A stretch of 64,000 nt of DNA from NCBI RefSeq assembly GCF_007971385.1, contig NZ_CP042434.1, positions 1,302,001-1,366,000 on the forward strand. Direction: 5' to 3'. The translations under genes and the position numbers were made by a program. The number at the start of each line of letters is the position of its first letter. Position 1 is the first letter of the stretch. Below, one piece after another: positions 1-64,000 of the stretch. Under the pieces are notes generated by a model. That model was not told the origin of the DNA. It did no database searches and saw nothing but the letters and a program-made list of their open reading frames with translations. This DNA comes from Arachidicoccus ginsenosidivorans (GTDB lineage: Bacteria; Bacteroidota; Bacteroidia; Chitinophagales; Chitinophagaceae).

Positions 1-16
1 AATTAGGTGTAAAAAT
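1..16. repeat. 16-bp direct repeat, copy 1
   Basis: AATTAGGTGTAAAAAT lies at the very start of the window and recurs exactly at 1701-1716. The two copies bracket the DUF1016 gene. The repeat may extend left beyond the window. Function unknown; it could mark the edge of an inserted segment. Confidence 0.6.
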
Positions 17-301
17 GTTTTTAACTATTTTTGCTTTTTCATACAATACACTACATTTTATAGCATAAATGACTAACAATATAAGGCACGCTTTGTAAGC
101 AACCACATATATAGCGGATAAGCAACAATGCACCATTTTCGACAAACTGCCATTGCGCCGAATCGGCAAGTACATCTGCACTATTTTCCTCTCTTTTGCC
201 TCCTCACTCCTATATTGGACATCAGCGACATATAGATAAAATTGACGGGGAGTTAGGCCATCAACCACCATAATCAGCTAGTTATAGCTCCACTATAATT
301 T

Positions 302-381
302 GCTACACAGTGTGTAGCGAATCTCAATGTTCAACTGAATTGAATTGTGAACGCAATGCGCTCCAATTAAATTCAGTTGAA
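302..381. repeat. Two adjacent inverted repeats downstream of the DUF1016 gene
   Basis: GCTACACA at 302-309 pairs perfectly with TGTGTAGC at 311-318. TTCAACTGAATT at 330-341 pairs perfectly with AATTCAGTTGAA at 370-381. They fill part of the gene-free stretch 1-402, in which I otherwise see no gene. No T-run follows on either strand, so they do not look like ordinary terminators. A recombination or protein-binding site is possible. Confidence 0.5.
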
Positions 382-402
382 TTACGAACTTGGAGCCATT
401 AA

Positions 403-1427
403 TTAGTCTTCGTCACTAAGGAGCTTTTCAAGTTCTCTAGCCAATTGTTCCTTATCTGGCAAAAAAAGCTGGTATTTACTTACAAATAAATGATTATTGA
501 TATTTCAGTAGCATATTCTACCAATATATGATCTTTAAATGCACCTAAAACAATTCCAATTGGGGGATTATCGTCTTGAGAGTTTTCCTCTTTTTTGAAA
601 TAATTTAGGTACATATTCATCTGGCCAATATCATTGTACTCAATTTCGCCACGCTTCAAATCTATAAGCACGAAGCATTTCAATTTATAATGATAAAAAA
701 CAAGGTCGACGTAAAAATTGCGATTTGATAACGTTATTCTATATTGTCTCCCTATAAATGCGAAGCCCTTCCCAAGTTCAAGCAAAAATGCTTCGAGATT
801 AGATATTAATTTTTCTTCTAATTCACTTTCTAGAAATCGATGTTTTTCAGGAATGCCAACAAATTCAAAAACATAAGGTTGTTTAATTATATCTGATGGC
901 TGGTTAATTTCAGCACCTTTGTTAGCAATTGCTAATACGCCCTCCTTATCCTTGCTCAAAGCAACCCTATGAAATAGCATAGATTTCATCTGACGTTTTA
1001 ACTCTCTAACACTCCAATTTTCTTTTTCACATTGTTTTGTATAAAACTCAATTTCTAAATTGTGCTCAGACTTTAAAATTTCGAAATAATGACTCCAACT
1101 TAATTTGTGAGACACCGTCTCACAAATTGGGAAAGACAAATAAAATTTACGCATATATGTTAAATTGGAGCGACTAAATCCCTTTCCATACTCTTGTTTT
1201 AAGTCCGTAGAAAGTCTTTCCAGTAATAAACTTCCATATTCTGATTTAACCTTACCACTTTGTTCAAATTCAACAATATGTTGTCCTATATGCCAATATG
1301 TTTGAACTAAAATACTATTCACTGCATACCCGGCATTTGACCGACCCTCATTAAATAGATTTCCTATTTGTTGTTTTAAATGATTATAATCCTTAGGCGA
1401 ATAAACCTCCCGACGCTTTTCTTTCAT
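403..1427 (-). CDS. DUF1016 (YhcG-like) PDDEXK nuclease domain protein, apparent frameshift near the 3' end
   Basis: The N-terminal half has the DUF1016_N pattern (YAVNSILVQTYWHIGQHIVEFEQ, split across the helices) and the C-terminal half the PDDEXK-like core, with FYVDLVFYH and VLIDLKRGE carrying the D and D-x-K type residues. As written, the frame stops at 480. One extra base in the TTT run at 503-505 restores the usual C-terminus (LFVSKYQLFLPDKEQLA) and a stop at 403, giving 341 aa. I chose the ATG at 1427 (MKEKRREVY) because the upstream in-frame extension to 1490 is hydrophobic and unlike the family. Such proteins occur with restriction-modification and mobile DNA; the substrate is not known here. 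No partner methylase is visible in the window. Confidence 0.8.
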
Positions 1428-1559
1428 ATTTATAAAATAACAAGTAAAAAGAATGAATAAACTCAATCTGGATTTATTAGGACTTAACATTAGCCAATAA
1501 AAAATACAATAAATTATAAAAACAAATGTAGGTGTAGAGGAACTTACTAAATATTAATA

Positions 1560-1609
1560 TTTGTACTGGCCAAAATCAGTACAAAGGTACTAAAATAATT
1601 CAAACCAAT
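1560..1609 (-). promoter_or_regulatory. Putative promoter of the DUF1016 gene with overlapping inverted repeat
   Basis: On the minus strand, TACCTTTG (1589 to 1582) fits the Bacteroidota -7 element TAnnTTTG, with a TTG-type upstream element near 1605-1609. A perfect inverted repeat, TTTGTACTG at 1560-1568 and CAGTACAAA at 1577-1585, overlaps the expected transcription start, so it could be an operator for autoregulation. Confidence 0.4.
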
Positions 1610-1700
1610 TTTATTATCGAGATAATATTTTCTATCTTATTTGCCAATACAGTATGTTCAACTATATTGATTATCACAATTATACAAGGATACTGGTGTA

Positions 1701-1716
1701 AATTAGGTGTAAAAAT
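1701..1716. repeat. 16-bp direct repeat, copy 2
   Basis: Exact copy of the 16 bases at 1-16, placed between the DUF1016 gene and the toxin gene. Confidence 0.6.
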
Positions 1717-1859
1717 AATTACAAATTATTTAGTAAAAACGAAAATAACCTTAAATTAATAAGCTAAAGACACTAAACATATTTCTAAAAAACAACTAAA
1801 ACTATATACCATTTTTGCTACAATAAGTGCCAACTATATTTACTAAATTTGCCAAGTAA

Positions 1860-2429
1860 ATGGATAATAAAAAAATTTATGTGATAGCAGGCTGTAATGG
1901 TGCGGGCAAAACAACCGCATCCTTTACTATATTACCTGATATTTTAGACTGTAAAGAATTTATCAATGCAGATGAAATAGCTCGTGGCCTCTCTCCTTTT
2001 CAGCCTGAAAAGGTTGCTGTAGAGGCGGGACGAATCATGTTGAACAGAATAAACGAACTTATTGCGGACAATGAAAATTTCGCTTTTGAGACCACTTTAG
2101 CAACAAGAAGTTATAAAAGTAAAATATTGGAGGCTAAAGAAAAAGGTTATACTGTAATTTTATTATTCTTTTGGTTACATTCTGTGGATTTAGCTATCAA
2201 ACGAGTCAATAACAGAGTTACTGAAGGAGGTCACTTTATAGAGCCAGAAGTTATTAAAAGAAGATATCTAAGAGGCATTAAAAACTTAAACAAATTGTAT
2301 TTACCAATTGTCGATCAAGCATTCATATATGACAATACAGATGGGAACAATGAGATGGTAGCAGAAAAAGAATTCAAGGGTTCTTTGAAGATTTTAAATA
2401 AAGAAATTTATAATTTAATAATACAATAA
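1860..2429 (+). CDS. Zeta-toxin-like P-loop kinase
   Basis: 189 aa. A Walker A motif (GCNGAGKTT, residues 11-19) opens the protein, followed by INADEIARGLSPF and FAFETTLATRSY, which match the substrate-binding and ETT regions of zeta-toxin family P-loop proteins, then an arginine-rich lid region (VNNRVTEGGH). Zeta toxins phosphorylate UDP-N-acetylglucosamine; this shorter chromosomal type has not been assigned a target. The next gene follows after one base, the usual layout of a toxin-antitoxin pair with the small protein second. TAAATTTG at 1844-1851 resembles a Bacteroidota -7 box but sits very close to the ATG. The region is clearly richer in AT than the core genes further right, suggesting acquisition by transfer. 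Confidence 0.8.
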   Translation: MDNKKIYVIAGCNGAGKTTASFTILPDILDCKEFINADEIARGLSPFQPEKVAVEAGRIMLNRINELIADNENFAFETTLATRSYKSKILEAKEKGYTVILLFFWLHSVDLAIKRVNNRVTEGGHFIEPEVIKRRYLRGIKNLNKLYLPIVDQAFIYDNTDGNNEMVAEKEFKGSLKILNKEIYNLIIQ

Positions 2430-2430
2430 T

Positions 2431-2628
2431 ATGGATAATAATACAAGCGAAGATTTACAACAAAAACTTCAACGCGGACTTGAATTAGCTTTTCAAAGAC
2501 TTTTGGAATTTAAAAAACAAAAGAAGAGTCCGCTTATTATTATGAAGGATAATAAAATTATTGAAGTATCAGCAGAAGAGTTTATCAAAAATCGATCTGC
2601 ATATCATAAACCCAAACCAGCCGTCTAA
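2431..2628 (+). CDS. Small protein following the zeta-like toxin, probable antitoxin
   Basis: 65 aa, with a helical, charged first half (DLQQKLQRGLELAFQRLLEF) and a short strand-rich tail (PLIIMKDNKIIEVSAEEF). It starts one base after the toxin stop, so translation is probably coupled. I recognise no named family. The antitoxin role is inferred from position and size. Confidence 0.65.
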   Translation: MDNNTSEDLQQKLQRGLELAFQRLLEFKKQKKSPLIIMKDNKIIEVSAEEFIKNRSAYHKPKPAV

Positions 2629-2771
2629 AAAAGCAGGCGGATGTGGATTTCAGAATTTAAAATATCAATTATAGGGGTACAAATTTTTTGAAATTGATTT
2701 ATAATTATTCAAGTATTTGATTATCAACTGTTTGCCAATACATAATATTAAATAGATATGATCTAAAATTT

Positions 2772-3422
2772 CTACATCATTACCCAATATCCTATAAACT
2801 GGCACAGAATTCCAATAACAAGCCCAAGATTAATCTCAAATAAACTATGTTCACTAAGTGCCATTCGTGCAGAACACACAATCCCGGCAATTAAAGTTAT
2901 GACTGTAATATCCAGTCCGTAATTATTTTGATATAATAAATAGGTAAGGATCACCCCAGCTAAGGCGCCACCTACCCCCATGGCATGCATACTAATCTTG
3001 ACAAAGTTATTTAGGATCAAACCGGGTACAGTCGCCAAAAAAATCCCAAAATAGAAGAATTTAAGCGCAGAAGCTTGATCTGTAAAATTTCTGCTGAGAT
3101 ACCACATCCACCAATAAAATATCATAGTGGCGATATAAGGAATAATCCTTTCTTTCTGGTTTCTAAGATGCATACTTTTAGCAAAACCCAATTTCCAGAG
3201 AAGAAAAACAGTAAAGGCCGGAAAAAATGCGGTTGTCATAAAAACACCGATTTCCCTAAGGGTAAGTTCATGGCCTTCCAGGCCAATAAATTCATAGGGA
3301 AACCTTTTTACCATCCAAAGGAATATATAGGTAGGTATAAACAATGGATGAAACACATAAGACAATACTTTTGCCAATATTCTAATAACTGCAGACTGCC
3401 GCTGGATTACATTTTCCGCCAT
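2772..3422 (-). CDS. Integral membrane protein, PAP2-like
   Basis: 216 aa with about six hydrophobic segments. The stretch KISMHAMGVGG resembles the K-x-S-x-H-x-x-G part of PAP2-type phosphatases, but the full triple motif is not evident, so enzymatic activity is uncertain. The start ATG lies two bases after the rpoN stop, so the two genes are almost certainly co-transcribed. Confidence 0.6.
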   Translation of the reverse strand: MAENVIQRQSAVIRILAKVLSYVFHPLFIPTYIFLWMVKRFPYEFIGLEGHELTLREIGVFMTTAFFPAFTVFLLWKLGFAKSMHLRNQKERIIPYIATMIFYWWMWYLSRNFTDQASALKFFYFGIFLATVPGLILNNFVKISMHAMGVGGALAGVILTYLLYQNNYGLDITVITLIAGIVCSARMALSEHSLFEINLGLVIGILCQFIGYWVMM

Positions 3423-3424
3423 AT

Positions 3425-4917
3425 CTATAATTGAATTCTTAACCGGGCCACTGGAATATTTAATTGCTCTCTGTATTTAGCCACGGTCCTGCGTGCAATA
3501 TTATAGCCTTTTTCTTGTAAAATCTCGGTTAATTTCTCATCACTGAATGGTTTTTGTTTATCCTCTCCTTCTATGACATCACTCAAAATCTTTTTCACCT
3601 CACGTGTAGATACTTCCTCACCGCTTTCCGTGCTTAACGACTCGCTGAAGAAGAACTTCAGTCGATAGGTCCCGAATTCAGTCTGAACAAACTTACTATT
3701 GGCAACCCGGCTTACCGTGGAGATATCCAGATCAATCATCTCTGCGATATCTTTGAGAATCATTGGCTTTAAAGTAGTCTCGTCACCAGTCATGAAAAAT
3801 TCTTCCTGATATTCCATAATCGCACCCATCGTACTCAGCAAAGTATGCTGACGCTGTTTGATCATATCAATAAACCATTTGGCAGAATCAATTTTTTGTT
3901 TGATAAACAAGATGGCTTCCTTTTGTCTTTTGTCCTTCTTATCCCCTTTATCATAATCTCGAAGCATGTCTCTATATCCATCGCTGATACGCAGATCAGG
4001 TGCATTCTTCGCATTCAGGGATAGTTCCAGTTCTCCATTATTATTAAATATGAAAAAGTCAGGTACAATATAACTCATAGCTTTGTTTACCTCACCTACC
4101 CCCCACCTGGTTTGGGGTTAAGCCGAATAATAGCCCCTATAGCAGATTTAAGCTGCTGTTCGGTGATACCAAGGCCTCTTTGGATCTTCTCATAATGTTT
4201 TTTAGTAAACTCATCAAAATATCTGGTCAATATCCGGATGGCCACCTGGGCAGGCGCTTCTGCATCTGGGCCTAACCTGCCCAGTTGAAGTAATAGACAT
4301 TCCTGTAAATCCCGTGCACAGATACCCGCAGGATCAAATTGTTGGATTTTTTCAATGATAAGTTCCACCTCCTGTTCATTAGAATCTATATTCTGCCTGA
4401 AAGCCAGGTCATTAACGATGGAAGCTAGCTCCCTTCTGAGGTAGCCATCATCGTCAATACTACCTATAATTTGTTCAGCTATTACAGATTCCTTATCCGA
4501 CAAGGACAGCATACCTAACTGTGTTTTTAAGGTTTCATGGAGGCTACTTTCTACCTTAAAGGGAATATTCTGCTTATCCTCTGCTTCCTGATAACCATCT
4601 GAACGAAGTTTATAATCAGCAATCTCATCATCCCCTTCACTCACATATTCAGAAATATCAATATTCTCATATTCCTGTTCACTTCCATCAGGCTCAAATT
4701 CATCTTCTTGCTGTGCATCATATTCTTCTGCAGGCAATTCTAAATCATCTTGCGCGTCTTCTTCATTACTTTCTTCCAGTGCCGGATTTTCTTCCAACTC
4801 TTCTTTTATGCGCTCTTCCAGATTTGCTGTCGGAATTTGCAACAATTTCATTAGCTGAATTTGTTGTGGTGACAGCTTCTGCATGAGCTTTTGCTGTATG
4901 GTTTGACTCAGTGCCAT
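3425..4917 (-). CDS. rpoN: RNA polymerase sigma-54 factor RpoN, apparent frameshift
   Basis: The N-terminal part carries region I (QKLSPQQIQLMKLLQIP) followed by a long acidic region II. The C-terminal part carries the DNA-binding domain, ending in the RpoN box (ARRTVAKYRE). The frame breaks after LNPKPGGG at a C6 run on the plus strand (4099-4104). One extra base joins it to VGEVNKAMSYIVPDF and gives 497 aa, the normal size. As written there are two pieces, 4096-4917 and 3425-4078. Sigma-54 directs transcription from -24/-12 promoters together with AAA+ activators. The run could be phase-variable or a sequencing error; the many similar breaks nearby favour error. Confidence 0.93.
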
Positions 4918-5079
4918 AACAATGTTGTTTGCTTCAATAATAAGGTCAGTTTCATAAAACCTATTCCAAAATTACAATGATTTATGGCTAATTTTCTAAA
5001 TAAATTGTTTTATTTTAAAAAATGGCCTACTTTTTGCTAATATGGGATTTTTTCCTTATTTTAAAGGTTTTCTCAAAAA

Positions 5080-5103
5080 AAATGCTCCCTTAAAGGAGCA
5101 TTT
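5080..5103 (-). terminator. Rho-independent terminator of the 5137-5925 gene
   Basis: AAATGCTCC at 5080-5088 pairs with GGAGCATTT at 5095-5103. On the minus strand the hairpin is followed by a run of T, just after the stop of the membrane-protein gene. Confidence 0.8.
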
Positions 5104-5136
5104 GGAAGCATTGAAACCCGAAAATCATAAAAAACT

Positions 5137-5925
5137 TCAATAAATATTTTTGCCATAAGTTTCTTTAAAATGGGAAAGTAAAAGAACCAGATCAATTTTG
5201 CGGATATTTAATTGAAAAAGCTCAATTCTTAAAGACTGCACCTCCAAAAAGGTGTTATAGTAAAATATGGTTACACTAGAATTATTGGTGGAATCTCTGC
5301 GATTATATTGCCAATCTATAATCTTATCCCAGCCAAGACTATTATCCTGTACAATTAAAGCCTCTGGCGTAAATTCCATGGCGATACCGCCACTGCGGAA
5401 AAAATTATAATTACCAAATAAGTACCCAAAAGAAATACACATCAGACCCAAAATTGCAATTAGGGCAGTATCACTGGCATTGAGTGATAAAAGCAAATTG
5501 GCGGCGTATACGCCCAATAAATAGACCCCAACGGTCGCCCAGATGATATAATCATGGGTCCTTCTGGTCCCTATTTTGGTATTGAGTCCATTCTCCCGAA
5601 TAAAGCTATCCACCTGGTTCTGTTTTTGCGCTTTGGGAACGGCTCTTTCCGCCGGCTGTTCCATCAGAATATTTTCTGAAAGATGAATCTTTTCCAATAC
5701 TTGCCAAAAGAGGTTCTTATATCTGGAATGTTTAATACGGGAATAGATGATTTTATCCTTAAAGATGTAAACCAGAAACAAAATGGCGGAAACACCTAAA
5801 AGATAAAAATTAACATGTATCTGCGTATCATCAGTACCTACTAAGGATAGTACCATTAATAAAAATGCACACAATACGAACACACTCGAATATTCCACAA
5901 AGCGGATACTGTTTTTGACACTCAT
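5137..5925 (-). CDS. Hypothetical membrane protein
   Basis: 262 aa. Two hydrophobic helices near the N-terminus (about residues 14-28 and 38-55), a charged linker, two more helices around residues 128-172, then a soluble C-terminal domain with PH-like character (ALIVQDNSLGWDKIIDWQY). I recognise no named family. It is a single-gene unit with its own terminator. Confidence 0.6.
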   Translation of the reverse strand: MSVKNSIRFVEYSSVFVLCAFLLMVLSLVGTDDTQIHVNFYLLGVSAILFLVYIFKDKIIYSRIKHSRYKNLFWQVLEKIHLSENILMEQPAERAVPKAQKQNQVDSFIRENGLNTKIGTRRTHDYIIWATVGVYLLGVYAANLLLSLNASDTALIAILGLMCISFGYLFGNYNFFRSGGIAMEFTPEALIVQDNSLGWDKIIDWQYNRRDSTNNSSVTIFYYNTFLEVQSLRIELFQLNIRKIDLVLLLSHFKETYGKNIY

Positions 5926-6136
5926 TTAAGAAAGTTTTAAATTCAAATAAGCATTGGCCCTATTCTCTGTTAAAAAAGTTTTCATAAATATAATATGAAT
6001 CCCCATTAGGATAGTAACAATTTATGCACAAATGACGACTCAAACGTTTGCGTAACAAAAATAATTCACGACTTTGGCTTTATTTTAACATTTATAACAC
6101 CGCCTGACACTCATTTAAAATCCGCTGGAACATTGA

Positions 6137-6655
6137 TCAGCCAACTATTCCATAACGATCTTTCAATAATTTTATATGGTATAGTGTATGGCCAAAGCTG
6201 ATAAATATCCAACTTCGGCAGGTTGTTTTGTTCCCTGCAACCAGTCCAGTATTCATCAACGCCTCCTTATCAAAAGAGCGGAAAAGAATATTGTAATCAG
6301 CCTGCATGGCCAAAAACTCTTCCTGTAAATCACTGAATGCCCGGTATTTAGACCTTTGAAAACTGGCAAACTGATCTTGGTCGACGCCTGGTAGATCCTC
6401 CTTGACTCCCCTGGCAATGCTTAGCGCCCGGTAGGCAAAAACCCTTTCCATATCAATAATATGCTGCAGCACTTCTTTAACATTCCATTTACCAAGTGCG
6501 TAGCTGAAAGATGATTTTTCATCAGGTATCCTTTCAATAAAATCCATTAAATAAGGACTATGGTTCGAAATGAGCTCATTGACCGTTTCTCCACGCGTTA
6601 GCGAGACATAAGGCTCAAAGTGGGAGCTATACTCACTTGTTTCAATTCTGGACAT
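6137..6655 (-). CDS. DinB family protein
   Basis: 172 aa four-helix-bundle protein of the DinB/YfiT type. HIIDMERVFAYR in the second helix and GHTLYHIKLLKDRYG near the C-terminus supply the histidines that usually bind a metal in this superfamily. Members often act as bacillithiol or glutathione-type transferases, but the substrate cannot be told. It is divergent from gldC. Confidence 0.75.
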   Translation of the reverse strand: MSRIETSEYSSHFEPYVSLTRGETVNELISNHSPYLMDFIERIPDEKSSFSYALGKWNVKEVLQHIIDMERVFAYRALSIARGVKEDLPGVDQDQFASFQRSKYRAFSDLQEEFLAMQADYNILFRSFDKEALMNTGLVAGNKTTCRSWIFISFGHTLYHIKLLKDRYGIVG

Positions 6656-6760
6656 ATAGATTCAATTTTGGTTTAAAGGTAAGCCAGTTGGACCAAAAGC
6701 TTTCTATCGGCCTTACATAGACATTCTAACAGTTTAAGCCGCAAATTGTAATAATAAAAT

Positions 6761-6768
6761 TACCTTTG
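6761..6768 (+). promoter_or_regulatory. Putative -7 promoter element of gldC
   Basis: TACCTTTG fits the Bacteroidota -7 consensus TAnnTTTG and lies 34 bases before the gldC start. The upstream TTTG element at the ideal spacing is not clear. Confidence 0.45.
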
Positions 6769-6802
6769 TGCGGCCTATTTATAATAACATAAAAGACAAT
6801 CC

Positions 6803-7159
6803 ATGATTAAATCAACTATTCAGATAGATGTTGAATTAGATAAGGACCGTGTTCCTGAAAATATTTACTGGAGTACCACTGACCGGGAAAAGCAACAACA
6901 AAAAGCAAGGGCAATGTTACTGGCATTCTGGGACGCTGCAGATAAAAGTGCACTCAGAATTGATTTATGGACCAAGGATATGATGGTGGATGAAATGGCA
7001 GATTTCTTTTACCAGACCCTGATGACGATGGGTGACACATTAGCCAGATCCGTTAATCAGCAGGAGCTGGTGGATGATATGAAAGGTTTCGCCAAGGATT
7101 TTTACCAAAAATTCCGCAAATTACAGCTGGAACAAAATAAAATTGATGCAAAAGAGTAG
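6803..7159 (+). CDS. gldC: Gliding motility protein GldC
   Basis: 118 aa, matching the GldC family in length and in the conserved stretches IQIDVELDKDRVPENIYW, LAFWDAADKSALRIDLWTK and VDEMADFFYQTL. GldC supports gliding motility in Flavobacterium; many non-gliding Bacteroidota keep it. It leads a set of forward genes with the YqeY and CvpA proteins. Confidence 0.9.
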   Translation: MIKSTIQIDVELDKDRVPENIYWSTTDREKQQQKARAMLLAFWDAADKSALRIDLWTKDMMVDEMADFFYQTLMTMGDTLARSVNQQELVDDMKGFAKDFYQKFRKLQLEQNKIDAKE

Positions 7160-7206
7160 TTTAGCCTTATAGCTAACGACCTAATTTAAATAAATACGTT
7201 TAGAAC

Positions 7207-7659
7207 ATGAGTTTAGAACAAGAAATTATGACACGCCTCAAGGAGGCCATGAAGACAAAAAATGAAGACGCCCTGCGTAGCTTAAGAGCCATCAAGGCAG
7301 AAATCATCAAAGCAAAAACAGAATCAGGCGCAGGCGGAGTAATTACCGAAGACGGCGAACTTAAACTTTTACAGAAGATGGCCAAACAGCGCAAGGATTC
7401 ATTAGAGATCTTTGAACAGCAAGGCAGAGCAGATTTGGCTGCGAAGGAAAAGGCAGAGCTGCTGGTCATTGAGCAGTTCTTGCCTGAACAACTCTCTGAA
7501 GATAAATTAAAAGAGATTATTCAGCAGATTATCCAACAAACCGGCGCCTCCAGCCCTGCAGATATGGGTAAGGTTATGGGAGTGGCCACCAAGCAACTCG
7601 CTGGTAAAGCAGACGGTAAAGCGATTTCTACACAGGTGAAAGCATTACTTAATAAATGA
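7207..7659 (+). CDS. GatB/YqeY domain protein
   Basis: 150 aa with the YqeY pattern: SLEQEIMTRLKEAMKTKNEDALRSLRAI at the N-terminus and GKVMGVATKQLAGKADGKAIS at the C-terminus (the tRNA-interacting tail domain shared with GatB). The function of free-standing YqeY is unsettled. It overlaps the next gene by four bases (ATGA), so translation is coupled. Confidence 0.9.
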   Translation: MSLEQEIMTRLKEAMKTKNEDALRSLRAIKAEIIKAKTESGAGGVITEDGELKLLQKMAKQRKDSLEIFEQQGRADLAAKEKAELLVIEQFLPEQLSEDKLKEIIQQIIQQTGASSPADMGKVMGVATKQLAGKADGKAISTQVKALLNK

Positions 7660-8200
7660 TCCTTGATCTGATAGCAGGGGTATTACTGGTGCTGGCAATC
7701 ATTAAGGGCTATAGCAAGGGGGCCATTCTGGCCGCATTTTCTTACGTAGCCCTGATTATTGGTATTGCAGCGGCTATGAAACTTTCTGTGGTCGTGGCTG
7801 GCTATCTGACCAGCCAGTCCATGCATGGTAAATGGCTTTCGTTTTTATCTTTTGTGATTGTTCTGGTATTGGTAATTGTGGTCATTAAACTAGTGGCCAG
7901 GATGATCGAGAAATTAATCCAGGCAGTCCTTCTGGGCTGGATCAACCGCATTTGTGGCATTATTTTGTATGCATTGGTTTATTTTACGATATATAGTGTA
8001 TTGTTATTCTATACGACTAAAATGGGACTTACAGGCCCTGAGACGATTAAGGCATCGGTAACCTATCCTTATTTTCATAATCTGGGTCCCTGGGTCATTG
8101 ATCATTTGGGGCGGTTATACCCTGGTTTAAAGACATGTTTAAACACTTGAGTGATTTTTTTGCAGAAATGGCTGCCAGATTGCCTGCCGTGGGCAACTAA
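7656..8200 (+). CDS. CvpA family membrane protein, apparent frameshift at the C-terminus
   Basis: Four hydrophobic helices of the colicin V production (CvpA) family (ILDLIAGVLLVLAIIKGYSKG at the N-terminus). As written it stops at 8150. One extra A in the AAA run at 8129-8131 gives a longer tail (DMFKHLSDFFAEMAARLPAVGN) and a stop at 8200, 181 aa in all. CvpA proteins are envelope proteins of unclear biochemical role. Confidence 0.82.
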
Positions 8201-8342
8201 TCTGGCGTTAAACGATCGTAAATATAATCAAAATCAGGGGCCATTTTGACTATATCCTGGATCATGTGCTAAAAAAAATAATATTTTCTCATTTGAATTA
8301 TGTTTATTTGTAAGTAAGAAATACCTGTACAGATATTATAAT

Positions 8343-9113
8343 ATGAGTTACGAAGTAAAACAATTAGATAAGTTTCAATATATTGATGTAGGCGAGGGAG
8401 AACCCCTGGTTTTATTTCACGGTTTGTTCGGCGCACTGAGCAATTTTGAGGATCTGATTGATCGATTTAAGGATACCCATCGGGTTATTGTACCTTTATT
8501 GCCGCTTTTTTCATTAGATCTGTTAAGTACCACGGTTGGTGGCCTGCAAAAATATGTCAACCGTTTTTTTGAAAAGTTGGATATCAGCGATATGCACCTT
8601 TTAGGGAACTCTCTGGGCGGCCATGTTGCACTGGTTCAGGTACTCAAACATCCAGAGCGGATCAAAACCCTCATTTTGACTGGAAGTTCCGGCCTTTTTG
8701 AAAACGGTATGGGAGACACTTATCCCAAAAGAGGAGACAGAGATTATATCCGTAAAAAGACAGAATTCACCTTCTATGATCCAAAAATGGCGACAGAAGA
8801 ACTTGTTAATGAAGTCTTTGAAATCACCAATAATCGCCTTAAAGTCATCAAAATCATTGCGTTGGCTAAAAGTGCTATTCGAAATAATCTTGGCCAGGAA
8901 CTAAATGGTATCCAACAGCCTACTTTATTGATCTGGGGAAAAAATGACCAGGTGACGCCACCATTTGTGGCAGAAGAGTTTCATAAACTAATCCCGAATT
9001 CTGAGTTGCATTTTATCGACAAATGTGGCCATGCGCCAATGATGGAGGTACCGGCAGAATTTAATGTATTATTAGAAGCGTTCTTAAAAAAGCATAGGTC
9101 CGAAGCAAAATAA
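8343..9113 (+). CDS. Alpha/beta hydrolase
   Basis: 256 aa alpha/beta-hydrolase fold. The nucleophile elbow is GNSLGG, the acid is in WGKNDQVTPP and the histidine in DKCGHAPMMEVP. HGLFGALSNF supplies the oxyanion-hole region. The substrate cannot be read from the sequence. It ends 12 bases before the CBS gene and is probably co-transcribed with it. Confidence 0.87.
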   Translation: MSYEVKQLDKFQYIDVGEGEPLVLFHGLFGALSNFEDLIDRFKDTHRVIVPLLPLFSLDLLSTTVGGLQKYVNRFFEKLDISDMHLLGNSLGGHVALVQVLKHPERIKTLILTGSSGLFENGMGDTYPKRGDRDYIRKKTEFTFYDPKMATEELVNEVFEITNNRLKVIKIIALAKSAIRNNLGQELNGIQQPTLLIWGKNDQVTPPFVAEEFHKLIPNSELHFIDKCGHAPMMEVPAEFNVLLEAFLKKHRSEAK

Positions 9114-9125
9114 AGAATAATTATC

Positions 9126-9782
9126 ATGTTATGCGAACAGCTCATAGTACCTGATTTTCCTACACTGTCAACCCACTTGACGGTTGCGGATGCCATGCAG
9201 GTATTTGACGACCATAACTTGTCATTTGCGCCTTTATTACAGGATGATCAGCTTTTAGGGCTTATTTCCCTGGAGGTATTGGAAGCATTGGATGAAAAGA
9301 CTGCCCTGGACGCTGTTCCGGTCAGATCAATTTTTATTAATGGCAGTCAGCATATCTATATTGCCTTAAATACCATGACTCAGGCTGGCACTGCACTGCT
9401 GCCTGTAACAAGTATTGAGCAGCAATATTTGGGCATCATTACTTACGAATCCTTATTAACGGGACTGGCACTCCTAATGGATGTGCATAAATCTGGAGGG
9501 GCTATTATTACCATCCAGATGAAGAAACTGGATTATTCACTTTCAGCCCTGACAAGATTAATTGAATCCGGTGATGCCAATATTACACAACTCAACACTT
9601 ACAGTGAGCCAGAAACGGATTTATTTTGGGTCAATATACGTCTGGACCGGATGGAAGTTTCCGATATTATCAGTACACTACAACGATATGAATACAATGT
9701 TGTGCATTTTTGGGGCAATGAACTATATGAAAATGAACTTCGCAGAAATTATGAAGCACTCATGAATTACCTTAACATTTAA
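9126..9782 (+). CDS. CBS domain protein
   Basis: 218 aa. Residues about 10-120 form a pair of CBS motifs (VADAMQVFDDHNLSFAPLLQ and GTALLPVTSIEQQYLGIITYESLL). The C-terminal part (ITIQMKKLDYSLSALTRLIESG) resembles an ACT-like domain. CBS pairs bind adenosine nucleotides and act as sensors. No catalytic domain is attached. Confidence 0.8.
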   Translation: MLCEQLIVPDFPTLSTHLTVADAMQVFDDHNLSFAPLLQDDQLLGLISLEVLEALDEKTALDAVPVRSIFINGSQHIYIALNTMTQAGTALLPVTSIEQQYLGIITYESLLTGLALLMDVHKSGGAIITIQMKKLDYSLSALTRLIESGDANITQLNTYSEPETDLFWVNIRLDRMEVSDIISTLQRYEYNVVHFWGNELYENELRRNYEALMNYLNI

Positions 9783-9894
9783 TTTTAATCAATTATTTAA
9801 GCTTTTAATTATCAGTCGTTAAACGTAACCAGTTTTTTGGCATCGAAAGAATGGCATAATTATAGCATATTTTGAACTTTAAAACCAAATAATA

Positions 9895-10583
9895 ATGAAA
9901 AAGCTAAAAGTCTCAATTTTTGCACTCGCTTTGGGTGCCGTCATGTTAACCTCTTGTAATGCATACAAAACGCCAATAAAAGTGAACGCGGCGCTGCCAT
10001 AGGTGTAGCAGGTGGTGCAGTTGCTGGTGGCGTTATCGGAAAAATCACAGGTAATACTGCCCTGGGATCTATTATCGGTGCAGCAGTAGGCGGTGGTGCC
10101 GGTTATGTGATTGGCAAAAAAATGGACAAACAAGCAGAAGATATTAAAGAACAGATCCCGGACGCTAAAGTGCAACGTGTGGAAGAAGGGATTGTTGTGG
10201 AATTTAATAGTAAAGTACTCTTTGGCTTTGATCAGTCCAATTTAACGGACGCTTCCAGAAATACGCTGAATAATCTTATTACTATTTTGAACAAATACCC
10301 AGAGACCAACCTTGAAGTACAAGGTCATACGGATAATACTGGGGCAGCAAGTTATAATATGACACTATCCGTTAAAAGGGCGACCTCTGTAGCTGATTAC
10401 CTGAAGGCAAACGGCATTAATAGCTCCAGGCTAACTGTAAAAGGTTTTGGAGAAACAGTGCCTAAATACGATAACAATACAGAAGATGGCCGTGCACAAA
10501 ATCGTAGAGTTGAATTTTTGATTACCGCAAATGATCAAATGAAAGCAGATGCAGCCCAGGAGGCAAAGCAGCAAGGTAAATAA
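9895..10583 (+). CDS. OmpA family lipoprotein with glycine zipper, apparent frameshift
   Basis: The start at 9895 gives a lipoprotein signal (MKKLKVSIFALALGAVMLTSC, lipobox ending at the Cys). A glycine-zipper segment follows (GGAVAGGVIGKITG, GAAVGGGAGYVIG), then an OmpA-like peptidoglycan-binding domain (FGFDQSNLTDASRNTLNNL, VQGHTDNTGAASYN, NRRVEFLI). The signal and body are in different frames; one extra A in the AAAA run at 9967-9970 unites them into 229 aa. It likely sits in the outer membrane and anchors it to the wall. Confidence 0.88.
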
Positions 10584-10693
10584 GTCCTAAGCTTCATTTT
10601 TTCTCTTTGGTTGTTTGAAACAACCTGGTAACTGTCAGAAAATAATCCTATCAATCAGCAAAAAGTATTTAGCTGATATCTCTTATTAAATTT

Positions 10694-10729
10694 AAAGCCC
10701 ACTGAGTAGATAATTACTCAGTGGGCTTT
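10694..10729. terminator. Bidirectional Rho-independent terminator
   Basis: AAAGCCCACTGAGTA at 10694-10708 pairs perfectly with its complement at 10715-10729 across a six-base loop. It lies between the converging OmpA and beta-helix lipoprotein genes. Apart from it I see no gene in 10584-10962. Confidence 0.85.
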
Positions 10730-10962
10730 ATTGTTAGGGGTGTTGGACGGCCCGGACAGTAGGCCTATAGCCTATTACCCTATTATCTTCTTCCCGGACG
10801 CCGGCAATTGCCAAAGCTGGATTCAAAAAAAGGAGACCCGATGGATACATATTATATTTTGTATCAAGGGATCTCCTGACAAACCTGATCACTAAGGCAT
10901 TATACAAAATCAGTCTGCGATAACTTTTATACTTAATACTACTGCTGCTGCTAAGCCGTTGA

Positions 10963-12361
10963 TTATTTTCCCCAAACAGCCCAACCGCTGGTCCAGTCAT
11001 TACTAGCGTCCATTGCACCGATAAAAGTTGTTTTATCAAAGAAACCATTGTCCAGTCCATTGACATCAAATTTACCGGCAGTCGTAAGTGCCTTGGAACC
11101 ATCTTTGGGCTTAAGATTCGGTGCCTGATTATTAAAGGGATCATTAAGGCCTGCATCCGTTGCACTGCTTAACAACTGGGAAAGATTAGATCCCAATGTC
11201 AGGTTAGTGAGGGCAGCTGTATTTAAAATCGTGGAATCTTTTCCGAGTACCAGAAACGGTTTGGTAACGGCCTGTATCAGGCTGTTATAAAACCTGGAGT
11301 CACCGGACTTATAGTTTGTCTGTGTCTGGTCATCTTCAATGATCAACCCACCTTTTTGACTACCCAAAACGATAGAATTAGCCAGCGTTACTTTTGAGCC
11401 TCTTCTAAAGCGCATACCATAGCCAAAATCCGTGGAAGTTCCAGCAGCGTCATTGGGCCCTATCGCTGTAAAATTGGACAATATTGGTGTTGTCATGGGC
11501 GTCGTGCTGAAAGGTATTTTTCCATTGGTATTATCGATTTCGAAGTTATTGGAAAGATCGCCGGTCGTTCCTTTGCTGTCTGTAAAGGCAGGATCCTTGA
11601 TGGAGAGTCCGTACTGGACCTTACCGTGAAAACCGTCATCCATGTCAAAGTCGTCATCGGCGCAGTTATAAGCGATCAGGTATTTACAGTTGACGCTGCC
11701 GCCAAAAAACTCAAAACCGTCATCGAGCCCGCGAACGACTTGAATATGATCAATAGTGGTCCCGTTGCCTACAGTATAAAGGGATAAACCGTTGACTTCA
11801 TCATCGGGATTAACGGCCTTACCTGCATATTCAATCCGGACATATTGTAAGACCCCACTGTTATCTGCGTCATCGGTGCCACCAAATCTTTATGCGCATC
11901 ATTTACGCCACCTTCCAGATTAGCGTGATTGCCATTGCCAGTGGCTTTGCCCACTAATACTAATCCCCCAAATCGCCGGGTTTGGGACTAGTCTCCGCTG
12001 AGGTGAAAACGATAGGATCTGTAGCGGTCCCCTTTGCATTAATTTTGGCTCCTTTGTAGATCACCAGGACACCAGCAGAGTCGTTATTTGAAACAATCTT
12101 GGTTCCAGGTTCAATAGTCAATGTTGCACCAGCCTCTACATATACGTAGCCTCTGAGCCGGTAGACCTTATCTTTGGTCCAGCTTACATCTTTGGTAATA
12201 GAACCGCGCACATCGGTGGTATTTGATGGATCCACCGGTGGGATAATACCGCTATCATCAGTGGACTTGCTGCAGGAAGCGGCCATCACCATCACCGCTG
12301 TGGCCAGCCCCAGCAGGCACACTGATTTGAATGATTTGAAAGAAAAATGTGATTTTTTCAT
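10963..12361 (-). CDS. Beta-helix lipoprotein partnered with a TonB receptor, two apparent frameshifts
   Basis: The N-terminus is a lipoprotein signal with lipobox MAASC. The body has repeating strand motifs of right-handed beta-helix proteins of Bacteroidota (ATLTIEPGTKIVS, GLSLYTVGNGTTIDHIQVV, DDGFEFFGGSVNCKYL). As written it is split into three frames. Adding one base at the C5 run 11965-11969 and one at CC 11879-11880 gives a single 466-aa protein with family-like sequence throughout. Such proteins are often encoded next to a TonB receptor and are presumed surface lipoproteins; their ligand is unknown. Confidence 0.8.
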
Positions 12362-12475
12362 GATTTTTAATTTGATTTAAATTGCGTTCTAATTGTCTTT
12401 AAATTGCTTTTCTTAAGCCATTTGTGTTTGTTGGTAATTTTTGTCTGCTTTTAAATGAGTATTTAGTTTGTTGAT

Positions 12476-15378
12476 TTAAAACTGGTATTTAATGGATAAA
12501 TTAAATGCTCTGGCTGGATTAAACTGTCTGGTAATCTTATCGGTTTTAGGATTATATCCGGTGCCCGCATTCCCTGTACTAGCATCAAACTTATAGTACC
12601 AATCCTGGGATTGTGCCAGTAGATCCTTGACGGAGAGTTTTAGCTCCAGCTTTTTAGATTTTAGTAATCGGTAGCTGATCTGGGCATCCATTACATCTCT
12701 GCCCTTTTCATAAATATTCAACTGACCGTCGCCCTGGCCTCTGAAGGCCAACCTGGGTCCTGCTTTTTGATAAAGCAGGTTAAAGGCCAAATCTCCCTGT
12801 GTATAACTTAGGCCCGCACCAATAAGATAGGGCGATTGTCCCTGCATCAGACTTTTGCCTTTGGCACCGCTTAATTGGATATCACCATCAACATAGGTAG
12901 CATTGCCATAAAATGTCCATTTATTAAAGAAGGGATTGCCTAAAAAGTCTAATTTCTTTCTGATTTCTATTTCTGCGCCATATAATTGTGCATTATCAGC
13001 ATTCTGGTAGTTCAGGATGCCGTTCCCCTGGTTAATTTGCTCTATCGGATCTTTGAAGTGCTTATAGAATACGCTGGCCGATAAAATCTCTCCAGCCCCG
13101 GGAAAGAACTCATAACGAAAATCAAGATTGGTGATTTTACTGCGGGTCAGATTTGGATTGCCCCTGTAGATAAAATCCTTGCTATAATCATATAAACTAT
13201 AATCGGCCAATTCTCTGAATTCGGGACGGTTGACCGATTGCGAACCCGCCAATCTGAGGTTCATCTTCACTCCGGGTCGGTAAGTCAGAATGGCTGATGG
13301 TAGGATATCGGTATTATTCTTTTCAATGACCTTACCAGAGGTCGGTATCAGTTGCTGGTTATAATGACTTAGTTTAGCGCCCCATTTTAAGGTCCAGTTA
13401 TCCAGCCATTTGTTTTCCAACATAATAAATCCGTTTGTATTCCACGCTTTACCCAGATAATCGGTTGAATTGTTACCAATGGTGGCAACCGTTACCTTAA
13501 ACGCTTCAATGTTCTCTTTGGTAAACAGGTTATAGGGGTCGGATGGATCTGCCGGCAAAGTGGTGCCATAGGCGTTCAGGGTAGCATAACCCAAGGCTTC
13601 CACAATAACATCCTTTTTTCGGTAATAGGTATTCATTCCGGCCTTTATAAGCTGACTTCTATCACCCATTTTAAAATTATAACTGTAATCCAGGCTGCCT
13701 CCAAATTGCTGCTCCAGGTTGCTTGAGTAAACTCTACCGGCATTTTGGATAGCCGGAGAGTTTTCATTACTGAGTTTTCTTTCATAACCGCCAAGGGCAT
13801 TTTCATTTAAGGTAAGAATGGTCTCATCCGGACTATAATGGTACGTTCTTGCATAGGAGAGATTCCAGTTTAGTTGTTGGCTTGTTTTAAAATCGTGGAT
13901 GCCTTGCAAAACAGATTGTACAAGGCCGTCTCTGTTGGCTTTAGAGGCACTGCTGATAAATGGCTGTGGCATTTCATTGGACAGATTAGCCCCGGCTCTT
14001 TGTGTTAGCTCACTGGTTAATTGGTTGTTATAGATGTTTTTAAACAACAGGCGGTTGCGACTATTAAAGGCATAGCTTAGATTTAACAAGGCGTAATGTG
14101 CATATTTATAGGCGTACTGCGTTGAGCTACTGTTATAGATTTCCCTTTTGTCTATCGAATAGTCTTTAATCGATCCTGTGAGTACTTCTCTGGAAGCGCT
14201 ATACCCCAGGGAATAGATATAGCCAAACTTTTTATCACTGCTGGTATATCTGGTATCCCCGCCTGTATAGGCAATACTGATATCTGGTAGGCTGTTTGCT
14301 GTCTTCTTAAAGCCAAAATTATTGGAGAATTTTTCAGTTACTGCCATCTTAATACCATCATCTTGATGGCTAAAATCACTTTTATAGTGGTTGTAAGCGG
14401 CTGGCAGACTACGACGCTCATCGAAATACCCTGTAAAATCATATTTACCAGTTACGGTTGATTTTTTAAAGGCCCTAAAGGTGGTATTGCCCTGATAACC
14501 TAAGGAAAGCGATAGTTCACTTACTCTTTTATTCGGAAAATCTTTGGTGGTAATATCTATGGCGCCCCCTGCAAAGTCGGCCGGCAGATCTGGCGTCATG
14601 GACTTATAGATCAAAACTTGATCTATAAGGGATGCTGGAATGATATTAAAGGCAAATGCTTTTTTATCGGGTTCTGTGGAGGGCAACAGGGCACCATTCA
14701 TCTTGGCAGTATTATAGCGTTCATTAAGGCCGCGGATAATCACAAATTTATCATCCTGAACAGATGCCCCACTGATTCTTTTTAAGACATCACCCATATT
14801 TCTATCAGGTGATTTTTGATAATGTCCTGACTGATGCCATCAGAGATGGCAGAAGCGGCTTTCTGATGGGCATATACCAAATCCAGGCTGCCACTACTGC
14901 GCCTAACAGCAGAAACGCTTACATCTTCTAAGTCGTTCAAGCTTGCGATTAATTCAATTTTAATCAATTGGTCCTTTTGCTGAAAAGGTCTAAGTATTTT
15001 TGTTGTTGGCTGGTAACCGATCGCCTCCACACTAATGGTGCAGGAGGAGTCCTTGGGGACCATCAGCTGAAACTGGCCATCTGACTCACTGACGGCGCCT
15101 GAATGCCCATTTAGAATCTTAATGGTGGCTCCTTGGACAGGCAGGCCTTTTTCATCCATCACCTGGCCGTTTAATTGAATTTTGCTGTCGTCCACAGGCT
15201 TTGCCTGGGCAGGCTGCCAGTTACCTGTGACCATAACTAAGGTCATCATTGAAGTCAGCATCAGGTAACATAAGGATAAAGAAAATTTAAATTTCAAGTA
15301 ATTTGTGTTTAGTGATCTAAGTAATTGCTTATTTACGCGGCAAAAATAGGCGTGCAGTGTTATGGCAAGGTTACGCAT
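12476..15378 (-). CDS. TonB-dependent receptor with carboxypeptidase-regulatory-like domain, apparent frameshift
   Basis: The N-terminal piece has a signal region and a CarboxypepD_reg-like domain (IQLNGQVMDEKGLPVQGATIK). After the break come the plug (GASVQDDKFVIIRGLNERY, NIIPASLIDQVLIYKS) and a beta-barrel ending in aromatic NLSIKYQF, the usual outer-membrane signature. One extra base at the T5 run 14813-14817 turns the junction into IIKKSPDRNMGDVLKRISG and gives 967 aa. There is no SusD gene, so this is not a SusCD pair; the partner is the beta-helix lipoprotein 115 bases downstream. The substrate is unknown. The exact start is uncertain because several Met codons precede the signal region. 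Confidence 0.87.
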
Positions 15379-15528
15379 TGATTAATTCAATGTTACCAGA
15401 TCAGTCGTAGTTGCTTTAATTCTGTTTTGTTCATTTTGCCCTTGTAATCATTTTGCTTTTGCCCGTTCTTCGAAAAAAACCAGTCGATTACCCTTTGATT
15501 AGCTAAAAATTAGGCAACTTTGCAAAGC

Positions 15529-16776
15529 ATGAAGCAACTGTGGATTATATTAATAGCTGTTGGTTGTTCGTTGACTGTTTATGGTCAGCAACGTCATTCA
15601 GACACCACTGCTCCTAAACAAAGTACCGGCCAGAAAGTCGCTACCAAGGATTCGGGACGGGCAGGCCATGCTGTATCCAGCCAACAGACAAAAGGTAGAG
15701 ATACTAGCAAAAAGCAACCCGTTAAATCAGCTGTAGGTAAATTGTCTTCAGATACCAACACAAATAAGACAAGTCGCTTACAGGTAGATTCCACCAGGAT
15801 TACTGGTCAGGATAGCCTTAAACGCAAAGCATCACTAGGTGTAGCGACCAAGGCCAATCATTCTGGCGACTCCACTTCCCCTATTAAACTTAGTCCAGAA
15901 CAGGAAGCTGCCCGCCAAAAACAGCAGGATGCTGACCGTTTAAAGGCACTTAAGGACTCTATTTATAAAGCACATACTGATGCCATTAGGGAAAGGTTGG
16001 CAAAACAAGCTGCCTTAAATCCGGGTAATCAGCCTGATTATACCATTTTTTTCCCGGATTATTTTTATCAGAACAGTAGTAGTACTGGGGACACCAGTGC
16101 CTTGGTTAGTTTCCACAATTATAAGGACCGGGATTTACTTTTTTACGCTTTTTTAGGGATTGCTTTTCTTTTGGGACTCATCAAAGTAATTTTCCCCAGG
16201 TATTTCAACCAGGTTTTCTGGTTTTTTCTGCATCCCAATGACCGAAAAAACAATGTTTCAGACCAAATACGCGGTCAAAACATCCTGCCTTCTTTGCTTT
16301 TAAATCTTTTTTTTGTGCTGACAGGAGGACTGTTTTTGACGGAAATTTTACGTCCAGGCATCCCGGGAGCTAATTTTTGGTCCAGTTGGCTGCTATTCAC
16401 TGGCCTATTAACAGGGGTCTATCTTGTTAAATATTTGGTGATTTTACTCTCCGGATGGGTGTTTGGGGCGCCCATTGCTGCCACAATTTATAATCAGGTC
16501 GTTTTTTCCATCAATAAAATAATTGGTTTGCTACTCCTTCCGGCAACGCTTTTAATCAGTTATGGGACAGATCAGACCCTTGGCCAAGTCTTAACGGCTG
16601 TTTTAGTTATAATATCAATTCTTTTAATATATCGCTATATCGCTTCCTTCCTGCTAATTAAAGGCAAGCTCAAGGTGAGTGCATTCCACTTTATTTTGTA
16701 CCTTTGCGCGGTTGAAATAATACCCTTGTTACTTGTTTACAAAGTATTATTGACCAATATAGGAAGGTTCGTGTAA
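15529..16776 (+). CDS. DUF4271 domain membrane protein
   Basis: I take the ATG at 15529 (MKQLWIILIAVGCSLTVYGQ, a signal peptide). A Ser/Thr/Lys-rich low-complexity region covers about residues 20-155, followed by the DUF4271 domain with about seven helices (DRDLLFYAFLGIAFLLG, FNQVFWFFLHPNDRKN). DUF4271 proteins are conserved in Bacteroidota, typically upstream of hemD as here; their function is unknown. Confidence 0.82.
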   Translation: MKQLWIILIAVGCSLTVYGQQRHSDTTAPKQSTGQKVATKDSGRAGHAVSSQQTKGRDTSKKQPVKSAVGKLSSDTNTNKTSRLQVDSTRITGQDSLKRKASLGVATKANHSGDSTSPIKLSPEQEAARQKQQDADRLKALKDSIYKAHTDAIRERLAKQAALNPGNQPDYTIFFPDYFYQNSSSTGDTSALVSFHNYKDRDLLFYAFLGIAFLLGLIKVIFPRYFNQVFWFFLHPNDRKNNVSDQIRGQNILPSLLLNLFFVLTGGLFLTEILRPGIPGANFWSSWLLFTGLLTGVYLVKYLVILLSGWVFGAPIAATIYNQVVFSINKIIGLLLLPATLLISYGTDQTLGQVLTAVLVIISILLIYRYIASFLLIKGKLKVSAFHFILYLCAVEIIPLLLVYKVLLTNIGRFV

Positions 16777-16817
16777 CCGACTCCTATTCCATTATTCTAT
16801 CGACATTATAATAATTT

Positions 16818-17633
16818 ATGGTAAAAAGTGAAGGTAAGAGCTTGATTCCGGCAATGGTGAATACTAGAATACTCATTACCCAGCCCAAACCAAGTAGTGA
16901 GAAATCGCCTTATTACGATTTGGCGAAAAAACACAATGCCGAATTAGTTTTTCATCCGTTTATAAAACTGGAAGGGCTATCTGCAAAGGAATTCAGGAAA
17001 CAGAAAATCGATATTACAAAGTTCAGTGCGGTGATTTTCACCAGTAGAAATGCTATTGATCATTTCTTCCGTATGTGTGAAGAAATGAAGATCTCTGTCA
17101 GCCAGGATACCAAGTATTTTTGTGTAGCTGAAGCGATTGCTTTATACCTGCAGAAATTTATCCTATACAGAAAAAGAAAGGTCTTTTTTGGCGCTGACGG
17201 GACAAATAAGAGCATTTTTGACGTAATTAACAAACATAAAGAAAATGAACGCTTTCTATATGTTTGTAGTGAAAATCAACAGGATAGTGACATAGTCAAC
17301 TGGTTGAAAACCAATAATTGTTCTTTTGAATTAGGCTTTATGTACCGGACGGTTTCCAATGACATCAAAAGTGTAATTGATAATCAGCACTATGATATCA
17401 TTTGTTTTTTTACACCAAGCGGTATCCGTTGCTTACTGGACTCCTATCCTGATTTTGGTCAATCAGACACCCTGGTCGGCACTTTTGGCAGCGGTACCTT
17501 CAGAGCCTGCGGACAAGAAGGACTGACAGCCACTATTGTTGCCCCTTCTGAAAAAAGCCCCAATATGGCGGTAGCCTTGGATAATTTCCTCACCCAACAA
17601 GAAGAAGTTGCCACTAAAAAGGTAAAAAAATAG
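16818..17633 (+). CDS. hemD: Uroporphyrinogen-III synthase
   Basis: 271 aa, two-lobed HemD fold: RILITQPKP and SAVIFTSRNAIDHFF in the first lobe, FLYVCSENQQDSDIVNWL and DIICFFTPSGIRCLLD in the second. It converts hydroxymethylbilane to uroporphyrinogen III in tetrapyrrole synthesis. Sequence conservation in this family is low, but the TSRNA and FTPSG motifs and the DUF4271 neighbour support the call. A second in-frame ATG 12 codons in is also possible as a start. Confidence 0.86.
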   Translation: MVKSEGKSLIPAMVNTRILITQPKPSSEKSPYYDLAKKHNAELVFHPFIKLEGLSAKEFRKQKIDITKFSAVIFTSRNAIDHFFRMCEEMKISVSQDTKYFCVAEAIALYLQKFILYRKRKVFFGADGTNKSIFDVINKHKENERFLYVCSENQQDSDIVNWLKTNNCSFELGFMYRTVSNDIKSVIDNQHYDIICFFTPSGIRCLLDSYPDFGQSDTLVGTFGSGTFRACGQEGLTATIVAPSEKSPNMAVALDNFLTQQEEVATKKVKK

Positions 17634-17672
17634 CCGGTTTTAAAACCAACGTAGCCTCTATTCATATTATTT

Positions 17673-17701
17673 AAGCGCCCCTTATTTACCAGGAGGCGCT
17701 T
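17673..17701 (+). terminator. Rho-independent terminator after hemD
   Basis: AAGCGCC at 17673-17679 pairs with GGCGCTT at 17695-17701, extended by CCT/AGG with one bulge, and is followed by TTTCTTTT. Confidence 0.75.
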
Positions 17702-17755
17702 TTCTTTTATGCGCCACTTTTATGCGCCAAAAATGTATTAAAAATCAGTATTTAT

Positions 17756-17786
17756 TTTGGCTGCTTTCAAAAAACAATTACTTTTG
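17756..17786 (+). promoter_or_regulatory. Promoter of the acyl-CoA dehydrogenase gene
   Basis: TTTG at 17756-17759, a 19-base spacer and TACTTTTG at 17779-17786 match the Bacteroidota promoter (TTTG-N19-TAnnTTTG). The gene starts 34 bases after the -7 box. Confidence 0.75.
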
Positions 17787-17819
17787 TAACGAATGTTAGT
17801 TAGTAATTAAAATAAAAAG

Positions 17820-18965
17820 ATGCAAGCAGTTCAGACAAGTGAATTAACACAAGAAATCAGGCAGATGGCCCAAGAATTTGCCGCAAAAAATATAAAGCCG
17901 CATGTGATGGAGTGGGATGAGGCGCAAAAGTTCCCTATAGAAGTATTTAAACAACTGGGGCAGCTCGGTATGATGGGTGTTTTAGTACCGGAACATTATG
18001 GTGGCGCCGGACTAGGCTATCATGAATATAAAGTAGTTATTGAAGAAATTGCCAAAGTTTGCGGGAGCATCGGTCTCAGCGTAGCAGCACATAATTCATT
18101 ATGTACCAATCATATACTTACTTTCGGCAATGAAGATCAAAAACAAAATTATTTGCCTAAGCTGGCCTCTGGTGAGCATATTGGTGCCTGGGCCTTAACA
18201 GAGCCGAATACAGGGAGCGATGCCGGTAATATGAAATGCGTAGCAACAAGACAAGGAGACGATTGGGTCATTAATGGTACAAAATGTTGGATCACCCATG
18301 GTATTTCAGCTGACAGGGTGGTACTACTTGCCAGAACAGGTCCTGCGCATACAAGGGATAACTGCACTGCCTTTATCATTGAAAGAGGTATGGCTGGCTT
18401 TAAGGCAGGGAAAAAAGAAAATAAATTAGGCATGCGTGCCAGTGAGACCGCAGAAATCATTTTCGATAATTGCGTAGTCGCTGATGCGTATCGTATGGGG
18501 GAAGTCGGTGAAGGATTTAAACAGGCAATGACTATTTTGGACGGTGGCAGGATCTCCATTGCAGCCCTCTCCTTAGGGATCGCAAAAGGGGCATTCGAGG
18601 CGGCACTTGCCTATAGTCAGCAGCGCAAACAATTTGACAAGCCCATTAGTTCTTTTCAGGGAATTAGTTTTAAACTGGCAGATATGGCTACGGAAATTGA
18701 AGCTGCGGATCTGTTGATCCAACGGGCCTGTCAATTGAAGGAAGATCATGCTAATCTGACCAAGGAATCCGCTATGGCAAAATATTATGCCAGTGAGGTA
18801 GCGGTTAGAACAGCCACTGAAGCAGTTCAGATTTTTGGCGGCTATGGCTATACCAAGGATTTTCCGGTAGAGAAGTTTTATCGGGATGCCAAGCTCTGCA
18901 CCATCGGGGAAGGCACTTCAGAAATCCAGAAAATCGTCATTGCCCGTGAAATTCTAAAAGGGTAA
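17820..18965 (+). CDS. Acyl-CoA dehydrogenase
   Basis: 381 aa, full family length. Signatures are [16 protein letters not shown] (FAD/substrate region), [13 protein letters not shown], and the C-terminal [19 protein letters not shown] with the catalytic glutamate region [15 protein letters not shown] typical of short-chain and butyryl-type enzymes. It catalyses the first oxidation of beta-oxidation with electron transfer flavoprotein as acceptor. Chain-length preference is not determined. It is a single-gene unit with its own promoter and terminator. Confidence 0.92.
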
Positions 18966-19025
18966 ATTATAAGCGGAAATAAAGAAACTTAGGATGTTGT
19001 AACAATAGTTTCAACTGTCTTAACT

Positions 19026-19080
19026 AAAAATAAGGTCCGGATCCTGTAAGCGTTTATGACAGGATCCAGACCTTATTTTT
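19026..19080. terminator. Bidirectional terminator between acyl-CoA dehydrogenase and pyrG
   Basis: A 22-base arm at 19026-19047 pairs with 19059-19080 with one mismatch; A5 and T5 tracts at the ends serve both converging genes. Confidence 0.85.
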
Positions 19081-19140
19081 GACTTATTATTTTTTATTTA
19101 TTTTTCTTATTTGCTCATTTGTTATCTCCTACACTTTACA

Positions 19141-21007
<1,867 letters not shown>

Positions 21008-21078
21008 ACTGAATTGCAACCTTTGTAATCTCATGAAATTCAGCTTAATTATGAACCTTCTATTTCATTGCATAAAAA

Positions 21079-21114
21079 ACCACCTCTAGCGGCAAAAAGC
21101 TTAAAAGAGGTGGT
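21079..21114 (-). terminator. Terminator of the 21156-21677 lipoprotein gene
   Basis: ACCACCTCT at 21079-21087 pairs with AGAGGTGGT at 21106-21114. On the minus strand the hairpin is followed by a run of six T. Confidence 0.78.
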
Positions 21115-21155
21115 CACCTTCAACGAACAAAAATCGCAAAATGTTCCGTTCTTAT

Positions 21156-21677
21156 TTAAAAACGGGAATCCGACAATGTATTTCTATTATTTTTGCGTAC
21201 AAATTTCACGACTGTAGAGGTACTATCGGCTGTCTTATCGCCAAATTCCACATCTCCCTTGACCCCTTTTGTAACAATCAGGGAATCCTGAGACAGTTCA
21301 TAGTCACCATTTACCTCAAATTGTTCAGTTTCACTCAAGGCCAATTTGGCATCGATGGTTGGTTGATCCTTTTCGGTATCCAAAGTATAGGTGCCGAGCA
21401 GTGGCGTATTTTCTGCGCCATAGGTTCCTTTTATGGAATCAGCAGTTTCTGTGCCTTCAAAAAATGTCAGGTTCAGGGTTTTAACCAGTGCATCTTGATC
21501 TGTATTGGTGGTTTCAATAGCGACCCCATCAATAAATCCAGTCATGACATAGGAGGCGCCCGTCCAATTACCCTGGATTTCTACGGTGGGATCAATAGGT
21601 GTTACTGGATTGTCATCTTTAGAACAGGCAACAATCAGCAAAGTAGCCGCAGCTGCGGTTAACAGAATCTTTTTCAT
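21156..21677 (-). CDS. Hypothetical lipocalin-like lipoprotein
   Basis: 173 aa with a lipoprotein signal (MKKILLTAAAATLLIVAC, lipobox Cys at residue 18). The rest alternates short strands (IQGNWTGASYVM, GTYTLDTEKDQPTID), compatible with the small lipocalin-like lipoproteins of Bacteroidota. No specific ligand or family can be named. Confidence 0.6.
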   Translation of the reverse strand: MKKILLTAAAATLLIVACSKDDNPVTPIDPTVEIQGNWTGASYVMTGFIDGVAIETTNTDQDALVKTLNLTFFEGTETADSIKGTYGAENTPLLGTYTLDTEKDQPTIDAKLALSETEQFEVNGDYELSQDSLIVTKGVKGDVEFGDKTADSTSTVVKFVRKNNRNTLSDSRF

Positions 21678-21836
21678 CGGTTTAATTTTTGTATAATAAT
21701 AAAATAATACCCTAAGAACGTTCTGTTAATGTGATTCGCTACAGGTGGTCCTAAAAAGTTGACACATAATTTTATTTTATATAAAACAACCCGATTTCTT
21801 CCCTACATTGAGTAGTTTAAATTTTATGGCGTTTTT

Positions 21837-24557
21837 CTAGCGCTCAGTTGCCGCTATGGTCGTATCTGAAAATAACCAAGCGTGGCTTCGTCTTAGCAGA
21901 TCTGTTGCCTGCAGTAGTTTATTTGTGAGTTGCGGAAGTTTTTCCCCTTGGCTGTCTAAATAGGCATTAACAGCTTCCAATGCAGCACTGCTATTATACC
22001 TGGAGAAGATGGCGCTTACATAACCTTTTGGGAAAAAGATAGTGCCTGTTCGTTGAATTTCTTCCAGTAACTTTAAAGATGCTCCAAGATATTTTTCACT
22101 TTCACTTTGACGAAGTGGATGATGCAGATAGCTGAGCCCTTCAAGTATGGCTCTTTCATTGCTTCTTCCATTCTCATCGGTGATTTCTTTAAAAAACTGC
22201 GCTCTTTTATTCTTATTACTACTGGCCGCATCCATAACGATTTTAAAAGTCGCTTTTTTATCTTTATTCGTCATCCTGTTAAGATTGCTATCGAGCAAAG
22301 ACTGATTTGCCTGATCATCCTGAATGCGCAGCGCTAATTGTAGGGCTAAATTAGTATAATCATCTTCATAGAGTTTTAATCCCGATGGCGGCGCTTGTGA
22401 TGTCCAGATTTTATGTAATTTATCCAGGGCTGTTTTACTTAGAAAAATATCGCTGTAGGCCTGAAAATATAACTTTTTTATATTGGGCTTTTTATTTTTA
22501 ACAAGATCTGCCCAAAATGCTGCCTCGAGTTGCGGAGCAAACGATGCTCTTGTTTTTACCGCAGTAAAATCCCAATAAATCGTTTTGATATAGCTAAGTA
22601 ACAGTCTGGTGTTAAGCTCATCTTTTTCTGTTTTGGCGGCTTTTAAAAAGCAGCGCAGCAGAAACTGAGGGGTTAAACCACCAGCGGCCTTTTTCCCAGC
22701 CAGCATTTGTTCATAAAGATTAATATAGGCACTGGCTCTTTGCAAGGGCGTACCAATCAGATCTAAATGCCTAGCCATGACACTATCTGCCGGAAACCGG
22801 CCATAGCCCATCCCATTAGAATTAAACAATATAAATAGGGGCGCCTTTTGCCCAATGGCCGCTTTGACGTCCATCTGGCGACTACTGTTACGTACACCAA
22901 TGACTTTTATGCCATGGGGATAAAATAAAGTGAGATCAAATATTTGTGGCCATATTTTATTTTGTCCTACAGCTGCGTTACCAGACGACTGGTCTTCTTT
23001 TTCCTTATCTTCATTTCTGCCAGGCACTTTTTCCGGATGTTGACTAAGTATTAGCTGAGAGATGCGTCCATTTTTCGTTTCCAGTTTATAGTCAAATACA
23101 GGTCTTCCTGCGCTTTCTACCCAAACTTTATTCCACTTCTGTAAATCTACAGGGGTTTGCTGATCAATAAGGTTGATTAACTCCGGCCAACCGGCATTTC
23201 CATAAGCATAGTGACTAAGAAAAGCGCGAACGCCCTTTTTAAAGCCGGCTGCGCCGGCCAAAAGTTCCAATTGGCGCATCATTATGGGTGCTTTATGGTA
23301 GATAATATTGCCGTAAAGCATACCTGCATTTTGTAGGTTATCCAGATTTTGCCTAATAGGCGTGGCGCCGGCAGTTCGGTCTTCATCATAGGCTGCAGGA
23401 TAATGATCAATCAAAAATTTATGATTGAAAGCGGTAGCCTTTCCTGTTGGCCGCATGCATTTATCGGCCATAAAATTGGCAAAGACTTCCTTCATCCAGA
23501 CATCGTTAAACCAGCGCATGGTCACCAGATCACCAAACCACATATGGGCCAGTTCATGGGCTAAAAGGTTTGAACGGTTGTTGAGTTGACTTGTTGTAGG
23601 GCCGGGATCTAAAAACAGGCTGGAGGATTGATATAGGATCGTTCCGGGGTGCTCCATGCCTCCAAACTGAAAATTTGGGATTGCGGCCATACCCAGATTA
23701 TGGAAAGGATAAGGGATGCCGGTCCAATCTTCATAAAACCGGATCGCTTTATCAGAGAGTCTATATACCTCTTTCAGGCTGGTTTTTATCTTGGCCGGAT
23801 CGCTTTCCCTATAAAGGAATTTAGCAGTCATGGTGTCTATTTTCCCCGTGGCCGCTGTAAATTTGCCGGCCGTAAAGGCAAACAAATACGTACTTAGCGT
23901 ATCAGATGGTGCAAATTGCAGGGTCTTACGACTGCCCAGGACTTTAGTGGCTTCCAACCGGCCATTAGCGATTGCGTGCCAACTGGTATCTATATGTAAG
24001 GTGAGCTTAAATACGGCCTTTAAGTCTGGCTGATCAAAACATGGCATGGCACTGCGCGCTCTGTCCGGCACAAATAAGGTATATAAATAATCCGCTCTTC
24101 TGTTTAAGGCTTCTTCGCTCGGTTGAAAGACAAAATCGATTTGATTTGCCCCTTTTTTTAGTTGACCGCCGTCAATAATAATATGTTCTTTTTGATAATT
24201 GGGCACTGTTTGCATACCGTTGATGAACATTTTATGCAGCGCAGCCGTACCTGTTTGTTTAAAGTCAATTTGCAAAGGATTTTCCAGGCTATCATGATAA
24301 TTAAAGTAAATGGAAGACTTGGCCTGAATAGCTTCTGCTTTGCTTAAAGGAATATCAAAATCGACCTGATAGCTAATATCACTAAGTACTGTTTTGCGGT
24401 AGGTAGCCAGCTGTTCTGAGACCCCCTTTGTAAGCTTTACTTCTCTGCCATTTTCCCCATTAGCGCCTTTCGGGTGACAGCTGTTTAAAACGAGCAGTGT
24501 CCATGCTGAAAAAAAGATTAACAACAAATTTCTAAAAAGGGCTATATGCTTATTCAT
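21837..24557 (-). CDS. M1 family aminopeptidase, lipoprotein
   Basis: 906 aa. A lipoprotein signal ends at LNSC, so the enzyme is probably membrane-anchored outside the cytoplasm. The M1 exopeptidase motif appears as FQFGGMEHPG (GxMEN-like, with His in place of Asn), and the zinc site as HELAHMW followed by WMKEVFANFMADK with the second glutamate. A long helical C-terminal domain fills residues 560-906. It removes N-terminal residues from peptides. Confidence 0.9.
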   Translation of the reverse strand: MNKHIALFRNLLLIFFSAWTLLVLNSCHPKGANGENGREVKLTKGVSEQLATYRKTVLSDISYQVDFDIPLSKAEAIQAKSSIYFNYHDSLENPLQIDFKQTGTAALHKMFINGMQTVPNYQKEHIIIDGGQLKKGANQIDFVFQPSEEALNRRADYLYTLFVPDRARSAMPCFDQPDLKAVFKLTLHIDTSWHAIANGRLEATKVLGSRKTLQFAPSDTLSTYLFAFTAGKFTAATGKIDTMTAKFLYRESDPAKIKTSLKEVYRLSDKAIRFYEDWTGIPYPFHNLGMAAIPNFQFGGMEHPGTILYQSSSLFLDPGPTTSQLNNRSNLLAHELAHMWFGDLVTMRWFNDVWMKEVFANFMADKCMRPTGKATAFNHKFLIDHYPAAYDEDRTAGATPIRQNLDNLQNAGMLYGNIIYHKAPIMMRQLELLAGAAGFKKGVRAFLSHYAYGNAGWPELINLIDQQTPVDLQKWNKVWVESAGRPVFDYKLETKNGRISQLILSQHPEKVPGRNEDKEKEDQSSGNAAVGQNKIWPQIFDLTLFYPHGIKVIGVRNSSRQMDVKAAIGQKAPLFILFNSNGMGYGRFPADSVMARHLDLIGTPLQRASAYINLYEQMLAGKKAAGGLTPQFLLRCFLKAAKTEKDELNTRLLLSYIKTIYWDFTAVKTRASFAPQLEAAFWADLVKNKKPNIKKLYFQAYSDIFLSKTALDKLHKIWTSQAPPSGLKLYEDDYTNLALQLALRIQDDQANQSLLDSNLNRMTNKDKKATFKIVMDAASSNKNKRAQFFKEITDENGRSNERAILEGLSYLHHPLRQSESEKYLGASLKLLEEIQRTGTIFFPKGYVSAIFSRYNSSAALEAVNAYLDSQGEKLPQLTNKLLQATDLLRRSHAWLFSDTTIAATER

Positions 24558-24701
24558 ACCGGTTACCTGGTGTATTTAGTGAATTTATTTGGGCTGTTCA
24601 AAAAAGTATTAAGGTTGTTCTCTATGGATGACAACTAAGTGATTGGATGAACGGCTCAACCGTTTGTTTTATATTATGTTTTATTTCATGGATGTTTCAT
24701 T

Positions 24702-25337
24702 TTACCCCTTTTTTACATGTAACAGGAATTTATCCTCAAATATTTCTTCATCAAAAATATCATCCAATTTATAGATATGTGGCCTGAGTCCGCTTTGCGA
24801 GATTTCTTCTGCCAGATCGCCTCCTTTTAGACAAATCAGGCCGTTTGGCAATTCATTTTCCTTGCCTTTTCTGATCAGGGGCTTACCCCATTGCCATAAA
24901 TTCTTCAGGGTCGTAACTGCTCTTGAAACGACAAAATCAAATTGACGGTCCCGTATCTGCTCCGCACGGGTGTGTTCAACAGTGATATTTTTAAGCCCGA
25001 TGGCTGCACTGATCTCTCTAACGACGGTCAGTTTTTTATTGATGGAATCCACCAGATGAAAACTGACTTCAGGGAAGAAAATAGCCAGTGGTATGCCGGG
25101 CAGTCCGCCCCCGCAGCCGATATCAATAATCTGCGTGCCCGGTTTAAACTCTATGATGGCCGCAATACTGAGTGAATGCAGGATATGACGGGTATAAAGA
25201 CTATCTATATCCTTTCTGGAGATGACATTAATCTTTTCATTCCACTCGGGATACAATTTGCCAAGGGCCTCAAATTGATGGATTTGCTGCTGGGTAAAGC
25301 CAGAAAAATATTGTTGTAATATATCAACGCCTGTCAT
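24702..25337 (-). CDS. rsmG: 16S rRNA (guanine-N7)-methyltransferase RsmG
   Basis: 211 aa. The SAM-binding motif is IIDIGCGGGLPGIPLAI, preceded by YTRHILHSL and followed by VSRAVTTLKNLWQW, all typical of RsmG (GidB). It methylates G527 of 16S rRNA; loss gives low-level streptomycin resistance in other bacteria. It lies 11 bases downstream of the HAD gene, so co-transcription is likely. Confidence 0.95.
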   Translation of the reverse strand: MTGVDILQQYFSGFTQQQIHQFEALGKLYPEWNEKINVISRKDIDSLYTRHILHSLSIAAIIEFKPGTQIIDIGCGGGLPGIPLAIFFPEVSFHLVDSINKKLTVVREISAAIGLKNITVEHTRAEQIRDRQFDFVVSRAVTTLKNLWQWGKPLIRKGKENELPNGLICLKGGDLAEEISQSGLRPHIYKLDDIFDEEIFEDKFLLHVKKG

Positions 25338-25348
25338 GTATAAACAGT

Positions 25349-26007
25349 TTATTGTATGATTTTAGAGATGGTATTATCTTTAATGCTGTCTGCAAAATCT
25401 TTTAAACCTGGATAATGCAGATCACTGATCGGCTGTCCTTCTTTCATTGGCGCCTCATCAATAGTGGTATTTAAAAATACTTTATAGTGAATTTTTGCAT
25501 TGATGGCAAACTGCATATCTGATGGATTATTGCCCACCATAATGGATTTTTCCAGATCGATCTCGGGATAATCCTTTAGGGCAAGCAGTGCCATGCCAGG
25601 ATGCGGCTTACGTAACGGATCATCGTCAGATACTTCTTTGGCAAAATAGAAATGGTCGATTCTGCCTCCTGCCGGCTCAATGAGTTGTAATAAATAACGG
25701 TGAATATCTGAAAGTCCCTGCTCGCTCAGTAATCCCCTGCCGATACACCTTTGGTTGGTACAAACGACAATCCGACCAAACTGGCGGGCAAACTGGGCCA
25801 TTGCCTCCACTACGCCTTCATATAACCTGAATTCCTGAATACTGAGTGTATAGCCCCCACATGATCCACATTGATGACGCCGTCCCTGTCTAAAAACAAG
25901 GTCCAGCTACTATCAATGGAGGTAACTTGTTTTGTACTGTCTATTTCTTTGTCAGCCATGCTGGTTCTATGGCTATTTCTTTGTTCGATTTCCATTTGAA
26001 TAATCAC
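25349..26007 (-). CDS. gmhB: HAD phosphatase of the GmhB (heptose-bisphosphate phosphatase) type, apparent frameshift
   Basis: The nucleophile motif LFLDRDGVIN is in the N-terminal piece, and VVCTNQRCIGRGLL, KPHPGM and MVGNNPSDMQFA are in the C-terminal piece. One extra base at the C5 run 25854-25858 joins them through VGGYTLSIQEFRLYEGV into 219 aa. The usual start may be the internal Met at 25959 (MADKEIDS). GmhB removes the C7 phosphate of D-glycero-D-manno-heptose-1,7-bisphosphate. The gmhA gene next door supports this; histidinol-phosphate phosphatase is the alternative. TNQRCIGRG where most family members have TNQSGIARG is unusual. Confidence 0.72.
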
Positions 26008-26115
26008 TGCCTCCTATGCTTGTTAAGCTTGCTGGGTTCGTATGTTTTTCTCTGTTTTCTAATATTTGTTGGTGGGATATTGCTACCTAATCGATTTGTA
26101 TGCCCCTGGTAATCT

Positions 26116-26700
26116 TTATCCACCAAAGATATTCGCCTCTACCAATTGACAGATAATATGACCAATAAGTATATGGGCTTCCTGGATTCTGGGGGTATCG
26201 CTGTCCGGTACATTAAAAAGTAGATCAGTTAACGGCTGCAACTGCCCCCCTGTTTTGCCGGTAAATCCGATGGTCACGACTTCAGCCGCCCTGGCAGCCT
26301 TAAATGCCTTGACTATATTGGCAGAATTGCCGGAAGTACTTAGTCCGATAAGGACATCCCCGGGCCCGGTTAACCCTTCAATTAAACGCGCGTAGATATC
26401 CTCAAAATGATAATCGTTTGCCACGGCCGTCAGATATGAAGTGTTGCAATGAAAGGCTTCTGCTGGCAACGCTTTGCGGTTAAGATAAAATCTGCCGGAG
26501 AACTCAGCCGCTAAATGCTGCGCATCGGCGGCGCTGCCGCCATTGCCACAGAACCAGACCTTATGGCCTGCATTAAAGGCTTCGGTAATGATTTCCACGG
26601 CCTGCTCAATACGTGACAAAAAACGGTCATCAGCCAATATCTGTTGTTTCACTGCGATAGATCTGCTGATACAGTCCTGTATAATTGATTGCATGCCCAT
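26116..26700 (-). CDS. gmhA: Phosphoheptose isomerase (SIS domain)
   Basis: 194 aa, the GmhA length. CGNGGSAADAQHLAAEFSGR, IGLSTSGNSANI and EAHILIGHIICQLVE are the expected substrate and metal motifs. It converts sedoheptulose-7-phosphate to D-glycero-D-manno-heptose-7-phosphate, the first step of ADP-heptose synthesis. It is adjacent to the GmhB-like phosphatase and a glycosyltransferase. No HldE-type kinase or epimerase is in the window. Confidence 0.93.
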   Translation of the reverse strand: MGMQSIIQDCISRSIAVKQQILADDRFLSRIEQAVEIITEAFNAGHKVWFCGNGGSAADAQHLAAEFSGRFYLNRKALPAEAFHCNTSYLTAVANDYHFEDIYARLIEGLTGPGDVLIGLSTSGNSANIVKAFKAARAAEVVTIGFTGKTGGQLQPLTDLLFNVPDSDTPRIQEAHILIGHIICQLVEANIFGG

Positions 26701-26827
26701 AATATATTTTTTGTTGCACGGTCATTAATGGCAAAGGTAATTTATCTATCTCAGCCATGAATGCTTCGCCTGGAAAGCTGCTGATCCATAACGTCTATCT
26801 GAACTCGTTTTTGGCTTTTTATAGCCC

Positions 26828-27951
26828 TTAGTCTGCCAATTGCAAAATGGCTGCTGAAAAATTAGCCCAGCTATAACGCTGTTTTTCTGCCTGTAAATAC
26901 GGCAAATAATAGGCCACTCCCCTTTTATAGAGCTGTTCAATTCCATCCGCCACTGACGCCGGATTAGGCTTAGTGACGACACCTACCTGATCATCTGGCA
27001 CCAAATCAGCCAATCCACCGACATTGGTTACCAGCATTGGTTTTTCAAAGTGATAGGCTAAAGGCGTTACACCGCTTTGCGTAGCCTCTCGATAGGGTTG
27101 AATAACAAAGTCCGCTGCACTAAGATAATAACGCACCTCACTATCGGCGATAAAGTTGGTTCGCATAATGAGCAGATCTTCAATGCCCAGTTCCTGAATT
27201 AGTTTTTCGTATTCTTCTTTGCCACCATAATATTCACCTGCTATAAGGAGCCTGGGTATTGTTTCCAGGTGACGTTCTTTTAGGACTTTCATGGCCTTTA
27301 ATAAAATATCCAGTCCCTTGTATTTTCTGATAAAGCCAAAAAAGAGGATAATAGGCACCTCGTCTGGCAGATTTAGAAAGGCACGGGCCTCTTTTTTTGC
27401 CAGAGGCGCCCCAAAATTATCAAATAGTGGATGTACAACCAGTCTGGAAGGTTTATTAGTAAACTGTCGGAGGTCATTTTGCACAGAATCACTCATGGTG
27501 ATAAATCCGTCCACCGGTTGTATAAAGTACTTTGTCAGTAGCGAATCCCCCGGCCTTTTCTCATGGGGAATAATGTTATCTGTAATACATACGACCTTGG
27601 TATGTCCATTCTTTTTTACCTGCCTTAATATATTGCCCTGGCAGGCCCCATATAGGGAATCCAATAGCGGACAACAATCAGATCCGGGCGTCTTTTTTTG
27701 AGTTCCTGGCCCACTTTTCGCCAATTGAGTGGACTCATGGAATTTATAACTACCTTGATATCCAAATCTTTGGGTGCAGGCTCATCGCTATACTGGGACG
27801 TACCCGGAAATAAAAAACCGGGGTATTGCAGACTGTATGTATATATTGTCACCTGGTGTCCTTCTGCCATAAACTGCCTGGCCAGTCGTTGATCAAAATT
27901 TGCCAGACCGCCTCTAAGCGGATATGCGGGACCTAGGATTACAATATGCAT
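26828..27951 (-). CDS. Glycosyltransferase family 4-like protein, apparent frameshift
   Basis: The N-terminal piece starts MHIVILGPAYPLRGGLANFDQRLA, the acceptor-binding Rossmann domain of GT-B enzymes. The C-terminal piece has ILFFGFIRKYKGLDILLKAM, DFVIQPYREATQSGVTPLAY and PMLVTNVGGLADLV, the GT4 donor-binding E-x7-E type region. One extra base at the C4 run 27646-27649 gives YMGACQGNILRQV and a 374-aa protein. The sugar donor and acceptor are unknown; an envelope polysaccharide or lipid role is inferred from gmhA nearby. Confidence 0.85.
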
Positions 27952-27994
27952 ACACTTTAATAACTTATGAACTTATTTTTCTATATAAGCCTGC

Positions 27995-29340
27995 TTACTT
28001 TTTAAATAGCCTGAAAATATCATTGCCGAAGGCGAATACCATCAGTGCCAATATAATAATCATACCAATGGTCTGGGCATATTCCATAAACTTTTCTCCT
28101 GGCTTACGCCCGGTGATCATTTCATAGATACAAAATAGCGCGTGACCTCCATCCAGTGCCGGTATTGGTAACAGATTCATAATCGCCAGGATCATGGATA
28201 AAAATGCCGTAAGTGACCAGAATGCCTGCCAATCCCAGCTTGCGGGGAAAAGATTGGCAATCCCCACAGGTCCGCTCATCCCTTCTGACAAATTAACGCC
28301 ACCGCCAAACAGAAATCTTAACTGTTTAACATAGGACTTGAGCATTCTGCATCCTTTGGCCACGCCTGCCGGAAAGGAGGCTAAAAAGCCGTAATGATCT
28401 ATATGCGGAGGCTCAGATTGAATAGAAATACCCATTGTGCCTGTAGCAGGAATATTTACGGCCAATTGAACGGTATCCGCACCGCGTTGTACACTCAAAT
28501 CGGCCTGTTTGCCTTTTGAGGCTTTAGTTAATTGGGTAACCTGGTCCCAGAATTCAACTGGCTGGCCATTAAAGGCTATAATCTGATCGTTTTTTTTCAG
28601 CCCTGCTTTACTGGCAGCCGAACCAGTCAGTACAGAATCCAAAGGATGCAATTTCATTCTATAATCTGCTGCACTGATAAAAGATAGATGATTATTCACC
28701 ATCGTACTGGCCAGGTTTTCGGGCAAAGCAATATCCACTTTCCTGCCATCTCTTAATACTTCAATGTTTTTAATATGATCCAGTAACACGGAGATCTGTA
28801 TATCTTCAAACCGAGGTACTTCTTTGCCATCCAGGGTCAGTATCTTATCTCCACTTTGTAACCCAACGGATTGAGCCAGTGAATCTGCGACAATGCCGTA
28901 TTGCAAACTGTTTGTCGGGCGATAGGCGTCCCCCCATTTCCAGAGCATCATGGAATAGATAAAAAACCAAGCAGGATATTGACAATAATACCTGCCAGCA
29001 TTATGATCAGTCGCTGCCAGGCAGGTTTGCTTCTGAACTCATAAGGCTTGGGAGGTTCTGCCATCTGGGCTTTATCCATGCTTTCATCGATCATCCCGGA
29101 TATTTTCACATAGCCGCCCAGCGGTACCCAGCCGATCCCGTATTCGGTGTCACCGACTTTCTTTTTAACCAAGGAGAACCAAGGATCAAAGAAAAGATAA
29201 AATTTTTCAACCCGGCACTTGAATAACCTGGCCGTGATATAATGGCCAAATTCATGGAGAACGACCAATATGGACAGTGATAAAATTAATTGGGCCGCTT
29301 TAATCCCTACGGTTGCCCAGTCTATAGCTAATAGTGTCAT
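27995..29340 (-). CDS. rseP: RIP metalloprotease RseP, apparent frameshift
   Basis: The zinc motif VVLHEFGHYITARLF lies in the first helix, two PDZ-like domains follow (GLQSGDKILTLDG and GLKKNDQIIAFNG), and the second active-site motif is NLLPIPALDGGHALF near the C-terminus. The frame breaks in the third hydrophobic region at an A6 run (28961-28966); one extra base gives GFFIYSMMLWKWGDAY and 448 aa. Site-2 proteases cut membrane-bound anti-sigma factors and leftover signal peptides. The dxr gene is directly upstream, a common order. Confidence 0.93.
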
Positions 29341-29387
29341 GTATTTAGAGAAGTAATGATAAAAATTGAGTTTTGATGTCTTTTGGA

Positions 29388-30545
29388 TTACATATTGACC
29401 AAAGTTGCCGCAAAATTACGGGCTTCCCCGTCAGTTTCAAAGTAATCTTCGAGTGTTGGTCTTTCTATGAAGCTGATTTTGGTCATAGTCTTCTCTATGA
29501 CGTCTGTCATTTCTAAAAAGCCAATCCGGTTGTGTAGGAATGCATACACGGCTAACTCATTGGCTGCGTTGACGATACAGGGAAGATTTCCCCCTTTGTT
29601 CAAGGCCTCTGAGGCCAGCGCCAGGTTGCGGAAGGTCTTCAGGTCGGGCTTTTCAAAATGAAGTGCATCCGGTTTTAAAAAGTCGTAGCGGGGAAACTTG
29701 GACTGGATTCTATGCGGGAAGCTCATGGCATACTGAATGGGCACTTTCATATTTGGAAGACCCATTTGCGCCTTAATACTACCGTCTTCAAACTCAACCA
29801 TGGAGTGAATTATGCTCTCAGGGTGCACAATGACATGGATTTGTTGTGGGGTAAGATTAAATAACCACTTGGCTTCAATCATTTCCAGCCCCTTATTCAT
29901 GAGTGTTGCGGAATCAATGGAAATTTTAGCGCCCATCTGCCATCTGGGGTGTTGCAAGGCATGTTCCCGTTTGACATTGACCAGAAAATTCGGTTTTTTA
30001 CCCAAAAAAGGGCCACCACTTGCGGTGAGTATTACCCGGTCAATTTTATTGCGTCCTTCCCCCACAAGACATTGAAATATAGCAGAATGCTCACTATCTA
30101 CCGGAATGATCGGTACGCGGTTTTCAGCTGCGGTACGCATAACAATGTCTCCAGCCACGACCAGCGTTTCTTTGTTGGCCAGTCCGACCGGCTTACCGAT
30201 TTCGATGGCTTTGAGCGTAGGTTTTAACCCGGCAAATCCGACAATGGCTGCGATCATCAGATCGTAGCAATCCATACCGGCTACATCTACCAAGGCTTGA
30301 TCTCCCGCAAATACTTTGGTATTTGTATTCATCAGTGCTGTCTGAACGGCAGAAAACTGACTTTCATCGGCAATAACAACGATATTAGGGTCATATTGCA
30401 GGGCTTGTTCAATCAGTAGATCCGCATTAGTGGATGCGGTTAATATCTCTGCTGAGAAAAGCTCAGGGTTTTCATCTATAATTTCCAGTGTCTGCTTACC
30501 TATTGATCCGGTAGAGCCAAATATTGCAATACGTCTTTTTTGCAT
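29388..30545 (-). CDS. dxr: 1-deoxy-D-xylulose-5-phosphate reductoisomerase
   Basis: 385 aa. NADPH-binding GSTGSIGKQTLEI at the start, NKETLVVAGD, and the metal and substrate motifs PVDSEHSAIFQCL and SATLMNKGLEMIEA are all present. It makes 2-C-methyl-D-erythritol-4-phosphate in the MEP isoprenoid pathway. It is intact and followed after 47 bases by rseP on the same strand. Confidence 0.97.
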   Translation of the reverse strand: MQKRRIAIFGSTGSIGKQTLEIIDENPELFSAEILTASTNADLLIEQALQYDPNIVVIADESQFSAVQTALMNTNTKVFAGDQALVDVAGMDCYDLMIAAIVGFAGLKPTLKAIEIGKPVGLANKETLVVAGDIVMRTAAENRVPIIPVDSEHSAIFQCLVGEGRNKIDRVILTASGGPFLGKKPNFLVNVKREHALQHPRWQMGAKISIDSATLMNKGLEMIEAKWLFNLTPQQIHVIVHPESIIHSMVEFEDGSIKAQMGLPNMKVPIQYAMSFPHRIQSKFPRYDFLKPDALHFEKPDLKTFRNLALASEALNKGGNLPCIVNAANELAVYAFLHNRIGFLEMTDVIEKTMTKISFIERPTLEDYFETDGEARNFAATLVNM

Positions 30546-30631
30546 AATTTTCAGGGTGCAGGTTGATTAATACCTCGTTTTGTGAACGTTGTAAAGATAT
30601 TGGTTTTAGGCCTAAATAGAAAATAACCCCG

Positions 30632-30648
30632 CCTGGCTTCCAGCCAGG
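30632..30648 (-). terminator. Small hairpin between the GH3-family gene and dxr
   Basis: CCTGGCT at 30632-30638 pairs with AGCCAGG at 30642-30648. On the minus strand it is followed by CGGGGTTATTTTC, so it may be a weak terminator of the GH3-family gene. Confidence 0.35.
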
Positions 30649-30719
30649 GAGGCATTTGGCTATTTACGGCCAGATGACTATTACAACTCAATCACTAAAT
30701 GCAGGGCGTTTCCTTTAGG

Positions 30720-32260
30720 TTAAATTAAAAATTCTTTTAATGCATCTGCGATTTTACGGTCATTGCTGAGCCGAGGCAACTTATTTTGACCTCCCAGCTT
30801 ACCAATTGAACGCATATATTGAATAAATCCGTCCTTTTGAACGGGCGATATCTGAAGGGTACGCAAAATGCCCCCAGCAATCAGATCATCGTAATACGTA
30901 TTTTTCTGTCTGAGATAATTATCTAGTGCTAAGGCCAGTTGGTCCATATTTTCTGGCATTTTCTCAAATTCCACGAACCACTCATGATAGCTCTTGCCTT
31001 CGCCCTGGACCACCATGGGGGCCACAGTGAACTCTGTTATTTTTGCCCCCAGGTCCGCTGCTGCGGCCTGCATGGCATAATCTACTTCCTCTCCTATTAC
31101 GTGTTCCCCAAAAGCGGAGATAAAATGCTTGGTTCTGCCAGTAACCACAATCCTATAAGGGTCGGTGCTGACAAAGCGAACCATATCTCCAATATCATAA
31201 CCCCAGAGGCCGGCATTATTACTGATGATCAGGGCATAATTTTGATCTACTTTAACTTCCTCCAGCGAAAGTCTGGTAGCATCTGGCTTTCCGTATTGAT
31301 CGGATGGTATAAATTCAAAGAAGATTCCTGAATTGGTATTGAGTAGCATCCCTTTTTCTGTTTGTGAATCCTGAAAGGCAAAAAAGCCTTCGGATGCCGG
31401 AAAAAGTTCAATGCTATCAATTTCCTTGCCAATGGATTCAAAAAGCTTTTGCTTGTATGGCTCAAAATTGACCCCGCCATAAACAAGCAATGAAAAATTG
31501 GGGAAGATTTCGCCTACTTTTTTGCCGTGTTTCTCCACTAGTCGGTCAAAATACATCTGTACCCAGGGGGGATGCCACTAATGAGTGTCATATCCTTGCC
31601 ACTGGTTTCTGCTACAATTTTATCCAGTTTAGTTTCCCAGTCCTCGATACAATTGGTTTCATATTTAGGGAGCTGATTGGTCCTTAAATAAGGGGGAACA
31701 TGATGATTGACAATGCCGCTCAATCTACCGGATGGGACACCGCCTATTCTGTCCAGCTCCGGAGAGCCACTTAAAAAGATCATTTTCCCTCCGGTAAAGT
31801 CTGCCTTCCCGGTCTGGGCTATATAACACAGCAGCGCATTACGTGCTGTATTGATATGATTAGAGATGGATTCTTTGGAAATCGGAATGTATTTGGCGCC
31901 ACTGGTGGTACCGCTGGTTTTGGCAAAATATAAGGGTTTGCCTTTCCAAAGTATATTTTGTTTGCCTTCTTTTACCTTTTCAACATAAGGCCGCAACGCT
32001 TCATAATCCCTGACCGGAATTTGCTTTTTAAAATCTTCATAGTTCTTGATACGGTCAAATCCATGATCCTTGCCAAACATAGTATGCTGAGCTGATTTTA
32101 TCAAGTATTGGCGGATGCTATTTTGATCCTCCACCGCGCTTGCCATTTCTTTTTTGACCTTATTATAGATAAAGCCCGCAAAGGGCCTTGCCAATAATGA
32201 TTTACATGCATCTTTCTGTACGATTCTTAGGCTCCAAATGTAACTTAATTGCCAATGCAA
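30720..32260 (-). CDS. GH3 auxin-responsive-promoter family acyl-adenylating protein, apparent frameshift
   Basis: Belongs to the plant-GH3-like branch of adenylate-forming enzymes that Bacteroidota commonly carry. The ATP-binding motif YFAKTSGTTSGAKYIPIS is in the first piece; LIISNNAGLWGYDIGDMVRFV and VTGRTKHFISAFGEHVIGEEVD are in the second. One extra base at the G6 run 31566-31571 restores GIPPWVQMYFDRLVEKHG and 513 aa. Plant relatives join amino acids to hormones; the bacterial substrate is unknown. Confidence 0.85.
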
Positions 32261-32356
32261 GCACCTGAAAAAATGTATAAATTCAAAAAAATTGAAAAAA
32301 CTCCTTTAATTATTTTTAGAATTTCAACTTTTCACCTTACTTTTGCGCTCCTGAAT

Positions 32357-32440
32357 GCCCAGGTGGCGAAATTGGTAGACGCACTGTGTTCAGGTCGCAG
32401 CGTTCGCAAGGATGTGCTGGTTCGAATCCAGTCCTGGGCA
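32357..32440 (+). tRNA. tRNA-Leu (anticodon CAG)
   Basis: The acceptor stem GCCCAGG/CCTGGGC closes perfectly with discriminator A at 32440. The anticodon stem CTGTG/CGCAG holds loop TTCAGGT, so the anticodon is CAG. A variable arm of about 12 bases (CGTTCGCAAGGATG region) marks a class II tRNA. The T arm contains GGTTCGAATCC. CCA is not encoded. Confidence 0.96.
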
Positions 32441-32442
32441 CT

Positions 32443-32481
32443 AAAATCCATCTGTAAATCAGTAATTTACAGATGGATTTT
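32443..32481 (+). terminator. Terminator of tRNA-Leu
   Basis: A 17-base arm at 32443-32459 pairs perfectly with 32465-32481 across a five-base loop, ending in a T-run. It begins two bases after the tRNA. Confidence 0.9.
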
Positions 32482-32524
32482 TCTTTTTCATTCCAATAAA
32501 TTTCCCCTTACGGAGCCGGTTTTC

Positions 32525-32864
32525 AGGCACATACATGACATACTTCTTTATTGCTTTCGACATACATTTTGACTGTATCATCTCCATCTGAAATCAAAGT
32601 GAGTGGTTCAAATGGTTTTTTATTCATATCGCTAGAATCCAGCAGATAACTTCCGTTCCATACATTTGAAAAAAAATCACCTTCCCAGAATATGGTCCAT
32701 AAAACTTTGGCTAATATTTACTTTAATAATCTTCAAGATCGTCTTTTATATACTGTTATTCTAGATGATGCCACCTCCTGCATTTCAGCAATAGTGGCAG
32801 ATATAAACTTATTGTTTTGGCAGCCCTTCTCCTTTTGAACAATCACTCTGCCATTAATAATTTT
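32525..32864 (-). pseudogene. Decayed or frameshifted coding remnant
   Basis: On the minus strand, two stretches read like protein in different frames: GRVIVQKEKGCQNNKFISA just after the SEL1 gene stop, and then a segment containing TIFWEGDFFSNVWNGSYLL and LISDGDDTVKMYVESNKE, ending near 32526. They do not form one frame, and one base does not join them. This may be a broken small gene or the decayed tail of the preceding gene. Confidence 0.35.
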
Positions 32865-34496
32865 TCAATTCGGAACAGGCAGGATCATAGCCGGCAACGC
32901 ATCCCTTTCATACCAATATTTTGCTAAACTATCATCCTTTTGTACCCCGTGTCCCCCATTACGATATAAGTTACCCAAAGCATACATTGAAGCAGCATAA
33001 CCATTCTGGGCTGCCTCTTCAAAAAGCATTGCAGCCTTCTTATAATCTTTTGCAACACCATGACCAAAATAGTACAACCATCCCAACCCATTTAAGGCCG
33101 CCCTATGATTGCCGCTATCTATCGCCCTTTCATACCAATATTTAGCTTTTTTATATTCTCGATTTCCCATATTATCTCGCAGACCTGCATAATCGTTTGC
33201 ATATAGGACACCTAACAGAACCATAGCTTCCACTTCCCCATTATTCACCGCCATTCCATACCAATATATTGCTTTTTTATAATCACTGGGAAACCCTAAC
33301 CCATTTGCATACAGATATCCTAATTTATACATAGCCTTTGAGCTTCCTTTCTTAACAGCCTTTTCATAATAATTCCTTGCAGGTCCATAATTGCGTTTGT
33401 CAAAATGCTCATTCCCTAATTGTAGTAGGTCTTCAACACTTTTTTTGGAGGCAGTATTATTTGTCGCATTACCTTTTACCTTCTCCGTGTCAGTGTTTAT
33501 CGTATGTAAAGGTTCTTGTTCTGAATGCACCTCTGTTAACGAGTCCTTTACGAATTTAGGGTTTGGTGCATTTTCATCTGCCGTACGCTTATTTACTGAA
33601 TCGGCAAACCTTAAAAACTTGCCGGTTTCGTCTATGTAGAAATTACTATCGTTTACACTGACCCTGGCTTCACCGCCCTTAAAAGTGCTGGCGGTATTAT
33701 ACCTTGGCCAAATAAAGAGATAATCACCCTTCTTATAGCCGTACAAACCATTGTGCTCAAATAAGACGGGCGCGGAATTTAGACCAGGCTTCAAAATTAA
33801 CAAAGCCAAAGCCCCGATGATAATCACAGCCGCCAGCCCGATAATCAGTATGCGCTTCCTTTTGGTTTTTCCGTCCGTATGCTCTTCTATAAAGTCTCCG
33901 GACAATTTTTCCTGTTTCTTTTGGGCTTTTTCCTTTGCCAGTTGATCCAGTGCGCTTTGCTCAGCTCTTTTTCGGGCCAGGTATTCTTTTGCCTGCCGAT
34001 CCGTCAGCAGGATCGCAATTAACTTTTTGGCTTTAACCAGTTCTTCTTCATACAGTTTTTTTGCGGGTGCCAGAAACTGACTTTGCAATCCGTTTTCAAG
34101 GTCTTCGAGTTTCGTCTTTGTCAACTGGTCAAAAGTCACTTTGCCGTCTTCGGGAGAAAGGCCAAAATAATCATAAGCATCCAACAGGCTATACTGGGAA
34201 CTGTTTTCCGGCTTCACTTTGGCACTTTGATTTTCCCTGGCGGCATCCTCGTAAAGCACCCGTTTTGTTCTCGGCAGGTCTATGGTATCGTTCACACCTT
34301 CGCTACCGTTAAGCAGACTGTAGGCTTCCTTAATATGTTCTAATTGTTGCTCAAACATTTGCCTAAGGCGTGGTGTGGGTGCGTTGTCTATGCGCATACG
34401 GTAGTCACCATGCATGGCAGCAAACTTCCGACGCACTTCTTGTATGTCAGTGCCTTCAGGCAGCTCTATTCGTTGAAAGGCTTCTTCGTGGGTCAT
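32865..34496 (-). CDS. J-like/WG/SEL1 membrane protein
   Basis: 543 aa, last gene of the Hsp70 operon. Residues 1-65 look like a J-domain (helix, loop, helix) but have HGD (29-31) where J-domains have HPD. A second J-like or helical segment spans 100-175 (LLDAYDYFGLSPEDGKV). A membrane helix lies at about 215-236 (ILIIGLAAVIIIGALALLI). A WG-type repeat follows (GLYGYKKGDYLFIWPRY), then about five SEL1 repeats from 355 (AMYKLGYLYANGLGFPSDYKKA type). The layout suggests a cytosolic J-like head and an extracytoplasmic repeat tail. The first 160 residues are nearly identical to those of the gene at 36192-37667. The end may be truncated by the stop at 32865. Confidence 0.72.
   Translation of the reverse strand: MTHEEAFQRIELPEGTDIQEVRRKFAAMHGDYRMRIDNAPTPRLRQMFEQQLEHIKEAYSLLNGSEGVNDTIDLPRTKRVLYEDAARENQSAKVKPENSSQYSLLDAYDYFGLSPEDGKVTFDQLTKTKLEDLENGLQSQFLAPAKKLYEEELVKAKKLIAILLTDRQAKEYLARKRAEQSALDQLAKEKAQKKQEKLSGDFIEEHTDGKTKRKRILIIGLAAVIIIGALALLILKPGLNSAPVLFEHNGLYGYKKGDYLFIWPRYNTASTFKGGEARVSVNDSNFYIDETGKFLRFADSVNKRTADENAPNPKFVKDSLTEVHSEQEPLHTINTDTEKVKGNATNNTASKKSVEDLLQLGNEHFDKRNYGPARNYYEKAVKKGSSKAMYKLGYLYANGLGFPSDYKKAIYWYGMAVNNGEVEAMVLLGVLYANDYAGLRDNMGNREYKKAKYWYERAIDSGNHRAALNGLGWLYYFGHGVAKDYKKAAMLFEEAAQNGYAASMYALGNLYRNGGHGVQKDDSLAKYWYERDALPAMILPVPN
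34020..34496. repeat. Near-identical duplicated 5' gene segment, copy 1
   Basis: About 475 bp are nearly identical in DNA and orientation to 37191-37667, with few mismatches in the first 300 bp of each gene. The offset is 3171 bp. Confidence 0.85.
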
Positions 34497-34541
34497 GAAA
34501 ACTTAGCTTCTGATTTTGTAATACAGGGATTATTGGGCATC

Positions 34542-36178
34542 CTATTTATAATATCGCTCCGGCAGCCAGCATAAGGCCAGAGGCACTTTAATCTGGTGCT
34601 TGTCATTATCCGGGAAATGGCCCGTGATATAGGTATAGCCTATGGCGCGGTAACCACGTTTCAATCTCCAGGAGAGCCGGTACCCCTGCTTTCCATGCTC
34701 TTCCGACATGGCAAGCGAAGGCGCATAGCCTGAAAAAGAAATATCATCCTCAGGCCGATTTTTATCATTCGTATATGTAGGAAATATCTGCACCTTGCCC
34801 ACACGAGACTTTTTATAAGTTACGTCAAACTGCCAGCCGACACCAAATTTCGTCATCACATAAGGGAAGTTTTTCTGATGAGCGGTTAAAGGCTCGTCTT
34901 CGACCAATATTCTGTTACCGTATTGCGAAGTGTTCAGTTCGTGGTATTTCTTATTTTCTATATCCCTAAGTACCTGTAAATAAAGAGCCGCCTTTTTATC
35001 CCCCTTTTCTTTTGCTTTTTCAAAAAGTGCGATGGCTTTACTTTTGATTTTAGCCGCGCCACCCACCCCGAAAAGATAAAATTCTCCCGCAAGCCTTAAA
35101 CCATAAATATACTCAAGTTCCGCAGCCTTTTCATACCATTCAAAGGCTTTATCCCAATCAATTACTACTCCGTATCCTCTGTCATAAATTTCCCCTAAAT
35201 AAAACATCCCCTTGCTATTTCCTTTCTCGGCGGCTTTTTCAAACCAGTATTTAGCTGTGGTGTTATTTTCAGCAACGCCTTTACCTTGATAATACAAGAG
35301 TCCAAGGTTGCTCATCGCCGCAGCATCTCCCTTCTTCGCGGCTTTTTCATACCAGTATTTAGCTTTGACATTGTCCTGCGCCCCCCTTTACCATATCTAT
35401 ATAACCAGCCTAAATTATTCATCGCACTCGCAACTCCCTTCAGCGATGCTTTTTCAAACCAGTATTTGGCTTTGGTATAATCTATGGTAAGCCTATCATC
35501 ATAGAAATACAAATCTCCAAGGTGATCCATCCCATCCGCATCTCCCATATCTGCCGCTTTTTTATAATAAGTCATGGCTTTCACGTAATTTTTTTCCACG
35601 CTCAACCCAAATTCATATAACACACCAATATTAACTATGCTCCCTTCATTTCCTCTATCCGCCGCTTTCTCATACCAGTATTTGGCTTGAGCATAATCTT
35701 TTGTTACCCCATTTCCATTATGATACAATACCCCGAGGTTATTCATAGCCCATGTATCTCCTTTTGCTGCTGCCCTTTCATACCATAGTTTTGCCTGTGC
35801 ATAGTCTTGCTCTACAGCCTTGCCGTCACTATAAAGGCGCCCCATCATAAACATATTTCTTGCATTGCTTTCTATATTGTATTGAATAAACTTCAGCGCT
35901 TTTTTTGCGATTTCATCCGAAATATCAATATTCGAATATATTAGTGCCTGGTATAGCGCTTCAGTGTATAGCTCCCTGTTCTTCTTGCCTAGGGTAGATG
36001 GCGTAATATTATCCCGATCTATGGCAGCAGAAAAGAACCGCAAGTTGGTATTAAACGCTTTAGCGTCATTGTTTTTAGCACCTGCTATAGCCTGCTCTAG
36101 ATAGGCAGTGTATTCTTCGTTCTGCGCCATAATAGCAAGCGGTAATAAGGTGAATATCAGTATAACTAGTTTTTTCAT
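34542..36178 (-). CDS. Exported SEL1-repeat protein, apparent frameshift
   Basis: Signal peptide MKKLVILIFTLLPLAIMAQ. About eight SEL1 (TPR-like) repeats follow, each with A-x2-LG-x-LY and KAKYWYEKAA motifs, then a C-terminal domain of about 130 residues rich in aromatic and basic residues (PYVMTKFGVGWQFDVTYKK) that I do not recognise. One extra base at the C6 run 35381-35386 joins the two pieces through YGKGGAQDNVKAKYWYEKAA, giving 545 aa. SEL1 repeats bind proteins; export places it in the periplasm or at the outer membrane. Confidence 0.78.
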
Positions 36179-36191
36179 CTCTTTGTATATT

Positions 36192-37667
36192 TTATTGGGT
36201 TAAACATTGAAGTAATGATTTTGCCTCGCGTCCGTTTGGATTGTTTTTCAGGGCTCTTTTCAGCCGTTCAATCACCTGCGATTTGCAGACAGGATTAGCC
36301 CGGCAACCTTCACAACCATCCACAGCCACCATCTTTTTGGCCCAGCTGAGATCTTTATTATATTGCATCATATTAACTTTTGTACGGCTGTGTTTTTCGG
36401 TCGTTTTACTTTGTTTGGTTGGACTCCCCTGCTTATCCAGTGCCGCTATTTTTATTTTGGCCTCTGCCACATAGTGCCCTTCTGGGTATAATTTCAGATA
36501 GCTTTCATAAGCCGGTTTACTACCAGATGCCGCCGCAATTTCCCAGGCTGTCCGGTCTTTTTCCGCCAACTTTTGACTTTCTGTTTCAGCAGCACTGACG
36601 TTCACTTTAATCAGGTGGGTCAGTTTTCCTGTTTCGTCAATATAAAATACACTGTCGTGAACACTTACTTTGGCTTGTCCCTCATTAAAAGCCGCTGCGC
36701 TTTCAAACTGGGGCTCAATAACAATATGCCCATCTTTCTTATAACCATACAGACTACCCTGTTGCATAACAACCAGCGTTGATGGTTCTTCCAGTTTGGG
36801 TTTAAAATACGCAAAAGCCAGAACACCGAGTACGATCACCACCAGGCTGATGATCCATATAAATTTTCCTTTCATTTTATTTGCAGAATGAGCATCTACG
36901 GCATTTTTGCACGGATTGTTTGCTGCCTTATCCCTTTGTTTTTCGGCTTTTTGCTGGGCCAGATGCGCTTTTTCCGCCTCTGCTTTTTCAATACGTTCAT
37001 GTTCAGCCCGTTTACGCGCCTGTCGTTGCAGTTCGGCCTTTTCTCTGGCCATCCTTTCCTGTGCTGCTTTTTCTTTGGCCAGCCGCTCTTTTTCGGCCTT
37101 TTCTCTGGTTAATCGTTCCTGCTCTCTTTTCTCAGCTATGTTCTGGGCCAGGGCTTCTTTTGCCTGCCGATCAGTCACAAGTAGTGCATTTAATTTTGTA
37201 GCCTTGACCAGCTCTTCTTCAAACAGTTTTTTTGCGGGTGCCAGAAACTGGCTTTGCAAACTGGTTTCAAGGTCTTCTAGTTTCTTCTTTGTCAACCGGT
37301 TAAAAGTCACTTTATCATCTTCGGGAGAAAGGCCGAAATAATCATAAGCATCCAACAGGCTATACTGGGAACTGTTATCCGGCTTCACTTTGGCACTTTG
37401 ATTTTCCCTGGCGGCATCCTCGTAAAGCACCCGTTTTGTTCTCGGCAGGTCTATGGTATCGTTCACACCTTCGCTACCGTTGAGCAGACTGTAGGCTTCC
37501 TTAATTTGTTCTAATTGTTGCTCAAACATTTGCCTAAGGCGTGGTGTGGGTGCGTTGTCTATACGCATACGGTAGTCACCATGCATGGCAGCAAACTTTC
37601 GACGCACTTCTTGTATGTCAGTGCCTTCAGGCAGCTCTATTCGTTGAAAGGCTTCTTCTTGGGTCAT
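36192..37667 (-). CDS. J-like/WG membrane protein
   Basis: 491 aa. The N-terminal 175 residues are almost the same as in the 34496 gene, again with HGD instead of HPD. Then comes a long charged Ala/Lys/Glu/Arg helix (about 180-260; EKAEKERLAKEKAAQERMA), a membrane helix at about 273-295 (FIWIISLVVIVLGVLAFAYF), a WG-type repeat (GSLYGYKKDGHIVIEPQF), and a C-terminal part with CEGC and VCKS cysteines. It lacks SEL1 repeats. It sits between the Hsp70 gene (46 bases) and the exported SEL1 gene (13 bases). Role unknown. Confidence 0.7.
   Translation of the reverse strand: MTQEEAFQRIELPEGTDIQEVRRKFAAMHGDYRMRIDNAPTPRLRQMFEQQLEQIKEAYSLLNGSEGVNDTIDLPRTKRVLYEDAARENQSAKVKPDNSSQYSLLDAYDYFGLSPEDDKVTFNRLTKKKLEDLETSLQSQFLAPAKKLFEEELVKATKLNALLVTDRQAKEALAQNIAEKREQERLTREKAEKERLAKEKAAQERMAREKAELQRQARKRAEHERIEKAEAEKAHLAQQKAEKQRDKAANNPCKNAVDAHSANKMKGKFIWIISLVVIVLGVLAFAYFKPKLEEPSTLVVMQQGSLYGYKKDGHIVIEPQFESAAAFNEGQAKVSVHDSVFYIDETGKLTHLIKVNVSAAETESQKLAEKDRTAWEIAAASGSKPAYESYLKLYPEGHYVAEAKIKIAALDKQGSPTKQSKTTEKHSRTKVNMMQYNKDLSWAKKMVAVDGCEGCRANPVCKSQVIERLKRALKNNPNGREAKSLLQCLTQ
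37191..37667. repeat. Near-identical duplicated 5' gene segment, copy 2
   Basis: Partner of 34020-34496 in the same orientation. Recombination between the copies would remove 3171 bp, including the exported SEL1 gene. Confidence 0.85.
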
Positions 37668-37713
37668 TGTCTTATTCGGTTAGTTTGCTAAAATTCTAAA
37701 ATATTCATCTTTT

Positions 37714-39243
37714 CTATAGCGCATTATTAATAAAGGCCTTCTGAACAATTCTTTTCTGATTGGATAAATAATTGGCGTCCATGCCTTCTTTGCCAAAGGT
37801 TTTTTCCAATTCCAGACCAGTCTCAGGATTATAGGCTTGAAGAATAACAATGCCGTCTTCTGAGTATTCAATCGTGACCTCTATGGGATAATTGGCCTTA
37901 TCAGTGGGCAACGGCCCGACATTTAACAATCCCAGGGTTTTAACATCCTCCTCCTCAATAAACTGAAGCAGCTCTATCCGCATTTTGCCGCCATTATTAG
38001 GTGCGGTGTAATAGGTCTTTTTTATTTTCAGCGGAACGGGCCGGTTTTTGGGAATGATAATATCCAGAACTGTCCTGCCGGTTTCTGGATTAATGGCACG
38101 CAGAGCGATATTATAACCTGTTACGCCCCGCAATTCGGAGGGCATGTCCATATTATCAAAACGATTCTGGTCGCCATTCAGTACTCGGGCATAAATGGCA
38201 GCGCCGAACACAACTGCTTTCATGGGATCCTGAAAGCGAATTTTTCCAGCCAGTGCGGGCATTTCTTCTTCTATTCTTTTACGCACAAATGGAATCATGG
38301 ATGATCCGCCCACCATCAGCAACGTATCTACAATGTCTTCTGTAAGGCCGGCAGAGGACAGACATCTTTTCAGAATTTTAATGGTTCTATCCACTTCGTA
38401 GGTGATGGCCTTTTCAAATTCTTTTCGGGTGATGAACACTTCTATACTATCGTTTCCTAGCAGACATACACGGTTGATATATTGCACACCTGGGCTGGCC
38501 AATTCAATTTTTACTTCTTCGCAAAACACTCTTAACTGTTGCAACTTGCTACCTGTAAAAAGCAAAGATTTTCCAGCGGCTTTTTCAAATTGTTTTTGTA
38601 CCAGTACAGCCATGGCTTCATCAAATTCTTTACCCCCCAAATCGGTCAGCCCGTCTTTGCTCATAACATAAAATCCTTTGTCGTTTACCGTCAGTACAGT
38701 GGCATCGAAAGTGCCACCTCCTAAGTCATAGACCAAGATGTTCTGTTCATGCGCTTTGTTGCTGATACCATAATACATAGCGGCTGCCACGGGTTCTTCC
38801 ACTAATCCCAGCACCGTAAGGTCTATCATGGCCGCGGCATTCAAAATCGCTTTGCGCTGTGCATCGTCGAAATGCGCAGGAACCGTAATCACAGCACCAT
38901 CTACAGTATTGGAAGCGTAAATTTCCGCATCATATTTGATTTTTTTCAACACCAGTGCCGCAATAGATTCCGGATACCAGACATTGCCTTCCTGGTCAAT
39001 ATGCAGTTCTTTTTTCTCGCCCAGATACCGTTTAAAAAAACGAATAACGTCCAGTCCGGGGTTTTGTTCCAGCATATTCAGCACCGACTGGCCGACAAAA
39101 GCATTGTTCCCGTTGATATGGACAGTGCTTGGAGTGTACAGCACGGTCTTATCGGAATTGTCAGGCAACAACACCGGCTGCTGGTCCAGATTGAGCGTAC
39201 CAGCCAGTGAATATGTCGTCCCAAGGTCTATCCCGATAATCAT
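37714..39243 (-). CDS. Hsp70 (DnaK-like) chaperone lacking the C-terminal lid
   Basis: 509 aa against about 640 for DnaK. ATPase motifs are intact: IGIDLGTTYSLAG, VPAHFDDAQRKAI, EEPVAAAMYYG, VYDLGGGTFDATVL and LLMVGGSSMIPFVR. A beta-type substrate domain follows (NIALRAINPETGRTVLD onward), but the protein ends after about 130 residues with no helical lid. The inter-domain linker is not the classical DnaK VLLLD sequence. It is therefore not the housekeeping DnaK but a specialised Hsp70. Its start overlaps the stop of the previous gene by four bases. Partner proteins are probably the J-like products of the same operon. Confidence 0.88.
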   Translation of the reverse strand: MIIGIDLGTTYSLAGTLNLDQQPVLLPDNSDKTVLYTPSTVHINGNNAFVGQSVLNMLEQNPGLDVIRFFKRYLGEKKELHIDQEGNVWYPESIAALVLKKIKYDAEIYASNTVDGAVITVPAHFDDAQRKAILNAAAMIDLTVLGLVEEPVAAAMYYGISNKAHEQNILVYDLGGGTFDATVLTVNDKGFYVMSKDGLTDLGGKEFDEAMAVLVQKQFEKAAGKSLLFTGSKLQQLRVFCEEVKIELASPGVQYINRVCLLGNDSIEVFITRKEFEKAITYEVDRTIKILKRCLSSAGLTEDIVDTLLMVGGSSMIPFVRKRIEEEMPALAGKIRFQDPMKAVVFGAAIYARVLNGDQNRFDNMDMPSELRGVTGYNIALRAINPETGRTVLDIIIPKNRPVPLKIKKTYYTAPNNGGKMRIELLQFIEEEDVKTLGLLNVGPLPTDKANYPIEVTIEYSEDGIVILQAYNPETGLELEKTFGKEGMDANYLSNQKRIVQKAFINNAL

Positions 39244-40991
39244 AATTGTGTTACTATTTGTTGATATTGGTTCATTAATTCCCCTTTAAACTGGGCTAAA
39301 GCACGATCGTAGGTTTCCTTGTTGCGAACAATAACCTGATGGGCTCTTTCACGCTGTTCCAGTCCCTGCACCCGCCTCTGGACGGAACGCTGTTGCTTTT
39401 GTAACAGTTCTTTGTTGTTCTCTGAAGCCGATTCAAATACTGTTTCCAGGTGGCTGATAAACTGGTTCATTTCTATTCTAACACAGCCACTGACCTCTCT
39501 TTGCCATTCGTCTGAAAATTTGCCAATCATACCTTTGCTTTCATTCAAAAGAGATTCTTGCATTTTTCTGAGTTCCTTATCGTAATCCCGTTCCTTTTTA
39601 ATTTTAGTATTGCGAAGGAATTTTCTAAATCCTAGGATGGCAAGTGGTGTAAGAACGATACCGGCTATTATCATAAATGTGGTCTTTATACTTCTAGGGA
39701 TGGGAACAAACCGGAAAATAATAAAAAAGGACATAACACTCATAAATGGGGCCATCGCCGCCCGAACATAATCTGAAAATTCCAGTTTTTTCTTTTCCAA
39801 TTCATATTTCTGCTGAAAGCGGACATATTCCATCATATTAAGTTCCAGCCGCGACGTATTGATATTGGGACTGGGGTGATAACTAAACTGAAATCCTTTG
39901 GGTTTTAGTTTTTCTTTCAATAGGCTCACTTCCTGATTCAAGAAGGCTTCCATAGTGTGTACCCCCTCAGAGATTGTCCTTTTTAAAGACTGATTGATAA
40001 AATCCAGCAGGCGGCGCTGTGTACCTTCGGGTAAACCCATAAGAATATTGCCCGCAAATGTTTCTTCCACCAGATGGTTTACTTTTTTCACCTCTGTCTC
40101 TACCTGCGCCATCAGAGATCTGGGATTATGCAGTTGTTTGAGCTGAATAGCCTGCTCACTGACCCCATTTTCAAACTCGCTAAAATCCCGTTGTAAACCG
40201 GATTTCAGTTGTTGAAAAAAATCACGAGAATTGACGTTTTCCTGCAGTTTAACGCTGTTAATTTCTTGCTGAGCCCCGAAACGTTTGGATTTTATATCAC
40301 GCTCCTGCTGATTCATATATTGGTAAAAGGCATCGGAAATTTTCTCTAATCCCTGCACCGCCCGGATGCTCTGCATGGACTGCAAAAGCGGGAGCAGTTT
40401 ATACAATTCCACCAGTTCCGCAAAACGCTCCGGTAGTTTATTCCATTCAAGGGAGATAACTTTCAATTGTTCCGACTGTTGCATAAAAATGTCCGTACCA
40501 TTATATATCATCATAACGGTCCCACCTTCCGCATCCGTACGCCATAAAACAGTTTCCGTGTCGTCGGCTTCCACGTTATTAGTCGCAAATCCGAAAAGAA
40601 TTTTAAAAGCTGGTGCCTGGCGCAGTGTACTTCTTGTCGGGAAATGCCTACCCCTGTACACCGTGATATCAAATAATTGCGAACTGCATTCCAGCTGAGT
40701 CATAAATAGGTTGGCGGCTTTTACATCCTGTAAATTTTCCAATAGTTGGTCAACTTTTTGTCTGTTGACATTTATAAAGTCCACAAACCGGATCAACTGA
40801 GTCTCATCGGGCTCGTCCAGCCACACCATTTCAATTTGAATAGGGGTTGATACAAGTACCTGTCCGGCCAGCGTCTGCAAGTGTGTTTTCAGATGATGCC
40901 CACCCTCCATTCTAGGGTAGGCATCCATCAATTCATCCAGCCCTGCAAATGCTTTCTGATACCGATCCTGAAATGTTCTGGTTAATGCCAC
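39240..40991 (-). CDS. Two-helix membrane protein with long coiled coils
   Basis: 583 aa. A soluble N-terminal domain (1-200) with strands (IQIEMVWLDE, LFDITVYRG, GGTVMMIYNG), a long helical region (200-405), two membrane helices at about 412-430 and 437-456 separated by a PIPRS turn, and a coiled C-terminal region (465-583). The helical-paddle arrangement recalls dynamin-like proteins, but no G1 P-loop is present, so it is not a GTPase as far as I can see. Translationally coupled to the Hsp70. Function unknown. Confidence 0.7.
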   Translation of the reverse strand: MALTRTFQDRYQKAFAGLDELMDAYPRMEGGHHLKTHLQTLAGQVLVSTPIQIEMVWLDEPDETQLIRFVDFINVNRQKVDQLLENLQDVKAANLFMTQLECSSQLFDITVYRGRHFPTRSTLRQAPAFKILFGFATNNVEADDTETVLWRTDAEGGTVMMIYNGTDIFMQQSEQLKVISLEWNKLPERFAELVELYKLLPLLQSMQSIRAVQGLEKISDAFYQYMNQQERDIKSKRFGAQQEINSVKLQENVNSRDFFQQLKSGLQRDFSEFENGVSEQAIQLKQLHNPRSLMAQVETEVKKVNHLVEETFAGNILMGLPEGTQRRLLDFINQSLKRTISEGVHTMEAFLNQEVSLLKEKLKPKGFQFSYHPSPNINTSRLELNMMEYVRFQQKYELEKKKLEFSDYVRAAMAPFMSVMSFFIIFRFVPIPRSIKTTFMIIAGIVLTPLAILGFRKFLRNTKIKKERDYDKELRKMQESLLNESKGMIGKFSDEWQREVSGCVRIEMNQFISHLETVFESASENNKELLQKQQRSVQRRVQGLEQRERAHQVIVRNKETYDRALAQFKGELMNQYQQIVTQL

Positions 40992-41009
40992 AATGCTATT
41001 TTTAAATGA

Positions 41010-42080
41010 TTAAATCGAAAATCCTCCCGATGCAGAAGCGGAGGAGCGGGCTGATTCGATTTCCGCTAGTGCGCTATGTGCCTGCGACAGAATGGAATCC
41101 AATTCAGACTGAACCCCTTCTGCATCGCCTTTTTTACTTTCAATTTCGGAAACAAGACTTTCTGCCTGTCCTTTTAAATCTTCAATTTCCGCTTTGAGAT
41201 TTTCTGCTTCCTGTTTTAAGCTATCCACTTCCTGTTTCAGGCCATCGGATTCTTCCTTGAGTTGCATTATTTCATCTTTCGTTTGTGTACTTTCATCGCG
41301 GAGCTGAGTACTCTCGTCACGCAATTGCGAGGACTCATCTCTTAGCTGAAGGGATTCATCTCTGGCACCGTTTATCTCATCATGCATACTGTTTGATTCA
41401 TCTCTGGCATTACCAATCTCATCATGCATACTGTTGGACTCATCTCTGGTAGTACTAATCTCATCATGCATACTATTGGACTCATCTCTGGCAGTACTAA
41501 TCTCATCATGCATACTATTGGACTCATCTCGGGCAGTACTAATCTCATCATGCATACTATTGGACTCATCTCGGGCAGTGCTAATCTCATCATGCATACT
41601 GTTGGACTCATCTCGGGCAGTGCTAATCTCATCATGCATGCTGTTTGATTCATCTCGGGCAGCAGCGATTTCATCATGCATGCTGTTTGATTCATCCCGG
41701 GCAGAGCCAATCTCATCATGCATACTATTGGATTCATCACGGGCAGAGCCAATCTCATCATGCATGCTGTTCGATTCATCTCGGGCAGAGCCAATCTCAT
41801 CATGCATGCTGTTCGCCTCATCTCGGGCAGCAGCGATTTCATCATGCAGACTATTGGATTCGTCACGGATGTTACTGATTTCATCATGTAAAGTATCCAC
41901 TTGATGATTAGCTTCCTGAGTTTGCTGTTGTAATGTAAGTACTTCGTTGTAGGCATCCTGGACGGCCTGGTGCTGTCCGGTAATATCATCTGTCATTCCC
42001 TGGATCGAAGATGATTTTTCGATTAATTCGTCAAGGGTGGCGCTCGCATCCGAAAGCAGCGCATCTAATTCTGCAGCCAT
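41010..42080 (-). CDS. Coiled-coil protein with twelve 14-residue repeats
   Basis: 356 aa, almost wholly coiled coil. After residue 71 come twelve near-identical 14-residue units of the form RDESNSMHDEIGSA (72-239), then four 7-residue units (RDESxQL), then ordinary coiled coil (LKQEVDSLKQEAENLKAEI), and a Ser/Ala/Gly tail. No signal or membrane helix. Fourteen residues equal two heptads, so the array would form a rod whose length changes with copy number. It lies 18 bases upstream of the 583-aa membrane protein, probably a structural partner. Confidence 0.8.
   Translation of the reverse strand: MAAELDALLSDASATLDELIEKSSSIQGMTDDITGQHQAVQDAYNEVLTLQQQTQEANHQVDTLHDEISNIRDESNSLHDEIAAARDEANSMHDEIGSARDESNSMHDEIGSARDESNSMHDEIGSARDESNSMHDEIAAARDESNSMHDEISTARDESNSMHDEISTARDESNSMHDEISTARDESNSMHDEISTARDESNSMHDEISTTRDESNSMHDEIGNARDESNSMHDEINGARDESLQLRDESSQLRDESTQLRDESTQTKDEIMQLKEESDGLKQEVDSLKQEAENLKAEIEDLKGQAESLVSEIESKKGDAEGVQSELDSILSQAHSALAEIESARSSASASGGFSI
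41364..41867. repeat. Tandem array of twelve 42-bp units inside a coding region
   Basis: Twelve 42-bp units (504 bp) encode the 14-residue repeats. Units differ mainly in the last three codons (GSA, AAA, STA, GNA, NGA). The adjacent STA units are closest to each other, suggesting recent local expansion. Confidence 0.9.
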
Positions 42081-42117
42081 AAATGTACATTTTAGAGAGT
42101 AAACAATAAATATTTAT

Positions 42118-42876
42118 CTATATCGATTTAGCCAAAGCACTTAATACCTGCATTTTGAAGTCTACAGTAAGCGTTAATTCCGGTGAAGGTGCCAGGCCAA
42201 GCAACGACATCATTTCGCCATCCAAATGACTATTTTCCGTCACATAAGCATCCAGTTCATCCTGATGGATGACAGGATCTGAAAGTTGCTGGGTATGTGC
42301 TTCCAGTAAATCAGTGCTGGATTGAATATCCTCACTAGACTCAGCATGTGGGTCACCCTCAAAACTCAGATCCTCGAGGCTTTTTCCATCGCTATCGCTA
42401 TTACTCAAATAATGATAAGCAGCCAGCGAAATACCGGCTCCGGCAAGCGCTGATGCTGCCGTTAGTATTGTGTGATTTTTTCTTTTGGGATCGCGAAGCA
42501 GTAAATCTCGGTTTCTGTGCAGGGTGTCCCAGTCCGTATTGGGGTTATGATCATTGCTGGAAGTGCGGGGCCACTCATTCTCCCGCTTTTGCACAGTATC
42601 CCAATCAGCAGTATCTGAAAGACCCACAGATTTGAGTGCCTGCCTTGTTTGAAACATCCGGCCGTTTTCTGCAGAGACTTTATTGGAAAATACCGTAAAT
42701 AGTTTTTTTAAATGGCTTTGTTTTTTTTCTATTTCTCGAATCTGCTCCTTATCCGCTTGTTTTTTCATCTGTTCAGTATTGTCCAGGGAGGCATCATAGC
42801 GCTGCTTAACTTCCGTCCACTTTGCGGTTAGAGGAAGCCCTAATGAATCATAGATATTATCGCTGTTATTCTGCAT
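42118..42876 (-). CDS. Divergent J-like membrane protein, first gene of the Hsp70 operon
   Basis: 252 aa. IYDSLGLPLTAKWTEVKQRYDASL resembles the first two helices of a J-domain, and ALKSVGLSDTADWDTVQKREN looks like a second copy, but no HPD is seen. A hydrophobic helix lies at about 147-167 (ILTAASALAGAGISLAAYHYL), followed by an acidic tail. No known family recognised. It starts the operon; the next gene is 37 bases downstream. Confidence 0.6.
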   Translation of the reverse strand: MQNNSDNIYDSLGLPLTAKWTEVKQRYDASLDNTEQMKKQADKEQIREIEKKQSHLKKLFTVFSNKVSAENGRMFQTRQALKSVGLSDTADWDTVQKRENEWPRTSSNDHNPNTDWDTLHRNRDLLLRDPKRKNHTILTAASALAGAGISLAAYHYLSNSDSDGKSLEDLSFEGDPHAESSEDIQSSTDLLEAHTQQLSDPVIHQDELDAYVTENSHLDGEMMSLLGLAPSPELTLTVDFKMQVLSALAKSI

Positions 42877-42956
42877 GGTTCAGAGCATTTATATTAAAAA
42901 ATATCAGGAGCAAGTCGCTGACTTAAACCGGATGAAGTTAGGAGGGTTTTTCTTTC

Positions 42957-42986
42957 CTAAAAATACCCTATAGAGGGTATTTTTAG
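42957..42986. promoter_or_regulatory. Palindrome upstream of the Hsp70 operon (AAAAATACCCT family)
   Basis: CTAAAAATACCCT at 42957-42969 pairs perfectly with 42974-42986 across ATAG. It lies 81 bases before the first gene of the operon and between divergent genes, where a terminator would have little use. Its core matches the palindrome at 49712-49763. Confidence 0.5.
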
Positions 42987-43628
42987 CGTCATAATGGCAT
43001 TTCGGACCACATTGGGCCAGATTAACAGCTCCATCAGGCCTTGTTCCGGGTACTTATAACGAACAATAAGGTGCCGACAACTTTCTGCTACCATCGGCAA
43101 TTGTTTACGAAAAACTAGTCTACAAAGTCATTGTCAGCGGGGCCAACCTACAACCTAAAGAAGCGCCGGAAAAGTAGGATAATATCAAAGATGACCGGAG
43201 AAAATCCTGTAATTAATCAGCGCTTTAGGACAACATGTATAAACAAAAGACGAAACCTACTCGACTGCGCGTTTTTTAAAGTTTTCCAAGAAATGGAGCT
43301 GGCTCATACTGACACAGTAACTGACTGGCTAGTAATCATAAGTTTTGAGCAACCAGTGAAGGTATAAAGCAAAATGGTGTGCTCATTGATGAACAAAAAT
43401 GCCCGCTTCTTCACTAGTGCAATTGCTCCATCTCCCCACCTAGTGATGTATTCAATCAAATAAATAAAATAATTATTTGTTTTTTACCCTCGAAAGTCCA
43501 ATCAATTTAGTATTTTGCAAAAGAAAGTTTCAAATTGAAGCAGATTTTATTATAAAACCTATAATTTTTAAGCCAGATGAGCCCGAACATTAAACCAATA
43601 AAATTATACGGGAATTAAATCAATTGAT
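42987..43628. other. Gene-free stretch
   Basis: About 640 bases with no gene I can support. A 78-codon frame at 43131-43367 has neither a family match nor a credible composition. The last 150 bases are AT-rich and probably hold the promoter of the next gene. Confidence 0.45.
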
Positions 43629-44279
43629 ATGTCTCCTATTTATTATACAAATGCAAACAATCCATTGATTGAAAAATATAAAGACTGGTTTCAGAAATTC
43701 AGGGATTCTCCCGACAAGCCTATTGAATTACTCGTCTCTAAGCACAATTTGAAACACGAGGCCATAACGCCTATTATAGAACCGCTTACAGTAATACAAC
43801 ATTTTCCTGATTTACTGGGACGATTGGCACTTAATGTGGAACTAAAATATGAAAGGGACGCGAGCAAAGGTCTGTATCACAAAGGATATGATTGGGTAAC
43901 ACCTAAAGCAATCGCTTGGATTCATAAACTGGCTGTTAGCTTTCCGGCAATTATATTTTTTATAAAAAATACAGAGGAGCAAATGCATTCATTGATTGGT
44001 GATCTGTTTGCAAAAGGAAAGATCCCTTTAAGGTCTCTTGACAAAGAGATGACAAGGCTTTACATTTCGCCACATCACCAAGAAGTTATTGCAAAGCGTA
44101 TGTTTCAATATTCTTGTTTTTTTTACGTATTTTGTCTAGGAACTGACTTTGATCCAATTGAAACTATAAAAACCGTTTATAAAACACCAAATATTCCTTG
44201 TCCGATAGAGATGATCATTAAAGCCAGCGAAAAAAACATTCTCATAGGAGATCCATTCGGCAGATCCCACTTAAATTAA
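43629..44279 (+). CDS. Hypothetical protein
   Basis: 216 aa, soluble, no signal peptide. I recognise no family. Visible features are a hydrophobic strand AVSFPAIIFFIKN and another near YSCFFYVFCLGTDFDP, with charged helices between. AT-rich, flanked by the two unknown operons, and followed directly by a terminator, so it is a single-gene unit. Confidence 0.6.
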   Translation: MSPIYYTNANNPLIEKYKDWFQKFRDSPDKPIELLVSKHNLKHEAITPIIEPLTVIQHFPDLLGRLALNVELKYERDASKGLYHKGYDWVTPKAIAWIHKLAVSFPAIIFFIKNTEEQMHSLIGDLFAKGKIPLRSLDKEMTRLYISPHHQEVIAKRMFQYSCFFYVFCLGTDFDPIETIKTVYKTPNIPCPIEMIIKASEKNILIGDPFGRSHLN

Positions 44280-44282
44280 CTA

Positions 44283-44304
44283 CTCCCCCTGGGAGGTATT
44301 TTTT
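44283..44304 (+). terminator. Terminator after the 43629-44279 gene
   Basis: CTCCC at 44283-44287 pairs with GGGAG at 44291-44295 and is followed by GTATTTTTT. It begins four bases after the stop codon. Confidence 0.6.
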
Positions 44305-44354
44305 GGTACTAAGCCTATCACCATAGCTAATGCGGTCTGTTTGAATAAGCCTTA

Positions 44355-44744
44355 TCAAAATTCATAAAGTTCTATCGGTAGATTATCCGGATCATAAAAA
44401 AAAGTAAACTTCTTATTGGTACACTCATCAATACGAATCTTTTCCGCAACAACCCCTTTGGAAGCCAAAAACACCAACTCTTTTTCCAGACTTTTAACGC
44501 CAAAGGCTATGTGTCTGAGTCCCGTTGCTTCGGGCCTGGTTATTCGACTTGGCGGATCAGGAAAGGAAAACAGCTCAATAAGATATTGTCCGTTTAATGA
44601 CAGATCTAGTTTATAGGATTTTCTATCAGACCTAAACACTTCATTCTCAATAACAAACCCAAGAATCTCCGTATAAAAGGTTTTTGAGCGTTCATAGTTA
44701 GAACAAATAATAGCTATATGATGCAATCTCTCTATATGCAACAT
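44355..44744 (-). CDS. VOC family (glyoxalase I-like, YaeR type) protein
   Basis: 129 aa. LHHIAIICSNYERSKTFYTEILGF begins the first beta-alpha-beta-beta-beta module, and GLRHIAFGVKSLEKEL begins the second. Metal ligands would be the His of LHHIAI, Glu of LIELFSF, His of LRHIAF and Glu of PIELYEF, matching the glyoxalase I-like YaeR/SMU1112c group. The substrate is unknown. Confidence 0.85.
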   Translation of the reverse strand: MLHIERLHHIAIICSNYERSKTFYTEILGFVIENEVFRSDRKSYKLDLSLNGQYLIELFSFPDPPSRITRPEATGLRHIAFGVKSLEKELVFLASKGVVAEKIRIDECTNKKFTFFYDPDNLPIELYEF

Positions 44745-45031
44745 GGACGTAATGATTATGGATCAAATATTCGATTAAATGTAAGGCAATATTACACTAA
44801 ATACGCAAGAAATATCGAAGCTTAAAGCGTTTAAACCTGTTATTTGCCAGGTATCTGCCAAACCAAGTGGTCATCAATCATTCAATGCAGAAAAACGAGA
44901 AAAGATTATACAATACATATTTAAAATAAATTTTATTTTAAAACAATTACATAAAATTTGTAATTTCACCTCTCGTATTTCGTATAGACTTTAAAAAACC
45001 AAAATTCAATCTTATATTAAATATACTGTTT

Positions 45032-45642
45032 ATGTATAAAAGAATCTATATTGTCTTTTTAATAACCTTTGCCCTCTTTGTTAGCTATAATACCTCAAAG
45101 GCTCAATTTGGAACGACTTATTCCACCATCCGTACCCCTTACGGTAAAGCAACTATACAAACACCTGGAATGGGCTTTATGCCCATATACAATCATGGCG
45201 TAAGGCCAGCCATGAAAAAATACGATTATACCGTGACCCTAAAATCGGGAGAGGTTTACAAAGGCAAAGGGAAAATACAACTATACAAGCATAAATGTTA
45301 TATAAGGTTCTACCGAGGAAAAAAGTTTAAAATATTCTATCCAGTAGATACAAAATCAATTTCAATGATTACTTCTAATGGTCGGAAAATGACAGGAATA
45401 CCTGCTTTTAATGATTCCTGCTGGCTATTTAAAGTTTACGAAGGAAAAATAAATAAATATGCCATAATGCCCGAGTGGGGTTCACCCTATTTTTCCGCCA
45501 TTCAAAAAGATAAAAATAAGCCCCCGTCCAACTCACCAAAGAACATGTTATAGAAATGGTCAAGGAAAATACAGACGCGCTTAAAAAGGCCAAAAAAGGC
45601 AAATTAATAGATGCAATTAAAATCTATAACAGATCCAATTAA
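45032..45642 (+). CDS. Exported hypothetical protein, apparent frameshift
   Basis: Signal peptide MYKRIYIVFLITFALFVSYNTSKAQ. The body (YDYTVTLKSGEVYKGKGKI, FKIFYPVDTKSISMITSNG) looks like a small beta-rich domain. As written it stops at 45553; one extra base at the C5 run 45521-45525 extends it with a helical tail (KKAKKGKLIDAIKIYNRSN) to 203 aa. It converges on the DUF6175 operon. Confidence 0.6.
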
Positions 45643-45664
45643 ACTAACTTTTAGTATTTACTCA

Positions 45665-46626
45665 TCACCTAAACCAACCGCCTATATTATATCCCACATA
45701 ATTTGGCTGATTTTTGGCAAAAATCCGTAATACTTCCATCGCGCCTTCTGCCTGGGATATCCTGGCATCCAGCACCTTCAACTTATATTCCCATGGCCGG
45801 TCACTTATTACTTTTACACGGTTGCCGATTTGCTCAAACAAATATTCGACTTCGCCATAGCAAGAAGCATTTGGCTCTACTCTGGCTAGTAACGCACCAG
45901 CCCTATTGGCCGCATTAATATCCTGGTTGGCTGTCCAGATAGCCTTTGCCGACATCAGATATTTTGCACATTGCCTGTCAATCACCTGTTTATACACGCG
46001 TTGTAAATCGCTTCTTACTTGACTGAAGCAATTACTTTCAACAGGTACATTTACCAGCAAAGCAAGTGCTTGTTCATATTTCTCTTGTGATTCAAATCGA
46101 TCGACCTGACGTAAAATTAAATCACAATTCGTATTGTAATAATCAATTATTTTTGTTTACCTTGGGTAATAAAATTAATAACACCTGCATTCTTTGGAGA
46201 AATCGTCTTTAATGCAGCGATATAGGATTTGTTTATATTTCTGCCCACACCTTTTACTAAAAAGCTCTTCGTCGCATACATATGACTCGTCTGAGCGTCC
46301 CCAATGCAAAGTGTCACTTCCAGGCTTAATACTACTTGAATAGGTGCCGTTGACAGAACCTCCTTGCCAATAACTGAAATTTTAGGCACAAGAATAAACC
46401 GTGATAAATTGCCCAGATCACTAATCCCGTTGGCAGTGGCAATTTGCTGTAGCTTTGTTTCCATAATCGTTCTTGACTCCATAGGCACTAAACCGTCTTC
46501 GATATAAATGCCCAAGGCCATAAAATCCGGTTGCGGTCCGCTACCGACTACGTTACCCTGTCCTTGCACCTTTGCACCCATGGATAGCACTAGTAAAAAT
46601 AAAAAGACAAAATATATTCTTTTCAT
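45665..46626 (-). CDS. Exported protein, fourth gene of the DUF6175 operon, apparent frameshift
   Basis: As written this is two frames (45665-46060 and 46147 onward). One extra base at the T5 run 46150-46154 reads through GKQKIIDYYNTNCDLILRQV and gives one 320-aa protein. The ATG at 46626 begins a signal peptide (MKRIYFVFLFLLVLSMGAKVQGQ); the upstream in-frame Met overlaps the previous gene and is not used. The first domain (ALGIYIEDGLVPMESRTIM, RFILVPKISVIGKEVL) resembles CsgG/Lpo-like alpha-beta folds, followed by a helical part with TPR character. Function unknown. Confidence 0.68.
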
Positions 46627-46636
46627 AGTTAAAATT

Positions 46637-47590
46637 TTATTTGCTTCCCAAAATAATGGTTGCCCGTCCAAGGCCTTTCATGACCAGCTTATTGGGAATA
46701 TTAAAAGGAGCCGCGCTTAAATACCTGCTTAAATCTCTTAAATACCGTCTAGCATCTATCGCGTGATTACTGGCATCAAAAAGCGGGATTCTAACCTGCT
46801 CAAATAACATCATATTTTCGGTAAAATCTGTGGTATTAAATCTCCCCTTAACGCTGTGATCTCTTATCCAGCTTTCGATCACATAGCCTAATTCATCACC
46901 GCCACCATAATTTTGCTCTAAATCTCCCTCCCAGTTGTCCCAGGTCTGTATGCGGACAATAATTTCCCTTCCATTTTCAAACATATCATCAAAATAATCC
47001 TGCAATGAACTGGTAAAATTATCCATATGTGAGATGACGGCCTCGGAAAGAAGCACTGGCACCGCCGCACTAAATGAAGGAGCTCCAGTGCCGGTAGCGG
47101 TAGCAATTTGTTTATCGGTGTAAGCGTCCAAGCCTTGCAAATTAAAATTGACTGATTTCTTGGGCCCCACGTTATTGATCGTCCAGGTAAGCTGGATGAT
47201 AATATCCGCCTTGGCCGCCTTTTTTAATGCATCAATTGGGCTTTCTATTATTCCACCGCCGCTCTTGGATTGCCGCAACATATCTTCGGCGCTATTAGAT
47301 TGCAAGGTTTTAATAGCAGACTCCATGTTCTTTAATGGAAAACCTCTTTCAGCCATCATGCCATTAATCTGACTAATTACCTGTAGCACCTCCGGGTTAT
47401 TTTGAAAGGCGCGCTTATAATCCGGCACTTCCACTTCGGTTCCTTGATCATCAAAACTTTGAACATAACCGTGCTGAATACACCAGGCGTCACTTGGGAC
47501 GACCATAAGTGTTGGCTTTTTAGCCTGACCAGATACAACACATGCAATAAAAAGGGTCAGGCAAGTAAAAATAAATTTAATCTTATACAT
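46637..47590 (-). CDS. DUF6175-like exported protein
   Basis: 317 aa with signal peptide MYKIKFIFTCLTLFIACVVSG. PTLMVVPSDAWCIQHGYV and AERGFPLKNMESAIKTLQS match what I remember of DUF6175 proteins of Bacteroidota. The middle (ADIIIQLTWTINNVGPKKS) has alternating strands. Function unknown. It is the third gene of a tightly packed operon, with gaps of about 10 bases on both sides. Confidence 0.7.
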   Translation of the reverse strand: MYKIKFIFTCLTLFIACVVSGQAKKPTLMVVPSDAWCIQHGYVQSFDDQGTEVEVPDYKRAFQNNPEVLQVISQINGMMAERGFPLKNMESAIKTLQSNSAEDMLRQSKSGGGIIESPIDALKKAAKADIIIQLTWTINNVGPKKSVNFNLQGLDAYTDKQIATATGTGAPSFSAAVPVLLSEAVISHMDNFTSSLQDYFDDMFENGREIIVRIQTWDNWEGDLEQNYGGGDELGYVIESWIRDHSVKGRFNTTDFTENMMLFEQVRIPLFDASNHAIDARRYLRDLSRYLSAAPFNIPNKLVMKGLGRATIILGSK

Positions 47591-47601
47591 ATATTCGAGT
47601 T

Positions 47602-48126
47602 TTAGAATCCTGCATTAAGCGCCCGCACTATTCCTTCTTTTTCAAGGCGTTTACGCAATAGATCCGTCATTACAGTTACGATGGCTCCAATCTTATACTC
47701 TCGTTTACTCACTTTCAGACGGTCCTCAGCAGCAATCTGACCATCGGTAGCAGAGGAAACATATTTTAAATATTCACCTCCCTCGGCAAAAAAGGCATCA
47801 AAAAACGCTTGATGCTGGGATTCAGCCGCGGGATCTCTCACCAAAGGCTTAAAAGCAGTACATCCTTGTCCACCACCGGCATAGCCTTTAAAAATAATGC
47901 CGTGAACAGCATTTCTCATGGCGCTGGCAATAGCGTGTTTTGGATTTTTGGAGTAGGACCATACTTTTACCAGTTTAGAGCCTTGTTTTCCAAGTCCTGC
48001 ACATTCAATATCATAACGCCATATTTTGGTATCCGCCAATGCTTTGTTTTTCTTCCACTGGGCTTGCACTTTTACAGTGGCAAAACAAATGCTAAACAGA
48101 AAAACGAGTATTGCACTTTTTCTCAT
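47602..48126 (-). CDS. Exported hypothetical protein, second gene of the DUF6175 operon
   Basis: 174 aa with signal peptide MRKSAILVFLFSICFATVKVQAQ. The helix AIASAMRNAVHGIIFKGYAG and the C-terminal KIGAIVTVMTDLLRKRLEKEGIV resemble the LPP20/FlgT-type fold in layout, but I cannot assign the family. Eleven bases separate it from the DUF6175-like gene. Confidence 0.6.
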   Translation of the reverse strand: MRKSAILVFLFSICFATVKVQAQWKKNKALADTKIWRYDIECAGLGKQGSKLVKVWSYSKNPKHAIASAMRNAVHGIIFKGYAGGGQGCTAFKPLVRDPAAESQHQAFFDAFFAEGGEYLKYVSSATDGQIAAEDRLKVSKREYKIGAIVTVMTDLLRKRLEKEGIVRALNAGF

Positions 48127-48135
48127 AATAATTTA

Positions 48136-49431
48136 TTAATCGATTTGTCTTATCAACATTCCTTCAGCGTATTTATTTTTCGCTCCCTTGAAGCTGGTGT
48201 ATTCAAGTTTAGAGGGATTCTCCTCATCAGCCATATAACGATTATCCCAAATTTCACCCTTTTCGACTTTCACAACGCCCACACGCTTATACTGTGTTCT
48301 GCCATTTTCATCCTGTATTTGCTCCAATACTTCATATTTATCGCCACCCTCCAATCCTTCTTTTAATCCGATTTTGGCAGAAATAGGCCACCCACTTAAT
48401 AAGGGTGTTTTGGTTCTAAATACTTCATATTTTCTTTGGAGTTTTGCAATGACAGCATCCGTCGCTTTTTTTGTTGCAATAGAAATTAATGCACTATCTG
48501 TTTTTTTGGTAAATGCAGTACTTTGTAAATCTGCCCATGCTGTTTCAAGGCCAATATATTCCAATTTAAAAAGATCGGTATTCTCAAAAGCAGCGACTTT
48601 TACCGGATCTAAATGTGCGTCGTCGGTCCACATTTCATTATAAAAAGCATTGGCTACCTCCTGATTCCAGACTAGCTTAAATAAATAAGCATTGGTTTTA
48701 ATCACATATCCTTTGCCAACCACTCCTACCCCAAGGCTCGCACCTTCAGAAGCAAGACTAAGCGAAGAATTACCTGCATAGGAAGCAACAGAAGAAGCCA
48801 AGGATAATAGTCCTTTTGCCTTTTTCGCGACTTCCTCCTTGTTCGTAAATTTAAAATCATTTACGATGACAAAAGTGTTCTGAATCAACTGTTCCCCTGC
48901 ATCCCGGACAAGTGCCAGGCCACGCTCGCTTTTCTTTGCCACTTTTACATCAATATCTGATGCGTTATATGCCCCCCTATCAGCAACCAAATTCATATTA
49001 AAACCTCCTTTAGCACTCCTGTTAAACCATTTTGCAACAATTTTCTTCGCAAAATTGCTATCGTTCAAATACCACTCAATCAGTTCAACATTCTGCCCTG
49101 CACTACTTTGTTGCTTTTTGTTACTTTTAGGATTTTTACCAAGTAGTCCTAACCCCGCATTACTTTGCGGCCCATTGGCATACTGCGATAATAAGTTTTC
49201 ATCAATTGCATTTAAAGCACTGATAACTCTTAGATCTCCATTATGATCATTGAACTTTTCAGGGACAGGATAGCTGGCAAAGGCTTTCAGGATAACCGAA
49301 TCCTGGCTTTCGGCAGGCTTATCAATCATAAGTGTCCATAAGGAACTCCTTTTGTACTTCTGAAGTGATGATTGTGCAAACGCCGTACACACCACCAACA
49401 CAAGTGCAGTCAGAAATAATATCTTTTTCAT
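48136..49431 (-). CDS. Exported hypothetical protein, first gene of the DUF6175 operon
   Basis: 431 aa with signal peptide MKKILFLTALVLVVCTAFAQ. Mixed alpha/beta body, with a Gly/Ala/Ser-rich segment around residues 205-240 and a C-terminal domain (KYEVLEQIQDENGRTQYKRVGVV). Not assigned to a family I know. It lies nine bases upstream of the next gene. Confidence 0.6.
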   Translation of the reverse strand: MKKILFLTALVLVVCTAFAQSSLQKYKRSSLWTLMIDKPAESQDSVILKAFASYPVPEKFNDHNGDLRVISALNAIDENLLSQYANGPQSNAGLGLLGKNPKSNKKQQSSAGQNVELIEWYLNDSNFAKKIVAKWFNRSAKGGFNMNLVADRGAYNASDIDVKVAKKSERGLALVRDAGEQLIQNTFVIVNDFKFTNKEEVAKKAKGLLSLASSVASYAGNSSLSLASEGASLGVGVVGKGYVIKTNAYLFKLVWNQEVANAFYNEMWTDDAHLDPVKVAAFENTDLFKLEYIGLETAWADLQSTAFTKKTDSALISIATKKATDAVIAKLQRKYEVFRTKTPLLSGWPISAKIGLKEGLEGGDKYEVLEQIQDENGRTQYKRVGVVKVEKGEIWDNRYMADEENPSKLEYTSFKGAKNKYAEGMLIRQID

Positions 49432-49711
49432 AATTTCATTATTTTAAAGCCGTTAGTGATAATAAAACATTCAACCAATTAGTCTGCTATTGATACTTCT
49501 AATGCTAGATAAAAACAAACCTGCGTATAAGATCAACCCTCCAGTAAATATGACCTGCATGTGATCATAAGTACTTCCTATTATTACTATTTATCAATAG
49601 GCGCACCTTATAATAGGGTTTTGTCTGTCTACAAAAATTTATCTTATTTCAAATTACAGCGTTCAAACACTATGTACAATTATTCTGGTTTTCTAAAGCA
49701 AAAATAGGATA

Positions 49712-49763
49712 GCCTGCATAAAGCAAAAATACCCTCAAGAGGGTATTTTTGCTTTATGCAGGC
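49712..49763. promoter_or_regulatory. 52-bp palindrome between the alginate-lyase-family gene and the DUF6175 operon
   Basis: Two perfect 25-base arms (49712-49736 and 49739-49763) around two bases. The inner AAAAATACCCT arms equal those at 42957-42986. It is about 75 bases after the stop of the gene at 49838 and about 280 before the start of the DUF6175 operon. It could be a terminator of the former, a shared operator, or both. Nothing else is seen in 49432-49837. Confidence 0.6.
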
Positions 49764-49837
49764 CATGTCGGCATTAATTACAACCTAGCAATAACGTCTA
49801 ATAAAAGAAAGTCAATCAGTCATTTATTTAGTCTTAA

Positions 49838-51031
49838 TCATAACCAGATTAGCGGGTTTCTAACCGGCAGATTTCGGATAACTTCCTCTACTTCAGGAAA
49901 ATGATCCAAACGACTCCATTGATTAAACCAGTTATTATTTCCAAAGCGGGCTGCGCCAAATAAAAGGGCTGGCTGCGCAACAGGCCACTGATCCCAGTAC
50001 ATCACATCCGGAGGCAATGGCCATTTAGTTTTATCCTTCATATACGGGAACATAAATTCAATGCCCTTTTTAATGGATTTGCCGTCAGGCGTTTGATAAT
50101 TGTATAAATCATCTTCGGCAGTGGACAGAATCTGACAGATGATCGTCATGGCATCCAGGTTAAATAAAGCGTATCCATAGGGTTTTGTTCTGGCCATCTC
50201 TTTTGGAAAACTTCCGTCTTTGGCCATCTGCTCTGGCAGCAATACCTTCTTATATCTATCCCGGCAAAAATTCATCAACTTCATATTGCCGGTAAAGCGG
50301 GCGAAGCAGGCAACCTGCATCACCCAACAAGTCCCGTGATTATTGGCTGCATGCATTTCATCAAGACCATAAGGATGTGTTGATACCCATGTAAGATAAT
50401 CGGCAAACCATTTTTTGATCTTTCGAAGTGCAACCTGGTCCATTTCAGGGGCATTTTGCATGATATACAAGCCTTGGGCAACTTCCATTAATTGTATGGC
50501 GTCAATAATCCCGATTCCTCTTCCTGTAACCCGACCTTTTATGGCCTGCGCATATAATAAATCAGGATTCATGCGGGTAGCCGTATCTACAAACCATGCA
50601 ATGCAATGCTCCATTGCCTTATGCAGATAAACCGGCTTATTTTTTATCCGCCACGCAGAAGCTAAGTTTCCTACAATTCGGCTAAAACGGATCATGGCCT
50701 GTCTGTGCGCGACAAAATTATCAGGGTTCGTCAGCCCATCTTTTCTAATATAAGGACTATCCGGGCTGGCGGGGTTTGGCCACCAGTAATCCCCTTCACT
50801 ATAAAAATCATGCTTCCCTCCGGCGCTTCGATCAGACACCGCAGCGGTAACGGTAATCGGCTTTTTTGTTAAATCATTGTCGGCCCTTTGTAGCACATCT
50901 TTTTCAAGTACTTGCTGCACCTGCTTTATAGTCCTAGTTTTGCCTACACTATTTTGCGCATGCAGCCCGCAATTTAAAACAAGGCCAAGGGTGCAAGCCA
51001 GTAGATAGCTTACAGTGATTCTATTTATCAT
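49838..51031 (-). CDS. Alginate lyase family polysaccharide lyase
   Basis: 397 aa with signal peptide (MINRITVSYLLACTLGLVLNCGLHAQ). GDYWWPNPASPDSPYIRKDG, a run of (alpha/alpha) helices, and AANNHGTCWVMQVACFARF with the catalytic Asn/His region fit the alginate_lyase domain of Bacteroidota (PL5/PL38-like). These act on uronic-acid polymers in the periplasm; alginate itself is not certain. The GH2 gene is 32 bases upstream on the same strand. Confidence 0.8.
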   Translation of the reverse strand: MINRITVSYLLACTLGLVLNCGLHAQNSVGKTRTIKQVQQVLEKDVLQRADNDLTKKPITVTAAVSDRSAGGKHDFYSEGDYWWPNPASPDSPYIRKDGLTNPDNFVAHRQAMIRFSRIVGNLASAWRIKNKPVYLHKAMEHCIAWFVDTATRMNPDLLYAQAIKGRVTGRGIGIIDAIQLMEVAQGLYIMQNAPEMDQVALRKIKKWFADYLTWVSTHPYGLDEMHAANNHGTCWVMQVACFARFTGNMKLMNFCRDRYKKVLLPEQMAKDGSFPKEMARTKPYGYALFNLDAMTIICQILSTAEDDLYNYQTPDGKSIKKGIEFMFPYMKDKTKWPLPPDVMYWDQWPVAQPALLFGAARFGNNNWFNQWSRLDHFPEVEEVIRNLPVRNPLIWL

Positions 51032-51063
51032 TCAATTTTTTTTAAATCATTAAGGGTTATAGA

Positions 51064-53512
51064 TTAAAGCGACACAAATGCGACAGGTAATCCATCAACT
51101 TTAGCACTTGCTACAGATTTTCCATTATTTGTATGAACCCGAATAATCGCCCGGCCATTGTACATTTGAACTTTTTTTGAGCCCGTTGACGTTCCCAGAT
51201 CGTCTATTAGTTTACCATCGCCAGCCAGCCCAAAATGAATCCAGTTTTTTGCATCCAGGCATTGAACATGATTTTTATCAAATACCTTAGCCTCAATGGT
51301 AGCTATTCCATTTTGCTCACCAATCTTCTCAAGTGTCACCACGGAAGGGGCCGCCCAAACATCTGTCTGGTACTGAAAGTGAATGGTATCACGAATCGTC
51401 CTGGCGCCTTTACTAGCCACTACGATGGCAGTATACGTACCCTTATGCATGGGTACATTCCAACGAAGACCTGCCGCCGGAAAATTCTGGCTATTGCGTT
51501 TTCTGTTGCCATATGATTTACCATTAACAAACAGTTCTGCCACTTCGCAATTGGAATAAACCTTTATCATTTTTCTTCTCCATCCTTACCCCAACGCACA
51601 GGCCAGCTATGCCCATAAATATGCGCCATGGGTTTGTCTGTCCAATAAGACTGGAATACATAATAAGACTCCTTTTTAGTCAGATCTCTTTCAACCACTC
51701 CTTTTTGATTTACATAGGGGACCGGATTGTCCGGTCTGACAGGTGTCGAAAAATCTTTAAATACCCACATAGCTGTACCTGTAAGCCAAGGCATGGTTTC
51801 CTGTTCTTTTAAATGCCAGTCAAATAAATTACATATATAGCTCTCACTCCAGTCTCCATCTTTTGAAGCGCGTGCGGCACCACCAAAAAGCGAAGCGTCG
51901 CCGGCCCGTTCATCAGCAGCGCCAGTGGCCTTAATATCCTGCAATCCTTTGTCCGGATTTTCAGAATGCCGTCTGGCATGACTGTCACCACCCCACTCGA
52001 CATGTAAAAAATGATCCACCTTATCAAATTCTGCCTTGGTAATACCTTTGTATTCGGTATAGATACCACGATACCATCCGGCCCAGATAGAAGGGGAATA
52101 AACATCTACGATGTCCTTTGCAAAATCACAGCGGCGGATGGCCGTTTTCCTGGCAGGATCCAGCCTATGTGCCAAGTTGTTTAACTCAGTAAAATAACCC
52201 CTTATTTTCTGCTTATCAAATTCAGGAAAATCATTCGGCCAATCATTCTCATTACCTAACCCCCAAATTATGACAGCAGGATGATTATAATGCTGCTCGA
52301 TTAAATTTGTCAGCATCCGCTTTCCCTGTGCCTGATAGACCGGTCCTCCCAGTCCTCCCCGACACCATGGAATTTCTTCCCAGACCAGGATGCCAAGGCT
52401 GTCACATAAATGTAATATGATAGGCGACTGTTGATAATGGGCTAACCGAATAAAATTTACACCCATATTTTTCATTAGAACCATTTCCTCCCGCATCTGA
52501 TTTTCTGTCATAGCAGGTCCTTCACCTGCAAAATCTTCATGCCGATGTGTTCCTCTTAATAAAAGTCTTTTACCATTCAGCTTAAATGGCCCTTTTTTCA
52601 CAAATTCAAAATGCCTGAACCCCACTGGAGAGATACTGGTATGTTCACCTGCCTTGGAAGATATCCTGGTTTCCAGCGTGTACACTACCGGATCATTTGT
52701 ACTCCACAGCCTAGGGGCCTGAATTTGCAAATCCGCCACCTGTATATCTCCACTAAATTTGTCAATCTGTTTTTCAAATTGCTTAACCACAACACCTGAT
52801 GGATCCTTCAGTTGTACAGAAAGTTTACCTGATTTCATATTGTCGGGGTTTGCAAAGCGCACGCTAACATTTAAATCGGCATTTTTTGATTCAGACTAAC
52901 CTTTGGTGCGGCAAAAACCTTATCTATGTACAGGGCCGGCTCATAGACCAGATTGACATAACGGTATAATCCGCCATACAAATTAAAATCAGACAGATCG
53001 GAAGGCATCATCTCCAGATCCCTACTATTATCGCACCTGATGGCTATGGGGATTTTACCTTTAAATGCTTTAAACAAGCTATCATTAAGCTTAAAAGCTT
53101 TCACCGCATCTGTAATATCCACACTCCACTCATCATACCCTCCCACATGGCTGCCAACCTTGGTTGTATAAACATACACCTCAGATTTTTGGCCTGCACC
53201 TTCAAAATGCAACAACGTTCTACCCTGGTTATAAGGATTACGGATATCCAGCCTGGTTTTATACCACATTGGGCCTTCATAATAATTAACATCCGGATCA
53301 ACCGCATCTCTTTCATTGGCTGAATGTGGCAAAGTCACCTTCGTCCACAAAGGAACAGTTTCGGGATCACCCTTTCCAGCCGGACGAACGGCTTCCCAAA
53401 TACCACCCAGATCTTCCCGCAAAAAGCGCCAACCCTCATTTAAACGGATGGACTGCTGCGCAAAAGATAAGTTATAACCTACCAGAAAAACAATGACCAA
53501 TAAATACCTCAT
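51064..53512 (-). CDS. Glycoside hydrolase family 2 protein, two apparent frameshifts
   Basis: Signal peptide MRYLLVIVFLVGYNLSFAQ. N-terminal sugar-binding domain (IRLNEGWRFLREDLGG), immunoglobulin-like domain, then the TIM barrel with the acid/base in IIWGLGNENDWPND and the nucleophile in HFLHVEWGGDSH, then C-terminal beta domains (IKVYSNCEVAELFVNGKSYG). Adding one base at T6 52882-52887 and one at T5 51570-51574 gives one 816-aa protein. It could be a beta-galactosidase or beta-glucuronidase; the lyase partner makes a uronide substrate plausible. Confidence 0.85.
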
Positions 53513-53560
53513 ATACTTTTAAAATAGTTTGATTAAATTAATCGCTTTTGAAATAGTTTA

Positions 53561-53574
53561 TGGAAACGATTTCA
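53561..53574. promoter_or_regulatory. Candidate LacI/GalR-type operator upstream of the GH2-lyase pair
   Basis: TGGAAACGATTTCA is a near-palindrome with the central CG step typical of LacI-family sites and lies 49 bases before the GH2 start. A related half, AACCGTTTCCG, is at about 53650-53660. No LacI gene is in the window. Confidence 0.4.
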
Positions 53575-53684
53575 AAAACAAACGGTCCAATTAAGAAATA
53601 CCCCATAAAACTAAAGGAAAAATATCAGTTGTTAGTTAAAAAACTCCGCAACCGTTTCCGTTCGATCCTTTATGGCAATAAAAC

Positions 53685-53731
53685 AGCAGTAGCTGCCTGT
53701 GTTCGTAAAAATCAAACAGGCTGCTACTGCT
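53685..53731 (-). terminator. Terminator of the DoxX-like/DinB unit
   Basis: A 16-base arm at 53685-53700 pairs with 53716-53731 with one mismatch; on the minus strand it is followed by GTTTTATT. Confidence 0.65.
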
Positions 53732-53817
53732 ACTACTACTATTTTATTGTTTTATTTATAATCCCATCGACGCTAATCCGCGGCCCTCAGCCAACAATGC
53801 TTATGCAGGTTAAAGAT

Positions 53818-54276
53818 CTAAACGCCCGCCATTTTTGGTGCGACAATCACCGGAAATTGTTTATAAGCCTGTAGTTTATGGTAGGTTATATAGGAAACCA
53901 CCAAAAGTACCATAAAAACAACCGGAGACAATAGATTGGCCGTCAGGCCATCTACCGCTGCATAGGCGATAAACGCAGAAACAAAGTCAATCCCGAAAGC
54001 CACATATGTCCATTCTTTTATCCTTTTTGAGACGGGTACAATCAATAAAATACCGCCAATGATGTGCCCTATGCTCACCTCCCACCGGAACCATTCCGGC
54101 AGCATTAAATGCCTGGTGCCTTCTTTGGCCATTTCACTGTTAATAAAGAAGGCACCAGAGAGTTCAAACAAGGCAATAATCAAGGTGGTTACCCAATAGG
54201 TAACTTTAACGGATTTGTTCCCGGATATGTTCCCAGATTTGTCCACAGATAAGTTCTTCTTGTCGACCGTTTCCAT
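53818..54276 (-). CDS. DoxX-like membrane protein
   Basis: I take the ATG at 54276 (METVDKKN); a longer in-frame start would overlap the previous gene. 152 aa with four helices (VTYWVTTLIIALFELSGAFF, IGHIIGGILLIVP, YVAFGIDFVSAFIAYAAVDG, LSPVVFMVLLVVSYITY), the DoxX_2-type layout. Function unknown in this group. The DinB gene is just upstream, so they are probably one unit. Confidence 0.72.
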   Translation of the reverse strand: METVDKKNLSVDKSGNISGNKSVKVTYWVTTLIIALFELSGAFFINSEMAKEGTRHLMLPEWFRWEVSIGHIIGGILLIVPVSKRIKEWTYVAFGIDFVSAFIAYAAVDGLTANLLSPVVFMVLLVVSYITYHKLQAYKQFPVIVAPKMAGV

Positions 54277-54310
54277 AAGTTTTATTTTTAAAGTAAGAAA
54301 TTGAGAATTA

Positions 54311-54868
54311 TTAACCTTCCATATAGGTATTCTTTGCTTGTAATGCGGCATAGGTGGCAGCTAATTGCCTGGTATGCCGCTCAATATGAAAAACAGCAAA
54401 CGAGATCAATTCATACCTACTAAGAAAGCCTACCGTAGGAAAGTTCATTGTATCACAAATGGAGGATAACTCTAGTGTCCGAATATCCCCTGCTAAAAGC
54501 TGAGTGGCACCTGTCACCTCATTTCGCATGCTAGTTCTCGTTAAAAAATCCGGACTGGGCAAGAGCTCAGCTGCCGATTTAGCTTTTGTATGCATATTTT
54601 CCATCATCGCTTTTAATACGTCGATGTGCGCCGCCGGGTTTCTATGGGCCTGAGAAGTCTTGTCTGTTACCACTTGATGAATAAATTGCATAGATTTATT
54701 AATGTGGCTCCCTATCTGGGCCGCTGACCAACTATTTACATCAGCAATTCGGTTAAAGGCAGCTTCATCAAATGCATATAAGCCTTCAACAAAATCCCGA
54801 ATGACTGCTTTTAAATGCTGCTCCAGTAAGTCTTTTTGCATTGATGAAATACGCCAGGTTTCTTCCAT
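54311..54868 (-). CDS. DinB family protein
   Basis: 185 aa four-helix protein. WSAAQIGSHINKSMQFIHQ and FAVFHIERHTRQLAATYAAL supply the histidine positions usual in DinB-like proteins. Substrate unknown. It is a second, quite different member from the one at 6137-6655. Confidence 0.75.
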   Translation of the reverse strand: MEETWRISSMQKDLLEQHLKAVIRDFVEGLYAFDEAAFNRIADVNSWSAAQIGSHINKSMQFIHQVVTDKTSQAHRNPAAHIDVLKAMMENMHTKAKSAAELLPSPDFLTRTSMRNEVTGATQLLAGDIRTLELSSICDTMNFPTVGFLSRYELISFAVFHIERHTRQLAATYAALQAKNTYMEG

Positions 54869-55173
54869 AATTCATTTCGCTTTTGTAAAAAAGAAGATAG
54901 AGCCTAAAATTTGCCCAATCAGATATCAAAAATAACCCTCTCAGGCCAGAAACACAGGACGTAATTACGGCAAAATCAGCGGTTATTTGCGACAAATATG
55001 GCTTCACTTAATGCAGCTTATAGACTCATATGTCCAGAATTGGTCAAAAAATGCAGGATTAGGTTTGCATCCAGCTAAAAACGGAGCAATATTAAAAGAT
55101 AGTTGGGCTATAACGCCATTCTTATTCCAATGCAGTTCTAAATTCTCTTAACCATTGCTCCTCAAAAAAAATA

Positions 55174-55209
55174 GGGGCCATTTTTGGACTGTTCGTCCAA
55201 AATGACCCC
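55174..55209 (-). terminator. Terminator of the arabinose operon
   Basis: GGGGCCATTTTTGGAC at 55174-55189 pairs with GTCCAAAATGACCCC at 55195-55209, with a bulge and a mismatch. On the minus strand it is followed by TATTTTTTTT, 72 bases after the GH51 stop. Confidence 0.8.
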
Positions 55210-55281
55210 ATTCACCCTTTTATCTAAAATCCAAACCTTTATTATCCCGTAGGAGTAAATTAAATTATCTTGATAGCAACA

Positions 55282-56835
55282 TTAGTTAACCTCTAACATA
55301 ACGACACTGTGAGCAGGCAAATTCACGCTCAACACCTGATTTCCAGCATCACCGGACAATTTATAATCTGTAAATCCGGTTGTTTTTACATTATCTGGCG
55401 CTTCAAATGTATTGACGGACGTTACCGCTTTAGCATCAAGTATTTCCCCATTCACTTTTACATATTTAGTATGTGCCAGATCAATGGTGATGGGATTTGC
55501 TTTTTCTGCATCCAGATTCACCAGACTGATATGCATCTTACCTGTGCTATCAATAGAAGCAGAACCATTTACCGCATCGATCGTTTTCCCACCCATGGTA
55601 TAAGCAGGGCTGATCAGATGTAACGGGATCAGTTTGGCACCCTGGTGCTTTTTATACAGTTCAAACACATAATAAGTGGGTGTTAAAATCATCTGATCTC
55701 CTTTTGTTAGTATCAAGGATTGTAAGACATTTACCGTCTGTGCCAGATTAGCCATCCTTACCCTATCAGCGTGATTATTAAATATATTGAGCGTCGTAGC
55801 AGCAATCAGGGCATCCCGCATGGAGTTTTGCTGATATAAAAAGGAGGGATTAGTACCGGGCTCTGCATCTGTCCAGACGCCCCACTCATCAACAACCAAA
55901 GCTACTTTTTTCTGGGGATCGTATTTATCCATAATGGCTGAATGCCGGGTAACCAGATCTTCCATATGAAGGCAATTTTTCATCGTATTAAAATACTCCT
56001 GCTCAGAAAATTTGGTCGCAGATCCTTTTTTGCCCCAGTTCCCTGTGGGAATAGTATAGTAATGAAGGCTGATCCCCCACATCATATTATGCGGGATCCC
56101 TTTCATTAATACTTCTGTCCAATGATAATCATCAGAATTGGCACCACTGGCAATTCTTTTGAGTGGCGCATCATGATAGCTTTTAGCAAAAGTGGCATAC
56201 CTGCGGAACTGATCCACATAAAATTCCGGCGTCATATTGCCGCCACAACCCCAACTTTCATTACCAATACCAAAAAACTGCACGCCATAAGGTTTGTCTA
56301 CACCATCCTCCTTACGCAGTTTAGTCATCGGGCTTGCACCGTCAAAATTCAGATATTCTACCCAATTAGACATTTCCTGTACTGTGCCGCTTCCCATATT
56401 GCCAGAGATATAAGGTTGTGTGTGGAGTAAATGACAAAGCTGCATAAATTCATTGGTTCCAAAGCTATTGTCTTCCGTTACGCCTCCCCAGTTGGTGTTC
56501 ACCATCTTTGGCCTTTTGGCAGGGTCGCCAATGCCATCCATCCAGTGATACTCATCGGCAAAACACCCACCCGGCCAACGAAGATTCGGGATCTGAATTT
56601 TTCTGAGTGCCTCCACGACGTCCATGCGGATCCGTCCCTGCTTTTCTACTTTTGCATCTTTGGGCACCCAGATACCCCCATAGATTCCGCGGCCAAGGTG
56701 TTCAGAGAACATGCCATAAATATTGGGATTAATCTTAATATTGGCTCGATCTGCATCCAGACTAAGCACTGCCTTTTGCGCTGATGCAGCCAGGGCAAAA
56801 CAGGCGATAAAGGCCGTAAGCAATTGTTTTTTCAT
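55282..56835 (-). CDS. Alpha-L-arabinofuranosidase, GH51
   Basis: I take the ATG at 56835, which gives signal peptide [20 protein letters not shown] and 517 aa. [20 protein letters not shown] and [15 protein letters not shown] are GH51 signatures. The acid/base glutamate is in [13 protein letters not shown] and the nucleophile in VVDEWGVW. It releases L-arabinose from arabinan, arabinoxylan or arabinogalactan side chains, here outside the cytoplasm. It is the last gene of the arabinose block. Confidence 0.94.
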
Positions 56836-56929
56836 GTGAATAAATTTGTTTATTTTGTTGATTAGTGAATAACGCCATGCTATTGGATGCATTGCCTTTA
56901 ACTATAGCTACGCCACGCTGGCACGCACC

Positions 56930-57730
56930 TTATTTTTTAACCGATGATTTTTTTTGAACTTTGTTTTTAAACCTAGGCTTATAAACAAAGTTCAAAAAAG
57001 TATTGAAACCCTCTTCATATTTTTCCTTATCTAACTGGTAGAAATAAGCCCCTTTTTTTGAATTCAGTTTATCTCTTTCTTTTAATCTGACTAGCAGCCC
57101 TGTAGACCTGATTTTTTTAAAGAAATTTCCAGGATCAAATTTTGTATCATAGAGTTTCTCGTATAAGATCTGCAGCTGCGGAATCGTAAACTTGTCGGGC
57201 AATAGTTCAAAGAGTAACGGGTGCAAGGCTGCCTTATAACGCAGTCGTTCTTTGGCCATTTCCACCATCTCATTATGGTCAAATATCAGCTTAGGCACTT
57301 CTTCTGCCGGAACCCATCTGGCCTGAAAATCATCACTCATCTGACTCTGATAGCTTTTAATATCTATCAGGGCAAAATAGGCCATAACAGCCGTTCTGGC
57401 TCCTGGGTCTCGCAACGGACTGCTGAAAAGGTGCAATTGTTCCATATAAATACCTTCCAGGCCGGTTAATTCATGTAGGACACGGATGGCAGCGTCTTCG
57501 CTGCTTTCCGTATCTCCTACAAAGCCCCCCATCAGACTGAGTCTTCCCATGCAAGGCTCAAAACCTCTTTTGATCACCAGCAGTTTTAATCCTTGCTCAT
57601 CAAATCCAAATATGATGCAATCCACAGCCAGTAGCAGCTTTTTACCACTGTACTTACGCTTGCTTTGTTTTTCACCTGACATTTGCTTTTGGGCTGCTTT
57701 CTTTTCAGCTATTTTCGCTACTTTTTCCAA
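56930..57730 (-). CDS. araR: NUDIX-domain transcriptional regulator, AraR type
   Basis: 266 aa. An N-terminal NUDIX domain (VDCIIFGFDEQGLKLLVIKRG, LMGGFVGDTESSEDAAIRVL) whose Nudix box is degenerate, followed by a winged-helix domain (LPDKFTIPQLQILYEKLYDTKF). This fusion is the arabinose repressor type described in Bacteroides, which senses L-arabinose. Its place in the arabinose operon supports that. The basic tail ends in several lysines. Confidence 0.82.
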   Translation of the reverse strand: MEKVAKIAEKKAAQKQMSGEKQSKRKYSGKKLLLAVDCIIFGFDEQGLKLLVIKRGFEPCMGRLSLMGGFVGDTESSEDAAIRVLHELTGLEGIYMEQLHLFSSPLRDPGARTAVMAYFALIDIKSYQSQMSDDFQARWVPAEEVPKLIFDHNEMVEMAKERLRYKAALHPLLFELLPDKFTIPQLQILYEKLYDTKFDPGNFFKKIRSTGLLVRLKERDKLNSKKGAYFYQLDKEKYEEGFNTFLNFVYKPRFKNKVQKKSSVKK

Positions 57731-57784
57731 ACTGCTATTTTAAAGATAAACCAATTCAACGCTTCTATTAATTACACGCCACTA

Positions 57785-59470
57785 TTACCAGAACTTCGCA
57801 TATAAAGCTGCGAACAACATCATAATGACGACAATCAGTACCAAAACACTGGGTTCAACCTTATACATCTTACGGTCAATCACAAAAGCTTTCGCATTGA
57901 CTTTCGGACTAAACATGCTACAGATGACCATCAGCACAACAGTAAAGCCAAAGGCCAGTCCCATACAGATAAGGAATGGAATTTCATAGCCGCCATGCCC
58001 ATTGGGATAAGCAGTATAAAACCAGGTATTATGACCCAGCAGAGCGGGCGCAAATTCATTAAAGAAGACACATAGGACAAATCCACCGACGATACCCACG
58101 ATGGAAGCAAGTCCATTGGTCCTTTTCCAGAACATTCCCAGTAAGAAAACAGCCAGTACGCCAGGGCTGATAAAGCCGGTATATTTCTGGATAAAAGTAA
58201 AGCCACCGGCGCCACCGATACCTAACAGGTCATCCCAGGTAAAGAACAGGCCTATTGCCATGGAAATCACCACTGCAATTCTACCTATCCAAACCATTTT
58301 CTTATCATTCGCTTCTTTATGGAAATAGTTTTTATAAATATCCAGGGTATAAATGGTGGAGATACTATTGGCTTTACCAGCCAGCGAAGCGATAATGGCC
58401 GCCGAAAGTGCCGCTATAGACAAGCCTTTTAATCCATTAGGCAAAAAGCCTAAAACGGCCGAATAGGCGTGGTCTTTATGGCCGCCTAGTTCTGGCAAAT
58501 ATCCCTTTTGATATAAGACATAGGCGGCGATACCTGGCAGCATAACAACAATAGGGGTAAACATCTTCAAGATCCCAGCGAACATAAGGCCCGTCCTGGC
58601 TGTCTTAAGATTGGCACCGAGTGCTCTTTGTGTAATATATTGGTTGGTACCAAAATACTCCAGGTTCACGATCCACTGACCGGCGATATACATCAATATA
58701 CCAGGGACAATCAGGTATTGATCTATATAGTGCTGAGAAGAAGTAGCGGTCGGCTTGGAATAGATCAGATGAAAGTGTTGCGGTGCTGCATGCATCATCG
58801 CCTGGAATCCTGCAAAAACATCCTTTCCCAGACCAAACTTTTCACTCACCACCTGTAAGGCAAAATAAGTGGTCGCCAGTCCGCCAATCAAAAGCATCGC
58901 TACCTGTATGGCATCTGTATAACCAATCACTTTCATACCACCTAAAGCAATGAGTACGGAGCAGATGGCAAAAATCACCATAATCAGATGCAATGACTGC
59001 CCTCCTACTAGTGTATTTACCGCTAAGGCACCTAAATAGAGGATGGAAGTAATATTGACAAATACATAAAGCATCAACCAGAAAATCGCCATTATCAGGG
59101 CTACGGTTCCATTAAACCTTCGTTTAAGGAACTGTGGCATGGTAAAGATCTTATTTTTAAGATAGATGGGCAAAAACCAGACGGCGATAATAATCAGGCC
59201 AAGCGCCCCCACCCATTCATAAACGCCCACGGCAATCCCTACAAAAAAACCATCTCCGCTCATCCCAATGAACTGCTCAGCGGATATATTGGAAGCAATT
59301 ATGGAGGCGCCGATAGCCCACCAGGTGAGAGACCCCTCAGCCAAAAAATAGTCATGACTGGTTAAATCCTTGTTTTTCCTTCTATGATAGATCCAAAGAC
59401 CATAGAAGGTGATCAGTAAAAAATAGGCAACGATAATGATATAATCAATATGGATAAGTCCACTTTTCAT
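57785..59470 (-). CDS. Sodium/solute symporter (SGLT-like), probable arabinose transporter
   Basis: 561 aa with about 14 membrane helices. Sodium:solute symporter features include YFLAEGSLTWWAIGASIIASNISAEQFIGMSG and GLSIAALSAAIIASLAGKANSISTIYTLDIY. Location between the regulator and araA suggests L-arabinose uptake coupled to sodium; the family also includes glucose, galactose and xylose carriers. Confidence 0.88.
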   Translation of the reverse strand: MKSGLIHIDYIIIVAYFLLITFYGLWIYHRRKNKDLTSHDYFLAEGSLTWWAIGASIIASNISAEQFIGMSGDGFFVGIAVGVYEWVGALGLIIIAVWFLPIYLKNKIFTMPQFLKRRFNGTVALIMAIFWLMLYVFVNITSILYLGALAVNTLVGGQSLHLIMVIFAICSVLIALGGMKVIGYTDAIQVAMLLIGGLATTYFALQVVSEKFGLGKDVFAGFQAMMHAAPQHFHLIYSKPTATSSQHYIDQYLIVPGILMYIAGQWIVNLEYFGTNQYITQRALGANLKTARTGLMFAGILKMFTPIVVMLPGIAAYVLYQKGYLPELGGHKDHAYSAVLGFLPNGLKGLSIAALSAAIIASLAGKANSISTIYTLDIYKNYFHKEANDKKMVWIGRIAVVISMAIGLFFTWDDLLGIGGAGGFTFIQKYTGFISPGVLAVFLLGMFWKRTNGLASIVGIVGGFVLCVFFNEFAPALLGHNTWFYTAYPNGHGGYEIPFLICMGLAFGFTVVLMVICSMFSPKVNAKAFVIDRKMYKVEPSVLVLIVVIMMLFAALYAKFW

Positions 59471-59520
59471 GTTCTAGTTAATTAGTTGAGGGCTGCCCCC
59501 CTTGGTGAATGAATGATTGT

Positions 59521-61011
59521 TTAATGATAATAAGCCTGCGCGAATTTAAGTTCTTTCTTTATTTGTCTTAGCGAAGTATCCTGATCAATAATTACAGTTT
59601 CAATTCCCGCAATATCTGCAAAATCCTCAATTTGCTCCATGGATAGATTCTGGCTATAGCAGGTATGATGCGCTCCACCTGCCAGTATCCAGGCTGCACA
59701 GGCAGTCTGAAAATCAGGAAGTGGTTTCCACATAATGCGGGCCACCGGCAGTTTCGGTAGCGCTTCATTGATAGCCACTCCTTCTACGGCATTGGCCACC
59801 AAACGAAAACGTCCGCCCATATCTACCAGGCTGGAAGCGATTGCAGCCCCTCCCCCACCGTTAAATACCAGTCTGACGGGATCTTCTTTCCCGCCGATGC
59901 CTAATGGATGAATTTCACAACTGATGTCGCCACTGGCAAGTGTAGGATCCACTTCCAGCATATGTGAACCCATCACTTTGGTATCACTTGGATCCAGATG
60001 ATAGGTATAATCTTCCATAAAAGCATTGGCGCCTTTCAGTCCATAGCCCATTACCTTCATTGCACGCACCAAGGCAGCTGTTTTCCAGTCGCCTTCACCG
60101 GCAAAACCATATCCATCTGCCATCAGACGCTGAACAGCAATACCTGGCAGTTGCCGCATTCCATGGAGATCCTCAAAAGTATCGGTAAAACCTTTAAAGT
60201 CGCCTGCTTTTAAAAAATGGCGGAGACCCAGTTCAATCTTGGCCGCATCTCTTAACGCCGCGCGCTGAGCACCTTCTTTACTTAAGCCAGCAGCTAACTT
60301 ATAACTGTCTTCATATTCACTTACCAGCGTATCTATTTCTTTATCAGATACCTCCTTCATGACCTCGACCAGGTCACCGATTCCGTAGGTATTAACCGAG
60401 AAACCAAGTTTTGCTTCAGCCGCCACTTTATCCCCTTCTGTCACCGCTACAAAACGCATATTGTCTCCGAAACGGGCAAATTTAGCGCCTTGCCAATCTG
60501 CCCAACCAGCAGTAACCCGGGCCCACTGGCCAATTTGTTTTTGAACTGTTTCACTTTTCCAGTGTCCGACGACTACTTTGCGGTCGATACCCAACCGGGA
60601 AACGATATAACCAAACTCTCTATCTCCATGCGCACTCTGATTGAGGTTCATAAAGTCCATATCCATGGTTGCCCAGGGAATGTCCTGGTTAAACTGGGTA
60701 TGTAAATGCAGTAAAGGTTTATGTAAAATAGTTAATCCCCGGATCCACATTTTAGCAGGAGAGAAAGTGTGCATCCAGGCAATCAGCCCGATTACCTGAT
60801 CATCGGCATTCGCCTTTTGAATCAGCTGATAGATTTCATCCGTGGTTTTTACCGTAGGCTGCCAGACAATTTTTACAGCAATCGCACTGGAAGTATCCAG
60901 CGCACGGGCAATTTGCTGGCTGTGTTCAGCCACTTGCCGCAGCGTCTCATCACCATATAAATGTTGACTGCCGGTCACCAGCCAGATTTCCCGGTTCGTA
61001 TAATTGATCAT
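59521..61011 (-). CDS. araA: L-arabinose isomerase
   Basis: 496 aa, near the E. coli length. [22 protein letters not shown] at the start, [15 protein letters not shown], and the metal ligands in [20 protein letters not shown] and [11 protein letters not shown] are typical. It converts L-arabinose to L-ribulose in the cytoplasm using Mn2+. Confidence 0.97.
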
Positions 61012-61062
61012 AGAAATTTTGTTTAATGAAAATATTGTATAATGAAAGAATTTAAGTTCTAT

Positions 61063-61761
61063 TTACTGCCCATAATAAGCGCTGCTACCATGCTTACGCT
61101 CATAATGCTTTTTAATAAGTGCATCTTTAAGCCTGGGCGCTTCATGATTGATTTGCAGGGTAAACAAGGCCATTTTAGCGACCTGTTCCAATACCCCACT
61201 GTTATAGACTGCCTTAGCAGCATTTTTTCCCCAGGTAAAGGGTGCGTGATTGCCTACCAGGATCATCTCCATTTCTTCATAACTCAGTCCTCTTTGCTTA
61301 AAGCAATCCATAATCTGAAAACCAGTCTGATATTCATAATCGCCCTGGATCATCTCATCAGACATGGGTGGGGCACAGGGAATATCCATGGTGTTATGAT
61401 CCGCATGTGTTGTTCCAAAAATAGGAATATCTAAGCCAGATTGTGCCCAGGAGGTGGCATAGGTGGAATGCGTATGCACCACGCTACCTATTTTTTCCCA
61501 GTGTTGATAGAGCACCCCATGGGTTTTAGTGTCAGATGAGGGTCTTAGGTTCCCTTCAACTACTTTTCCCTCATAATCGACAATCACCATTTTATCTGGT
61601 GAAAGGTCTGCATAAGGAACGCCACTGGGTTTTATGGCAAAAACCGCCTCATTTCTGTCCACCACACTCACGTTGCCAAAAGTAAACAATACGAGACCTA
61701 ATGCAGGTAGCTGCATGTTGGCCTCGTATGCTTCTTGTTTAATGGATAAGTATTTTTGCAT
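61063..61761 (-). CDS. araD: L-ribulose-5-phosphate 4-epimerase
   Basis: 232 aa class II aldolase-like fold. LVLFTFGNVSVVDR and the zinc histidines in VHTHSTYATSWAQSG, TTHADHN and LVGNHAPFTWG are present. It converts L-ribulose-5-phosphate to D-xylulose-5-phosphate. The araA gene follows after 51 bases. Confidence 0.95.
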   Translation of the reverse strand: MQKYLSIKQEAYEANMQLPALGLVLFTFGNVSVVDRNEAVFAIKPSGVPYADLSPDKMVIVDYEGKVVEGNLRPSSDTKTHGVLYQHWEKIGSVVHTHSTYATSWAQSGLDIPIFGTTHADHNTMDIPCAPPMSDEMIQGDYEYQTGFQIMDCFKQRGLSYEEMEMILVGNHAPFTWGKNAAKAVYNSGVLEQVAKMALFTLQINHEAPRLKDALIKKHYERKHGSSAYYGQ

Positions 61762-61779
61762 AATAAAATCATATTTATT

Positions 61780-61797
61780 TTTAATTGATCAATTAAA
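61780..61797. promoter_or_regulatory. 18-bp palindrome in the araB-araD gap
   Basis: TTTAATTGATCAATTAAA is a perfect palindrome in the 42-base gap between araB and araD. It could bind a regulator such as the NUDIX protein, or be a processing site. AT-richness lowers its weight. Confidence 0.35.
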
Positions 61798-61803
61798 TCA
61801 GGC

Positions 61804-63453
61804 TTACTGCGCCCCCACCTGAGCACTAATCCATCCCCCCAGGCTTTTATAGCGCTCATAGCGTTTATTATATAATGCCTGTCTTATACTATCAGGGGCA
61901 TAGCTTTTATCAAAGCCTTGCCCCATGGCAACCATCGCCTCCTCCACATTGGGGAAGATACCTGCTGCTGTAGCGGCAAACATGGCTGCGCCGATGGCGC
62001 AGGTTTGTTCAGCACGATGCACCTTAATCGGCATACCGATCACATCGGCCATGGTTTGCATTATAAAGGCGGATTTCTGGGCCACGCCACCCATTGCGAT
62101 CAGCCCTTTTACGGGTATACCTTGCTGAACAAAACGCTCAACAATGGCTCTGGCTCCAAAACAAGTCGCTTCTACAAGGGCCCGGAAGATTTCAGGGGCA
62201 TCGGTACCTAATTGCAGCCCACTAATGGCTGCAGTTAACGCCTGGTTGGCATCAGGGGTTCTTCTGCCATTGAGCCAGTCTACTGCTAACACACTATTTT
62301 CCGTAATTGGTTTTTTACTGGCCTGCTGCGAAAGTGTCACAAGTAAATCATTTTCCAATTTTTCCAGCTCGGCAGGCGAAGCGCCCATATTTTTTGCGGG
62401 CCATAATAAGATATTTTTAAACCAGGCATACACATCCCCAAAAGCGCTCTGTCCAGCCTCTAATCCAACCATGCCAGGGATGACAGATCCAGGTACCTGA
62501 CCACAAATGCCACTAACCAGAATATCCTTCATTTCCGCCTCTGGCACTACCATAATGTCGCAGGTTGAAGTGCCAATGATCTTACTTAACATATAAGGCG
62601 CTATTTCTGCTCCAACAGCACCCATATGGCAGTCAAAAGCACCAATACCCACCACTACATCCGTAGATAAACCCAGTTTTTCGGCCCACTCAGCACTCAA
62701 ATGCCCTGCAGGTTCAGCCGAAGTATACGTCCTGTCAAATAATCGATCTCTAAACCCATCTAAGAGTGGGTCGATTTGTGTAAAAAAATCATTGGGGGGC
62801 AGCCCGTCAAAATCTGTGGCAAATAAGGATTTATGACCTGCAGCGCAAACGCTTCTCCTAAGTGCCTTCACATCCTGACCACCGGTCAATAAAAAGGGAA
62901 TCCAATCACAATGTTCTACCCAGCTATAAATATTTGGCCGGATATGTTCATCTGTACGCAGCACATGTAATAACTTAGCCCAGAACCATTCAGTGCTATA
63001 AATACCGCCGACAAATTGCAGGTAATTAACGGCTCGATTGGCCGCCACTTCATTTATTCTGGCAGCTTCCTTAATCGAAGTATGGTCTTTCCATAATACG
63101 AACATGGCATTAGGATCCTGTTCAAAACCTGGTGTTAAAGCCAGCGGCGTACCAGTCTTGTCTACAGCCACTGGCGTTGAACCAGTGGTGTCTACCGAAA
63201 TACCTCTTACACGAGCTGCAGCTTCTGGTCCCACCTTTTCTAATACCTCCTTAATAGTGGCAGTGAGTCCTTCCACATAATCCAACGGATGTTGCCTGAA
63301 CTGTTGCTTTTGGGCATCACAGTACTTACCTGCGGCCCATCTTGGATAATAAAACACACTGGAAGCCAACTCCTTTCCACCGGCCGTATCTACGAGTACT
63401 GCTCGGACAGAATCTGTTCCATAATCAAGACCTATTACATAATTGTAATTCAT
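61804..63453 (-). CDS. araB: Ribulokinase
   Basis: 549 aa FGGY kinase. YVIGLDYGTDSVRAVLVDT at the N-terminus, GISVDTTGSTPVAVD, VGIGAFDCHMGAVGAEI with the catalytic aspartate, and LIAMGGVAQKSAFIMQTMAD in the C-terminal lobe fit ribulokinase. It phosphorylates L-ribulose with ATP. It is the first gene of the araB-araD-araA run. Confidence 0.95.
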   Translation of the reverse strand: MNYNYVIGLDYGTDSVRAVLVDTAGGKELASSVFYYPRWAAGKYCDAQKQQFRQHPLDYVEGLTATIKEVLEKVGPEAAARVRGISVDTTGSTPVAVDKTGTPLALTPGFEQDPNAMFVLWKDHTSIKEAARINEVAANRAVNYLQFVGGIYSTEWFWAKLLHVLRTDEHIRPNIYSWVEHCDWIPFLLTGGQDVKALRRSVCAAGHKSLFATDFDGLPPNDFFTQIDPLLDGFRDRLFDRTYTSAEPAGHLSAEWAEKLGLSTDVVVGIGAFDCHMGAVGAEIAPYMLSKIIGTSTCDIMVVPEAEMKDILVSGICGQVPGSVIPGMVGLEAGQSAFGDVYAWFKNILLWPAKNMGASPAELEKLENDLLVTLSQQASKKPITENSVLAVDWLNGRRTPDANQALTAAISGLQLGTDAPEIFRALVEATCFGARAIVERFVQQGIPVKGLIAMGGVAQKSAFIMQTMADVIGMPIKVHRAEQTCAIGAAMFAATAAGIFPNVEEAMVAMGQGFDKSYAPDSIRQALYNKRYERYKSLGGWISAQVGAQ

Positions 63454-63576
63454 ACAAATATAATTATGAGTAAAATTTTTTAATTGTAAATTTAACTATT
63501 ATTATCAACCCACAAAAAAAATCCTAAAGTTTTTTAACCTCTAGTTATTAACTAATTGAGATTCAAGTAGAAATTA
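63454..63576. promoter_or_regulatory. Upstream region of araB
   Basis: AT-rich gap between the AraC-type gene and araB. It contains a perfect palindrome TAGTTA-T-TAACTA at 63542-63554 and a related sequence GTAAATTTAAC near 63486-63496. These are candidate operator sites for the arabinose regulators. Confidence 0.35.
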
Positions 63577-64000
63577 TTAATCCAATACCAATCCCGGCTG
63601 CTGCAATTCCCTTAGACTTTCAATATATTCACTTGGTGCTTGTCCCATAACGGATTTAAACACCCGGTTAAAATTGGTGATGCTATTGAATCCAGAGTTA
63701 TAGGCAATGCTGGAAATGCTCTCAAAAGAACCTGTGGAAAATTGTTTTCTGGCCTCTCCGATGCGTACTTCATTTAAAAACTGCACGAAAGTATGGCGGG
63801 TGTGTTTCTTAAAAAACCTGCAAAACGCCTGGGGTGTCATAAAGGCTTGTCCGGCAACATCCTCCAGCGTGATCGGCTTATCATAATTTTGCAGAATATA
63901 GTTATAGATATGACTAATCCGGATGCCGTCCGTTTCTGTATTGATCATCTTGGATCCTTGCCGTGACAAGATCTTTTGATCAGAAATACCGGCCAGAAGC
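63577..64000 (-). CDS. AraC family transcriptional regulator, cut by the window end
   Basis: The visible C-terminal part holds two helix-turn-helix motifs: ITLEDVAGQAFMTPQAFCRFFKK and SISSIAYNSGFNSITNFNRVFK followed by MGQAPSEYI, the AraC/XylS signature. The frame stays open to position 64000, so the ligand-binding domain lies outside the window. It is upstream of araB in the same direction and may control the arabinose or another sugar system. Confidence 0.9.
   Translation of the reverse strand, partial: LLAGISDQKILSRQGSKMINTETDGIRISHIYNYILQNYDKPITLEDVAGQAFMTPQAFCRFFKKHTRHTFVQFLNEVRIGEARKQFSTGSFESISSIAYNSGFNSITNFNRVFKSVMGQAPSEYIESLRELQQPGLVLD

Follow-up and report, generated by a model that had tools for sequence, protein, structure and literature searches.

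A 42-bp coding array within a predicted coiled-coil rod encoded in an Hsp70 operon of Arachidicoccus ginsenosidivorans

The 64-kb stretch of the Arachidicoccus ginsenosidivorans genome analysed here (the window) carries a coiled-coil gene whose middle consists of 12 tandem 42-bp units. We favour, on balance, the reading that these units form the middle of a coiled-coil protein with a structural role, a rod that would probably serve as a strut of a membrane-bound Hsp70 module. The rod gene comprises the following segments.

41010-42080, minus strand: rod gene, encoding a predicted acidic coiled coil of 356 aa with a net charge of -65 and neither proline nor cysteine (from ORF, composition, periodicity and orthologs)
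41892-42080, minus strand: N-terminal non-repetitive segment, residues 1-63, kept in five orthologs
41364-41867, minus strand: 12 tandem 42-bp coding units, rod residues 72-239, each unit two heptads (from repeat finding and unit comparison)
41280-41363, minus strand: four degenerate RDESxQL-type heptads adjoining the array (from sequence comparison)
41013-41279, minus strand: C-terminal heptad segment and Gly/Ser tail, residues 268-356, kept in orthologs

Consecutive units fill 41364-41867 exactly, as the earlier note had proposed from the letters of the window, and its account of the frame also holds: the 42-nt units are tandem, a multiple of three, and lie in one open frame within ORF 41010-42080. 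Tandem Repeats Finder placed the array at 41374-41868 (period 42, 11.8 copies, 89% matches, 0% indels), with a score of 626 that was the top of nine rows for the 64-kb window. Identity at lag 42 was 0.883; when the codons of the ORF were shuffled 1000 times, the highest value at lag 21, 42 or 63 averaged 0.304 and never exceeded 0.365, which rules out a chance origin of the array. Each unit adds two heptads, again as claimed: it reads RDE(S/A)NS(M/L)HDEI plus three looser positions, with R, D, E, N, the S at position 6, H, D, E and I invariant in all 12 units and free variation at positions 12-13 only. If RDE falls at e-f-g, the register that we infer, Glu(g)-Arg(e') pairs would form in a parallel coil.

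At the DNA level the units are more diverged than the 'nearly identical' copies of the earlier note, a description that proved too strong. Mean pairwise identity among the 12 units is 83% (range 69-100%), and only one of the 66 pairs (units 8 and 9) is identical. Differing codon pairs are synonymous in 250 of 384 cases, and between units mean dN is 0.081 and mean dS 0.896 (dN/dS ~0.09 by the Nei-Gojobori method, a rough value with units of 42 nt). Similarity between units falls with their distance along the array (r = 0.49, permutation p = 0.0001 with 10,000 permutations), and at offsets of 42 and 84 bp the exact repeats measure up to 48 and 38 bp, respectively. From the overall identity, the single identical pair and the low dN/dS, we therefore read the array as mostly old and held by purifying selection at the protein level, with some local duplication.

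These divergence data bear on two other explanations. One is that the unit count is wrong through repeats collapsed or expanded in assembly. Rods of this kind do trouble assemblies: at two other loci, the rod of L059 contains 18 X and has a span of 4 mod 7, on which grounds we left it out of the register count given below, and the rod gene of L023 has 2 undetermined bases (N). The window genome, however, is one contig of 5.77 Mb, and every unit other than 8 and 9 is set apart by base differences of its own, which argues against an assembly origin of the array; we consider a wrong count very improbable. The other is a tunable spacer or contingency locus, in which unit number often changes within the species and rod length alters the working of the complex, as in-frame rearrangement of cagY reportedly does. 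In-frame units and the two exact repeats would suit such a locus, but the near absence of identical pairs and the high synonymous divergence are unlike a freshly and repeatedly expanded array. A dS of ~0.90 and a longest exact repeat of 48 bp at a one-unit offset point to slow turnover, not to a rapidly changing contingency array.

Hydrophobicity along the rod peaks at periods of 3.5 and 7.0 residues, and this periodicity, together with the absence of proline, fits a coiled coil. The N-terminus has LDELIEKSS, conserved in five orthologs (LDELIDKSS in L050), and the tail ends in GGFSI in the window and in FMF in the other four; reading by eye, we saw no signal peptide or anchor. The four degenerate heptads beside the array are similar to the Sphingobacterium heptad LRDESTA and are probably an older form of the rod. 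This resemblance suggests that the 14-residue unit arose later and spread within a rod that was originally of the LRDES type.

Since coiled coils draw chance matches, we took the downstream TM protein (583 aa) as the marker for orthologous loci, and we compared one genome per species. A search of the five remaining genomes of the window's genus gave no sign of the marker beyond a single hit at chance level (G001, E 9.2e-4), which falls in an antiporter-like ORF and was dropped. It is present in Sphingobacterium micropteri (L008), in two more Sphingobacterium genomes (L022 and L023, from 93 searched, of which 9 matched at 1e-3 and 3 strongly) and in one further genome of Sphingobacterium's family (L050, from 399 drawn, of which 55 matched at 1e-3 and 5 at or below 1e-6). 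Further searches gave matches in 6 of 294, 3 of 147, 1 of 3 and 1 of 9 genomes and, at 1e-6, in 3 of 396 and 1 of 395, the last being the window's own genome. Loci such as L026-L049 matched the middle of the TM-protein profile weakly (2.5e-5 to 9.7e-4); their frames are mostly ~300-317 aa and perhaps represent one unrelated conserved protein. As for mobile carriage, the TM protein had no match in plasmids or, by tblastn, in viral contigs.

Between the conserved anchors LDELI, close to the N-terminus, and EIES, close to the C-terminus, the rods of the five loci span 324 (window), 317 (L008), 310 (L022), 289 (L023) and 275 (L050) residues. All five spans are 2 mod 7, equal to 46, 45, 44, 41 and 39 heptads: heptad number is different in each species, and every ortholog has stayed in register. 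The suggestion in the earlier note that the rod could change length without breaking frame is thus borne out between species, where the rods differ by whole heptads only. Spans equal modulo 7 are expected from any in-register exchange and are therefore no proof of selection on their own, and with only five rods a constraint on length is not statistically shown. At 0.1485 nm per residue, the five spans would measure ~41-48 nm if fully helical.

The repeat itself differs among the five rods. At the DNA level it recurs every 42 bp in the window and L023 but every 63 bp in L008, L022 and L050; at the protein level, the period is fourteen residues for the window and seven for the other four. Where L022 has the same residue at lag 63, the codon is also the same 62% of the time, as against 25% at lag 21; the corresponding figures for L023 are 68% (lag 42) and 34% (lag 21). 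The copied blocks therefore comprised two or three heptads and differed by lineage. In the window and in L023, heptads are on average more alike in DNA within their own array than between arrays (0.58 vs 0.46-0.50 and 0.71 vs 0.46-0.62, respectively); for L008, L022 and L050 the two means are about equal, so that lineage-wise rewriting is clear in two of the five rods by this measure. L022 and L023 carry longer exact repeats than the window, of 152 bp (offset 126) and 89 bp (offset 84), respectively. These longer repeats, the local-duplication signal and the different heptad number in each of the five species speak for a tunable spacer; against it, span varies by only ~15% across species whose TM proteins are 41-50% identical to that of the window. 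We consider frequent switching within the species improbable, and return to the reading of the array as the middle of a structural rod.

The rod gene stands in an operon with the following other genes.

42118-42876, minus strand: 252-aa protein with a J-domain-like N-terminus lacking HPD and one predicted hydrophobic segment (from model and motif scan)
39240-40991, minus strand: 583-aa protein with two predicted TM segments (408-447), dynamin-superfamily-like by its model and with no P-loop (from model and motif scan)
37714-39243, minus strand: 509-aa Hsp70 with intact ATPase signature motifs (from Pfam HSP70 and motifs)
36192-37667, minus strand: 491-aa protein with a J-like N-terminus, TM segment and WG-repeat-like part (from Pfam scan and motifs)
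35312-36178, minus strand: Sel1-repeat protein, possibly one half of a split gene (from Pfam scan)
34542-35315, minus strand: Sel1-repeat protein, possibly the other half of that gene (from Pfam scan)
32865-34496, minus strand: 543-aa protein with a J-like N-terminus, TM segment and Sel1 repeats (from Pfam scan and motifs)

The order J-like protein, rod, TM protein and Hsp70 is common to all five loci, and Hsp70 is followed in them by J-like proteins with Sel1, WG or other C-terminal parts. In a wider set of 13 loci (the window, L008, L022, L023, L050, L051, L053, L056, L057, L058, L059, L065 and L066), the TM-protein gene directly precedes the Hsp70 gene in every case. The rod had been proposed as a possible spacer between parts of a complex, and its place in an operon of likely complex partners supports that much of the proposal.

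Several other observations concern these genes and their surroundings. The two Sel1-repeat ORFs at 34542-36178 overlap by 4 bases, and the first has a tail that is no longer Sel1-like; a single gene may have been broken in two here, through a frameshift or an error in sequencing. The J-like proteins at 32865-34496 and 36192-37667 are nearly identical over their first 70 residues and differ in their C-terminal parts, which suggests that the N-terminal module was recently duplicated or exchanged. A second, weaker repeat of in-frame length (37031-37108, 30 bp, 2.6 copies) sits in a charged helix of the J-like/WG gene. A tRNA-Leu (cag) gene lies at 32357-32441, ~420 bases from the end of the module, which is rare among relatives; no second copy (at least 14 bases) of its 3' end was found in the 64-kb window, which therefore gives no evidence for an integration site. 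Near the L022 module, positions 822-3626 encode a 934-aa protein whose start looks vWA-like by eye and which has no Pfam match at 1e-4. Eight proteins were given to the PADLOC-DB defence models: seven had no match, and the rod weakly matched 28 long coiled-coil models. A defence-system identity was rejected, these matches being generic coiled-coil matches to the rod only.

The TM proteins of all five close (type A) loci have two predicted TM segments; among seven distant ones, the same scan predicted two segments in three proteins, a single segment in three others and three segments in the last. The 583-aa protein was modelled from a two-sequence alignment (pLDDT 62.8, pTM 0.43), and the top Foldseek matches of the model are bacterial dynamin-like proteins: all seven rows with E < 0.001 belong to the dynamin superfamily (best 1.6e-5), at TM-scores of 0.16-0.27. 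VIA-align gave MFN2 at Z 12.9 (rmsd 7.3, 246 aligned), which falls below the Z of ~13-14 usual for helical models, followed by Cj-DLP at Z 12.1 and a chemoreceptor at Z 10.3; small GTPases aligned at Z ~8-9, with rmsd near 3-4, over residues 47-205. A GTPase P-loop was found in none of 12 TM-protein sequences, no dynamin Pfam model (Dynamin_N included) matched any of eight scanned proteins up to E 1, and the TM-protein profile had no match to solved structures up to E 0.1. By the strands of the model, the stretch equivalent to the P-loop reads LD.P.E.QL in four aligned TM proteins, which suggests a conserved pseudo-site.

The neighbouring Hsp70 (PF00012) matches the Pfam HSP70 profile at E 3.5e-78 over profile positions 1-495 of 599 and carries the phosphate and adenosine ATPase motifs at residues 4, 173 and 311. 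It stops at 509 aa, where the helical lid of DnaK would begin (the profile is matched to 489-495), and scores below the NCBIfam equivalog cut-offs for canonical DnaK (259.7 bits vs 648; 257.3 vs 822.55). Its L008 counterpart is 74% identical. Neither the 252-aa protein nor its four orthologs have an H-x-D in the N-terminal part, and the N-termini of the Sel1/WG-type J-like proteins read HGD, HND, HNE or YND. The N-terminus of the 252-aa protein models as a two-helix hairpin (residues 10-60 at pLDDT 76-89, mean pLDDT of the model 49.6), and 25 of the 46 Foldseek rows are J-domain entries or chimeras, none with E < 0.001; the best J-domain row has E 2.6 and probability 0.85, and the top row overall is an unrelated toxin at probability 0.10. 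The only solved-structure match of this protein, a LOV2-DARPin fusion at E 0.033, was taken as chance. The dynamin-like and J-like folds are thus predictions from models with mean pLDDT of 62.8 and 49.6, respectively.

More distant versions of the module (type B: L051, L053 and L059) have long rods built on a 14-residue repeat (823, 874 and 835 aa, respectively), in operons that also have FHA, TM-protein and Hsp70 genes. Two of their spans, 630 and 644, are 0 mod 14 and about twice the type A length; that of L059 is 648. Both type B rods scanned with Pfam (L051 and L053) end in a Peptidase_S74 chaperone domain, and the end of the L059 rod matches that of L053 by BLAST; type B rods are possible trimeric cytoplasmic fibres. 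Alignment of the type A and type B rod N-termini by hhalign gave a probability of 2% over 14 columns, and homology of the two rod types is unsupported. Neighbours include FHA, PP2C and kinase/FGE-sulfatase proteins at L053, and PP2C and kinase/FGE-sulfatase proteins at L065. In L056, L057, L065 and L066, no ORF of 100 aa or more in the locus stretch encodes a repeat rod; the first two have TPR proteins instead. The contig of L058 starts immediately ahead of the TM gene, so this locus was not included when rods were counted. Of the 12 assessable module loci, four are without a rod; the rod is therefore not needed by every version of the module.

That absence, the doubled length of type B rods and the degeneracy of coiled-coil sequence are what one would expect of a passive spacer, in which heptad number drifts neutrally, any long acidic coiled coil suffices and rod length is without function. 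Purifying selection on the unit is strong and argues otherwise, as do the conserved ends with their FMF-type tail and the similar spans of the five close orthologs although the repeat has changed, and we regard a functionless length as possible but doubtful.

Under the structural-rod reading, the non-repetitive ends would bind partners and the middle would set the distance and helical register between them. Unequal exchange or slippage between repeats in register would add or remove two or three heptads of the gene at a time, as the repeat periods and synonymous sites lead us to infer, and presumably only products that keep the seven-residue register, as all five spans do, would survive. Each lineage would rewrite the repeat, with length remaining at about 39-46 heptads, a range that selection may hold. 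To judge from operon and predicted fold, the membrane-spanning J-like proteins may bring the short Hsp70 to the complex, and Hsp70 may supply an ATP cycle to the P-loop-less dynamin-like membrane protein. The array would then be an evolutionary by-product of a register-locked rod with loosely held length, rather than a demonstrated switch within the species.

Known systems resemble the rod and its module in part. Streptococcal M proteins are surface-anchored coiled-coil rods whose size varies by repeat blocks. The rod shares with them a long coiled coil whose length differs by repeat blocks, but has no signal peptide or anchor visible by eye and is encoded in an Hsp70 operon. The middle repeat region of Helicobacter pylori CagY, as described in two papers (PMC2581425, PMC3585145), consists of direct DNA repeats that undergo in-frame deletion and duplication; the rod likewise has in-frame DNA repeats in a helical repeat region, a likeness that implies no sequence relation. 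The A/B motifs of CagY, however, are longer and were reported from CD not to be coiled coils (PMC2581425), and CagY is a secretion-system part with demonstrated rearrangement within the host. By analogy, CagY shows that in-frame switching of helical repeats can happen elsewhere.

Partial likenesses extend to the other module proteins. As in the Hsp70-containing GAP1-N2 GTPase and iSTAND conflict systems described by Kaur et al. 2020 (PMC7159879), a dedicated Hsp70 stands beside J-type and TPR proteins, and TM-anchored Sel1/OmpA parts are a further likeness; those systems have GrpE, GTPases and MoxR/vWA pairs, none of which Pfam scans identified beside the module. Coiled coils and Hsp70-like proteins also occur together in the CoCoNuT type IV restriction systems (PMC11090510). 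CoCoNuT, however, is built on McrB GTPase and McrC homologs, of which none was found among the module proteins scanned, and the Hsp70 of the module keeps its ATPase motifs. Bacterial dynamin-like proteins (BDLP, Cj-DLP1/2, IniA, SynDLP) resemble the TM protein in its predicted G-domain-like N-terminus, helical stalk and TM hairpin, whereas the TM protein lacks a P-loop in all 12 sequences and a Dynamin_N match in all eight scanned. No description of the module turned up in searches of the open-access literature.

Coding minisatellites and variable coiled-coil rods are already known, and less ordinary than the array is the module itself, in which a TM protein with a predicted dynamin-like fold and no P-loop is encoded directly before an Hsp70. 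In its boldest form, which we think quite improbable, the operon would be an unreported membrane machine: a lidless short Hsp70 would drive a dynamin-like protein that has lost its GTP site, and the heptad-counted rod would act as a ruler between membrane parts (~41-48 nm, and ~94 nm in the distant version) reset per species by duplication of heptad blocks. The value of these loci lies in a natural series of orthologous rods whose repeat was rewritten while register and approximate length were kept, and whose synonymous sites record the duplication block of two or three heptads. The series makes it a testable question whether rod length is measured. If the neighbouring Hsp70 does serve a dynamin-like membrane protein without a GTP site, this would be a new use of Hsp70.
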